Made by a program: the position numbers and the translations under genes. Positions 1-44,324 of a DNA stretch of 44,324 bases are shown in pieces (the first letter of the stretch is position 1; every line of letters starts with the position of its first letter). A model generated the notes under the pieces. It made no database searches. It was not told the DNA's origin and worked only from the letters and a program-made list of their open reading frames with translations. The stretch is from a virus: positions 1-44,324 of IMG/VR virus record IMGVR_UViG_3300048023_000188; one strand, written 5' to 3'.

Positions 1-21
1 CCATATCACAGTATATTATCA

Positions 22-837
22 TTATTTATCGTATTCTACTTCTGGTGTTGTATCTACTTTAGTAGCAGGTGAACCAGTCATAGCTTTTTTCTTTCCGTCT
101 TTATCTTCACTTTTACTGTTTAATGAAGCGCCACAGTTAGAACATTTATGAGCGTCAGCGTCATTCATATGACCACAGTTAGGACATTTAATTTTTTCTT
201 CAGTTATGCTTTTTTTTTCTTCAGTCTTTAACCACTTAGCGTCATCTTCTCTTTTTTCTTCTTCTGAAGCAGCCTGATTCCAAATGTCATGTACTGTGTC
301 TCTTAAAGATTTAACTTCTTCTTCTTCTGATTCTTCCTTGACTTCTTTCTTATCTTGTTTGTCTTTAATTGCTTTTTGTAAAGCAGGTGGAAGTTTCTTT
401 TGACCAGCAGTTAGTTCTTCATTTACTCTGTAATAAATCTTTTTGATTTCTTGAGCAGTTAAACCCATTTGACCATAATATTTTTTGATTAAGTCATTTA
501 AACTCATATCAGAAGCGTCATCTTCAACATCCATTAAGAAGTCTTTGACACCACCTTCATCTAGTTCTACTGATTCTTTTACGATAGTTTCGCCTGAAGA
601 TTTCTTAACATTCATCTTTTGAACCTTTTTAGAATCTTCATTTTTTGCCTTATGTTTTTTGTCTATATTATTAAAGAAAGCTTTCTTTTCCATGTCTGAC
701 ATAGAACCAATTCCCTTACCAGTCTTTTCAAGTTCTTTCTTAAATAATTGTTTGTAATCTTCGGATTGTTTGCCTTCGGTTACGCCTGCTACCATATCCT
801 CTAGACTACCTTTTTTAGTTTCTAAGTATTTACTCAT
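22..837 (-). CDS. Zinc-ribbon, charged virion-like protein
   Basis: A 271-aa, very lysine- and glutamate-rich protein of unknown function. A C-terminal zinc ribbon is visible: two CxxC pairs at C218/C221 and C232/C235. The rest is mostly predicted helix and low-complexity charged sequence. Its opening, MSKYLETKKGSLEDMV, resembles N-termini I recall from marine T4-like phage proteins. The segment VELDEG at residues 90-95 fits the T4 prohead protease site (L/I-x-E before A/G/S), and similar acidic motifs recur in the next gene. It is the last gene of the late unit in the window, and its ATG shares one base with the upstream stop (TAATG at 837-839), so it is probably coupled. Scaffold or internal virion protein is an inference; the zinc ribbon could instead mean nucleic-acid binding. 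Confidence 0.8.
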   Translation of the reverse strand: MSKYLETKKGSLEDMVAGVTEGKQSEDYKQLFKKELEKTGKGIGSMSDMEKKAFFNNIDKKHKAKNEDSKKVQKMNVKKSSGETIVKESVELDEGGVKDFLMDVEDDASDMSLNDLIKKYYGQMGLTAQEIKKIYYRVNEELTAGQKKLPPALQKAIKDKQDKKEVKEESEEEEVKSLRDTVHDIWNQAASEEEKREDDAKWLKTEEKKSITEEKIKCPNCGHMNDADAHKCSNCGASLNSKSEDKDGKKKAMTGSPATKVDTTPEVEYDK

Positions 838-3005
838 TACTTCTCTCCTTTTAATAGTCTGTCTACAAGGTTTCTAGCACCCTCGTATCCATCAATGTTT
901 AGTTTTTTCTTAACAATATTAGTAGCAGTTCCGAATTTAACATTATCGGCGTCTTTACCATATCGTTTTTTGAAATCATCTTTAGGTAATTTGTCTGCGA
1001 CTTTTTTTACCATATCTACTTGTTTGTCTGTTAAGTTTGCCTCTTCAAGTTCTTCATTCTTTGGCACACAGTTAGGTACTCTCTTACCACCTTTCATTTT
1101 GAAACCTACTTGTTTGTGTGTATCCCAACATGCCTCATTTTCTGTATCTTCAGCTTGTATATATCCTTTTGACTTATACTTTTCAAAATCAGATTTATCT
1201 ATAACTATTACTTTATTATTTTTAACAACCATCATTTCTTTTTCTTTATCTTTTAGTTGTCTTGATTCTTCTACTGATTCTGCAGCTCTTACTTTTTGTG
1301 CAAGGTCTTTATCTGCCTTACCCCATGTACCAGATGATTTAGTTACAAAAGAATTTACTCTTGCAAATGCCCATTGTTGTTGTGTTGCACCAGGTCTATG
1401 TCCACCTTTCCATGCGGCCATACCTCTATCGTATACTTTCTTTAAGATACCATATGGCATGCCTGTTTTCTTTGCCTTTGTTTCTAATCCTTTTATTTTC
1501 TCTGTAATATATTTGTTAGTGTCTTCTTCTAGTTCTTCACCTAAAATTTTATTTGTAGGCATGATACCTACACTATTTAATTTTTTCAAGAAGTCTAAAT
1601 GGTCATTGCCTGTACCTTTCAGTACATATACACCTTTCAATTTAGGTCCTACATTTTTCATTTTCTTGCCTGTCTTTGTACCAGCAAGTGTCTTATCAAA
1701 TAAATCTGGATTTCTTGTGTAAGTATATTTAACAGTCATTGGTTTATTCATACTAGGTAAAGACATCTCATCTAATGATTTATCTTCTATTGGTTCAAAA
1801 CTTTCTTTTGTAACTCTTACACCAAACTTTGCCTTTACTTTATCTGCAAGTTCATGAGCATTTTTACCTTCAAACTCTATGTTGCCACCAGCGTCATCAT
1901 CTACATAATCAATACCTGATTTGTTTTTCTTAATGAAGTCTGCAATTTGTTTCTTGTCTGAATGTACTGTTGCAAAATATTCTGTAAGTTCTGTTTCTTC
2001 TTTAAGTGAATATCCTATCATTGAATCATTAGTAGTTGGTTTTTTTAATTTAACAATTTTTAAAAAACCTCTATTTCTATGATGTACACTCATTTTTAAA
2101 TCTTTTTCATCAGAAGACAAAGAAAGGACTTCGTTATCTTTAGAGGTATCTACGAGAGCATACTTAAATTTAACTGATTCTTGTACTTCTTCTTTAGATA
2201 TAATTCTTTTAATATCCATAGGACTTAAATTATGTTTTTGAGAAAGTCTACTTCCTGCTAGTGTACTAACAAAAGGTATGTCTGCCTTGTATAGTGTAAT
2301 CAAAGCATCCTTGTTACTATCAATCTTATCAAATATTTTCATTAAAGGTTCAGGTGCTATTCTTTTGCCTCTTAAAGGTTCATATGCCTTTTTAAGTTTA
2401 TCAACCATAGCTTTGTTAAAGGTCGCTTCATCTAATTCTATTTCTTCTGTTTTAACTTCTTTCTTTTGTTTGTCTTTTAAATATTTGTGTGCGACACCTA
2501 CTGTTAGAGGTACTTCACCTGTATCAGGATTAGGTTCTGGTTTTACAGTAGCATTCTTTTCGTTTTCTAATTCTAGTTTTAATCTTTGAATCTCATTTTC
2601 TAAAGACTTAACTCTGTCTTCACCAGATGTTTTACCTGTGCTACCATGTTTCTCAACATTTCTTTTGTTAGTATCTTTCCAATCTTCAGATTTAAGACCA
2701 TAACTTTTCAGTTTCTTTTCAAAGTCATGTGCATGTTGTCTGTAATCAAATACTCTAGCTTTTCTTGTACCATCTTGTGTTTTATAAGAAACAATATATT
2801 GACCAGTAGGAACTCTTTCTACTTTTTCCATTGCAATTTCTTCACCCAAAACTCTCTTAACTGTTTTAGCATCCAGTTTAAGTTTCTTAGCAATTTCTTC
2901 TGCACTATCGCCAGCAAAAGCCATGTTATATATGTCTTTCATTTTGCCTTCAAACATTCTTACTTGTTCTAACAGTTCGCCTGTTGTTTTTCTATATCTA
3001 CTCAT
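837..3005 (-). CDS. Large modular virion-like protein, possible processed polyprotein
   Basis: A 722-aa protein made of small modules joined by acidic linkers. Residues 28-54 look like a helix-turn-helix (AEEIAKKLKL, DAKTVKRVL). Residues 130-152 look like a short coiled coil. About 515-570 is a module (GILKKVYDRGMAAW, GHRPGATQQQW) that I recall from marine T4-like phages, possibly DUF5824. About 625-650 holds a Cys-containing KQVGFKMKGGKRVPNC module. Motifs matching the T4 prohead-protease consensus separate the modules: LDE before A194 and LEE before A656, with weaker LTE at 340-342. No enzyme motif was recognised. The start ATG overlaps the stop of the 38-aa ORF (ATGA). Inference: an internal head protein or scaffold cut into pieces during maturation. 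The modular pattern is seen; the processing is not proven. Confidence 0.8.
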   Translation of the reverse strand: MSRYRKTTGELLEQVRMFEGKMKDIYNMAFAGDSAEEIAKKLKLDAKTVKRVLGEEIAMEKVERVPTGQYIVSYKTQDGTRKARVFDYRQHAHDFEKKLKSYGLKSEDWKDTNKRNVEKHGSTGKTSGEDRVKSLENEIQRLKLELENEKNATVKPEPNPDTGEVPLTVGVAHKYLKDKQKKEVKTEEIELDEATFNKAMVDKLKKAYEPLRGKRIAPEPLMKIFDKIDSNKDALITLYKADIPFVSTLAGSRLSQKHNLSPMDIKRIISKEEVQESVKFKYALVDTSKDNEVLSLSSDEKDLKMSVHHRNRGFLKIVKLKKPTTNDSMIGYSLKEETELTEYFATVHSDKKQIADFIKKNKSGIDYVDDDAGGNIEFEGKNAHELADKVKAKFGVRVTKESFEPIEDKSLDEMSLPSMNKPMTVKYTYTRNPDLFDKTLAGTKTGKKMKNVGPKLKGVYVLKGTGNDHLDFLKKLNSVGIMPTNKILGEELEEDTNKYITEKIKGLETKAKKTGMPYGILKKVYDRGMAAWKGGHRPGATQQQWAFARVNSFVTKSSGTWGKADKDLAQKVRAAESVEESRQLKDKEKEMMVVKNNKVIVIDKSDFEKYKSKGYIQAEDTENEACWDTHKQVGFKMKGGKRVPNCVPKNEELEEANLTDKQVDMVKKVADKLPKDDFKKRYGKDADNVKFGTATNIVKKKLNIDGYEGARNLVDRLLKGEK

Positions 3006-3118
3006 TTTTTCCTCTCTTTTTTCATATAGGTTTTAACATCTTCAAATGTTTTTGGTTTTGGCGGTACTTCTTTTGCCTCTAATCCATATGACTTCTTTGT
3101 AAATTCTTTATAGTTCAT
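3002..3118 (-). CDS. Small 38-aa coupled ORF
   Basis: A 38-aa basic peptide (starts MNYKEFTKKS, ends KKERKK), too short for a usual ORF cutoff. It exactly fills the gap between its neighbours. Its ATG at 3118 shares one base with the TAA of the upstream gene (TAATG), and its TGA overlaps the ATG of the downstream gene (ATGA). That double coupling, and otherwise gapless packing of this strand, support it being a real gene. The sequence is Lys/Pro-rich with no recognised domain. The opening Met-x-Tyr-Lys resembles the N-termini of the cargo-like proteins nearby but lacks a following cleavage motif. Function unknown. Confidence 0.6.
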   Translation of the reverse strand: MNYKEFTKKSYGLEAKEVPPKPKTFEDVKTYMKKERKK

Positions 3119-3459
3119 TAGTCTAAATCCGATACTTTAGTTTTAGCAGTCCACATTCTGCAAGACCAATATCTTGCTGATGTTTTATCTTTGGCAGTAT
3201 CACATTTGTGTCTTGCCCTAAAACTCTTTCTTCTCTCTGGGTCATCTCTTTTGATACTCAATCCTGTTGTATCACCAAAAGATACTTTGACCACATTACC
3301 CTTATCATTCTTAACATATACATAAAACTTCTTACTACCACCTCTTATTGGGTCGTTGAGTTTTACTTTCTTTCCTTGATATTCTGCCTCTGTAATCTCT
3401 AGTTCTTCGTCCAGATGTGCATATATATCATCTTCTGCATACTCTTTGAATGTTTTCAT
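3118..3459 (-). CDS. Internal in-frame ORF: C-terminal module of the polyprotein, probably also made alone
   Basis: In-frame Met717 of the 829-aa gene can start a separate 113-aa protein. Upstream of it are an exact T4-late-type TATAAATA (plus coordinates 3486-3493) and AAAGGA about 11 bases before the ATG. The product begins MKTFKEYAEDD, close to the T4 capsid-targeting opening MKTYQEF, and reaches ITE before Ala at polyprotein residues 738-741. That would leave a mature module with Cys residues at 802 and 816 (HKCDTAKDKTS, YWSCRMW), which I recall as a stand-alone protein in marine T4-like phages. Expression as a separate protein is inferred from these signals. Chance occurrence in AT-rich DNA is possible. 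Confidence 0.5.
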   Translation of the reverse strand: MKTFKEYAEDDIYAHLDEELEITEAEYQGKKVKLNDPIRGGSKKFYVYVKNDKGNVVKVSFGDTTGLSIKRDDPERRKSFRARHKCDTAKDKTSARYWSCRMWTAKTKVSDLD

Positions 3460-5607
3460 CTTATATTTATCCTTTTGTATATCTTTATTTATACTGTTTT
3501 CTGGTGTTCTTAATTTAGAATCAACAGGTTTTTCATCTGGTGTCTCTCCAGGTGTCATTTCTTTAGTATGATTGGCATAATCTGCCCCTATTTCATATGA
3601 TTCTTTACTGACTTCACCATACATTTGTTTATATTTTTTAGTATGTTTAGATGTTTTAGTCTTTGCTGTGTCATCGCCAGGCGCTGGTTTGTAACCAGGT
3701 TTTGTAGTATCTTGTTTCTTAAAAAAGTCTGCCCTCTTTTGTTTTACATCTTTACTTAATGTCTTATAATATTTCTTTGGCTGAGTACCTGGTTCTTTTC
3801 TAACATCAGGATCCTGTGCCAATTTTTTCTTTTCTTTCATGTCTCCCTCCGATACAGCCTCAAAGCCATAATCTATGTCTAAATTAAACTCTCTAATTGC
3901 AACCTCTTTATCTGCTGAATCAGGTACACAATCATATATCCATGCCTTGTGTAAGTTTTCTTCTGAATCTTCAAGTACAATATAGTTCGTACTTCTTCTG
4001 ACAATCTTGCCATGTATATCTTCTTTAACATAATGTACTTTGTCATTTATATTAAAGATAACTTCTCTAATATATAAATCTCTCAATTGTTTCTTTTCAA
4101 ATGCTTCTAAACTTGCCATAGGTTTAAAGTTATAACCCATGTGATTATTTGTATTAGCAGCTAATGACTTTTTAAATGATACTTTCATACCTTTTGCAAC
4201 ATCTCTAAATAATGACTGTACATCTCTAAATCCTGAAGGTAAACCTTTTTCAAATGATTTTATATCACCTTGTGAAACAGCGTTTCTCATTTTACTTGCA
4301 CTCATACCTGTAGCGCCTTCGGCGTCTGGGTCTCTTTCACCTGCACTTGTAACTTTAATATCTAAGAAATCATAAAAACCGTGTCTCGATTTTACATTAT
4401 TATATTTGTTTAGTATTGTTTTAAATTCTTGTACTCTATCACTACCTACAACCATGTTAATATTTTTATAACCCTTGTTGTACAATTCTGTTGCAACATC
4501 TAGTATCATATTTGAGGCAGGTATTCTAAACATACTTCTATGTTGTGGAAACATCCTTCTCATATATTGAATCTTTTGTGTAACTGTTAAAGGATTTTTT
4601 TTAACATCTTGTGATTTACTTAAATAAACATATTTAAAATCACCAGGTGTCTGTGCAACTTTTCTTATAAGTTTTTCATGACCTATTGTTGGAGGATTAA
4701 ATCTACCAAATGTAAACACAGCAGTTCCTTTAGAATGTTCAGGTGCTTCTTTTAGAGAATCTATCTCTTGGTCTGTAACTTTATCATCTTCTAATATATC
4801 TTTTAGTTTTTTATAAAACTTCATGTAGTGATATTTTTCTAACATCTTATAGATTACATTTTTAGGTAGTTTGTTTTGTTTACCAAACTCTCTAATTTCA
4901 TCAGGTGTCATTTCTCTACTAAAGATATCTCTCCTATCGTTTGTAAGTTTATCACCTATCTCTTTTAATCTTCTAATTGATTCTTCTATTTCTTCTAGTT
5001 TTTCATTGACTAATGCTTGTAGATTTAAGACATCATTATTAGATAATTGTTTTAGTTCTGTATAATCTATAATATCTCTTTTTAGTTCACCTTTAATAAT
5101 ATCAAGTTCTTGTACTTGTTTTCTAAAATCTGCCTCATACTTTTCAGGCTCAAATGTATCTTCATCTGGTTTTTTAATCCACTTGTTATCTTTTATAGAG
5201 AAGATACCATCTGCCTTTTTGTTATTGTTTTCTAAAACTTTAGGGTCTGTAATCACATAGTAGTTTACAGGATGTTCTGTGCCTGGCACATTTTTACCAT
5301 TGATATCTCTTAATAGTTTAGAGTATTGTTCTCTCCTTTCTTCTTGTTCATCTTCAGGTACATCAAATAATACATTGATATCCAAGTCAGCGTCATTACG
5401 ATATCTCTTTGTAAGTATAGAACCTATTAATGATGTTGATACAACAGGTGCAAGTTTTTCAAACTCTTTAATCTGTTTGTCAATCATATCTAAAACTTTT
5501 TGTTTTAGTTTAGGATTTTCAGTATCAGCGTCATCAAATACACCAGGTGCATAATCTTTTCTAGGTATATCAATTACTGATTCTATTAAGTCTTTATAAA
5601 ATTTCAT
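3118..5607 (-). CDS. Multidomain nucleotidyltransferase / NMNAT-like polyprotein
   Basis: 829 aa with several domains. Residues 55-80 carry a Pol-beta-superfamily nucleotidyltransferase signature: GS at 62-63, then DADLD at 72-76. Residues 295-445 form a cytidylyltransferase/NMNAT-like domain, with HIGH-type GRFNPPTIGH at 301-310, VVGSD at 386-390 and SASKMR at 436-441, suggesting adenylyl transfer as in NAD synthesis. The C-terminal 113 aa form a separate module that also has its own promoter and start. The N-terminus MKFYKDLIE before S10 resembles a T4 capsid-targeting peptide. Further prohead-protease-like sites lie at LKE before A288 (just ahead of the NMNAT domain), VSE before G588 and ITE before A741. 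The start overlaps the upstream... downstream junction with the kinase gene as ATGA at 5604-5607. Domain calls are firm; substrate and packaging are inferred. Confidence 0.85.
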   Translation of the reverse strand: MKFYKDLIESVIDIPRKDYAPGVFDDADTENPKLKQKVLDMIDKQIKEFEKLAPVVSTSLIGSILTKRYRNDADLDINVLFDVPEDEQEERREQYSKLLRDINGKNVPGTEHPVNYYVITDPKVLENNNKKADGIFSIKDNKWIKKPDEDTFEPEKYEADFRKQVQELDIIKGELKRDIIDYTELKQLSNNDVLNLQALVNEKLEEIEESIRRLKEIGDKLTNDRRDIFSREMTPDEIREFGKQNKLPKNVIYKMLEKYHYMKFYKKLKDILEDDKVTDQEIDSLKEAPEHSKGTAVFTFGRFNPPTIGHEKLIRKVAQTPGDFKYVYLSKSQDVKKNPLTVTQKIQYMRRMFPQHRSMFRIPASNMILDVATELYNKGYKNINMVVGSDRVQEFKTILNKYNNVKSRHGFYDFLDIKVTSAGERDPDAEGATGMSASKMRNAVSQGDIKSFEKGLPSGFRDVQSLFRDVAKGMKVSFKKSLAANTNNHMGYNFKPMASLEAFEKKQLRDLYIREVIFNINDKVHYVKEDIHGKIVRRSTNYIVLEDSEENLHKAWIYDCVPDSADKEVAIREFNLDIDYGFEAVSEGDMKEKKKLAQDPDVRKEPGTQPKKYYKTLSKDVKQKRADFFKKQDTTKPGYKPAPGDDTAKTKTSKHTKKYKQMYGEVSKESYEIGADYANHTKEMTPGETPDEKPVDSKLRTPENSINKDIQKDKYKMKTFKEYAEDDIYAHLDEELEITEAEYQGKKVKLNDPIRGGSKKFYVYVKNDKGNVVKVSFGDTTGLSIKRDDPERRKSFRARHKCDTAKDKTSARYWSCRMWTAKTKVSDLD
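3486..3493 (-). promoter_or_regulatory. Internal late promoter candidate TATAAATA
   Basis: Exact T4-type late promoter octamer on the minus strand inside the 829-aa gene. The expected start site lies near 3479, about 20 bases before the internal ATG at 3459, with an AAAGGA ribosome site between. Position and associated start make it better than a random match, but it is not followed by the GTA seen at other sites. Confidence 0.45.
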
Positions 5608-6284
5608 CTTCTTTTAATCTTTAATTGTCTATCTATCCATTGTTTTGCAAGATAATTATGTGGTTGATTCATAGTTCTTCTAACTATACTTGCACATTTA
5701 TTTAGTGTTAATGTTACTAATTCCTTTTCACTTTGACTGTTGTCTATAATATGAAAGTTTGCTGGTTGAAATAGTTTTTGAAGTCTTCCCATATTTCCTT
5801 GAACAGTATTCCAATTTGTTTTAACTATATTTTGTGGTACACTTCTATCTCTTTTTTCATTTCTTTCTAATGCGACATCTAAACTTGTATTAACAAATAA
5901 CATGGTAGTTTGATATCCTAAAATTTTTAAAAATCTTTGTTGTCTAGATATTGTAGCAAAGTCTCTAGCAGTACCATCTATTATTAAACCAAGTCTACCT
6001 GCAATGTATAAATCCATTCTTGACGCTGTATTTATTTTTGCCTTCTGTCTGATTTCATCTCTTTTTTCTTTTTCTTTCTCAGGCATTTTCATAGACAATC
6101 CTTCATCTTTTAAATACTTTTCAAATATACTATCTGAGTTTACAAGTTTTAAACCTAAACCTGCAAATGCAGCCTTTGTTACAAATGTTTTACCAGAACC
6201 TGGTCCACCTGCAAGAAAGTATGCCTTAAATATACCAGGGTCATAAACTCCTTCTGTTATTAAAAATGTTTTATAGTCTTTCAT
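5604..6284 (-). CDS. P-loop kinase-like protein with N-terminal cargo-type peptide
   Basis: 226-aa P-loop NTPase of the zeta-toxin/AAA_33-like kinase type. The Walker A motif GGPGSGKT lies near residues 27-34, followed by a NSDSIFE element and IDGTARD near residue 105, the usual layout for small-molecule or polynucleotide kinases. The substrate is not evident. The first 12 residues, MKDYKTFLITEG, resemble the T4 internal-protein opening (MKTYQEFIAEA), with a prohead-protease motif ITE before G12. It overlaps the adenylate kinase upstream by 14 bases and the polyprotein downstream by ATGA. Inference: a capsid-packaged kinase. A toxin role or polynucleotide end repair (its unit also holds a ligase-like protein) are alternatives. 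Confidence 0.8.
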   Translation of the reverse strand: MKDYKTFLITEGVYDPGIFKAYFLAGGPGSGKTFVTKAAFAGLGLKLVNSDSIFEKYLKDEGLSMKMPEKEKEKRDEIRQKAKINTASRMDLYIAGRLGLIIDGTARDFATISRQQRFLKILGYQTTMLFVNTSLDVALERNEKRDRSVPQNIVKTNWNTVQGNMGRLQKLFQPANFHIIDNSQSEKELVTLTLNKCASIVRRTMNQPHNYLAKQWIDRQLKIKRR

Positions 6285-6870
6285 TTATCTTACTTATTAT
6301 TTCTGCGGCTATGTCTTCTATAACTTCACCACCTTTTGCTTTGATAGTTATAAGTTTGTCTTTATAATAATCTACAACAGGTTGTGTTTGTTTTTTATAA
6401 ACTTTAATTCTATTTTTTATAATGTCTGGTTTATCATCTGCACGACCTCTAGACATTAATCTTCTAATGACTTCTTCTTCTGCAACATCTAGATATACAA
6501 CATGGTCATAACCGATATTTCTTTTTTCCATTTCTTTAACTTGTTCCATACTTCTAGGAAAACCATCTAATACATATCCTTTTTCTGTATCTTTTCTTTG
6601 TAATCTGGCCTGTAGTGTATCTAATACAATTTTTGTATCTACATAATCACCTTTTTCTAATGCACTTCTTACTTTACGGCCTGTTGGTGTATCTTGTTTT
6701 GCTAAATCTCTCATCATATCACCTGTATACACATGAGGTATTTGATATTCTTTTGTTAAGAATTTAGAGTAAGTAGATTTACCAGAACCAGGTCCACCTA
6801 ACATAATAATTCTCATAGGCATTGTTGCCTCTTTTAGTTTTGCAAAAATATATTGTTTAAATGATTTCAT
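6271..6870 (-). CDS. adk: Adenylate kinase with N-terminal extension
   Basis: 199 aa. The kinase starts at about residue 19 (MRIIMLGG) with P-loop GGPGSGKST, the NMP-binding TGDMMRDLAK, and LDGFPRSMEQ near residue 100. This matches bacterial adenylate kinase (AMP + ATP to 2 ADP) of the short type: no zinc LID domain is apparent. Before the fold sits an extra 14-residue segment, MKSFKQYIFAKLKE, then Ala. It matches the T4 capsid-targeting pattern, and LKE before A15 fits the prohead protease. Cleavage there would leave an intact enzyme. The start shares a base with the upstream stop (TAATG at 6868-6872). Enzyme identity is firm; virion packaging is an inference. A plain nucleotide-metabolism enzyme is the alternative. 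Confidence 0.9.
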   Translation of the reverse strand: MKSFKQYIFAKLKEATMPMRIIMLGGPGSGKSTYSKFLTKEYQIPHVYTGDMMRDLAKQDTPTGRKVRSALEKGDYVDTKIVLDTLQARLQRKDTEKGYVLDGFPRSMEQVKEMEKRNIGYDHVVYLDVAEEEVIRRLMSRGRADDKPDIIKNRIKVYKKQTQPVVDYYKDKLITIKAKGGEVIEDIAAEIISKINERL

Positions 6871-7598
6871 TAGTTACCACTCACTTGCATTGTTCTTGGT
6901 ACATCTAAAACAATTAATTCAAAACCTGCACTTACGGCACTTGTTGCACTTGATTTTGCTCTAACTTCTATATCATATTTTTCATCTATCTCTACAGGTA
7001 GAGCATAATTTTTTGTATGAAAACCACCTCTTATAGAGATAAATTCTTTTGTTTGAAATACATTACCACTACCATTTCTAACTACAAGTGTAATTTCATT
7101 TTCTAAATCTTTTTGACTGCCAGCATCCAATTGCACTAAGTATCCTTTTTTACCTCTTGGTATTGTATAAATTGCCATTAGTGTTTGACCTCTAGCAGGA
7201 CTTATAATTGCAGCTGATGTACTATCAACGGTAACTGTAACTGTTCCTACATTTGAACTGCCTGTATTTGCTGTTTCTAAAACTGCTCTAAATACTCTAT
7301 AAAAAGATTGTGAACCAGCAGAACCACCAATTGTTAAAGTCTCTTGGACTAAATCATAGTTAGCGTCTAAACCATAAACTGTAACTGTGCCACCATTATC
7401 TGAAGATGTATCACTTGATGTAACTGTTGCTGTACCAGCACTAGAAATGTAAGTATATAGATTTGAACCATCCCATATTGTCTCATATGCATTTGAAGGT
7501 ACTGCACTATTATATCCAAATTTATTTACAGAATAAGCCCCTCTTATCAGGCCTCTACTGATTTGTAAATTTTGTTCTGTTATGTAACCTACTGCCAT
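6870..7598 (-). CDS. Beta-rich probable structural protein, unrecognised
   Basis: 242 aa, rich in Gly, Ser, Thr and Val, with alternating beta-strand-like stretches (VTSSDTSSDNGG, TVTVTVDSTSAAI). It has no signal peptide, no membrane segment and no catalytic motif I recognise. That composition is typical of phage virion or receptor-facing proteins. It is placed between the ligase-like gene and adenylate kinase in a late-promoter unit. The ATG at 7598 follows GGGGATAATAA, a plausible ribosome site. Structural protein is an inference from composition and context. Confidence 0.7.
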   Translation of the reverse strand: MAVGYITEQNLQISRGLIRGAYSVNKFGYNSAVPSNAYETIWDGSNLYTYISSAGTATVTSSDTSSDNGGTVTVYGLDANYDLVQETLTIGGSAGSQSFYRVFRAVLETANTGSSNVGTVTVTVDSTSAAIISPARGQTLMAIYTIPRGKKGYLVQLDAGSQKDLENEITLVVRNGSGNVFQTKEFISIRGGFHTKNYALPVEIDEKYDIEVRAKSSATSAVSAGFELIVLDVPRTMQVSGN

Positions 7599-7601
7599 TT
7601 A

Positions 7602-8813
7602 TTATCCCCACTCCTTATCCATCGTGAAGTTTGCACGACTAAATTCTAATCTATCTACAAGTTTAACTGCACCGGCGCTTCTATCTACTGCGACAAAACC
7701 TTCAGGTGATGTTACTCTATATCCGTTTGGTGTTTTTAGGAAGTGTCCTATACTTTGTATTTGTGATAGTTTACTTACTAAGAAATTCTTTGCATTTGCC
7801 AAACTGACATGACTTGCAATTGCCATGTATAATGCACTTTGATTTTTGTCTATAAATTTTAAATTATCTTTTTTCGCCTGTATAAATTTTTGTTTACCTG
7901 CTGTTGTCTTTCTAGCAGATATTTCTGCATTAATAAAACTTTCGTAATACTCTCTAAATTGTCCTTGTAATGTTTTAACTTTACCCATACCACCTGTACT
8001 GTTTCTAATTACAGAATTGAAAAATGTTTTTAATCTATATCCTACTGATGTTGGGTCTCTACTGTCCATTTGATTTAACATAGGACCTGCTTTTGATAAT
8101 GAACCTTTTGCCATTCTAATTAATGAATCAAATCTTGATAATTCTGTTGATGTAAATTTAGATGAACCGGAAGTATCTCGGTATCCTGCTGAGGCAAGAT
8201 AAACATTTCTGCCACCCCCACCCGTAACTGTTCCGAATCCTGCTCGTAAATCTTGCATTGTTTTGCCTGAATATTTTGTATGAAAGACTATACCTAATTT
8301 TGCACTTGCAATTTTTCTACCCACATTTGAGTTTACAGGCATTGCATATGTAATTGTGTTAGGTGTAAATGTAATCATAGATTCGCCATCTATATCTGTT
8401 TTCTTTTTATCACCCGATGTAAATAATAAATCGCCTTGATAAACACCATTAGTAACAATTCTACGGAGATAAGTTAAACATGCTGATAGTTTTTCTGCAA
8501 CAACACCTGAATGATTTCTTCTGATGTCTGCACTTGTATAATTAATCTTAGGTACTTTATTAAATACTGACTTAGTACCTACAAAGAATCTGCCGTTCTC
8601 TGGATTTATACCACAGATAATCGCTGGGGCACCATCCCACTTAACAGTCATATTGACTTTTTTACTTGACCTACCAGCTAGCATGTTGCGAATTGCAACC
8701 AAGAAGTTTACAGCATTTTGACCACCCTTTGAACCTTCATCTATAATCTGGTCCTCTAGATGTTCTAAGTGCTTATTCTTGGCCTTAGTCTGATATCCTT
8801 TAAAACTAAACAT
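7602..8813 (-). CDS. Nucleotidyltransferase/ligase-like protein (KxDG motif)
   Basis: 403 aa. The segment VKWDGAPAI puts K58-x-D-G in the context of motif I of ATP-dependent DNA/RNA ligases and capping enzymes. GTKS (79-82), YQGDLL (125-130, motif III-like), PEGFVAV (370-376, motif IV-like) and AVKLVD (382-387, motif V-like) follow in the expected order. The 240-residue distance between motifs III and IV is unusually long. I recall homologues in marine T4-like phages only as uncharacterised proteins. The N-terminus MFSFKGY ends in IIDE before G27, a prohead-protease-type site, so it may be capsid cargo. It is the first gene after a TATAAATA promoter, with GGGAGA before the ATG. Nucleic-acid ligase or RNA-end activity is an inference. 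Confidence 0.75.
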   Translation of the reverse strand: MFSFKGYQTKAKNKHLEHLEDQIIDEGSKGGQNAVNFLVAIRNMLAGRSSKKVNMTVKWDGAPAIICGINPENGRFFVGTKSVFNKVPKINYTSADIRRNHSGVVAEKLSACLTYLRRIVTNGVYQGDLLFTSGDKKKTDIDGESMITFTPNTITYAMPVNSNVGRKIASAKLGIVFHTKYSGKTMQDLRAGFGTVTGGGGRNVYLASAGYRDTSGSSKFTSTELSRFDSLIRMAKGSLSKAGPMLNQMDSRDPTSVGYRLKTFFNSVIRNSTGGMGKVKTLQGQFREYYESFINAEISARKTTAGKQKFIQAKKDNLKFIDKNQSALYMAIASHVSLANAKNFLVSKLSQIQSIGHFLKTPNGYRVTSPEGFVAVDRSAGAVKLVDRLEFSRANFTMDKEWG

Positions 8814-8877
8814 GTGTCTCCCAATTGTTCCATATATATAACGAATCCATAAATGTACTATTCAAAATCGACAATAC

Positions 8878-8885
8878 TATTTATA
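8878..8885 (-). promoter_or_regulatory. Late promoter TATAAATAGTA
   Basis: Exact TATAAATA followed by GTA, about 65 bases upstream of the ligase-like gene. It lies in the only substantial gap (8814-8918) of this region and has no other gene to serve. It would drive the whole cargo/structural run down to position 22. T4-like phages use this octamer with the gp55 sigma factor, encoded here at 33955-34491. Confidence 0.75.
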
Positions 8886-8918
8886 AGATTCGTTTTATCT
8901 ATATTACAATATATTTGT

Positions 8919-10208
8919 TTAGTTATCCCATTTGTCTTTTTGGGTCTCCATTTCTTCAACAATAAGAGTTATATCTTTGTATATACTTTCATCGGTAGCA
9001 TTATCAAATATGTTTGATAATATCTCTCTATTATTAGTATCATACTTTTTCCAATCTTTTTGATATGATTCTGATGGATGATGAATTACAACATGGTAAG
9101 TATCAATCTTTTTGCCAGATTCGATTAGTTCTTTAATCTTTACTAGTCCATGTGTTATCAAATCATTTTTACCACTAGAAAATTGTTTAGCGTAAATATT
9201 AGGTTCTAAATTAAGAGTATCAATTTTAGTCTGTAATTGTTTCTTATAACCTGCCCCTTGCCAATTAATCCAGTTCTTATCTTCACCTGTCATATCTGAA
9301 ACTAATTGTTTAACTTTATTAATTTCTTTTTGAGTTAAATGATTTTCTTTAAAAACAAATTGTACAGATTCACTATTGTAAGATAAACCTTTTTCTATCT
9401 CTTTATAAACGCCTTGTGCAATTGTTGTTAAATTAGTTTGTTTTTTTGGTGTTTTTTCTCTAGGGTTTAGATATCTACCAAGCCACTCAATTTCTTCATC
9501 ATTCCAATCTTTATGAATGTGTTCTGGTATAATTAATGTTCTAATAGATGTTGCATTAGACATTTTAAATGCATTGTTAGAATGATTTCCGTTTACACCT
9601 AAATTCACAAGTTTACCATCTACTTCCCTATTTTCTAAAATAGTACATAGCAATTCTTCTGTTGCATATTTACCAAAAGATTCATTTATTTTATCTTTCA
9701 ATTTTTTCTCATGAACATCATCTGTGGTTTCATCTCTTACTTGTAACCATCTTGTATTATTCATGTAGTTTTTATCTTTTAGTTCTTGTGAACATCCTGT
9801 GAAATTACATGTTTTAGTAATTGTATCAGCAATATCTTTTATTAATGGATGTCTTACAATTTCAATAAATTGATTAAACCCATTTGATTTATTGTAATAC
9901 TTATCATTATCTTTAGCATTTACTTTTGTTAGTTCGTTATATTCATATTGTTGGCAAAATTTATAACCTGCCCACATTATAACTTTATAAGTCCACTTAA
10001 TATTATCATCATGCAAGTCTTGTAAAAATTGTTTATCTTCTGATGAAGTGATGTAATCGGTACCAGCCTCAGATGATTTTTTTATACCTAGATATTTTTT
10101 GCCATTTTCACGATTTGTCCATTCATAAACGAATGCCTCAGCATTGTCCTGATTTGCCGGAATCTCTGTCATGATTCTGTCATTTGTTGATTCTTGCCAT
10201 TTACTCAT
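8919..10208 (-). CDS. GIY-YIG-like endonuclease-type protein
   Basis: 429 aa. Residues 26-45 (FVYEWTNRENGKKYLGIKKS) match the opening strands of a GIY-YIG nuclease domain (Vx-Y ... K-Y-L-G), as in marine-phage homing-type nucleases. Later, residues about 185-280 contain NLGVNGNHSNNA and RTLIIPEHIHKDW, which recall the ParB-like fold but are not a confident match. The gene has its own consensus sigma70 promoter and an AGGAGA ribosome site nine bases before the ATG. It lies directly downstream of alkB, between two late-promoter genes. Inference: a homing or mobility endonuclease, possibly linked to alkB insertion. An early takeover nuclease is the alternative. I did not verify the catalytic Arg and Glu. 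Confidence 0.7.
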   Translation of the reverse strand: MSKWQESTNDRIMTEIPANQDNAEAFVYEWTNRENGKKYLGIKKSSEAGTDYITSSEDKQFLQDLHDDNIKWTYKVIMWAGYKFCQQYEYNELTKVNAKDNDKYYNKSNGFNQFIEIVRHPLIKDIADTITKTCNFTGCSQELKDKNYMNNTRWLQVRDETTDDVHEKKLKDKINESFGKYATEELLCTILENREVDGKLVNLGVNGNHSNNAFKMSNATSIRTLIIPEHIHKDWNDEEIEWLGRYLNPREKTPKKQTNLTTIAQGVYKEIEKGLSYNSESVQFVFKENHLTQKEINKVKQLVSDMTGEDKNWINWQGAGYKKQLQTKIDTLNLEPNIYAKQFSSGKNDLITHGLVKIKELIESGKKIDTYHVVIHHPSESYQKDWKKYDTNNREILSNIFDNATDESIYKDITLIVEEMETQKDKWDN

Positions 10209-10244
10209 TTCATTTGTCTCCTGATTTATTCAATTTACACTATA

Positions 10245-10273
10245 ATTATAGGACATTTTACGGTATTTGTCAA
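10245..10273 (-). promoter_or_regulatory. Consensus sigma70 promoter before GIY-YIG gene
   Basis: On the minus strand TTGACA (10268-10273) and TATAAT (10245-10250) are separated by 17 bases, a perfect consensus. The start would be near 10238, giving a leader of about 30 bases with AGGAG. The rest of the 10209-10425 gap holds two inverted repeats and no ORF. Confidence 0.85.
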
Positions 10274-10325
10274 GCTTTTTTTCGGTTATTTGCTCGCCTA
10301 AGTTATTGATTTTTTGTGAATGGTA

Positions 10326-10357
10326 TACGACATTTTGTGCATGTAAAGGCTGTCGTA
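10326..10357. repeat. 7-bp inverted repeat TACGACA/TGTCGTA
   Basis: TACGACA (10326-10332) and TGTCGTA (10351-10357) form a perfect 7-bp inverted repeat with an 18-base loop, between alkB and the GIY-YIG gene and upstream of the latter's promoter. It may be a hairpin or protein-binding site. Role unknown. Confidence 0.5.
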
Positions 10358-10380
10358 CTAAAATATGGGGGTTTTAAGTA

Positions 10381-10408
10381 GGAGAGGCCCTTGTCGGCAG
10401 ACCTCTCC
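10381..10408. terminator. GC-rich hairpin after alkB, possible terminator
   Basis: GGAGAGG (10381-10387) pairs with CCTCTCC (10402-10408) around a 14-base loop, 18 bases after the alkB stop. It is by far the most GC-rich stem in this part of the window. On the minus strand the following bases are TACTTAAAAC rather than a clear U-run, so termination there would be weak. In the plus direction CTAGTTTT follows. It would separate alkB from the next unit. It could instead be a remnant of the gene's source. Confidence 0.5.
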
Positions 10409-10425
10409 CTAGTTTTAAAAACTAT

Positions 10426-11655
10426 TTATTTTTTTGCAGAACGAAGACCTAAGTCTACATTTCCAGCGTCTTGTAATACATCTCCAACAAAAGGTGTTCC
10501 TTCATAACCTACTTCTTTGTTGATTCTGTTTGCAATTGCTTTTTCTTCATCAGTCGCAAAGTGTTCATCCCATGCAGCCAATCTTTTTCTCATATACCAA
10601 TGCCAAATTGGTGGTACTAATGCGATAAAGAATACCACAAAGTAGCCCCAGCCTGTATTTGGACATCCGACATTTTCGAGTTCCCAGAAATGAGTTTCTC
10701 CTCTGTCATGATGGTCAGCCTGTCTGCCGATTTCAATAAAGAACCAAGCAGTGAAAGCTGTTGAGTTATCCCAATTGTGTCTGTAATCAATTGGTTGGTC
10801 TTTTACACGGATTAGACCATAATGCTCTAGATAGTTAAGTGCTTCTAGCTCGAAGTTTGAGATTCCCCAAATTGTTGCTAGTACTGCCATACCTATCCAA
10901 CCACCAGCTGCAAAGAATAATGCTACTGTTGGTACTGCCATTAGATATCCTCTTATCCAACGGTTTTGCCAAGAAATGAATGATACACCCATTCTTGATA
11001 GTCTTTCTTTTTCCATGTTGAAAAGAAATTTTGATTGACCTAGGTATGAAAGTGGATAATGACCATAGATTGTTCTACCACGAGGTGCAGTAGCTGGGTC
11101 ATCTTCACTTGCAAGTTCTAGATGATGGTTGTACACATGAGCGTAACAGAAATGTGCTGAACCAGATAGTGCCATCATTAATCTAGAGATTACGAATCCA
11201 AATCCTTTTGTGTGAGATAGTTCGTGACCATAGATGATTCCGATACCAATAAAGATACCAGAAGATAATGTAGCGCCGATTAGGTTAACTGCTGTTATAC
11301 CTTCGTGCATTACTAATATTCCAGGAATGAGTTCCATGATTACTGCACCTTCAGCTCCACCTAGTGCCATGAATGTATAAAGTCTCCATGCCATTACTAG
11401 TTGAAACAAAACGAATACAGGTAACATGAAATACATTGTTAGGTTTTGAAAAGTTGGCCAACCTAAAGATTCGCCGTTTTCATCATAACCTACACCTGTT
11501 GTTTCAAATTTTGTAGCGATATCTACAAGCAGACCTACGAATAGCAATGCTACTCCTAACCAAGCCATGATACCACCCAAAAGAACGCCAGCACCAGCTA
11601 CGATTATAAGAATCGGCGCTAATAGATAGCGTGCATTAAGTAAGATTTGTCCCAT
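10426..11655 (-). CDS. alkB: AlkB-type membrane alkane 1-monooxygenase
   Basis: 409 aa, polytopic, with at least six hydrophobic helices. AlkB signatures are in order: HELSHTK at 144-150, HVYNHH at 173-178 followed by the family's EDDPA stretch, NYLEHYG at 274-280 and RQADHH at 311-316. Family members hydroxylate n-alkanes at the terminal carbon with a di-iron centre and rubredoxin; no rubredoxin gene is visible here. The last motif is normally RHSDHH, so the first His is Gln in this protein, an unusual change at an iron ligand position. ATG 11655 was chosen because TAGGAGG lies before it and the longer ORF would start inside the promoter. It has its own sigma70-type promoter. A hand count of one 60-base line gives 25 G/C, against 13 in a line of the next gene. 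Substrate could be an alkane or a lipid. Confidence 0.93.
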   Translation of the reverse strand: MGQILLNARYLLAPILIIVAGAGVLLGGIMAWLGVALLFVGLLVDIATKFETTGVGYDENGESLGWPTFQNLTMYFMLPVFVLFQLVMAWRLYTFMALGGAEGAVIMELIPGILVMHEGITAVNLIGATLSSGIFIGIGIIYGHELSHTKGFGFVISRLMMALSGSAHFCYAHVYNHHLELASEDDPATAPRGRTIYGHYPLSYLGQSKFLFNMEKERLSRMGVSFISWQNRWIRGYLMAVPTVALFFAAGGWIGMAVLATIWGISNFELEALNYLEHYGLIRVKDQPIDYRHNWDNSTAFTAWFFIEIGRQADHHDRGETHFWELENVGCPNTGWGYFVVFFIALVPPIWHWYMRKRLAAWDEHFATDEEKAIANRINKEVGYEGTPFVGDVLQDAGNVDLGLRSAKK

Positions 11656-11690
11656 TTGATTTTTCCTCCTATCAAATGTTATATACTTGG

Positions 11691-11719
11691 AGTATATCGT
11701 AAGGAACAACTAAAGTCAA
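11691..11719 (-). promoter_or_regulatory. Sigma70-type promoter of alkB
   Basis: TTGACT (11714-11719) and TATACT (11691-11696) with exactly 17 bases between, one mismatch in each box. Expected start near 11684 gives a leader of about 29 bases containing TAGGAGG, the strongest ribosome site in the window. The remaining gap up to 11844 is AT-rich and holds no ORF or convincing terminator. Confidence 0.8.
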
Positions 11720-11844
11720 GCGTGAGTTGAATTTAACTGAGGGACGATTTACATACCTTTCCAAGTAACTGTTATTATTTAGTAGTTTGGTAACTTGTGT
11801 ATTGAATTATTTTCTGTGTTTCACTTTATAATAATATACTAATG

Positions 11845-13023
11845 TTATTTTGCAATTACAAACTGTCCTGATAGAGGTGTTCTTGATGTAATATATTCAT
11901 ACATCAATCTAATAAACTTATCCTTTTTTGTTCCTGATTTGAAAAACTTTTTTAAGTCTGGCATTATTTCATTAATAATATAAATGGCACTTATAGCGCC
12001 TCTTTCAAAATCAAATCTTTTTTTATCTTTTCTTAGATACTCAATTTTTTCTAATGCCTTAAAATACTTTTCCTCACCTGCTTTATATTTTCTTAAAGTA
12101 GAGTTGGCTAACCCTTTATCAATAAATGCTAGTAATTCACAGAATACTTTTATAGAACCTATTGAACCACCTCTTGCCTCTGCCTTACTAAAAATTGCCT
12201 CTGCAACAAATCTTTTTGCTGAAGGGTCATGTCTTAATTTTATTTCACCACCAGATTCTAACATTATTCTCATATCTCTAGTTTCTGCTTTTTGGCCATA
12301 CTTTACTTTTTTATATTTTTTCCAGTCTGTTACATTTTTTACTTTTACTTTATTGATAACTTTTATTTCTTCTTTTCTATCAAAGTTTACTAACTGTAAT
12401 ATGGGTTCTGTTTTCGTTACCTTTTTTAATGACAATGGTAATAAATCTCCACTATCAATTAAATTAGATACTAAAGAATTTAAACTAGGAAAGTCATAAT
12501 AATTTTCATTTTGTGCTTTGATTAAATTCTGTCTTATAGTTTGTTTTGCTTTATTACTTCCTAAATAGATATCTGCCGGTGACCATTTATTTACATTACC
12601 AAATTTTGCTTGTGATGTATATTTTTGTTTGTTGGCATATTTAAATAGGTTTTCTATATTACCCATTATTTCATCATCGCCTCTAAAATAAAATAATTTT
12701 TGAAAACCTGCAGCCTCTATCTTTAAATCTTTATCAATATCTCCTATATCATTAACTAATTTTTTTGCAATTTTTACTGAAGATATATACCAAGAATTAT
12801 CCTCTGTTAAAAATGTTTCTATCATATCACCAGATACACCAGGTGTAACTATTCTTTGTAGTGATTTATTAATTTGATTTTGACCTACTTTTGCTCTGAA
12901 ATCAGCATACTCTGGATAAAGTTTTTCATCAAATATTTGATTTGATTTTGTCTTACCCAATAAATCTGCTATTGCACATAGTAATGCTTGAGCGCTTTCT
13001 GCTAATGCTGTTTTGTCTGCCAT
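11845..13023 (-). CDS. Unrecognised late protein
   Basis: 392 aa, Lys-rich, mostly alpha-helical in appearance, without membrane segments, signal peptide or a catalytic motif I recognise. Features visible are a helical N-terminus (TALAESAQALLCAIADLL), a GDDEIMGNIENLF segment and a basic middle (VKNVTDWKKYKKVK). It lies downstream of gp41 but has its own TATAAATAGTA six bases before the ATG, so expression is probably late and perhaps leaderless. Late timing suggests a virion or assembly role, but this is inference. Its 3' end is followed by 189 non-coding bases containing the alkB promoter. Confidence 0.75.
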   Translation of the reverse strand: MADKTALAESAQALLCAIADLLGKTKSNQIFDEKLYPEYADFRAKVGQNQINKSLQRIVTPGVSGDMIETFLTEDNSWYISSVKIAKKLVNDIGDIDKDLKIEAAGFQKLFYFRGDDEIMGNIENLFKYANKQKYTSQAKFGNVNKWSPADIYLGSNKAKQTIRQNLIKAQNENYYDFPSLNSLVSNLIDSGDLLPLSLKKVTKTEPILQLVNFDRKEEIKVINKVKVKNVTDWKKYKKVKYGQKAETRDMRIMLESGGEIKLRHDPSAKRFVAEAIFSKAEARGGSIGSIKVFCELLAFIDKGLANSTLRKYKAGEEKYFKALEKIEYLRKDKKRFDFERGAISAIYIINEIMPDLKKFFKSGTKKDKFIRLMYEYITSRTPLSGQFVIAK

Positions 13024-13029
13024 ACATAC

Positions 13030-13037
13030 TATTTATA
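13030..13037 (-). promoter_or_regulatory. Late promoter TATAAATAGTA overlapping the gp41 stop
   Basis: Exact octamer plus GTA. The gp41 stop codon TAA lies inside it. The ATG of the next gene begins six bases further on, so a normal late start site would fall at or beside the start codon. Confidence 0.7.
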
Positions 13038-14409
13038 ACTGAAAATCAGAGAATTTGTCGTATGCTACATCTGGTGTTATTTGTTCTTCTTCTTCAGTCT
13101 GATTACTATCAACAATGTTCTGAGCAGAAGCTTCTACATCAAATAGTCTCATTTTGGAACGGTCTACACCTATGATAAAAGAACGATTCATACTTGGGTC
13201 GCCGAATCTGTTCTTTAATTGTTTGACTTTTAATTGATTCAATTGTTCTAACTCATCATTAGAGATTAGTGCAAACATAAAGTCTGCTGTTGCCGGCAAA
13301 CCAAATGATTCTGCCGTATCTTCTAAACCGATATCTGTTGAAGTAAAACCACTTCTTGTTGTTTGAGTAGCAGAGAAGATTGGTAAATCAAATTCAACTG
13401 CAAGACCACGAAGCTCTTCTGCAATTGCCTTGATGTAGAAATATGATGAGATATTTCCACCTTTGAACCTGCTACTCGCACATATATTGAGGTAATCTAT
13501 AAAGACTACATCAGGTTTAAAAGTTTTCTTTAACGATAATTCATTTAGTAATGCTCTGAAATGACCACTATGAGCAGAAGCAGTAGGATATTCTTTAATA
13601 ATTAATTGACCTAATGTTTTATTTTGTAACTTCTTAACTTTGTTTTCATACATGTCTTTTGGCATAACATGTAAATCATCTATAGTTACATCAAATAAAT
13701 TAGCGTCTACTCTTTCTGCAATTCTTTCTTCTGCCATTTCAAGAGTAATGTATAAAACATTTTTACCTTGTATCAACCAGTTTGAGGCTGCATGACACAT
13801 GAATAATGATTTACCAACGCCGGTGCCTGCAAGTGCAATATTTAAAGTTTTACTTGGGACACCGCCTTTGGTGATACGATTAAAATAGTTTAAATCAAAC
13901 TTAAATCTTTTTTCTTTTTTATGATAAAAATCAAATCTAGATTGAGCATCCTCTATATAATCATGCCCAACATGATTGTCAAAAGATACTGCAAGTGCCT
14001 CTGATAAAATTTGAGGTATCGCCTCTGGATTTTGTTTCTTATCTTTACCATCTAGAATCTGAATACCTGATAAGACTGCATTATGTACTGCACGGTCTTT
14101 ACAAAACTTTTCTGTTGTATCTAATAACCATTGTAATTCTACTTCTTCATTATTTAAACCGTTTACAATAGTTTTAATTTCAGTTAATTCATCTTCTTTT
14201 AAATCTTTTCTTTTATTTAATTCTACAAGTATGGTTTCTTTTGTAGGTAAATTTTTATATTTGTTTACAAATTCATTTACTTCACCAAATAATGTTGATT
14301 CACTATGATTAGAAAAAAATTCAGTTTTAATAAAAGGTAAAGCTTTTCTTGTAAAGTCTTCATTGTAAAATAAATTTCTTAATATTATTCTTTCTATTCT
14401 ATCAGTCAT
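13033..14409 (-). CDS. 41: Replicative DNA helicase gp41 (DnaB-like)
   Basis: 458 aa, close to T4 gp41 (475 aa). An N-terminal helical domain is followed by a RecA-like core with Walker A GTGVGKS near residue 195, YITLEMAEERIAER near 220, Walker B VVFIDYLN near 305 and a SATQTTRSG motif near 345, all diagnostic of DnaB-family helicases. It unwinds the fork on the lagging strand and recruits primase; no gp61 primase is in this window. It overlaps the small gene upstream by eight bases and follows uvsX, as in T4, so it belongs to the uvsX promoter unit. ATATAA just before the ATG coincides with a GAGG ribosome site and is not taken as a late promoter. Confidence 0.95.
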   Translation of the reverse strand: MTDRIERIILRNLFYNEDFTRKALPFIKTEFFSNHSESTLFGEVNEFVNKYKNLPTKETILVELNKRKDLKEDELTEIKTIVNGLNNEEVELQWLLDTTEKFCKDRAVHNAVLSGIQILDGKDKKQNPEAIPQILSEALAVSFDNHVGHDYIEDAQSRFDFYHKKEKRFKFDLNYFNRITKGGVPSKTLNIALAGTGVGKSLFMCHAASNWLIQGKNVLYITLEMAEERIAERVDANLFDVTIDDLHVMPKDMYENKVKKLQNKTLGQLIIKEYPTASAHSGHFRALLNELSLKKTFKPDVVFIDYLNICASSRFKGGNISSYFYIKAIAEELRGLAVEFDLPIFSATQTTRSGFTSTDIGLEDTAESFGLPATADFMFALISNDELEQLNQLKVKQLKNRFGDPSMNRSFIIGVDRSKMRLFDVEASAQNIVDSNQTEEEEQITPDVAYDKFSDFQL

Positions 14410-14737
14410 TTATATCCTCAAATTTTAAATCTAATTTACCTGTTGCTAATTGTTCTTCTACTAAATCTATTAATATATCACCTATATGGTCGATAAACTC
14501 TTGTTCATCAATGTCTATATCTTTAGGATTTTTTAGAATATTATAATCGAATATTACTGAAAGTTTTTCTGAATCTTCTACTTCTTTGAATCCAACATTG
14601 CCATACTTGTAGATTATTTCTGCATACTTACCTTCAGTAAGTTTTATGCAAGTATAATCATCATCAGGTCTTTGTGCAAAGACATAAGGTTTAGTCTTCT
14701 TCTGTTCCGTAGGTGAATTTTCTTTTTGTGTACTCAT
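14402..14737 (-). CDS. Small acidic protein between uvsX and gp41
   Basis: 111 aa from the ATG at 14737; the codon before it is TTG and was not used. It is acidic, with no membrane segment or known motif. Residues about 30-55 ([16 protein letters not shown]) look beta-stranded, and the C-terminus is Asp/Glu-rich. It overlaps uvsX by 47 bases in another frame, unusually long here, so the true start could be further in. The slot corresponds to the T4 gene 40 region, but I see no clear gp40 similarity. A replication or recombination accessory role is inferred from place alone. Confidence 0.7.
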
Positions 14738-15716
14738 CAATCTTCTCTAATACTTCTTTTTTGAAATATTTTTCAGGTTCATTATTTATTGTTTTTGCAT
14801 ATTGTTTGTTGCCATCTGGTAATTCATATCTTGTTGATACTTTTTTAAACAAGCCACATTCTTCTGCTAATTCTAAAAGACCATAGTATTTGTCAAGACC
14901 CCTTTTGTATGTAAGTCTAACATCTACTTGTTCATTTTCTTTTGTAATTCTAGACTTGTAATTTTTACAACGAATTATATTACCGACAACTTCTGTTCCA
15001 TCTTTTTCTTTTCTTTTACCAAGATATACAATACTTGAAGCTGCATATTTAAGACCAGAACCACCACCCATTTCTTTTTGTGGGAACATAGAACCAATCA
15101 CATCATATGTATGATTAGTCATAATCATTGGTACATTTGCCTGACCTAGTTTTAAAGTTAAAACTCTAAATGCTGATTTGACAATTTGACTTCTAGTCAT
15201 GTCTCTTGTTTCTTTACCTTCAGCAGTATCTTCCATTTCTTTTGTAGTAGATAACATGCCTAAGGAATCAAGTACAAACATGATAGGTTTTCTTTTGTCT
15301 GATTCTTGTTCTAGATACTTGTCAATAATTTTTATTGATTGTGTTCTAAACTCTTGTACTGTTGCAACTGGTACAACAACAACTCTGTTTACATCTATGC
15401 CTCTTTGTTCTAGCATATCTTTAGATACTGCATTTTCTGATTCAAAATAAATCACACCAGCATTCTTATCTTTATCTAGAAAACTTTTACATACACCCAA
15501 TGCAAAGAAAGTTTTACCTGTAGCGGCCTCACCTGCAATTGCTGTTATACGATTACCTGGTAGCCCACCGTAAATACTGCCTGACAATAAGGCGTTGAAA
15601 GCATATGAACCAGTGTCAATAAAGCTATCAACATCACCACCTGTAACACCGTCGGATGCTAAAGTAGCATATTCATTGCCTGTTTCTTTAATTATATCTT
15701 TTAAAAAATCACTCAT
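14691..15716 (-). CDS. uvsX: UvsX RecA-like recombinase
   Basis: 341 aa, shorter than T4 UvsX (391). The RecA core is clear: Walker A GEAATGKT near residue 46, [11 protein letters not shown] near 95, Walker [10 protein letters not shown] near 147, and MTNHTYD near 202. It forms filaments on ssDNA and drives strand exchange in recombination-dependent replication, with UvsY (39938) as loader and UvsW (37921) as helicase. A perfect sigma70 promoter and GAGGT ribosome site precede the ATG, so this gene opens the uvsX-gp41 unit. Confidence 0.96.
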
Positions 15717-15739
15717 AATATTACCTCAATATGAAAATC

Positions 15740-15768
15740 ATTATACACCATCTAGAAGAAATTGTCAA
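15740..15768 (-). promoter_or_regulatory. Consensus sigma70 promoter of uvsX
   Basis: TTGACA (15763-15768), 17-base spacer, TATAAT (15740-15745). The -35 box lies inside the 3' end of the upstream methylase-like gene. The leader is about 17 bases with GAGGT. Confidence 0.9.
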
Positions 15769-17104
15769 GTGTGGTTACTCTTGAATGTCTAAATAAATCT
15801 AAGTCGGAATGTACAGAATGAAAACACCATACATTTTCTATGAACAACATATTCATAAACTCATTCAATTCTTCTTTTGTTTTAAATTTAGCATTACCTT
15901 GTGGTCTTTGCATAATTCTCATGCCAATCTGACCTATGAAATAGTCTGATAAAGAATCAACTAATTCATCACAACTATAATATCTTTTACCTTTTATTTT
16001 AGGGTCCATGATATTTACAAATAGAAAACCATTATCTGATAAACTCTTATGACTATTTAGTGCAACTGGTAAATAGAAATCATCACGCCACTTTTCATAC
16101 TCATTGAATTTAGACCATGATTGGTCTTCTTCATGTTCACCACCTTTATTATATTCTTCTGTTGAAAAATAAGGTGGACTTGTAAATGCACAATCTACAT
16201 TATTGATTTCATCCCAAGGTAAATTTTCTGCACCACATCTATAAATTCTAACTTTCTTTTTACCTTCTACACCTATAAATGAAGGACTATCTTTTGTAGT
16301 TTGTCCTGCATGTATCTTAACATCTTTATTACCTAAAAGTTTTTCATAAGTTTCAATCTGATGATAATACTGATGAAAAGTATTTGGATTAGGGTCGCAC
16401 CCAATATATTCTTCAGCGTCTGAAGTATAAAAACCTGCAAGTCTATCACCCCAGCCACAACTTGTATCTAAAACTTTTTTAGCGTCTGTCATTTGATATA
16501 TTGCCTTTGCAACATTAGGTTTAAATTGTGTTGCAATATAAGTACCTAATCTAAATGCACTCATATAACTTGCATTAGTTAATGAACCACCTCTAAGTTT
16601 TTCTTCGCCATCAATATTAACTTTTTTCATATTATTAATACCACGCCAAATAGGACCTAAACACTTCCAGATATCTTTCGCTGTGCCTTCATTCCATACT
16701 TGTATGGGTGCTTCAAATCCATAACTACCACAATTTAATCTTAATGGTTGATGAAAATAATTACTAATAGAATTGTATGTACTAGGACCATCAATTAATC
16801 CTAGACCATGTTCTTTAAATGGGTATTTGTAATCTTCATATTTTTCAAATACTGTTTTGTCTATATTTTCTATAGGTTTTATTATCTTCCATATGTCATC
16901 ATTCTTTAACTCATTAAATAGTTTTCTAACATCTTTTTCTGTAATTTCTTTTAATGGAAACTCAGGTCTACTGTTAGCAATATATTCTGCTAAGTCTAAT
17001 CTAAATTGTTCTTTACCTATTCTATCTGTGTGATGTTCAAACTCACTCTGATTCATTATAGGTAAACCATTTTCATTTGCATATTCTTTTAACCAATCGC
17101 TCAT
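15752..17104 (-). CDS. DNA-methylase-like protein with TSPPYF motif
   Basis: 450 aa. A SAM-binding element (LDTSCGWGDRLAG, then GCDPNP) near residues 212-240 and the catalytic-type TSPPYF near 320 mark an amino-methyltransferase of the N4-cytosine/N6-adenine class. The N-terminal 190 residues are not typical of methylases. A second protein of the same architecture lies at 26870-27964. There is no restriction partner. It overlaps DNA polymerase by ATGA, so it is co-expressed with replication. Likely roles are DNA base methylation for protection or part of a modification pathway. Activity on another substrate remains possible. Confidence 0.8.
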   Translation of the reverse strand: MSDWLKEYANENGLPIMNQSEFEHHTDRIGKEQFRLDLAEYIANSRPEFPLKEITEKDVRKLFNELKNDDIWKIIKPIENIDKTVFEKYEDYKYPFKEHGLGLIDGPSTYNSISNYFHQPLRLNCGSYGFEAPIQVWNEGTAKDIWKCLGPIWRGINNMKKVNIDGEEKLRGGSLTNASYMSAFRLGTYIATQFKPNVAKAIYQMTDAKKVLDTSCGWGDRLAGFYTSDAEEYIGCDPNPNTFHQYYHQIETYEKLLGNKDVKIHAGQTTKDSPSFIGVEGKKKVRIYRCGAENLPWDEINNVDCAFTSPPYFSTEEYNKGGEHEEDQSWSKFNEYEKWRDDFYLPVALNSHKSLSDNGFLFVNIMDPKIKGKRYYSCDELVDSLSDYFIGQIGMRIMQRPQGNAKFKTKEELNEFMNMLFIENVWCFHSVHSDLDLFRHSRVTTLDNFF

Positions 17105-19587
17105 CCGAAAAATGCCTCCAAACTTGCTTTCTTTTCAACTTCCCAACCAATACTCTCTAATATAAATGATAGAGGAGTTATAAATGTTTTTTCAAACATA
17201 ATGTCTCTATCAATATAATCATTTAAATTAAATTCTCTAGGTAGTTTTGTAATGTAACTTATTACATCATACTTAAAAGGATTCCTTTCTTTTAGTTTTA
17301 TAAACTTAATCTTATCACCTTCTTGAATTTCAGGATAGATATGGTCTATCTTATGTTCTTTTATTTGATAATTATAAATCAATGCACCTTTTACATGTAT
17401 AGGTGTGCCTTTTATAAAAATATCTTTTGTACTTTTATACTTTCTTAAATTATTACAACTTCTAGGAAAAGATATTTGTTCTGGTGTCATCTTATTAAAT
17501 TCTTCTCTAAAGTCTGCAACAAATTTTATAAGTGTATCATTATCTTTAGTCATCATGATATCAATTGCCTCTTTAATTTTACCACGACAAACTTCTGGTG
17601 TTGAAGATTTAACTGCCTCAATACCCATAATTTTCATTTTAGGTTTTGTAAGTCTGATACCTTCATCATCTAATACATGCAACATATATCTTTTCTTAGC
17701 AGTCCATATTGCCTTATCAGATATAACTTCTCGTTTCATAACCATTCTTTGTTCAAATGCGTTAGTATAATCTGCCAACTCATTAAAACATTTTTCAATA
17801 AATGGTTCTATCTTTTGTTGTGCAACTTTATCAATGAAGTTTACTTTTTGGTCTATTGTTTTATCTTTACATGTTTTTTCTACTAGACTATCTAATTTAA
17901 GATAGATAGAATCTGTATCGGATGCCACAATATAGTCTTCATTTTCAGTCTGTAAAATCTTATTCATATATTTGTTTACTTCAGTTTCAATATGTCTAAT
18001 AACTAATTGACCAGATGATGTAATTGCTGTTGCCTGTCTGACATCATAGTATCTGAAGTATTGATTACCGATAGCACCATAGGCACTATTCAATGCAATC
18101 TTTTTTGCCCATTGAATGTTATGACATCTTGCAATCTCATTTTTATATTTGTCATCACCAGTTTCTTGATGAAGTTTTTTAGCCTCCATCATTTTCTTTT
18201 TGTAGACAACTCTATCTTGATACATCTTATCTAATAGCCTAGGTAAGAAACCTGCATTATCTCTTTTAAAGACTGCACCATTAGGTGCCATACATACATC
18301 TTTATTTTTTAAATGTTCAAGATTTAATTTTCTAGATAATAATTTATTTACAGATGTACCTTCTGGATTCATACCAACTATTTTTTCTGGCGATATATTA
18401 TACTGCATAATCAAATGAGGATAAAGTGAATTGATATCAAATGATACAATCCAGTCATGCATACCTGTCAATGGTTCTTTTACATATGCACCATCATACT
18501 TTGTATCTTTTACTTGTTCAGATTTTTCAGGTACTACAATATGTTCTTTTCTTAAATAGTTATAGATTAAAACATCCCACACTCTTACTTGTGAGAATAC
18601 ATCATCATAGTTTACTTTGGCCTCATATGCCATTGTTAATATTAATTCAATAAGTTTTAATTTATCTTCTAGTCTATCAACGATTTCTACATCTTGTATG
18701 TTATAGTCTACAAATGATTGAAAGTCTTTTGTGTACCACTCTCTAAAAGTTTCATATGGCATTTCATCTTTACCAATACCTAATTCAACTTTACCGATAT
18801 AATCTAGTTTATAACTTTCTTGTCTTGTTGGTATAAACTTTTGATATAGGTCAATGTAATCTAACATTGCAACACCCATAATATTATATACAGTTTTAGG
18901 TCTACCTCTTACAATAACCTCTTTCTGTTCAACTAATCCCCAAGGAGATAGTTTGCGAATAACTTTATTGTCTGTTAGTCTAGATATTCTGCCTAGTAAA
19001 TAAGGTATATCAAAAAACTTACAGTTCCAACCTGTAATAATATCAGGATAGTTTTTCATCCAGAAAGACATAAACTCTTTCAATAATTCTTTTTCTGAAT
19101 TACATCTTACATAAGTTACATCTTCTTTATCGGTTTTAAAATCGCCTGTACCCCATGTTATAATCTGTTTGTTAGTTTGATTCTTAACTGTTAGACATAA
19201 CAATTCTTCAACAGGATTATCTACATCAGGAAATCCTTCTTCACAACTTGTTTCAATATCTATTGTAAAGATTTTAATTTTATCTTTCTGCCACTCAACA
19301 TCATCTTTATATTCATTTGCAATATATTGATATGCAAATCTTTCCATACCATAGATAGGAGAATTAGAGTTATCATAACTCTTTCTAAATTCTCTTGCCT
19401 TTACGATACTGTCGAATTGTGTTGGTTGTAGATATTGACCTTGCAAGTTTCTATGTTTAGATTCTTTATTTGTTAGTGTAAAGAATGTAGGTTGAAAGTC
19501 TATCTTTTCTTGAAACTCTTGCCCTTCATGTATACCTCTAACAAATAACTTACCTTTGTATTCAACTATGTTCTTATAAAAATTCAT
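17101..19587 (-). CDS. 43: DNA polymerase gp43 (family B)
   Basis: 828 aa, slightly shorter than T4 gp43 (898). Exonuclease motif TIDIETS is near residue 112. Polymerase motif A SFDINSLYPHLI is near 380, motif B KIALNSAYGAIGNQYFR near 500, and motif C ASDTDSIYLKLD near 565. The start was set at ATG 19587, which overlaps the stop of the Sm-like gene (TGATG); the ORF extends one TTG codon further, which is not needed. It carries out replication with the gp45 clamp and gp44/62 loader. Its MNFYKNIVE opening is not counted as a cargo peptide, because Tyr follows the Glu. Confidence 0.97.
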   Translation of the reverse strand: MNFYKNIVEYKGKLFVRGIHEGQEFQEKIDFQPTFFTLTNKESKHRNLQGQYLQPTQFDSIVKAREFRKSYDNSNSPIYGMERFAYQYIANEYKDDVEWQKDKIKIFTIDIETSCEEGFPDVDNPVEELLCLTVKNQTNKQIITWGTGDFKTDKEDVTYVRCNSEKELLKEFMSFWMKNYPDIITGWNCKFFDIPYLLGRISRLTDNKVIRKLSPWGLVEQKEVIVRGRPKTVYNIMGVAMLDYIDLYQKFIPTRQESYKLDYIGKVELGIGKDEMPYETFREWYTKDFQSFVDYNIQDVEIVDRLEDKLKLIELILTMAYEAKVNYDDVFSQVRVWDVLIYNYLRKEHIVVPEKSEQVKDTKYDGAYVKEPLTGMHDWIVSFDINSLYPHLIMQYNISPEKIVGMNPEGTSVNKLLSRKLNLEHLKNKDVCMAPNGAVFKRDNAGFLPRLLDKMYQDRVVYKKKMMEAKKLHQETGDDKYKNEIARCHNIQWAKKIALNSAYGAIGNQYFRYYDVRQATAITSSGQLVIRHIETEVNKYMNKILQTENEDYIVASDTDSIYLKLDSLVEKTCKDKTIDQKVNFIDKVAQQKIEPFIEKCFNELADYTNAFEQRMVMKREVISDKAIWTAKKRYMLHVLDDEGIRLTKPKMKIMGIEAVKSSTPEVCRGKIKEAIDIMMTKDNDTLIKFVADFREEFNKMTPEQISFPRSCNNLRKYKSTKDIFIKGTPIHVKGALIYNYQIKEHKIDHIYPEIQEGDKIKFIKLKERNPFKYDVISYITKLPREFNLNDYIDRDIMFEKTFITPLSFILESIGWEVEKKASLEAFFG

Positions 19588-19904
19588 CAAGTAATCAACT
19601 GTTTTTCTACTTGTACTATACCACCTGTATTTTGTGTATATGTTTTAGTTAATTCATCTGTAGGTTCAACACTTGTAACTATGTTGTCTTGTTTGAATGT
19701 AACTTCATCACATTTGCCATAAGGAATATAAGAATGAAATCCAAGAGTTACAGGTTTACCTGGTGCCTCTTGTTGTGGAATAATCACAAAAGGTTTTTCT
19801 AAAACCACATGTGTTGAAATACCATTTTCATCAAATAGTTCCTCTTTAACTTTACCGATTACATCTTCGCCTGTTGTCAAACGAAATAGATTCACATCTG
19901 CCAT
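19587..19904 (-). CDS. Sm-like (LSm-type) small protein, copy 1
   Basis: 105 aa, beta-rich. FRLTTGEDVIGKVKEE, VVLEKPFVI and VTSVEPTDELTKTY follow the strand order of an Sm fold (strands 1-3, then the Sm2-like end). To my recollection, Sm-like proteins of cyanophage origin have been described structurally; I could not check similarity. It precedes gp43 in one unit with its own promoter and GAGG ribosome site. A paralogue lies next to uvsW (37502-37909). RNA binding, for example riboregulation, is what the fold suggests. The role here is inferred. Confidence 0.7.
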   Translation of the reverse strand: MADVNLFRLTTGEDVIGKVKEELFDENGISTHVVLEKPFVIIPQQEAPGKPVTLGFHSYIPYGKCDEVTFKQDNIVTSVEPTDELTKTYTQNTGGIVQVEKQLIT

Positions 19905-19929
19905 AATTTACCTCACTTGTTAATAATGT

Positions 19930-19958
19930 ATTGTACTATAAAAAGACTTATTTGTCAA
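19930..19958 (-). promoter_or_regulatory. Sigma70-type promoter of the Sm-like/gp43 unit
   Basis: TTGACA (19953-19958), 17-base spacer, TACAAT (19930-19935). It lies within the last codons of the upstream RimK-like gene, so transcription probably reinitiates here. Confidence 0.8.
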
Positions 19959-21327
19959 TGGTGTACGGACTAGTAACTATATATTTTCTACTAGGGTCTA
20001 CCATAACATTAAGTCTATTCATAAATTCTCTATCTAATAATATATGTGTTCTATTTTCTCTATCATCTAGAGTAAACTCAACATCTGTATATAATGTACC
20101 TGCAAATTGTACATCTAGTTTAATTAAGTATCTGTCTTCTTCATAGTCTCTTAGACCACCTACTTTTATTTCTTCTTGTCTAATTATATCTGATGTTATA
20201 GTTTTATTATATAATGACCATGTTACTTTTTTACCTTTAACTTCCATTTTCTCTGCATGAATAACATTCGTGCCACTATTACCTGTATCAAATTTTGCAA
20301 CAATATCACCAAAAGGTTTTATTGTCATAACTTCTTTATATCCACATTGTGAAGGTGCCTGTACCCAATTCTTTTTATCTGAAAAATATTCTAAAATTTC
20401 TTTACTAATATTTCTACCTGTTGCCTCTTCCATACCTTCTGTTCCAGGTGATGAGTTTACCTCAATCATAAATGGTGGTTCTTTTGTTCTATTTTTTGAA
20501 GGTATAAAATCTACAGCAGTCCATAAACCATTTACTGCTTTAGAGGCCTTGATACATTCTTCTATTTCTAATTCTGTTAATTTTAATTCTTCTGGTTTTG
20601 AACCTTGTGATACATTACTTCTAAAATCACCTTTGACTACAGGTCGTTTCATTGTTGCAAGAACTTTACCACCTAAAACTAATACTCTAACATCATAGTC
20701 TGTCTTAATATATTCTTGTACTAATAAATCAGCATCCTCATCTTGTTTATTGATTAACTGTACAATAGAATCTAGTCCTATTTTTGATTCAATAAATAAG
20801 ACACCCACACCTTTTGACCCTCTTAATGTTTTCATAATTACAGGAAAGTCTGTGTCTAAATTTTCAAATGCTTTTAAGGCATTTTCTTTATCTGTTATTA
20901 GTGAAGATTTAGGTTGTCTTAAACCATAATCTGCAAGTTTGATAGATGTTCTATATTTGTCTGTACATATTTCTATACAGTCTCTACTGTTAATACAACA
21001 TACTTTATCTTTTTCAAACATAGATATGATATCCATCCAACTGTCTCTACGAACAACTGAACCTCTAAATATCGCAATAGTATTTTTATCAACTACAAAA
21101 CCTTTTTCATCATCTTTATTATGTAATCTTCTGATACCTTCTTCTGTTGATGTATACCCACCTGTAAGTTTATACAAGTAATATTTCCACCCTAACTTTT
21201 TCGCCTCTTGTTGAAGTCTATCTGCCGTGTGAAAAGTTTTTGCTTGTTCAGGCTCATCTGTTATAATTACTAGTTTAGGAGTTTCAACTGCCTCACTAAT
21301 AAATTCATTAAAACTAGGTACTTTCAT
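19948..21327 (-). CDS. RimK-like ATP-grasp ligase fused to RimB-like aspartic protease
   Basis: 459 aa, two domains. Residues 15-320 are an ATP-grasp ligase of the RimK class: VIMKTLRGSKGVGV near 163-176, VQEYI at 203-207 and Mg-binding MIEVNSSPG at 287-295. Residues 335-455 resemble the RimB/ATP-dependent-protease family with retropepsin-type FDTG at 346-349, HAEKMEV, LLDREFM at 430-436 and VDPSR at 443-447. In bacteria RimK adds glutamates to ribosomal protein S6 and RimB trims them. Carrying both in one chain suggests reversible poly-glutamylation of a host or virion protein. The N-terminus MKVPSFNEFISE before A13 fits a capsid-targeting peptide. It overlaps regA by 14 bases. Domain calls are strong; the target is unknown. 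Confidence 0.85.
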   Translation of the reverse strand: MKVPSFNEFISEAVETPKLVIITDEPEQAKTFHTADRLQQEAKKLGWKYYLYKLTGGYTSTEEGIRRLHNKDDEKGFVVDKNTIAIFRGSVVRRDSWMDIISMFEKDKVCCINSRDCIEICTDKYRTSIKLADYGLRQPKSSLITDKENALKAFENLDTDFPVIMKTLRGSKGVGVLFIESKIGLDSIVQLINKQDEDADLLVQEYIKTDYDVRVLVLGGKVLATMKRPVVKGDFRSNVSQGSKPEELKLTELEIEECIKASKAVNGLWTAVDFIPSKNRTKEPPFMIEVNSSPGTEGMEEATGRNISKEILEYFSDKKNWVQAPSQCGYKEVMTIKPFGDIVAKFDTGNSGTNVIHAEKMEVKGKKVTWSLYNKTITSDIIRQEEIKVGGLRDYEEDRYLIKLDVQFAGTLYTDVEFTLDDRENRTHILLDREFMNRLNVMVDPSRKYIVTSPYTIDK

Positions 21328-21736
21328 CTTCTACTTTTTTGCCTATGTTATATTTTGCTGATAGTGTCCACTCATGTTTTTCTTTAAAAGGTAAAACCTT
21401 TATCTGACTTAGAGGTGCCTTGTTTTCAGATTCCTCTTTTTTAGTTATGTCAATTAAGTTCCAGTCTTGTAACAATATCGCAATTGTATTTCTTCTTTGT
21501 ATATCATTTTCTGATAATGTTGCTGTCTTGCCATCTAATGCAAATAATTCTTTAAAGTGTACAATGTAATACTTTCCTTGTTTATGTAGTATATGACATG
21601 ACTGATATAGTGTTTTGTCTTTACGACTTGCAACACCTATTCTTGTTAAAGTTTCTCTTACTTTTAAAAAATCATCAGGTTGTTTGATTGTAACTTCGAG
21701 CATGTTATCTTGATTCCATTCTATCTCATCATTCAT
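21314..21736 (-). CDS. regA: RegA translational repressor
   Basis: 140 aa. Strong match to T4 RegA (122 aa), including LEVTIKQPDDFLKVRETLTR, LYQSCHILHKQG, YYIVHFKELF and KHEWTL. It has about 11 extra N-terminal residues (MNDEIEWNQDN); Met13 (MLEV) corresponds to the T4 start. RegA binds the ribosome-binding sites of many early mRNAs and represses them. It overlaps gp62 by ATGA and the RimK-like gene by 14 bases, as part of the gp45 operon. Confidence 0.95.
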   Translation of the reverse strand: MNDEIEWNQDNMLEVTIKQPDDFLKVRETLTRIGVASRKDKTLYQSCHILHKQGKYYIVHFKELFALDGKTATLSENDIQRRNTIAILLQDWNLIDITKKEESENKAPLSQIKVLPFKEKHEWTLSAKYNIGKKVEDEST

Positions 21737-22128
21737 TTTCTTCTTCTCCCACCCTTATCAATAGATAATTTGATTAATTCAATCTGCTCTTTAGTTAGTA
21801 TTGATAAGGCCTCTCTTGCCTTTTCGTTGCTATAATCATAATATTCTTTGACATAATCTACATCTTTTAAAACATTTTGTTTTAGCCACTTACCACCAAA
21901 TCGCTTCTTTTTTCTTATACTATTTATGAAAAAATTAAATTGAACATCTTTATCTAAGAAGTGGTACCCATTCATTTCGTTTGCCTGTGCAATACAATCA
22001 TAAAACATAGACAAACACTTGTTGATAACAAAGGGTGGATATTTCTTTGCCCACTCTGTATCATCAGTATCGAGAAGTTTTTCTTTAGAAAAATTTATTG
22101 CATTTAAATAATCTTTTAACTCATACAT
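21733..22128 (-). CDS. 62: Clamp-loader small subunit gp62
   Basis: 131 aa, shorter than T4 gp62 (187) but like the short forms I recall in marine T4-like phages. Evidence is the conserved opening LKDYLNAINFSKE, YPPFVINKCLSMF and ANEMNGYHFLDK, and the fixed place after gp44 and before regA. With gp44 it loads the gp45 clamp. It differs from T4 in having the 144-aa nuclease-like gene between it and gp44. Confidence 0.88.
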   Translation of the reverse strand: MYELKDYLNAINFSKEKLLDTDDTEWAKKYPPFVINKCLSMFYDCIAQANEMNGYHFLDKDVQFNFFINSIRKKKRFGGKWLKQNVLKDVDYVKEYYDYSNEKAREALSILTKEQIELIKLSIDKGGRRRK

Positions 22129-22555
22129 GTTTTAATTCCACATCATCTTCATATCTTATCATACTACAATTAGGAAACTTTGATGGTAGTATTTCATCTC
22201 TAAGATATGCAATTACAGATTTATTCCAACCAATCCCACCGTATATGATTATTCCTTTTTTAAACTTCCAGTTATCACATGCATATTGCATCCAAAAAAC
22301 TTTATCCATTATTTTTTCATCAACTGTTCCTGGTTTATTTTTTAATTTAGTATCAACTACTATCATTTTATCTTGTAAAAAAATATCTGCTCTAAACCTT
22401 ATACCATTTCCCTTTAGACCTATAATTTTTTCTTCTTTAGCGACACCATGATTATTTCTTAATACATCAGCAACATGTTTTCTAAATATTGTATCATTTT
22501 CAAGATGATTTATTTTAGGTGCAACATCAGTAAATAATTTCATTGGCTCTGTCAT
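22121..22555 (-). CDS. Candidate PD-(D/E)XK nuclease inside the clamp-loader operon
   Basis: 144 aa. FRADIFLQDKMIVVDTKLK (about 53-71) gives an acidic residue, a beta hairpin and D-x-K, followed by PGTVDEKI and KKGIIIYGG. This is the arrangement of small PD-(D/E)XK endonucleases. A preceding helix (IFRKHVADVLRNN) could hold the motif I Glu; KEEK (40-43) is another candidate. The protein is inserted between gp44 and gp62, which are adjacent in T4, with ATGA-type overlaps on both sides. Possible roles are replication-linked repair, Holliday or flap processing, or degrading competing DNA. The fold call is by motif only. Confidence 0.65.
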   Translation of the reverse strand: MTEPMKLFTDVAPKINHLENDTIFRKHVADVLRNNHGVAKEEKIIGLKGNGIRFRADIFLQDKMIVVDTKLKNKPGTVDEKIMDKVFWMQYACDNWKFKKGIIIYGGIGWNKSVIAYLRDEILPSKFPNCSMIRYEDDVELKHV

Positions 22556-23496
22556 TTAAACTTACACCCTGCCATAATCTCTGTTAGACATGCAACCATA
22601 TTAATCTCTTGGTCTGCAACAAAAGCTGCCTTGTATTGATAACCTGCGATTATTAATATTGCTTGTGGTATAGAGTTTGGCGATAACGCTTTGTAAAGTA
22701 CATCATAGATACTTCTAAACAAGAACGCTGGTTCTTTATCTAGATTTTGTACGACCCACTTTCTCATATCGTTAAATCTTTTTTCTTTTAATGATGATAA
22801 TAATTCTTTATGACTGACTTCAGACATAGAGAATAGAATACCACTATCAATTTTACCTCTTACAGAATATCTTTGTAATTCATTTATTGTCCTTCTGAAA
22901 TCGGGATAATGTTTTTGAATTAATTCTGCAAGTATTTTCTTATCAAAAGGTACTTCTTCATCTTCTAATATTTTAGAACATCTATCCATAAATGCTGTTG
23001 CTGTTTTAACTCTTTGACCATTTACGATTCTAAAGTCAATAACAGTACATCTACTGTGAAGTGGTTCGATAAGTTTTGCTTTGTAGTTACATGTAAATAT
23101 AAATCTACAATTATTATGAAATGTTTCTAAAAAGTTTCTTAAAGCAGGTTGTACTGATTCAGCATTTGTATAATCTGCCTCATCTATAATAACTACTTTA
23201 TGATTGGCATCCTCTGTTAAAGATACTGTACTTGCAAAGTTTTTAATCTTTGTTCGTAATGTATCAATCTGTCTGCCTTCATCAGAACCATTTATAATAA
23301 TATAGTCTGCACCTAATTCTTCACACAAGGCACGAGCAACAGTAGTTTTACCTGTACCGGCTGTGCCTGATAATAATAGATTAGGTATTTCCCCTTGTTT
23401 TAAAAACTCACTAAAAGTTTTCTTCGTATCTTCGGGTAAGATACAATCTTTGATTTTCTTTGGGCGATATTTTTCAACCCACAAAAAGTCGGACAT
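22552..23496 (-). CDS. 44: Clamp-loader ATPase gp44
   Basis: 314 aa (T4: 319). AAA+ motifs are LLLSGTAGTGKTTVARAL near residue 40, VVIIDEAD near 104, FIFTCNY sensor 1 near 138, and HSRC arginine finger near 152. The WVEKYRPKKIKD opening is typical of clamp-loader subunits. It forms the gp44(4)/gp62 complex that opens and loads gp45. GAGG precedes the ATG. It is second gene of the gp45 unit. Confidence 0.96.
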   Translation of the reverse strand: MSDFLWVEKYRPKKIKDCILPEDTKKTFSEFLKQGEIPNLLLSGTAGTGKTTVARALCEELGADYIIINGSDEGRQIDTLRTKIKNFASTVSLTEDANHKVVIIDEADYTNAESVQPALRNFLETFHNNCRFIFTCNYKAKLIEPLHSRCTVIDFRIVNGQRVKTATAFMDRCSKILEDEEVPFDKKILAELIQKHYPDFRRTINELQRYSVRGKIDSGILFSMSEVSHKELLSSLKEKRFNDMRKWVVQNLDKEPAFLFRSIYDVLYKALSPNSIPQAILIIAGYQYKAAFVADQEINMVACLTEIMAGCKFK

Positions 23497-23521
23497 AATA
23501 TAAACCTCAATTTAGTTAAAA

Positions 23522-24187
23522 TTAAAATGTTGAATCTGGTTCTAGTGCAATCCAGTATTTAACTGGTCTAGTACGATTCACGAAATGACTAATTTTTTGT
23601 GATGATAAAGCAACATCATAATCATCTGTAACCATTTTAAAGTTTTCTGCCTTGAAGTATGCTGTAAATTTCTTATCAGATTCACAGATATCCACAGAGT
23701 AAGTATTAGATGATTTGTTTTTCTTATCAGTAGCAATCATTTTAATTGATGTGCCATCACCTATAACTGCGACATCAGGTAAACCTAATGTGTTAATACC
23801 TTTCATTAGTTTTTCAAACATATCTTTTTTGAATGTGAAAGAAACAAATGTATCTGGCATTGTTATTGATTTTGTTGGTGCAACAATAACTGACTTATCA
23901 GCAAAAAAGTATTTGACTTTCTGTTTAGAATTTCCGTCTGCGATATCTACATGCGATTCACCATCAAAGTCTAAAGAAGGTTTTTGAAACATGTCAATCG
24001 CCCTTAGAAACTCTGGTAAATCATAGATAGCAAATTCTTTAGGAATTGTATCAGAAATATCAGCTTCTGCTAATATGTTTTTCATTGTTGATATTGTTGT
24101 TAATGTAGTGCCTTCTTTAACTAAGATATTCTGATTGATATCAGCAAAGTTTTTTAAGACATTAATTGTATCACTTGATAATTGCAT
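23522..24187 (-). CDS. 45: Sliding clamp gp45
   Basis: 221 aa (T4: 228). The opening MQLSSDTINVLKNFADIN and the conserved tail KYWIALEPDS support gp45, as does the position directly before gp44. As a trimer it tethers gp43 and, in T4, activates late transcription with gp55 and gp33. A consensus sigma70 promoter with an unusual inverted repeat over its -35 box precedes it, with the ATG 36 bases below the -10 box. Confidence 0.95.
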   Translation of the reverse strand: MQLSSDTINVLKNFADINQNILVKEGTTLTTISTMKNILAEADISDTIPKEFAIYDLPEFLRAIDMFQKPSLDFDGESHVDIADGNSKQKVKYFFADKSVIVAPTKSITMPDTFVSFTFKKDMFEKLMKGINTLGLPDVAVIGDGTSIKMIATDKKNKSSNTYSVDICESDKKFTAYFKAENFKMVTDDYDVALSSQKISHFVNRTRPVKYWIALEPDSTF

Positions 24188-24222
24188 AATATATTCTCAC
24201 TTGTTAATTATATATGTTGTAC

Positions 24223-24251
24223 ATTATATACCAACCAGCACGATTTGTCAA
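24223..24251 (-). promoter_or_regulatory. Consensus sigma70 promoter of gp45
   Basis: TTGACA (24246-24251), 17-base spacer, TATAAT (24223-24228). The -35 box sits in the loop between the arms of a 12-bp inverted repeat, and one arm fills most of the spacer. Confidence 0.9.
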
Positions 24252-24263
24252 TGCTGGTTGGTA
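24229..24263. promoter_or_regulatory. 12-bp inverted repeat over the gp45 -35 box
   Basis: TACCAACCAGCA (24229-24240) and TGCTGGTTGGTA (24252-24263) are perfect reverse complements 11 bases apart. The -35 hexamer is in the centre. It begins nine bases after the hsp20 stop codon, so it could also act as an RNA hairpin at the hsp20 3' end, but there is no U-run. The half-site AACCAGCA before TTGACA is repeated at the gp55 promoter as ACCAGCA. It reads as a candidate operator. Confidence 0.7.
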
Positions 24264-24271
24264 CTTAGTGT

Positions 24272-24685
24272 TTACTTAATTTTGATTACTTTAGGTTTCT
24301 TTTCTTCAGGTACAACTCTTTCAAGTTCCACTCTAAGAAGACCATCTTTCAACACAGCGTCATTTACAACGACATCCTCTGCAAGGGTAAATGTTCTTTT
24401 GAACGCCCTCTTAGCAATGCCTTTGTGAACAACATTATCTTTAGGTTTTTCTGTTGTAGGTAAATCAGATGATTTAATTGTTAAGAAATTTTCTTGAACA
24501 ATAACATCTACCTCTGCCTTAGAGTAACCAGCCAATGCAACTTCGATAACATGTGAATAATCACCTGTCTTTACAATGTTGTATGGTGGATAATTTGGTT
24601 GTTGATGTTCTAACAATGTTTCAAAGTGTTTGAATACATCATCATAACCTATTGTAAACGGATGTAATGAACTAAATACCGTCAT
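24272..24685 (-). CDS. Small heat-shock protein Hsp20 (IbpA-like)
   Basis: 137 aa. It has the alpha-crystallin domain from about residue 35 to 125: VEVALAGYSKAEV-type strand, AFKRTFTLAEDV and the DGLLRVEL motif, then the I-x-I tail IKIK. This is an ATP-independent holdase for unfolding proteins, seen widely in marine T4-like phages. AGGAGG lies directly before the ATG, a strong ribosome site. A TATAAATA lies about 60 bases upstream inside the preceding gene, suggesting late expression, perhaps to help capsid assembly. Confidence 0.95.
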   Translation of the reverse strand: MTVFSSLHPFTIGYDDVFKHFETLLEHQQPNYPPYNIVKTGDYSHVIEVALAGYSKAEVDVIVQENFLTIKSSDLPTTEKPKDNVVHKGIAKRAFKRTFTLAEDVVVNDAVLKDGLLRVELERVVPEEKKPKVIKIK

Positions 24686-24699
24686 AGTTTCCTCCTTTA

Positions 24700-24969
24700 T
24701 TAAGCAAGTTTAGTTTTAGAAGCCCCTTTATGGCGACCTCTAATTCTATTTATAATAGATTTAACTCTAGTATAATCAATATTTCTAAAAAAGTCAATGG
24801 TGGTTGTTACTAAAAATAATGATACAAACACAGGTAATGCATTTGTATCTTTATCATAATATCCAAGGTCAAATAATAGTCCTACTATTATAACTGTTGG
24901 TATGTAACAAGCTACAGCTATTGCAACTAATTTAAAAATATAGTTTCTAATTTTTTTTAGAATTTCCAT
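24700..24969 (-). CDS. Small two-helix membrane protein
   Basis: 89 aa. Hydrophobic segments lie at about 12-33 (KLVAIAVACYIPTVIIVGLL) and 45-58 (ALPVFVSLFLVTTT), with a strongly basic C-terminus (RIRGRHKGASKTK), so a cytoplasmic tail is likely. It overlaps the outer-membrane-like gene upstream by 13 bases. No family was recognised. A role at the host inner membrane, such as lysis control or exclusion of other phages, is possible but not shown. Confidence 0.7.
   Translation of the reverse strand: MEILKKIRNYIFKLVAIAVACYIPTVIIVGLLFDLGYYDKDTNALPVFVSLFLVTTTIDFFRNIDYTRVKSIINRIRGRHKGASKTKLA
24747..24754 (-). promoter_or_regulatory. Late promoter candidate upstream of hsp20
   Basis: Exact TATAAATA within the membrane-protein gene, about 62 bases before the hsp20 ATG. 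It is followed by GAA rather than GTA. It lies in coding sequence, so chance is possible. Confidence 0.45.
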
Positions 24970-25322
24970 TTAGTCTTAATTTCTATTTTATGTGAATTAT
25001 TTGAATCATGAAATTCTGTTCCTTCCCACTTTCCTTTCCATGAAAAGTTATCTGTAATTTTTTTACTGAAACCGAATTGATATGATGTTCCTGCTTTGCC
25101 ATCAAAGATATCAGAACCATGTCTAACTTCTTCTACAACGCCTAATTCACCATATAATTTAAGACCATCTAAATTCCAACTATTGCCGAATCGAATATGA
25201 TTAATTGTCTTATCATAATTTGTGTCTTTCATTTTGAATTCATGTTTTGACATTATATAAGGACCAGAGAAGGCCACACTTGATAGGGATAAAAGTAAGG
25301 GTACGATTAATACTTTTTTCAT
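24957..25322 (-). CDS. Exported small outer-membrane-like beta protein
   Basis: 121 aa with a clear signal peptide: MKK, a hydrophobic core VLIVPLLLSLSSVAFS, and likely cleavage before Gly20. The mature part alternates polar and aromatic residues in strands (LYGELGVVEEV, YQFGFSKKI, FSWKGKWEG) and ends in Phe, as outer-membrane barrels do. About 100 residues is short for a full barrel, so it may be a fragment of a host porin-like protein or a small barrel. GGAGT precedes the ATG. It may alter the host surface, for instance receptor masking or superinfection exclusion (inference). Confidence 0.75.
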   Translation of the reverse strand: MKKVLIVPLLLSLSSVAFSGPYIMSKHEFKMKDTNYDKTINHIRFGNSWNLDGLKLYGELGVVEEVRHGSDIFDGKAGTSYQFGFSKKITDNFSWKGKWEGTEFHDSNNSHKIEIKTKWKF

Positions 25323-25393
25323 AATAACTCCTTTTTTTAATCAAAAATATTTAGTATTTAAAAACTCTATTTTGTGTTAAACTTTTGTTAAGT

Positions 25394-25825
25394 TTATCTT
25401 CTCATCTTTGATAAATCTTTCGCATGTTCTTCATCAAAAATAGGTACAAGATTTGACTTGTGTAATATACCAATACCAATAAGTTTTCTTTCACCATCAT
25501 ATACTTTAGGTTCTTTCTTCGCACACACATGAGGTTCTACTTTAGTTTCTGTTCTAGATGGTGTTACTCTATTGTTAATCATAGGTTCGCCTACATATTG
25601 GCCTCTGTCTTTCTTTTTAGATTTGAGTTTACCGAATCTGAATTTTATATATGTGTCAAAATCCATCACCATGATAGGTGCTAGATGTGGGTCTTTTTTA
25701 TATTTCTTATTATGAAGTCTATGGTCTTCTTTTAATTCGACCATCTTCGCCTTCGTAATTTTGACTTTTGTTTTCTTGGTATTTAGGCTAGTCATGCCTG
25801 GTACCAAGTGCATACTTTTTGGCAT
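25394..25825 (-). CDS. Unrecognised basic protein
   Basis: 143 aa, Lys-rich with no membrane segment. KVKITKAKMVELKEDHRLHNKKYK in residues 20-44 is strongly basic, which suggests nucleic-acid contact. No catalytic motif was recognised. It has its own perfect sigma70 promoter. The ATG at 25825 lies only two or three bases after the expected RNA start and has no ribosome site; Met5 or Met11 are alternative starts, also without a good site. It is probably early, of unknown function. Confidence 0.65.
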   Translation of the reverse strand: MPKSMHLVPGMTSLNTKKTKVKITKAKMVELKEDHRLHNKKYKKDPHLAPIMVMDFDTYIKFRFGKLKSKKKDRGQYVGEPMINNRVTPSRTETKVEPHVCAKKEPKVYDGERKLIGIGILHKSNLVPIFDEEHAKDLSKMRR

Positions 25826-25834
25826 ATAGTCTAT

Positions 25835-25863
25835 ATTATAGGATACTTTGAAATCTTTGTCAA
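25835..25863 (-). promoter_or_regulatory. Consensus sigma70 promoter before 25394-25825
   Basis: TTGACA (25858-25863), 17-base spacer, TATAAT (25835-25840). It sits in the 54-base gap below the nucleotidyltransferase-cupin gene. The predicted transcript starts almost at the first ATG. Confidence 0.88.
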
Positions 25864-25879
25864 GCTATTTCTTCACTTT

Positions 25880-26758
25880 TTAATCACAATAACCATCATC
25901 TTCTTGACTTCTGAGACCAATATATGTTCCACCCTCGTTTTTGACTGGTTTTTCATCAATATATTCTCTCACAATATCTTCTTCTACACACTCTTCCCCA
26001 TATTGACACTCTAGAATATGAACAGGTTCATCTGATATATTTTTTGCATGGTGCCATTGACCAATAGGTATTAAAAATGATTGTTGATGTGCCTTGTGTA
26101 TAATACCATTTACAACTACTTCACCTTTCATGACATACCATAATTCGTTTCTCTTATTATGATATTGATTTGATAATGATTTGCCAGGTTCGATTACTAA
26201 TTCTTTTACTTTTACTTCTTTACCTATTTCATGTATTACTCTATAGTAACCCCAATTTCTTATTGTTCTTGTATTCTTAAAATCTTCTAGAATTGAACTA
26301 GATGAATTTTTCTTATAATCACCACCTACACCAAATTCAAAACTAACTGTTTTATCTTTTTTATATTTTTCTAATTCTGGTATGTTTTCTTCTGTTCTAT
26401 CACCCCCATTACAAAAAGTTAATGGTATATGAAACTTATTATTAAATGGGTCCTTGTATAACTCTTTTACTTTTTCTATTGCATGACAAGCTGTATCATC
26501 TGAATCATCAAATGTAATAACATGGTCTACACAATATAATTCATTTAAAATTGCAACTCTTTCTTCTAATGGCATAAATGGTCTACCTTTTTTTCTTGTT
26601 AACCATTCATCTGAGTTTACACCTACAACCAAATACTCTGCTAAATGGGATGCTGATTTGAGATATTGAATATGGCCTGAATGTATTGGGTCAAAACCAC
26701 CTGTTACAAGTGCAATACTTTTAGGGTGATGTCTATGTCTATTATCTGTTATTTTCAT
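25880..26758 (-). CDS. Nucleotidyltransferase-cupin fusion
   Basis: 292 aa from the ATG at 26758; the longer ORF needs a TTG start. Residues about 12-150 are a HldE/RfaE-like cytidylyltransferase domain: TGGFDPIHSGHIQYL at 19-33 and NSDEWLTRKKGRP. Residues about 180-275 are a cupin like the C-terminal isomerase half of ManC: SNQYHNKRNELWYV, GEVVVNG and WHHAKN. Together they suggest activation and isomerisation of a sugar phosphate into a nucleotide sugar. Its neighbours include a glycosyltransferase, which fits a sugar-transfer pathway to DNA, a virion protein or host envelope. The domains are clear; the sugar is unknown. Confidence 0.8.
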   Translation of the reverse strand: MKITDNRHRHHPKSIALVTGGFDPIHSGHIQYLKSASHLAEYLVVGVNSDEWLTRKKGRPFMPLEERVAILNELYCVDHVITFDDSDDTACHAIEKVKELYKDPFNNKFHIPLTFCNGGDRTEENIPELEKYKKDKTVSFEFGVGGDYKKNSSSSILEDFKNTRTIRNWGYYRVIHEIGKEVKVKELVIEPGKSLSNQYHNKRNELWYVMKGEVVVNGIIHKAHQQSFLIPIGQWHHAKNISDEPVHILECQYGEECVEEDIVREYIDEKPVKNEGGTYIGLRSQEDDGYCD

Positions 26759-26873
26759 TAATAAACCATTTATAAAATTTTTTATCTGCAAACCATAACT
26801 TTTTTACACTCATGGGTACAATGCTCATATGTATAAAAGATTTAATTAATTCGTAATCTTTTTCTCTAATCAT
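26742..26873 (-). CDS. Small 43-aa coupled ORF
   Basis: A 43-aa peptide (starts MIREKDYELIK, ends WFINENNR) that fills the gap between the methylase-like gene and the nucleotidyltransferase. Its ATG overlaps the upstream stop (ATGA at 26870-26873) and its end overlaps the next start by 17 bases, the packing seen for real genes here. It is amphipathic with several aromatic residues. No similarity recognised. Confidence 0.55.
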   Translation of the reverse strand: MIREKDYELIKSFIHMSIVPMSVKKLWFADKKFYKWFINENNR

Positions 26874-27964
26874 TTTTGAAATATAAATGTAGGTTCAAAT
26901 TTTCTACCTGCAATATCTGGTCTAGTAAACTCGCCCATGTATTGTTGTTTTTGTTTTACTTCTGTTACACCATCTAAAGAACCTTGTTCTACTTTACCTT
27001 GTTGAGTAGATAAAGATAACCACCAAGTGTCTGTATGTTTAAAACCAGATTCAATTGCAAGTCTAACTGTGTCTTCTTCAAATGTTTTATATTGTTTTGT
27101 GTTTGCAACATTTAATGCAAGATACTTACCTGTCTTTAATCCTTTGTATGCATTTTCAATTGTCTTTCTTAAAAACTTTTCTTTCCATATTTCAGATGTA
27201 TCAAACTTAATACTTGACTGTTCTGGTTCATCACCGTATGCTTCCCAACCAAAGTAAGGTGGACTTGTAAATACAAAATCTAAACTTTCATCTTCAGGTA
27301 TATAAGTCTCACTACCTTGTCTAAGTAATGTGTATTGTTTATCACAACGACCATAGTCATACATAATTTTTTCTAATCCTTCGTAAGTAGGTATACATGG
27401 GTCTGTGCCTACATAATTAACACCTGCTAAAATAGCACCAAGTAATCTACCACCATAACCCATACTAGGGTCCCAAACTACTCCTGCCTTTGTGCCTTCA
27501 AGAGGACTATCTACATCACAAAATATATTATACATGGCGGCTGCGGCTGTAGGTCTAAAGTTAGATACCATCTGTGTGCCAGAGTATCTTCTTAACATTG
27601 ACCTCATATCTGAATCTGATACTTCATAATGTTCTCTTTTTGTAAAGAATGTGCCTGATAATATTTTGTTAATACCTTTCTTTAAGTGTTCTTCATCTTC
27701 CCATATTTCCATAGGTGTTCTCATCTTACCACACTTTATTGCCCAAGCATGTTCCATGTATGACCATGCAAGTGATAAACCATTAGGGTTTTGTTTGATA
27801 ATCTTTTGTCTTCTGTCTATAATAGATTCTAGTTTTGTGTTCATTAGAACACTAAATTTTTCATCACGCCACTTTTTATCAGTATTGTAATATGGAAAAC
27901 CTCGTTCCTTAAATCTATTATAAACATCTATGATGTCTTCATTATTTGCCATTACTTTACTCAT
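26870..27964 (-). CDS. DNA-methylase-like protein with TSPPYF motif, paralogue
   Basis: 364 aa. The SAM-site-like segment WDPSMGYGGRLLGA, then GTDPC, occurs near residues 163-190 and TSPPYFGWEAYGDE near 232. This is the same order as in the 450-aa protein at 15752, including a preceding NFRPTAAAAMYNI versus QFKPNVAKAIYQM element, so the two look paralogous. The target base would be A or C at an amino group, or an altered chemistry. No restriction enzyme is adjacent. It overlaps the glycosyltransferase upstream by eight bases. Confidence 0.78.
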   Translation of the reverse strand: MSKVMANNEDIIDVYNRFKERGFPYYNTDKKWRDEKFSVLMNTKLESIIDRRQKIIKQNPNGLSLAWSYMEHAWAIKCGKMRTPMEIWEDEEHLKKGINKILSGTFFTKREHYEVSDSDMRSMLRRYSGTQMVSNFRPTAAAAMYNIFCDVDSPLEGTKAGVVWDPSMGYGGRLLGAILAGVNYVGTDPCIPTYEGLEKIMYDYGRCDKQYTLLRQGSETYIPEDESLDFVFTSPPYFGWEAYGDEPEQSSIKFDTSEIWKEKFLRKTIENAYKGLKTGKYLALNVANTKQYKTFEEDTVRLAIESGFKHTDTWWLSLSTQQGKVEQGSLDGVTEVKQKQQYMGEFTRPDIAGRKFEPTFIFQK

Positions 27965-28943
27965 TAATTTTTTTCATTAGTTGTTCGTTAAAGGTATCAT
28001 AAATTTCATCCTTTGTCAAGAGTGATTGACTATGTGAATAATTTATTTCTTCAAACTTATTTTTATAATCCACATCAAATATCTTGTCTTGAAATTCTTC
28101 AGCACTTTCTACTCTTTGCCAATCATCTTTTACTAATATACCTGTTGAATCATAATCTTTATATACCATAGGTATTATACCACATGCAATCGCCTCATGA
28201 TATCTAGATGTTGTTGCTGTATTGTCTTTCCAATTGAAACATAGTGTATATCTTGATTTTGATAATGGGTCTAATATATTTCTCATCTTATCAGGTTTCA
28301 TATCTCTTTTAACTGTAGAAAATCTTCCTATAAATCTTGTGCGATATCTTCCCATACCTTCTTGCAAGTCTTTCAGTATGGTATGTCTTTGGTCACCACT
28401 TTCTACACCACCTACATCCCTTCTTTTTTCTGTACCCCAATATGAAAATAAAAAAGGTTTTTTAGATGTATCTATGTTTTCATCTTTTATAAAATGATAT
28501 TTTAATTGATGTAGATTTCCAGGTATATCTGTTTCATCTATTGTAGAAAACTTCCCTATATGATTATCTTTAAATGTATAATTTCTATATAAATCTTCAG
28601 TATCACCTCTGTCTGAACGGAGTATAATAATATGTTTATTTTTTAATTCAGGAAAATGTTCTTTAATTGCTGTAGTAGATTTCTCTAAATTTTTGGGGTC
28701 AATATAATTAGGTATATGATAATGAAATTCATTTTCACTAGGTATTATTATAATATCACTATCTGATAAGTGTTCAGGATTTCTACGGTTTGCTTTATTA
28801 AAACCAAAATTATAATATCCATAACTAAATTCAGGATGGTCTAATTGAAATCTATTTAGTAGATAACAAAATGAATCTATTATACAGTCTAGTGGTCTTT
28901 TATAATTTACGCCACTTCTTAGTCGTGCAATTGATATCTTCAT
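27957..28943 (-). CDS. Glycosyltransferase, GT-B / exostosin-like
   Basis: 328 aa from the ATG at 28943, which overlaps the PLP enzyme stop as ATGA; the longer ORF start lies within that gene. The C-terminal half has a GT-B-type nucleotide-sugar site: LSKSRYTLCFNW, then SRYHEAIACGIIPMVY at about 255-270, typical of exostosin-like and related transferases. The N-terminal half is a Rossmann-like domain (DIIIIPSENEF, HIIILRSDRGD). No signal peptide or membrane anchor, so it acts in the cytoplasm. Acceptors could be modified DNA bases or virion or host glycans. The sugar-handling fusion is two genes downstream. Confidence 0.75.
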   Translation of the reverse strand: MKISIARLRSGVNYKRPLDCIIDSFCYLLNRFQLDHPEFSYGYYNFGFNKANRRNPEHLSDSDIIIIPSENEFHYHIPNYIDPKNLEKSTTAIKEHFPELKNKHIIILRSDRGDTEDLYRNYTFKDNHIGKFSTIDETDIPGNLHQLKYHFIKDENIDTSKKPFLFSYWGTEKRRDVGGVESGDQRHTILKDLQEGMGRYRTRFIGRFSTVKRDMKPDKMRNILDPLSKSRYTLCFNWKDNTATTSRYHEAIACGIIPMVYKDYDSTGILVKDDWQRVESAEEFQDKIFDVDYKNKFEEINYSHSQSLLTKDEIYDTFNEQLMKKINE

Positions 28944-29692
28944 TTGCCTACATTCCAAAATAATGAACCTGGTTTTGCCTGTTCTCTCATAATCTTCCAA
29001 GCCTTAGCGTCATAAGTAGGTACACTTGGGAATGGTGGCATGTCTTCTTCTTTTACTTCTTGTGTAAATTTTAAATGCGACCTATGTAATATTGCACGAC
29101 CTACTTCATATTGTTTCATTGTATGTCCAACAGATACTACATGTACATCTTTATCAGGAAATGCCATTTGCAATCCTCTTGTTAATGTGCCACTAGAACC
29201 TACTGACCATATTTCACTTACATTAATATTGTAATCTGTTTCTATTGTTTTTGCCAAGTCTCTTATATCTTCTCTTACTCTGTTATCATCTAAACCTAAT
29301 TGTAATAATCTTCTGTTTACAGGGTCTTCATTGTAATAATCTAATGCTCTTTTCTTTGTAACTTGTAACATACCATTTGGCACCCAACGAATATCAGCAC
29401 CATATTCTAATGCTTTCTTTTGATACTCATGCAAGTTTTCCATATTTCTTTTTGCCATAAAGAATGTTGCCTTGGCACCATATGCTTTTGCTTGAAGTGT
29501 GATTGACATTTGGGCATACCCATTTGCTGGACACCCACCATATACAAATTCATTTGCACCCTCTGACATTTCTTCACGAATCAGTCTATCTGCAAATCTT
29601 CTTTTAGAACCACCTTCTAATAGGTCATCACGAACAACATAAAATCCTTCATGTTCTTCTATTACTAGTTTTGGAAATTCATATTGTTTCAT
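28940..29692 (-). CDS. PLP-dependent enzyme, ACC-deaminase/cysteine desulfhydrase-like
   Basis: 250 aa, a compact fold-type II PLP enzyme. VVRDDLLEGGSKRRFADRL puts the Schiff-base lysine at about K30, as in ACC deaminase and D-cysteine desulfhydrase. GGCPANGYAQM near 53-63 matches the substrate loop, and GSSGTLTRGL near 165 the phosphate-binding turn. It is shorter than stand-alone family members (about 330 aa), lacking part of the C-terminal region. ATGA overlaps on both sides place it with the glycosyltransferase and methylase-like genes. It may act on an amino-acid substrate or, by analogy with phage DNA hypermodification, on a base adduct (inference). Confidence 0.78.
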   Translation of the reverse strand: MKQYEFPKLVIEEHEGFYVVRDDLLEGGSKRRFADRLIREEMSEGANEFVYGGCPANGYAQMSITLQAKAYGAKATFFMAKRNMENLHEYQKKALEYGADIRWVPNGMLQVTKKRALDYYNEDPVNRRLLQLGLDDNRVREDIRDLAKTIETDYNINVSEIWSVGSSGTLTRGLQMAFPDKDVHVVSVGHTMKQYEVGRAILHRSHLKFTQEVKEEDMPPFPSVPTYDAKAWKIMREQAKPGSLFWNVGK

Positions 29693-29892
29693 TTGTATTT
29701 AAAAACATACTTTGACCATAGATAACTTCTTGTAATACCTACAACTGTAAATATCAATGCAAGATGAAACATTACCCATACATCAATGTATATACCATAG
29801 AATGGAAATATTGTTAATTGTATTATAATAGAAAGTATTAATCCACTTCCTATATCTAAGCTTCTATGTATTAAATGTTTTGTGTTTGTCAT
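29689..29892 (-). CDS. Small membrane protein (DUF7220-like)
   Basis: 67 aa with two hydrophobic segments, about 14-32 (SGLILSIIIQLTIFPFYG) and 38-56, then TRSYLWSKYVF. The pattern, ending in R-S-Y-x-x-x-x-x-F after the second helix, resembles a phage membrane family I recall as DUF7220. It overlaps the PLP gene by ATGA. Function unknown in the family. Confidence 0.65.
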   Translation of the reverse strand: MTNTKHLIHRSLDIGSGLILSIIIQLTIFPFYGIYIDVWVMFHLALIFTVVGITRSYLWSKYVFKYK

Positions 29893-29895
29893 AAT

Positions 29896-30087
29896 CTAAA
29901 AATATAATTTAACTACTATTGCAAGTACACATGCTAGTATTATCAATTCTACTACACTTACTTCGGGTCGTAAATATTTTGTTCTAATATGTAACCAATT
30001 TGTAAGTCTATCATATGCACTAGGATTGTTATGCATGTAAATAACAAAAAAGAATATTACAAATAATGGTATACTAAGAATTAGCAT
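29896..30087 (-). CDS. Small membrane protein
   Basis: 63 aa with a hydrophobic N-terminal segment (LILSIPLFVIFFFVIYM) and another near the C-terminus (ELIILACVLAIVVKLYF), joined by a polar, basic loop. It overlaps the deformylase gene by 14 bases. No family was recognised. A signal-anchor topology with both ends near the membrane is likely. Confidence 0.6.
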   Translation of the reverse strand: MLILSIPLFVIFFFVIYMHNNPSAYDRLTNWLHIRTKYLRPEVSVVELIILACVLAIVVKLYF

Positions 30088-30661
30088 TTATTCTTCTTGA
30101 ATACTCATTCATTTTTTTACCTGCTTTTTTAAATGCTCTGTCAAGTTTTAATTGACTTGCATGTTCTGTAAAGTTTCTACCAAGTATGTGGTCATATTCA
30201 TGTTGAAATGCCCTACTCATCATACCATCTAAGTTTGCCTCTTTTAAATCACCATTCTCATCTTCATATTTTACCACGACTTTTCTAGGTCTTTTTAAAG
30301 GTAAGAATACAAAGGGAAATGTTAGACAACCCTCTGTCATGAGAATCTTCTCATCACTTGTAGACACTATTATAGGATTAAAACAATGAATTGTCAAGCC
30401 TGATTCAACTTGTGGGTGGCCGCCAATAACGAAATAATTAAAGGGTAGACCTACTTGATTACAGGTTAAACCTATACCACCATACTTTTTCATGGTATCA
30501 TACATTTTTTCAGATAATTCTTTTCTATCTTTAAATCCTTCATCTGCCAACATATCATCACTAAAAGGTGCAATCGCACTTTGTACTCTTGGGTCTGATG
30601 GTGGTAGCAATTCTAATTCTTTATTTTTTTCTAAACTGCCTATGTCTACTTCATTTGTCAT
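30074..30661 (-). CDS. def: Peptide deformylase
   Basis: 195 aa. The three family motifs are present: GIGLTCNQVG (62-71; usual GxGxAAxQ, with Thr-Cys for Ala-Ala), EGCLT (110-114) and QHEYDH (153-158) with the metal-binding Cys and His residues intact. It removes the formyl group from new proteins. Phage forms are known from marine T4-like phages and thought to favour phage protein or photosystem turnover. It is longer than the minimal phage version (about 130-150 aa) because of an N-terminal extension. A perfect sigma70 promoter lies within it. Confidence 0.93.
   Translation of the reverse strand: MTNEVDIGSLEKNKELELLPPSDPRVQSAIAPFSDDMLADEGFKDRKELSEKMYDTMKKYGGIGLTCNQVGLPFNYFVIGGHPQVESGLTIHCFNPIIVSTSDEKILMTEGCLTFPFVFLPLKRPRKVVVKYEDENGDLKEANLDGMMSRAFQHEYDHILGRNFTEHASQLKLDRAFKKAGKKMNEYSRRINANS
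30369..30397 (-). promoter_or_regulatory. Internal consensus sigma70 promoter within def
   Basis: TTGACA (30392-30397), 17-base spacer, TATAAT (30369-30374) in the coding sequence of the deformylase gene. It could add transcription of the small membrane proteins, PLP enzyme and sugar genes downstream, which otherwise depend on the gp55 promoter more than 4 kb away. Confidence 0.6.
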
Positions 30662-31196
30662 TCTGCACCTCTACTAAGTTTATATTTAATACTATTCTTC
30701 TATCAAAATTTACAGGTTTACTACTAGCATGATAGATATTCCCCTCAAACATTACTGCTGAATTTTCTTTAGGTATATTTTGTTCTTTTGGATTATTTTC
30801 ATTATCATAAAAACATGTAGGACCATCAGTACTATTTAAGTAAAATAAAATAACTTTATGTTCTTCTGTAGAATCAACATGTGAGTTATTTGTTAGAGGA
30901 GTGCCAATATTAGTGGTCATACCCCACCTTAAACGAATCACTTCATATTCATCAAGTTTAAATTTATCTTTCATTATATTTGCTATTTGTAAAGTTTTAT
31001 CATTATACCAAGAATTAGCTTCTTTATTTCTCATTGTAGTATGATGAAATGAATATGTTCTGTTTCTATTACTATCTGGTACATTTCCATGTGCTGAGTT
31101 CCACAAATAATACCAAGGAAAATTAAATGAAGTAACTTCTGAAAATACTTCTTTAAAAAGTTTTTTAGGTAATATATTTTCTTTTCTTTTAAACAT
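30651..31196 (-). CDS. Fe(II)/2-oxoglutarate oxygenase-like protein
   Basis: 181 aa. NSHVDST near residue 104 supplies the H-x-D iron ligands, and IYHASS near 155 the distal His. RRIVLNINL near 166 provides the 2OG-binding Arg, separated in the usual order by the strand VILFYLNSTDGPT. These are the marks of the prolyl-4-hydroxylase-type double-stranded beta-helix. It overlaps gp46 downstream (8 bases) and def (11 bases). Substrate unknown. Confidence 0.8.
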   Translation of the reverse strand: MFKRKENILPKKLFKEVFSEVTSFNFPWYYLWNSAHGNVPDSNRNRTYSFHHTTMRNKEANSWYNDKTLQIANIMKDKFKLDEYEVIRLRWGMTTNIGTPLTNNSHVDSTEEHKVILFYLNSTDGPTCFYDNENNPKEQNIPKENSAVMFEGNIYHASSKPVNFDRRIVLNINLVEVQNDK

Positions 31197-32892
31197 CTTC
31201 TAGTTTTGTAAAGTTGTGTTCTTTGTCAAACTTAATTATATTTGTAAACTTATCAAATAGTATATCACCTTTGTGCGATATGATAAAGACATTTTCGTTT
31301 GACATTGTTCCTATGATTTTAAAAAAGTCTTCTGTACCTTGTCCGTCTAGACTACTATCAAATATTTCATCTAATATTAATAGATTTGTATTGGCACTAT
31401 TTTTCATTTTTGCAATTGCACGCCAGGTAAAGACTAATGCTAAATCTATTCTCATTTTTTCACCTTCACTAAAACTATTATAATTAAAAGTGTCTCTATG
31501 TCTACTCTTAACTGTCTCATTAAATTCTTCATCTAATGTAAATGATACAAAGAAATCCATTGATTGTAAAAACTTGTTTATCAATTGATTCATAATAGGT
31601 AAATACTTTCTAATAATTTTAGACCTTGCACCCTTATCAGATAATATTTCTCTGACTACATCTACATAATCTTTTTCTTCTTCCACCTTTTTTAAATCTT
31701 CTGATAATTGGTCTAAGTCTGTTTTTAATGTTTCTAATTGTTTTTCCAAATCTTCTACAGATTCTCCACTTTGTACATCTAATTCAACTTCATCTGAGTG
31801 TTTTTTAATGCCTTCTAGTGAAGTATTGATTTTAGTTATATCAATATTTAATTGTTGTATCTTTTTAGATACAGCATCCATTTCTGTCAATTGTGTTTCT
31901 ACTTTTGTAACTTCACCCAATAAATCTTTTAGTCCTGATTGTAATTTAGTTATAGTTTCTTTTTCTTCTTCTGCCTTTTTAGATTTTAAGTCTGAAGGTA
32001 TTTTTTGTGTGCATGTAGGACATTCATCATGAGTTTCAAAAAATGATAATGTCTGTTTATGAGATTCTAAATTGTTTTCTATTTTAGATTCTAATTTGGA
32101 TAATTGTTTTGATTTTTTATCAACTTCAGGTTTTGATTTTAAGATTTCTTGTTGTTTTGCGATATCTTCATTCAATTTCTGTAATTCTTGTCTATACTTT
32201 CTATCTGCCTCTTGATTTTGTTCAATTTTTAAACGATATCGTTCCTCGGTGGCGCTAGTGCGTGTTTTTAACGACTTCAGATGTTCGCCTTGTAATGATA
32301 CCTTTTGTTCTATTAAATCACGATTATGGCGAACCTCGGTAACTTTTTTTGCCAATTCTCCCTGTTTACTTCGTAAAATCAGGTCCATTTGTGTAAAAAC
32401 CTTAATATCAAGAATTTCTTCAACTACATCTCTCCTGTATCGTGCTTTCATCTTCATAAAGGGTTCGTAAGATGAGGAACCTAATAATACGACTTGAATA
32501 AAAGAACGATAATTCAGTTTCATAATATTTTGTTCTAGATATTTTTGATAATCTATTGTAGAAGCATCCTGATTTATTAATTGGTCATTTTTATAGATTT
32601 CAAACTTATTAGGTTTGATACTTCTAACTACTCTATAATTAATTGTGCCTACTGAAAATTCTATTTGAACTTTACAATCACTACCATTTATTGTATTCAC
32701 CATTTGTTCTTTTTTAATAATTCTAAATGGTCTATTAAACAATACAAAACAGAGAGCATCCAATAGAGTAGATTTGCCTGAACCATTTTTACCTATAATT
32801 AGATTTGTTGGATGTCTGTTCAGTTTGATTTCTATAGGTGTATTACCAGTAGACAAGAAATTTTGCCATGATATAGTTTTAAAGTGTATCAC
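31189..32892 (-). CDS. 46: Recombination nuclease subunit gp46 (Rad50/SbcC-like)
   Basis: 567 aa (T4: 560). Walker A GKNGSGKS is near residue 35. Long coiled coils flank a zinc hook CPTC near 290, and the C-terminal ABC signature FSEGEKMRIDLA is near 470 with Walker B LLILDEIFD near 508. With gp47 it resects DNA ends for recombination-dependent replication and host DNA breakdown. The start is GTG at 32892, in a GTGA overlap with the gp47 stop. Confidence 0.96.
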   Translation of the reverse strand: MIHFKTISWQNFLSTGNTPIEIKLNRHPTNLIIGKNGSGKSTLLDALCFVLFNRPFRIIKKEQMVNTINGSDCKVQIEFSVGTINYRVVRSIKPNKFEIYKNDQLINQDASTIDYQKYLEQNIMKLNYRSFIQVVLLGSSSYEPFMKMKARYRRDVVEEILDIKVFTQMDLILRSKQGELAKKVTEVRHNRDLIEQKVSLQGEHLKSLKTRTSATEERYRLKIEQNQEADRKYRQELQKLNEDIAKQQEILKSKPEVDKKSKQLSKLESKIENNLESHKQTLSFFETHDECPTCTQKIPSDLKSKKAEEEKETITKLQSGLKDLLGEVTKVETQLTEMDAVSKKIQQLNIDITKINTSLEGIKKHSDEVELDVQSGESVEDLEKQLETLKTDLDQLSEDLKKVEEEKDYVDVVREILSDKGARSKIIRKYLPIMNQLINKFLQSMDFFVSFTLDEEFNETVKSRHRDTFNYNSFSEGEKMRIDLALVFTWRAIAKMKNSANTNLLILDEIFDSSLDGQGTEDFFKIIGTMSNENVFIISHKGDILFDKFTNIIKFDKEHNFTKLEDV

Positions 32893-33950
32893 TCTTGTGC
32901 CTCTTTATATAAACTATTAATAAAATCTTTCAACTTACCTCTATCTAAGTCTGTGTCTATTTGTTCTACATAGTTACCTAAGAATGTAAGTGTATCTTCA
33001 CCTTGGTCTAATATATCTTCTCTAACTGAAGCTGTAATATCAGATGTATCTTCATCTATAATATTTAATTCATGTAGGTCTATTTCTGTATGTAAACGAT
33101 TAACATACTTGTCAAACTTTTCTTCATTGTTTTTATTGACTACAAATAGTTTAACAAATGATTTATTATATATTGATATATCTTCTTCGGCATAGTTTGT
33201 TTTCTTATCATCATAGTATATCTTCTTAAATATTGTGATAGGATTAGGTACTCTGGTCAATTCTCTTGTCTCAGTATCGAACACATGAAACCCTTTAGGA
33301 CATTCATAATCATTCCATGTTATTTGATACTGTGTGCCACAATAGAATATCTGGCCATCATCTGACTTTTTATGAAAATGACCAGAGATAACTTTTTCAA
33401 ATCTCTTAAATAAATTCTTTTCTAAACCATGGTCGTTATAATGACCTTTATGCATTTCAAAACCTTTTACTTCTAAATGCCCCATACATATCTGTGCTTG
33501 TGATTCAGAAATTGTTTTGATAGATTCATCATAGATATCATCACATATCCATGGCACTAATAATATAGGCAGTTTACCAAATGTAACTGTTTTAGGTTTC
33601 TCATATATCCAAGGTTCAAACTTACCATCAAATGTGGTAATCAATTGTTTCATTGCATTTACTTTGTTTGTGTTCTTATAATATGTGTCATGATTACCCA
33701 ATATAATATGAGTATCAATTTTCATATCCCACAATCTTTTCCAAAACTTCTCTTGAAAGTTATGTGCAATTTTATAATTAATAAATTTTCTTCTATCAAC
33801 AACATCACCTAAGTGAACTAGGTGTTTGATATTATTTTCCTTTAGATATGGAAAAAATAATTCATCATAAAATCTATTCTGATATTCCATAAAATGAGGA
33901 CTATCATTACGACAACCGAAATGGGTATCGTTCAAAAGTGCAATTTTCAT
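32889..33950 (-). CDS. 47: Recombination nuclease subunit gp47 (Mre11/SbcD-like)
   Basis: 353 aa (T4: 339). Metallophosphoesterase motifs are in order: NDTHFG at 7-12, HLGDVVDRR near 47, LGNHDTY near 84, MGHLEVKG near 155 and SGHFHKK near 190. It is the nuclease partner of gp46. Its last codons overlap the GTG of gp46, and it follows gp55 with a four-base gap. Confidence 0.96.
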   Translation of the reverse strand: MKIALLNDTHFGCRNDSPHFMEYQNRFYDELFFPYLKENNIKHLVHLGDVVDRRKFINYKIAHNFQEKFWKRLWDMKIDTHIILGNHDTYYKNTNKVNAMKQLITTFDGKFEPWIYEKPKTVTFGKLPILLVPWICDDIYDESIKTISESQAQICMGHLEVKGFEMHKGHYNDHGLEKNLFKRFEKVISGHFHKKSDDGQIFYCGTQYQITWNDYECPKGFHVFDTETRELTRVPNPITIFKKIYYDDKKTNYAEEDISIYNKSFVKLFVVNKNNEEKFDKYVNRLHTEIDLHELNIIDEDTSDITASVREDILDQGEDTLTFLGNYVEQIDTDLDRGKLKDFINSLYKEAQE

Positions 33951-33954
33951 ATTA

Positions 33955-34491
33955 TCATTCTATAAACTTATCTAGTTTACCTTTTCTTTTTCTAGTAGTT
34001 TTTTTCTTAATCACAGGTACATCATCAGTAGTAGCGTTTCTTTGTAAGAACTCACTAAACTGATTTCTAAATTGTCTATCTTCACCATCATTCAAAGTCA
34101 TATCATCATAGTTTCCTTCCATGATTAATCTATTCTTAATTGTAGTTTGTTTCTTTTCTTTTTGTATTCTACGAATAAATGCATAATAGATTATCTGTGT
34201 AAAGTATGCGAAAGGATTGTTTGATTTTTCAGGATTGAAATTGTCAAGATATTGCAAACAGTTTTCTATACCATCAGAAATCATATCATCTCTAAATGTA
34301 TAGTTAATAAAGTTTGGTCTGTAAGATAAGTGATTTGCAATCTTTAAAAAGCACTCACCTATATAGTTTGAAACAGGTGGTTTATCTTCACCTGATTCTT
34401 CAGCGTCCGTACAGAGTTTTCTATATTCGGTCATAGCCGCTAGAAACTCTTTATTGTTCACATAATGTTCTTTCTTTTTATCTGATTTCAT
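33955..34491 (-). CDS. 55: Late sigma factor gp55
   Basis: 178 aa from Met at 34491; three codons earlier another ATG (34500) lies inside the -10 box of the promoter. The region FRDDMISDGIENCLQYLDNFNP ... AYFTQIIYYAFIRRI is the sigma region 2-like core of T4 gp55 (185 aa), and the protein ends in a basic tail. It directs RNA polymerase to TATAAATA late promoters, several of which occur here. A perfect sigma70 promoter ends eight bases before the chosen ATG, so the transcript would be leaderless. Confidence 0.93.
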   Translation of the reverse strand: MKSDKKKEHYVNNKEFLAAMTEYRKLCTDAEESGEDKPPVSNYIGECFLKIANHLSYRPNFINYTFRDDMISDGIENCLQYLDNFNPEKSNNPFAYFTQIIYYAFIRRIQKEKKQTTIKNRLIMEGNYDDMTLNDGEDRQFRNQFSEFLQRNATTDDVPVIKKKTTRKRKGKLDKFIE

Positions 34492-34498
34492 GTTACTC

Positions 34499-34527
34499 AT
34501 TATATATCATTAGACAAGTAATGTCAA
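34499..34527 (-). promoter_or_regulatory. Consensus sigma70 promoter of gp55
   Basis: TTGACA (34522-34527), 17-base spacer, TATAAT (34499-34504). The -35 box overlaps the end of the last desaturase gene. The bases before it (ACCAGCA) repeat the arm of the gp45 inverted repeat. Confidence 0.9.
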
Positions 34528-35234
34528 TGCTGGTTTGATTTTATTAGTTTAATAAATGTATTTGCCCACACATATGGAAAAGGTATATGCCACTCTGCTG
34601 GATTTTCATGATGATATTTATGTTGTCCATCAGCAAATATAAGTGTAACCCATGTTTTGTTTTTTGCCTCTTCTGGATAATGACATGAAGCATTTACAAA
34701 GCCAGCGCCAATAATACTATACATTGCAGGAAATATATACAATGCATAAACTAAAATAGGACTTATCATCAATAGTGTTAAGAAATATAATGCATGTATT
34801 TTAAAGTAATGTTCATGTATGAATAAGTGTTCTTTATCTCTAAGTAAATCTTTTGCATATATCATACTTTTTTTACCTTCTTCTTTTGCAAAAAAATAAC
34901 CAAAGAATACTTTCCAATAACCCATATATGATGGTGAATGTGGGTCACCTTCTTTATCAACATATCTATGATGTTTTATGTGTGCAGATTTATATAATAT
35001 TGTTGAACCTGAACCTACTATTACAGCTGTACACACTAAAAAGTAATGCCAAAATTTATTTGTTTTAAATGCCCTGTGTACAAAGTATCTGTGTAATGCT
35101 ATAACTTGACCTACACAACCTAAAAAATGTCCTAGTATTAAACAAATTATCCATTGTTCTAATGTTAGAAAAAAGAAACTAGATATTAAACCTATCCATA
35201 ACAAGGCCCACAGTATTCTCATTTTTTTAATCAT
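34524..35234 (-). CDS. Membrane fatty-acid desaturase 4 (acyl-CoA/lipid type)
   Basis: 236 aa, about four membrane helices. The three His boxes are intact: HRYFVH (48-53), HIKHH (85-89) and HKYHH (205-209), matching the di-iron stearoyl-CoA/plant-type desaturase fold. It introduces a double bond in acyl chains, with electrons from a ferredoxin or cytochrome b5-like donor not seen here. It is last of four tandem, coupled desaturases (ATGA with the previous one) and is shorter than bacterial relatives (about 300 aa). Substrate unknown: host phospholipid or another lipid. Confidence 0.9.
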   Translation of the reverse strand: MIKKMRILWALLWIGLISSFFFLTLEQWIICLILGHFLGCVGQVIALHRYFVHRAFKTNKFWHYFLVCTAVIVGSGSTILYKSAHIKHHRYVDKEGDPHSPSYMGYWKVFFGYFFAKEEGKKSMIYAKDLLRDKEHLFIHEHYFKIHALYFLTLLMISPILVYALYIFPAMYSIIGAGFVNASCHYPEEAKNKTWVTLIFADGQHKYHHENPAEWHIPFPYVWANTFIKLIKSNQH

Positions 35235-35980
35235 TTTCTTATTAACTTAATCACATAATATGCTGAATCAATTTCATACCACTTAACACCATTGTTTATA
35301 GAAGTAGGATTTGCATGATGATTATTATGTAATGTTCCACAGTTTATAGGAAATATATTAATATTGACTGAGTTATCATTAGTATCAAAGTTTCTATATC
35401 CCCAACCTAGAGTATGACATAATACATTAGTAATACTTGATGTATGAAAACAAAATGTAGCAGGTATTAGTATCATGCAAAGTGTATAAAACGGACTAAT
35501 TAATAAACATGGTATCATAAACATGTAATATATTTTAAAACAATTTTCATATTGTATTCTAAAATGTTTGTTTTTTAATAATCTCTTTACTGTGTGGCCA
35601 CTTATCATATTATTTTTATATGTATTCCACCAGAACCATGTTTTCCAACCATCACTTGCTGGGTGTGAATCACCTTCTTTATCAGAATATCTATGATGTG
35701 TTATATGATTTGGCGCCCATGCTAAAGGTGGAGGTTGCATAGTAAATGTCGTACAATATAATAAAAATGTTTCTATTTTTTTATCTAATTCAAATGCTTT
35801 ATGAGAACAATATCTGTGTAAAAAAGTTTCTAATAATACTACAGCAAAAAAGAATGTAGAGATAAATATTATAAAATAATCTAAAGTTGTAAAGGTTCCC
35901 CAATAGTAATAAATACCTACAAATGTTGCAAGTTGCATAACTAATTGTGTTAGTAATAATTTAGACTGTTGATTTAACAT
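35231..35980 (-). CDS. Membrane fatty-acid desaturase 3
   Basis: 249 aa. His boxes HRYCSH (55-60), HITHH (92-96) and HNNHH (218-222) are complete, with helices around 10-50, 70-85 and 150-180. It diverges from its neighbours outside the boxes, and box 3 has Asn-Asn, so the four copies are not simple recent duplicates. It overlaps the previous desaturase by 20 bases and the next by ATGA. Position specificity cannot be read from the sequence. Confidence 0.9.
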   Translation of the reverse strand: MLNQQSKLLLTQLVMQLATFVGIYYYWGTFTTLDYFIIFISTFFFAVVLLETFLHRYCSHKAFELDKKIETFLLYCTTFTMQPPPLAWAPNHITHHRYSDKEGDSHPASDGWKTWFWWNTYKNNMISGHTVKRLLKNKHFRIQYENCFKIYYMFMIPCLLISPFYTLCMILIPATFCFHTSSITNVLCHTLGWGYRNFDTNDNSVNINIFPINCGTLHNNHHANPTSINNGVKWYEIDSAYYVIKLIRK

Positions 35981-36740
35981 CTTCGCCTGTTTTTTTCAAA
36001 AATAAATGTTCTATAAACCATGCAGGTGGGTCTAGTTCCCACCATTTATGACCATGTCTGTAATCTTTAGATACTGTATGATGATAATTATGCCAACCCT
36101 CACCCCAGCTAATTAATGAAGTTAATGGACTATTAACAGCAGTACAATCTTTTCTAGGTGTAATAACGACATATCCAAAATGTTTACAATGGGGTATAAC
36201 ACCAAATGCCCCAGCGGCTTGATATACACAAGCTGCAGGAAAACTAAATGCAAATATACCTAACATTGGGTCTATTGCATATAAAACACCAATGTAAGTA
36301 AACAATAGTTTCCAATAGTGTTTAGTAATAAACATATAGTCTTTATCTTTTAAGATATCTTTTACCATTGTTTTAGGCACAGTTATAGGGTCATATAAAG
36401 TAAGCCATGCTCTTATATAACCTATTCTATCTGGTGATTGATTATCATCTACAGGATGTCCAGCGTATCTATGATGATATCTATGTTGTGCTGTCCATGA
36501 TAATGGACTACCAAATGCAGATATTATAGTTAAGTATTTTAATATCTTTTCTCTTATAATACCTGTTCTAAAACTTCTGTGGCACATAAATCTATGCATT
36601 GCAATGTTTGTACCAAATATATTTACAAATGCCCATGCGATTAAACCATATATGATATACTCTGGAAAGTAAATACATCCTAGTATAGCAATGATAGTAT
36701 TCAGTAATGCCAATAATTGTATTAATCTTGCATGTTTCAT
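35961..36740 (-). CDS. Membrane fatty-acid desaturase 2
   Basis: 259 aa from the ATG at 36740, which overlaps the previous stop as ATGA; the ORF extends three codons to a GTG that is less likely. His boxes are HRFMCH (49-54), HRYHH (86-90) and HNYHH (217-221), with GEGWHNYHH as in acyl-CoA/acyl-lipid delta-9 desaturases. This copy is the closest to the canonical type. Confidence 0.92.
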   Translation of the reverse strand: MKHARLIQLLALLNTIIAILGCIYFPEYIIYGLIAWAFVNIFGTNIAMHRFMCHRSFRTGIIREKILKYLTIISAFGSPLSWTAQHRYHHRYAGHPVDDNQSPDRIGYIRAWLTLYDPITVPKTMVKDILKDKDYMFITKHYWKLLFTYIGVLYAIDPMLGIFAFSFPAACVYQAAGAFGVIPHCKHFGYVVITPRKDCTAVNSPLTSLISWGEGWHNYHHTVSKDYRHGHKWWELDPPAWFIEHLFLKKTGEDVKSTV

Positions 36741-37429
36741 TTTGTCCACCCTAGTTTATTTATAACCCAAACACATGGGTCAAACCAACAATGTTTTAGT
36801 TGTGGGTCGATATGATGTTGTCTATGAAATGATTCTGAAAATGCAACAGGATACATATACGGAACATCTCTAACTTCACCTATATGACACATAATTCCTG
36901 TTACTGCCATTACCCAAAATGTAGTCATGCCTACAGCAGTTGCCCATGATAAAAACCATTCAATAGGTAATATCATAAACAATATAAAATTAAGTAAGTA
37001 TGCTAAAACTGTTTCATTTTTTGTTAACCACATTTGCCACTTGTTTCTTAATCTCTTAGACGCTAATTTAATATTAGCCTCATGTTCATGAGTTCTAAAT
37101 ATAATTCTAAACCAATTGACATACTTAGGACTATGTGGGTCTTTTTCTGTATCAGAGTTCTTGTGATGATTATGGTGCCATGCACAATATGATATTGGCG
37201 TACCAATCAATGCAGTTAGAGATACTACACTCATTATGTTTTGAAACCATACAGGTGGATTCCATAAGTCATGTGTTGCCCACCTGTGAGTAAACATACT
37301 CATTGTAAACTCTAGTAAAAACCAAAATAAAATATAAGTAAAAAACAGTTGTGTCCATGAAAGAACAACAAAAGAATATACTGCTAATGCAAAATAAAAT
37401 ATGTATAAAATACTAAGTGCTAATCTCAT
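36737..37429 (-). CDS. Membrane fatty-acid desaturase 1
   Basis: 230 aa from the ATG at 37429; the longer start is TTG. His boxes are HRWATH (48-53), HHNHH (85-89) and HRQHH (202-206). It begins the four-gene desaturase unit. A TATAAATA-like box with one mismatch lies 27 bases before the ATG. The box 3 context (ESFHRQHH) differs from the canonical WHNYHH, so its substrate may differ. Confidence 0.9.
   Translation of the reverse strand: MRLALSILYIFYFALAVYSFVVLSWTQLFFTYILFWFLLEFTMSMFTHRWATHDLWNPPVWFQNIMSVVSLTALIGTPISYCAWHHNHHKNSDTEKDPHSPKYVNWFRIIFRTHEHEANIKLASKRLRNKWQMWLTKNETVLAYLLNFILFMILPIEWFLSWATAVGMTTFWVMAVTGIMCHIGEVRDVPYMYPVAFSESFHRQHHIDPQLKHCWFDPCVWVINKLGWTK
36757..36764 (-). promoter_or_regulatory. 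Late promoter candidate before desaturase 2
   Basis: Exact TATAAATA inside the end of desaturase 1, about 17 bases before the ATG of desaturase 2 and followed by AGGGTGG. It may be coding coincidence (ATA-AAT-AAA codons). Confidence 0.35.
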
Positions 37430-37455
37430 TTTCAACCACGCTTGACATTGTTCTC

Positions 37456-37463
37456 TATTTATG
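37456..37463 (-). promoter_or_regulatory. Late-type promoter CATAAATA before the desaturase unit
   Basis: Seven of eight bases of the late octamer (first T replaced by C), 27 bases upstream of desaturase 1 in the only gap (37430-37501) before the cluster. No sigma70 promoter was seen on the minus strand here. Confidence 0.45.
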
Positions 37464-37501
37464 TTATTTTAGCTGTGTTCTCCTCCCGAGGGTCAGAGTA
37501 G

Positions 37502-37909
37502 CTAGTGTTTAGTGCTATCATCTATACTATCAAAGATTTCATTTAACTTCTTAGATGTATCATCATCAAGCTGTTCTTGGTTATAAGAATCTTGATTGTG
37601 TTCAGTCATGGTTGCTCTATCATATCCAGCAGAGACATTTATATATGAGTTAGTCATAGCTGAACCAGCAGTTGTTATAGTCATTATCTTATCTTTAGGT
37701 ATAGATATAACAGTATCATCAGAATATGAAGTCCACTTTATAAGGGCAACATAATCTTTCATACCCATTTCTTCCATAGCAGGAACATACTTCACTTGCA
37801 AAGGTTTATCAATTTTAACAAGCGGTGATTTCTCATCTAATAATCTTTCTGGTATCGTACAAACGATATCATCACCATTTACTAGTTTAATTATTTTAAT
37901 AGCTTCCAT
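37502..37909 (-). CDS. Sm-like (LSm-type) small protein, copy 2
   Basis: 135 aa. The first 75 residues (IIKLVNGDDIVCTIPE, VKIDKPLQVKY, TVISIPKDKIMTI) parallel copy 1 at 19587: G-(D/E)-D-x-(I/V), L/I-x-KP, then a strand near a D/K turn. The C-terminal 50 residues are acidic and Gln/Asn-rich, probably disordered. It follows uvsW by 11 bases, with AAAGGAGAATGACATGG as ribosome site and start. RNA-binding Sm-type ring is the inference. Confidence 0.65.
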   Translation of the reverse strand: MEAIKIIKLVNGDDIVCTIPERLLDEKSPLVKIDKPLQVKYVPAMEEMGMKDYVALIKWTSYSDDTVISIPKDKIMTITTAGSAMTNSYINVSAGYDRATMTEHNQDSYNQEQLDDDTSKKLNEIFDSIDDSTKH

Positions 37910-37920
37910 GTCATTCTCCT

Positions 37921-39387
37921 TTATAGTTCGACATTGTGTATACTATAATCAAATCCTTCTTCATTGTATATATTTATCCTTTCTCTGAAGTGTGAAAGTG
38001 TATAGTTTTCTTCCTCTTGATACGACAAATCATCTGATATATCATAAAGATTTGCAGTTGAATTATCATCTTTTAATCTAAGACCACGACCAATAGACTG
38101 TAAGTTTCTTATTCTAGATTTACTTGGACTACTGAATACTATATTGTGTAGATTACGAATATTTATACCTGTACTAAATGTACCATAACTTGCTATTATT
38201 ATTGCATTATTAGACTTCTCTGTCAAGGCTCTAATCTTCTCTCTTTCCTCTGTTTCTACACCACCATAAACAAAGAATACTTGTTTGTCTTTATTCTTTT
38301 CTTCTATCAGTTGTTTTAATATCATACCATGTTTTTCTACATATTGAAACAGGCAGAGCGAATTCCCTTTTAGTCCTAAACACAAGTTTCTAATGTAGTT
38401 ATTCCGTTTTGTGTTTGATACAAGAAAGTCCATTTCTTCTTGATATGTTTTACCTCTTAAAAAGTCTATTGACATCTTCTCATGTTTTAAAACTAGGCAA
38501 TGTATTTTAAGTTTTGCTAAATGTTCTTTTTCTTGTAACTCTGTTGTTGATACTATTTTGTTTACAGCACCAAATAATCCTTCTAAAACTAACTTATGTG
38601 TTTTACTATCATCTAAAGTACCTGTAAGACCTACTCTATATTTACAGTCTTTCAATGTTGCCATAATTTTAGTCAATGATACTGCCTTAAATAGATGTGC
38701 CTCATCACCTATAACCATACCATATTGTTCAAACCATTTTTTATCTTGTTTATAGATAGATTGCCATGTACTAATAACTATTCTTTTAGTTGTATCTTTT
38801 TCATGTCCTTGATATATCTTATGCACATTTCTTGCACTATTATATCCATAGTCAGCAAAATCTTTAGTTAATTGTTCTACTAGAGAAGTAGTCGGTACTA
38901 CTATAAGAATCTTATTGTTTTTTTCTTCTTTCAGGCGTATCAGATTAAAGCGAACCATCAGATATATTATCAGAGATTTACCCGAAGCTGTAGGCGATAA
39001 CATTAAACACCTTGATTTCACCATAGAGTAAATAAACGCCGATTTCTGGTAGTCTCTTACTTCAAAAGGTATCTTTAGTTTCTTGATGAAAGAATCTACG
39101 AGTTTATCATCTACAACAGCATCCTTTATGTCTGTTCTGTCTACTACTTGAACATCATTCTCTTGGCACCAATTAAGTAAGTATGGATATAGACCTGTAT
39201 AGATTTGACCATTAGTATAAGAAAACAGGCGAATTTTTCCATCCCACCTTCTACTTCTTACAGAGGGCATAAACTTTGCACCAGGCACTTCAAATGTAAA
39301 GTGAGAACCTAAGTCTCTACGAACATCTTCATCAGCATCCACTACTAAGTGTACTTCATCTTTCTTTGTTAATATAATGTTTCTCAT
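37921..39387 (-). CDS. uvsW: UvsW helicase
   Basis: 488 aa (T4: 503). The start was set at the ATG overlapping the oxygenase stop (ATGA); the longer ORF begins with TTG. Superfamily 2 motifs are present: SPTASGKSLI near residue 132, VPTTSLVEQL near 162, GDEAH near 226, GLTGTLDD near 256 and QSIGRGLRLKDD near 443. It unwinds branched DNA and R-loops and, in T4, turns off origin replication late in infection. Confidence 0.95.
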   Translation of the reverse strand: MRNIILTKKDEVHLVVDADEDVRRDLGSHFTFEVPGAKFMPSVRSRRWDGKIRLFSYTNGQIYTGLYPYLLNWCQENDVQVVDRTDIKDAVVDDKLVDSFIKKLKIPFEVRDYQKSAFIYSMVKSRCLMLSPTASGKSLIIYLMVRFNLIRLKEEKNNKILIVVPTTSLVEQLTKDFADYGYNSARNVHKIYQGHEKDTTKRIVISTWQSIYKQDKKWFEQYGMVIGDEAHLFKAVSLTKIMATLKDCKYRVGLTGTLDDSKTHKLVLEGLFGAVNKIVSTTELQEKEHLAKLKIHCLVLKHEKMSIDFLRGKTYQEEMDFLVSNTKRNNYIRNLCLGLKGNSLCLFQYVEKHGMILKQLIEEKNKDKQVFFVYGGVETEEREKIRALTEKSNNAIIIASYGTFSTGINIRNLHNIVFSSPSKSRIRNLQSIGRGLRLKDDNSTANLYDISDDLSYQEEENYTLSHFRERINIYNEEGFDYSIHNVEL

Positions 39388-39938
39388 ACCCAAGGTTTTC
39401 CTAGTACCCAACCGACTAATGATTTTCTTATACCTTTAGTTACAGGTGTTACTCTATGCCATAAAAACGAAGGAAAGAAGATAATATCACCAACATTTAA
39501 ATCAGTAAATTGATGTAGTATATCTTCATTTTTTGGATTACAATTTGCACACTCTAATGTTCCACCTTCATAATCTTTATTTAATATAACAGAAAAAGAG
39601 ATTTTTCTTATTAGACCATCATCATAGGGTTTACTATGTGAATCTATATGCCATTGATAGTGGTCATCTACATTGTATACTGAGTATTGCATTGGTTCTA
39701 ATTTTTGTATTTGAAACTTCCAACCAGTCTTTAAGTTTATTTGAATAGTTTTACTGATAAGAAGTTTATGTAATTGTTCATCATTTATCCAAGATACTTT
39801 ACTACTTCTATTTTTATTATCACCATCTTGTATTTTAGATTGTTCAAGCTTTTTAGATTCACCAATCTGAATTATTTTGTTACACTCATCATGTGTAAGT
39901 GCATTAGGATATAACATGACATCATTAGTTAAATACAT
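39384..39938 (-). CDS. 2OG-Fe(II) oxygenase (prolyl-4-hydroxylase-like)
   Basis: 184 aa from the ATG at 39938, one base into the uvsY stop (TAATG). HIDSH near residue 100 provides the H-x-D iron ligands, FLWHRVTPV near 160 the second His, and IRKSLVGW near 172 the 2OG-binding basic residue. The strand GGTLEC sits between them. It matches the phage P4Hc-type hydroxylases common in marine T4-like phages. Substrate unknown, possibly a phage or host protein. Confidence 0.88.
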   Translation of the reverse strand: MYLTNDVMLYPNALTHDECNKIIQIGESKKLEQSKIQDGDNKNRSSKVSWINDEQLHKLLISKTIQINLKTGWKFQIQKLEPMQYSVYNVDDHYQWHIDSHSKPYDDGLIRKISFSVILNKDYEGGTLECANCNPKNEDILHQFTDLNVGDIIFFPSFLWHRVTPVTKGIRKSLVGWVLGKPWV

Positions 39939-40366
39939 TAGATAGCACCAGAAGTAAACTTTCTCCATTCAATAGAGTTTCTTATTTGCCAATCTCTACT
40001 ACTAATAGTTTTTAAAGTTCTATCTAAGTAATTAACGACAGTTTCTAAGTAGTCTATCTTTTGTCTTGATTTGATTAGTTCTTCATCAGATTCTAGATAT
40101 TTGTCTACATCTGATTTCATAATTTTTAGATTGAAAGGTTTTTCTTGATATACTTTAGGACTTGCCTTACCTGTATAGTATTCCCATTTAACTCTTTTAA
40201 GTATCTTGTAATCAGATTCAGCTCTGGTCAATAACAGTTTAAAGTTGTTGTAATGTTTAAGATACTTGTTATGTAACTGAGGTGTCTTTAGAGATTCTAA
40301 GTCAAGTTCAGATTCATTTATTTTTAGGTCTTTATCGACCTGCTCTTGTAGTTCTTCTAATGTCAT
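39938..40366 (-). CDS. uvsY: UvsY recombination mediator
   Basis: 142 aa (T4: 137). It has MTLEELQEQVDKDLKI at the start, matching T4 UvsY MRLEDLQEELKKD, and a helical, basic body with YYTGKASP aligned to T4 YYSGRGD. It loads UvsX on gp32-coated ssDNA. It lies beside uvsW, as in T4, though uvsX is more than 24 kb away. Confidence 0.92.
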   Translation of the reverse strand: MTLEELQEQVDKDLKINESELDLESLKTPQLHNKYLKHYNNFKLLLTRAESDYKILKRVKWEYYTGKASPKVYQEKPFNLKIMKSDVDKYLESDEELIKSRQKIDYLETVVNYLDRTLKTISSRDWQIRNSIEWRKFTSGAI

Positions 40367-40395
40367 AATAAAATCACCGGTTAATTATATAAATT

Positions 40396-40413
40396 CTAAC
40401 TATATTTAGTTAG
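40396..40413. repeat. 7-bp inverted repeat between gp19-like gene and uvsY
   Basis: CTAACTA (40396-40402) and TAGTTAG (40407-40413) around a 4-base loop in the 50-base gap 40367-40416. It is AT-rich with no U-run, so a weak hairpin. The rest of the gap shows no promoter match. Confidence 0.35.
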
Positions 40414-40416
40414 ATG

Positions 40417-41043
40417 TTAAGTAGTAGTTTCAGTAGTTGTAGCACTTCCTACAGTTGCAAATTCATATATTTGATAACTAAATGATACATCACCTATAAG
40501 ATATGAAGTATCGCCAGCCTGTTGGTCATATGATAAACCAGATAATGAAGTGGGATATAAGTCTCTAAATCTAACCTCTAATATAGGATTATTCTTACTT
40601 GACAATATAGTTAATGTAGCGTCTGAGTATTGAGCGCCAACATCAAAACCTACATCATCTACTTTACCTGATTCTCTACTATTTGCAGTTGCATTACTTG
40701 TGGGAAATCTATCTTTACCGGCATTAATAAAAGTTTCAAATTGTTCATGACTTCTAGGAAATCCTAGACCTGTTAACCAACCATGTATCTCACGATAGTT
40801 CTCTAAATTTTCATCTACAAGAAATGATACATTTAAACTTGCATAAGATAATTTATCACCAGGTATTGGTATGTCTTTTAGTGATGTTGATTGTGAAGTT
40901 TCACCTAAAGTAATGCCAGGTATGTTTACAGATGTACAGAAAAATTCTACTTTAGGCAGTTTAGTAATATTAAACTTAAACTGTGTAGCAGCTGCGTAAT
41001 CTAACTTAGTTGGTTGTCTAGTAAGTGAATTTAGTTCTGTCAT
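40417..41043 (-). CDS. Tail-tube-fold structural protein (gp19/gp54-like)
   Basis: 208 aa. FKFNITKLPKVEFFCTSVNIPG, then GDKLSYASLNVSFLVDENL ... IHGWL, and a C-terminal strand pair LIGDVSFSYQIYEF follow the pattern of T4 gp19 (VAGDRTFDDWTVTVMND, FEVTLALDYWE). The same fold occurs in gp54 and gp48, so tube, initiator or hub-adjacent protein cannot be separated. It is longer than gp19 (163 aa). It overlaps the next gene upstream by ATGA. Confidence 0.7.
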   Translation of the reverse strand: MTELNSLTRQPTKLDYAAATQFKFNITKLPKVEFFCTSVNIPGITLGETSQSTSLKDIPIPGDKLSYASLNVSFLVDENLENYREIHGWLTGLGFPRSHEQFETFINAGKDRFPTSNATANSRESGKVDDVGFDVGAQYSDATLTILSSKNNPILEVRFRDLYPTSLSGLSYDQQAGDTSYLIGDVSFSYQIYEFATVGSATTTETTT

Positions 41044-41510
41044 GGTGTAACATCTATTGTAAACAAACCTTTGATTTCATCATAATCAATAGTAGAATTT
41101 CCTATAAAAGAATTGTCATCATTAGACCATGTTAAATGTAAATCTAATGAACCTATTTGTTGTTCATTATCATCACTAGATGTTTGACCACTTTGTGATA
41201 CACTTCTTCCCTTTCTTGTGCCAGATTCTTCGTAATAATAAAAATATTCTTTTTGTCCTTCATTGTTTAGAACCAAATAATGTTTAATTCCACTAGTATC
41301 ATCGCCATCTATATTGTAAACAGGCTGTTTAGTGCCTACATTAAGTATATCAAAAACCAATATAGGTATTACTGTACCTATTTCATTCCCAAGTATTGTA
41401 ACACCATCATCAAACACCAATTTTCTTGAATATAAAAGAATGTATTTATTTACAGGGCCTTGATAACTATCAAATTCTTCTAATGCTTTATCTGTAATTG
41501 TAATTGCCAT
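41040..41510 (-). CDS. Unrecognised late protein, possibly structural
   Basis: 156 aa from MAITITDKALEEF at 41510; the longer ORF start lies in the preceding gene, upstream of the promoter. It is acidic and beta-rich with a Ser/Gln-rich loop (SVSQSGQTSSDDNEQQ). No membrane or catalytic motif. TATAAATAGTA ends five bases before the ATG, so the mRNA may be leaderless. Coupling to the tail-tube-like gene suggests a virion protein. Confidence 0.7.
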   Translation of the reverse strand: MAITITDKALEEFDSYQGPVNKYILLYSRKLVFDDGVTILGNEIGTVIPILVFDILNVGTKQPVYNIDGDDTSGIKHYLVLNNEGQKEYFYYYEESGTRKGRSVSQSGQTSSDDNEQQIGSLDLHLTWSNDDNSFIGNSTIDYDEIKGLFTIDVTP

Positions 41511-41514
41511 AGTA

Positions 41515-42171
41515 CTATTTATAAATAACCTTTGGGCCAAATGAATCAGAATCAATAAATATTTTAGCGTCTTTTAAAGATTCTGTGTGATTTCTATACT
41601 TATCTTCAGTAGAAGTAACAACAAATACATCTCTTTCAAACCCTTCATGTGGAATTTTAAGATTAATTATTGTATCATCTGAATTTAATGTAGATGTAGG
41701 CCTTGCAGTTTTTATTCTGTTTACTAACACAAACTCTTGATAAACCCAATTCCAAAACAACACTTTGCTATGATTTTCTTCAGGAAAATAGGTATGTATT
41801 TTATATCCAAATGCTTTGCGACCTCTTTCACTCCAAAAAGTATTTGTTCTCAAATATTCCCAATGGTCATTTTTCAATGCCTTCATAATTGTTGGTGTGC
41901 AATTTTCAAGTTCATAAGCTTCGTTGTTATCATATAAAAAAGCGCCTTCTGTTCTTATTTTTTTTAGGTCTTCAGTAGAAACTTTAAAACCTATGACATC
42001 ATCTACATAAAACTCATTATCACTTTCATATGCACTTTTCATTTCATTATGGTTATCTATTATTCCTAGATGAAATCTAATGCCTACAGGAAACTGACCA
42101 TAATGATGAAGATGTGTCTCATCATACATCCATTTTAAAATCCAAGGATATACTGCTTTATCTATTATCAT
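41515..42171 (-). CDS. Unrecognised protein between oxygenase genes
   Basis: 218 aa with many aromatic and His residues (HLHHYGQFPVGIRFHLG at 21-37) and no membrane segment. HxH and later His could bind metal, but the double-stranded beta-helix order is not apparent. It overlaps the cupin-like oxygenase by ATGA, so is co-translated with it. Function unknown. Confidence 0.7.
   Translation of the reverse strand: MIIDKAVYPWILKWMYDETHLHHYGQFPVGIRFHLGIIDNHNEMKSAYESDNEFYVDDVIGFKVSTEDLKKIRTEGAFLYDNNEAYELENCTPTIMKALKNDHWEYLRTNTFWSERGRKAFGYKIHTYFPEENHSKVLFWNWVYQEFVLVNRIKTARPTSTLNSDDTIINLKIPHEGFERDVFVVTSTEDKYRNHTESLKDAKIFIDSDSFGPKVIYK
41516..41523 (-). promoter_or_regulatory. Late promoter TATAAATAGTA overlapping a stop codon
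   Basis: Exact octamer plus GTA. The upstream gene ends IYK-stop, whose codons ATT-TAT-AAA-TAG form the promoter. The ATG of the next gene is five bases after it. Confidence 0.7.
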
Positions 42172-42722
42172 GTCATATTAATTGTAAGTGATAGTCTAGG
42201 ACCATCTGTGTCATCTACACAATGTTTAGTAAACTTAGGAATATGTATAACATCACCAGGTTTTACTGTAACACTCTCTGTTTCACCTAATACCCAATAA
42301 GAAGTTCCATAGATTTGTTTTACATATACATCATATGTGTGGTCATGACTTTGAAATCCTCCTTTGCCTTGTTTACTCATATATAAGTTACCGTGTACAG
42401 GAAAGAAAGAAAAACTGTCTGATATTGCACTTTCTAACATTCTTAAATCATCAGTTAAATCAAAAATACTAGACAATATTAAAGTGTGTCCAAGTTCATA
42501 AACTTTTTTTACTTTACTATATTCTAGAAAACCTTGGGCATCAAATATTCCTCTATGTTGTGATTGACCATCATATGAATTAATAACCTCTACACTAGGA
42601 ACATTATCATGAAATTGATGAGGAAATCTTCTTCTTATCTTAAACATTTCAAAAACATCTTCTTCAGTAAGGTCTATTGTATATTCTTTTAAAAGGTTAT
42701 AAAAATCTTTATCTATGCCCAT
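42168..42722 (-). CDS. Cupin/JmjC-like oxygenase
   Basis: 184 aa. The C-terminal half is a cupin barrel: SFFPVHGNLYMSKQG near 104-118, HDHTYD near 125 as the likely H-x-H/D metal site, VKPGDVIHIPKFTKHCV near 153-169 with the distal His, and a closing strand RLSLTIN. This order fits JmjC/cupin hydroxylases that modify ribosomal proteins or tRNA-related targets. Its N-terminal half is helical. It overlaps the 2OG oxygenase upstream by 10 bases. Confidence 0.75.
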   Translation of the reverse strand: MGIDKDFYNLLKEYTIDLTEEDVFEMFKIRRRFPHQFHDNVPSVEVINSYDGQSQHRGIFDAQGFLEYSKVKKVYELGHTLILSSIFDLTDDLRMLESAISDSFSFFPVHGNLYMSKQGKGGFQSHDHTYDVYVKQIYGTSYWVLGETESVTVKPGDVIHIPKFTKHCVDDTDGPRLSLTINMT

Positions 42723-43345
42723 TCTAACTGTCCTCCACCCCTAACATATGAATACCAACCAGTTAATATCATTTTTTCTGTTTTATGACTAGCTATTCCT
42801 CTGTGAGTATGTGTAAAGTCTGAAGGCCAAAATAAATGCAATCCTTTTTCAGGTGTCATTTTATATTTTTGATATAAAAATGCAGTTTCACCACCATCTT
42901 CACATTCATTCAAATAAGTCATCCATACTAACATTCTTTTTGTTGTATCCACATCCCCTCTTTCAGAGTGCCAGCTATTATAACTTCCACCTTTAGGATA
43001 TTTTTGAAAATTAAATTGTGGATCCATTTTAAACGCACCGCCAGATTTTAAAGGTGGATATTGATTTGTATATAAATCCATGCATGATTGAACGGCATTC
43101 AAATACACATGTATACATTCAACATCTAGTGTGGGCCAAATTATTCCTTGTTCAAAACATTCTTTAACATCATTAGTTTCACCATCCCAAAAATGAGGTT
43201 TACTTTTTTGTGAATCCCAAGATGTTGCAGGAAATAAATAAAGATTATTACACCATTCTATTACAGGGTCCATAATTTCATCAGGTATATAGTAACCACA
43301 AATAAACTTATCTCTTTCTTTATTAATTTCGTGTTCTTTAAACAT
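42713..43345 (-). CDS. 2OG-Fe(II) oxygenase-like protein
   Basis: 210 aa. WHSERGDVD near 123-131 gives the first His and a carboxylate, MTYLNECEDGGETAF near 142-156 is the typical central strand, and FTHTHRGIASHKTEKMILTGWY near 177-198 supplies the second His and a basic 2OG ligand. H-x-E instead of H-x-D in the iron site is notable, though the D of GDVD could serve. First-part Cys residues are not in a zinc arrangement. Confidence 0.82.
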   Translation of the reverse strand: MFKEHEINKERDKFICGYYIPDEIMDPVIEWCNNLYLFPATSWDSQKSKPHFWDGETNDVKECFEQGIIWPTLDVECIHVYLNAVQSCMDLYTNQYPPLKSGGAFKMDPQFNFQKYPKGGSYNSWHSERGDVDTTKRMLVWMTYLNECEDGGETAFLYQKYKMTPEKGLHLFWPSDFTHTHRGIASHKTEKMILTGWYSYVRGGGQLEWA

Positions 43346-43346
43346 A

Positions 43347-43823
43347 TTAAAAATAATTAAAATTTATATTTACTCTTGCCCTTTCATCAGTACAATTTGT
43401 ACTTTGATGTTGTTTGTGTGCCTCAAACATTAAAAGTCTGTTTGCAACACTTTCTATTTTTGTGCCATCATTCAAAATAGTAAATCCATCATTTGTATTT
43501 ACATAAAAAATAGCTGCCTTATGTTCATGACTATAGTCTATATGTGGGGCATGTGTTATTAAATTATCAGTTCTAACATATAGATTTGCTTTAACTCGCA
43601 TTAAAGCTCTTGGGTTTATTTTTTCTATTAATGGTATTATAGGATTTGAATAATTAGAAACAATAGTATGACCAGTATGAATATGATGTACAAAATATGT
43701 ATTAGATTTATCATTTTCATGTACAATACCCATACACCAAGGCATTGTATCTGAAAGATAAACTCTTTGTATTTCTTCTAAATGACTTTTTTCTAGAAAA
43801 TTATCAATAATCGTATAACTCAC
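43347..43823 (-). CDS. Small 2OG-Fe(II) oxygenase-like protein
   Basis: 158 aa beginning with GTG at 43823. HAPHIDYSHEH near 111-121 contains H-x-D, FEAHKQHQST near 133-142 the distal His, and RARVNINFNYF at the end the 2OG-type Arg. It is minimal for the family (usually about 180-200). It is the first gene after gp23, with its own TATAAATA promoter and a leader of about 30 bases. Substrate unknown. Confidence 0.78.
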   Translation of the reverse strand: MSYTIIDNFLEKSHLEEIQRVYLSDTMPWCMGIVHENDKSNTYFVHHIHTGHTIVSNYSNPIIPLIEKINPRALMRVKANLYVRTDNLITHAPHIDYSHEHKAAIFYVNTNDGFTILNDGTKIESVANRLLMFEAHKQHQSTNCTDERARVNINFNYF

Positions 43824-43854
43824 TCACTTCACCAGTTTTATTATATTATATAGT

Positions 43855-43862
43855 TATTTATA
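43855..43862 (-). promoter_or_regulatory. Late promoter TATAAATA after gp23
   Basis: Exact octamer, 32 bases upstream of the GTG at 43823, in the 103-base gap between the gp23 terminator and the small oxygenase gene. It restarts transcription after the terminator. Confidence 0.7.
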
Positions 43863-43881
43863 CAAGTTTTAGATAAGAAAA

Positions 43882-43901
43882 GGGGCGCTAAATGGCGCCC
43901 C
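43882..43901 (-). terminator. Rho-independent terminator of gp23
   Basis: On the minus strand GGGGCGC, a 6-base loop, GCGCCCC, then TTTTCTT. Perfect 7-bp GC stem 26 bases after the capsid-gene stop. It is the only textbook terminator in the window. Confidence 0.9.
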
Positions 43902-43926
43902 AATTCGTTTACTCTTTCGAGTGAGA

Positions 43927-44324
43927 TTACATTAAGTTTGCAACCTGTACTCTACGGTAGTATCTGTTACTGTTTGCAGAACCAGCGCCGTTAATAACAG
44001 CAGCGTCGCCTGTACCAGCTTCAGCAAATGGGTTAGCTTGTAAACCATATCTGGTTTTAAACCCAATTTTTGGTTGGAAAGTATCTTGACCAACAGCACG
44101 AACCATTTGTAATGGCACATACGGACAGTAGAACATTCCACTATCATATGGTGAAGAACCTTTGTAACCTACTACAAAGTATTGTTTAGCAGTGTTGTTT
44201 GCAGAATATGGGTCAATATAAACTTTATATTTACCATTCAGAACACCAGCAAAAGTATTACCTGTGTCATCAACATTTAGATTGTTGTTTAACGCAGGAG
44301 CGTAATCTAATACACCAGCCATTT
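43927..44324 (-). CDS. 23: Major capsid protein gp23, C-terminal part
   Basis: The last 131-132 codons; the gene continues beyond the window. YFVVGYKGSSPYDSGMFYCPYVPL, FQPKIGFKTRYGLQANPF and the end YYRRVQVANL match the conserved C-terminus of T4 gp23. The Met near 44322 is internal and not the start. Base composition is richer in G+C than most of the window, as in other highly expressed T4-like genes. A strong terminator follows. Confidence 0.95.
   Translation of the reverse strand, partial: MAGVLDYAPALNNNLNVDDTGNTFAGVLNGKYKVYIDPYSANNTAKQYFVVGYKGSSPYDSGMFYCPYVPLQMVRAVGQDTFQPKIGFKTRYGLQANPFAEAGTGDAAVINGAGSANSNRYYRRVQVANLM

Follow-up and report, generated by a model that had tools for sequence, protein, structure and literature searches.

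Four consecutive, different and apparently intact membrane desaturase genes of a marine T4-like phage form a swappable cassette, which is held at a single genome site and probably enables the phage to rebuild the membrane lipids of the host. The window analysed (i.e. the whole 44,324-nucleotide stretch of virus record IMGVR_UViG_3300048023_000188) is probably a genome fragment. As an earlier note on this DNA had described, four consecutive minus-strand open reading frames are present at 34524-37429, with a transcription order of D1, D2, D3, D4. The start-to-stop overlaps claimed for these genes were confirmed, with D1/D2 and D3/D4 sharing a 4-nt ATGA and D2/D3 sharing 20 nt, and the claim of a coupled phage operon was supported. 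D1 and D2 both start with ATG, with alternative starts for D1 (TTG at 37435) and D2 (GTG at 36749), and the four products are ~230-260 aa in length depending on the choice of start codon. An assembly artefact was ruled out by an independent 25-kb contig from another record that is 100% identical to the window and by ten loci with the same four-gene order, a count that takes in the window and this contig.

Table 1. Coordinates of the array, its borders and related features in the window
Feature	Position	Strand	Evidence or remark
UvsW helicase, upstream of array, same strand	37921-39411	-	phrog_16, phrog_9690
Sm-like gene, upstream border of slot	37502-37909	-	phrog_471; weak Sm_like match; conserved neighbour
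Inverted repeat, left arm TGTCAAGCGTGG, immediately before D1	37436-37447	-	
D1, membrane desaturase, first array gene, core-pair member	36737-37429	-	His boxes, SCD1 fold, family profile
D2, membrane desaturase, core-pair member	35961-36740	-	PF00487, SCD1 fold
D3, membrane desaturase	35231-35980	-	PF00487; DesA-family similarity
D4, membrane desaturase; stop codon inside right arm of inverted repeat	34524-35234	-	PF00487; junction sequence
Inverted repeat, right arm CCAGCATTGACA	34522-34533	-	contains -35 box of promoter-like site before gp55
gp55 late sigma factor, downstream border of slot	33955-34500	-	phrog_234, E 7e-64
AlkB-like membrane di-iron monooxygenase, separate locus, same superfamily	10426-11709	-	PF00487 100 bits; relatives 8sbb, 8f6t

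All three His boxes reported in the earlier note were found in each of the four genes (D1, HRWATH/HHNHH/HRQHH; D2, HRFMCH/HRYHH/HNYHH; D3, HRYCSH/HITHH/HNNHH; D4, HRYFVH/HIKHH/HKYHH), together with another invariant His. In a set of 24 diverse phage members, the His ligands were invariant, except for one box-3 His that was conserved at 90% or more. The full pattern was present in 150 of 157 distinct phage sequences, the others being either cut by contig ends (four) or members of family D5 with QxxHH (three). In D5-type arrays, the third box of the first gene is QxxHH and not HxxHH (L201 6518-7273, L203 2208-2975, L087 1175-1915), a form known from front-end desaturases. The clear divergence of the four genes that had been remarked upon was also observed, with D1, D2 and D3 exhibiting 26-31% identity to D4. 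Scores above the curated PF00487 cut-off of 29.7 bits were obtained for D2 (50.6 bits), D3 (52.7 bits) and D4 (42 bits), D1 alone falling under it at 20.6 bits. Despite this score, D1 was accepted as a desaturase-superfamily protein because a family profile of D1 and its relatives matched stearoyl-CoA desaturase (4zyo, E 4e-41) and its predicted model (pLDDT 94) matched SCD1 with a Foldseek probability of 1.00 and a TM-score of 0.76 by query length. The predicted model of D2 (pLDDT 93) also had the SCD1 fold (E 3.7e-8 to 4zyo), and an SCD-type fold was found for both models against 4ymk and 4zyo. These motif and profile comparisons, with predicted models for D1 and D2, show D1 to D4 to be four distinct, intact proteins of the membrane di-iron desaturase superfamily.

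The array is surrounded by the T4 core genes UvsY, UvsW, gp55, gp47 and gp46, with the Sm-like gene among them. These genes of the window, and the Gp23 capsid gene on the identical 25-kb contig, assign the phage to a T4-like (Kyanoviridae-related) group, for which Pelagibacter phage Mosig is the nearest isolate by UvsW (68.8%). The UvsW gene and the array are likely to be on one transcript. None of the cultured phages among 50,697 records carried the same array; distant single desaturases were detected only in Mosig and an Acinetobacter phage, and a close match to D1-D4 was absent from the phage records searched. Other genes of the window include 2-oxoglutarate/iron or cupin-type oxygenase genes upstream of the array on the minus strand of 39384-43345 (39384-39968, 42168-42722 and 42713-43345) and, at 5604-6284 on the same strand, a gene for an AAA/zeta-toxin-like kinase domain protein (Zeta_toxin, E 3e-9).

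Throughout the lineage of the window, the desaturases were always located between the Sm-like gene and gp55 whilst the set of genes in this slot was variable. The sets observed were D1-D2-D3-D4, D1-D2-D4, D1-D2-D3, D5-D4b-D3-D4, D5-D4b-D3-D3b-D4 and D5-D4b-D4, such that several distinct desaturase genes are carried on one viral genome, four in the window and a maximum of five in relatives (L201 and L202). An array was present in three and absent from 77 of the best 80 gp55 relatives, a sample shaped by the search patterns in which three versus 77 is no frequency. In one empty slot (L377), both flanks were 86-87% identical to the window and a 144-base gap stood in the place of the array; the alignment stops a few bases at most from the D1 start, restarting 26 bases before the D4 stop. 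The same picture of presence and absence was obtained for a second sublineage (L380 and L204), with flanks of 88-94% identity. Filled and empty sites have in common the inverted repeat TGTCAAnGnTGG...CCAGCATTGACA, and the empty-site region folded better than shuffled sequences (z = -3.7). A promoter-like site of putative function (TTGACA-17-TATAAT, 34527-34499) precedes gp55 with a full consensus match; promoter-like sites inside the array were not above the shuffled-sequence level. The right-arm box recurs on the minus strand near other gene starts, complete at 24246-24257 and in part at 19953-19964, and may be a shared promoter element. At filled sites of the window's sublineage, the right arm holds the stop codon of the final array gene, be it D4 or D3. 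In a locus without D4 (L018), D3 carries the same SNQH-stop tail, which points to recombination between paralogue ends in the slot.

D1 and D2 were the sole desaturases in 42 loci with mostly different neighbours; the loci in this and the array counts are non-independent events, some contigs being near-identical. Most D1 copies in these loci were 66-77% identical to that of the window, and the D2 copies 77-85%. The podovirus head-tail connector PF12236 was encoded on 8 of 22 contigs tested, one of which (L101) also carries T7-type internal virion and tail-fibre genes, and Gp23 was found only on the twin contig of the window and the L204 contig. The pair is kept in T4-like phages and in podoviruses of unrelated context. 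Further contexts were observed in which D2 lies behind another desaturase, D6 or D2p (L077-L079, L081-L085). Six contigs with an apparently solitary D2 all start within a truncated D1, and D2 was never seen without an upstream desaturase partner where the contig permitted the check (two short fragments, L084 and L334, fall outside this statement). A Pfam search of the neighbours of the podovirus pairs gave no match. Directly behind a desaturase pair in L082 (8747-10052) are a weak DUF455/aldehyde decarbonylase match (E 0.001-0.008) and an Asp_Arg_Hydrox protein, a possible lipid-related cluster. We tentatively suggest that D1 and D2 are an obligate two-enzyme unit (i.e. a hetero-oligomer or successive desaturases) that is exchanged by unrelated marine phages, is assembled into arrays of three to five members and gives streamlined marine bacteria lipids (e.g. 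polyunsaturated) that they cannot make, although this extended proposal is doubtful.

The earlier note had also pointed to an AlkB gene as extending a theme of membrane di-iron enzymes in the window. This remark proved correct, as the AlkB-like protein is a relative of solved alkane monooxygenases; the identity of a DNA-repair AlkB was rejected. A NYLEHYG motif (NYxEHYG type) is present whilst two other His motifs (AHVYNHH and GRQADHH) deviate by eye. The gene has a G+C content of 39% as compared to about 30% around it. Relatives are encoded on 198 viral stretches, and homologues at 50% identity occur in two 1.4-Mb alphaproteobacterial genomes. This is probably an auxiliary gene of interest in its own right; no other contig, all being fragments, carried it together with desaturases.

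Whether the four genes derive from one duplication series or from separate sources had been posed as a question for phylogeny. In a maximum-likelihood tree, all 44 phage representatives fell on one side with only 2 of 39 cellular sequences (L342 and L345), the other 37 lying opposite with full support; the cellular sampling was limited to the matches listed from a genome scan and 289 alphaproteobacterial genomes. D1, D2, D3, D4, D5 and D6 each formed an old, well-supported family. The tree placed old families on the phage side but did not resolve the deep branching order among them. Divergence within phages, or in an unsampled donor, is favoured over four recent host captures because the D1-D4 families are old, on the phage side and away from 37 of the 39 cellular sequences.

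Remodelling of the host membrane, as proposed for other phage desaturases, was the function suggested in the earlier note and is rated as probable; the stepwise polyunsaturation or different lipid substrates also raised there are possibilities. We consider it rather likely that the four genes constitute a modular system for acyl-lipid desaturation, borne by the phage, which uses host electron donors and acts on the membrane lipids of the host. This explanation is suggested by the complete His ligands of D1-D4 and of nearly all phage relatives, the SCD1 fold of D1 and D2, the purifying selection on all four genes and the reported activity of cyanophage desaturases as Delta-9 enzymes. It is also suggested by the retention of D1-D2 across T4-like phages and podoviruses, the presence or absence of the whole array at one site and the old, separately conserved family to which each paralogue belongs. 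The insertion, a single block, lies downstream of UvsY-UvsW-SmL and ahead of gp55, for which a separate promoter-like site is present, and would be transcribed by readthrough from the upstream genes. The D1-D4 proteins would enter the host inner membrane and, with electrons from host ferredoxin or flavodoxin, would put double bonds into host phospholipid acyl chains. The resulting gain in membrane fluidity, or change in membrane chemistry, would serve replication, assembly or lysis. D1 and D2 may function as a pair, introducing successive double bonds or forming a hetero-oligomer, and D3 and D4 may extend the system to further chain lengths, positions or lipid classes. Members would be gained, dropped and swapped by recombination, both between paralogues and at the edges of the array. 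No electron donor gene was seen in the 44-kb fragment, and a search for ferredoxin/rubredoxin motifs gave no credible match. This lack of a donor gene in the window and the weakest constraint on D4 (dN/dS 0.33) count against this explanation, as do membrane di-iron relatives that hydroxylate rather than desaturate.

The array could alternatively be a matter of gene dosage, with four copies performing one Delta-9 reaction and extra copies only raising the amount of enzyme. Close relatives differ in which members they carry, which makes single members look dispensable, and known phage desaturases are assigned to Delta-9 (PMC7300359). A simple dosage effect would call for copies that are nearly identical, however, and D1 with D2 form a specific pair that is retained; this explanation is unlikely because the copies, at 26-31% identity, are old and separately conserved. 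A different chemistry, in which some or all of the proteins hydroxylate or otherwise oxidize a hydrophobic substrate such as acyl chains or lipid A (e.g. for a surface change against further infection), is also unlikely. Hydroxylases and AlkB belong to the same superfamily, an Asp_Arg_Hydrox gene is near a desaturase in Mosig and L082, and D1 is divergent and under the Pfam cut-off, but stearoyl-CoA desaturase came first in the fold and profile matches, AlkB followed at a wide distance and the scores of fatty-acid hydroxylase structures were insignificant.

Selection was compared across 12 related arrays, in which median dN/dS values were 0.07 for D1, 0.09 for D2, 0.21 for D3 and 0.33 for D4, as compared to 0.05-0.13 for core genes (gp55, gp47, gp46, UvsW and UvsY). 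D4 is thus the least constrained of the four array genes. These ratios indicate that all four genes are under purifying selection. Synonymous distances were lower for the desaturases (0.24-0.41) than for the core genes (0.51-0.89), as expected if arrays are exchanged among these phages, one of several possible causes. A partly silent array, with one or two members as enzymes and the rest as structural partners or decaying genes, would agree with the weaker constraint on D3 and D4 and the frequent loss of members but is very unlikely, as dN/dS is well under 1 for all four and the His ligands are complete everywhere. Four separate recent captures from bacterial hosts without a shared array history were not supported by the cellular comparison and the tree and are most improbable: the slot is clearly a site of changing gene content and some other phage desaturases are described as host-derived (PMC7300359), but no recent host donor was found among the cellular matches listed, the nearest of which was 34% identical (to D2), phage members group on one side of the tree, away from 37 of the 39 cellular sequences, and D1-D2 persists as a pair in T4-like phages as well as in podoviruses.

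Should the members of the putative desaturation system make different products, the phages would possess a small lipid pathway that goes beyond topping up a host step, and infection would alter the lipid chemistry of abundant marine bacteria. Filled and empty sites in close relatives constitute a natural experiment on the use of the array to the phage. In the mobile D1-D2 pair, two small proteins are at hand with which the pairwise working of membrane desaturases could be examined.

Mouse and human stearoyl-CoA desaturases (4ymk, 6wf2 and 4zyo) resemble the phage proteins in fold and His ligands but are only 16-22% identical to them; at about 230-260 aa, the phage proteins are the smaller ones, with a putative acyl-CoA or acyl-lipid substrate. 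For cyanophages, Roitman et al. 2018 reportedly found membrane desaturases with Delta-9 activity on C16 chains; these lipid desaturases are known as single genes, unlike the four-gene array. A search for work on SAR11 desaturases yielded nothing bearing on the array. Desaturases are known from Lake Baikal phages (PMC7678222) and from freshwater pelagimyophages, which are, like Mosig EXVC030M, related phages with a desaturase gene (PMC7029224). Mosig has the same gene order but differs in having one desaturase, 25-30% identical and at another site, with the slot between its Sm-like gene and gp55 free of desaturases. Several desaturases per phage are not unprecedented, since two viruses of Arctic cryopeg brine have five copies each (PMC7300359, 2020). 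These resemble the array in having several genes per virus, intact His motifs, SCD1-based models and no clear host source, but come from another habitat and are comparable with D1-D4 by description only; the text consulted describes no conserved pair, no fixed slot with empty forms and no recombining order (PMC7300359). In the literature searched, no description was found of a conserved pair, a fixed slot that occurs both filled and empty, or a recombining array; single phage desaturases are known, whilst little has been reported on ordered arrays built around two fixed genes. The curli (T8SS) module of pelagiphages, which has another function and is presented in a paper without mention of desaturases, resembles the array as a multigene auxiliary module that has moved between pelagiphage families and is common to myoviruses and podoviruses (PMC9599517).
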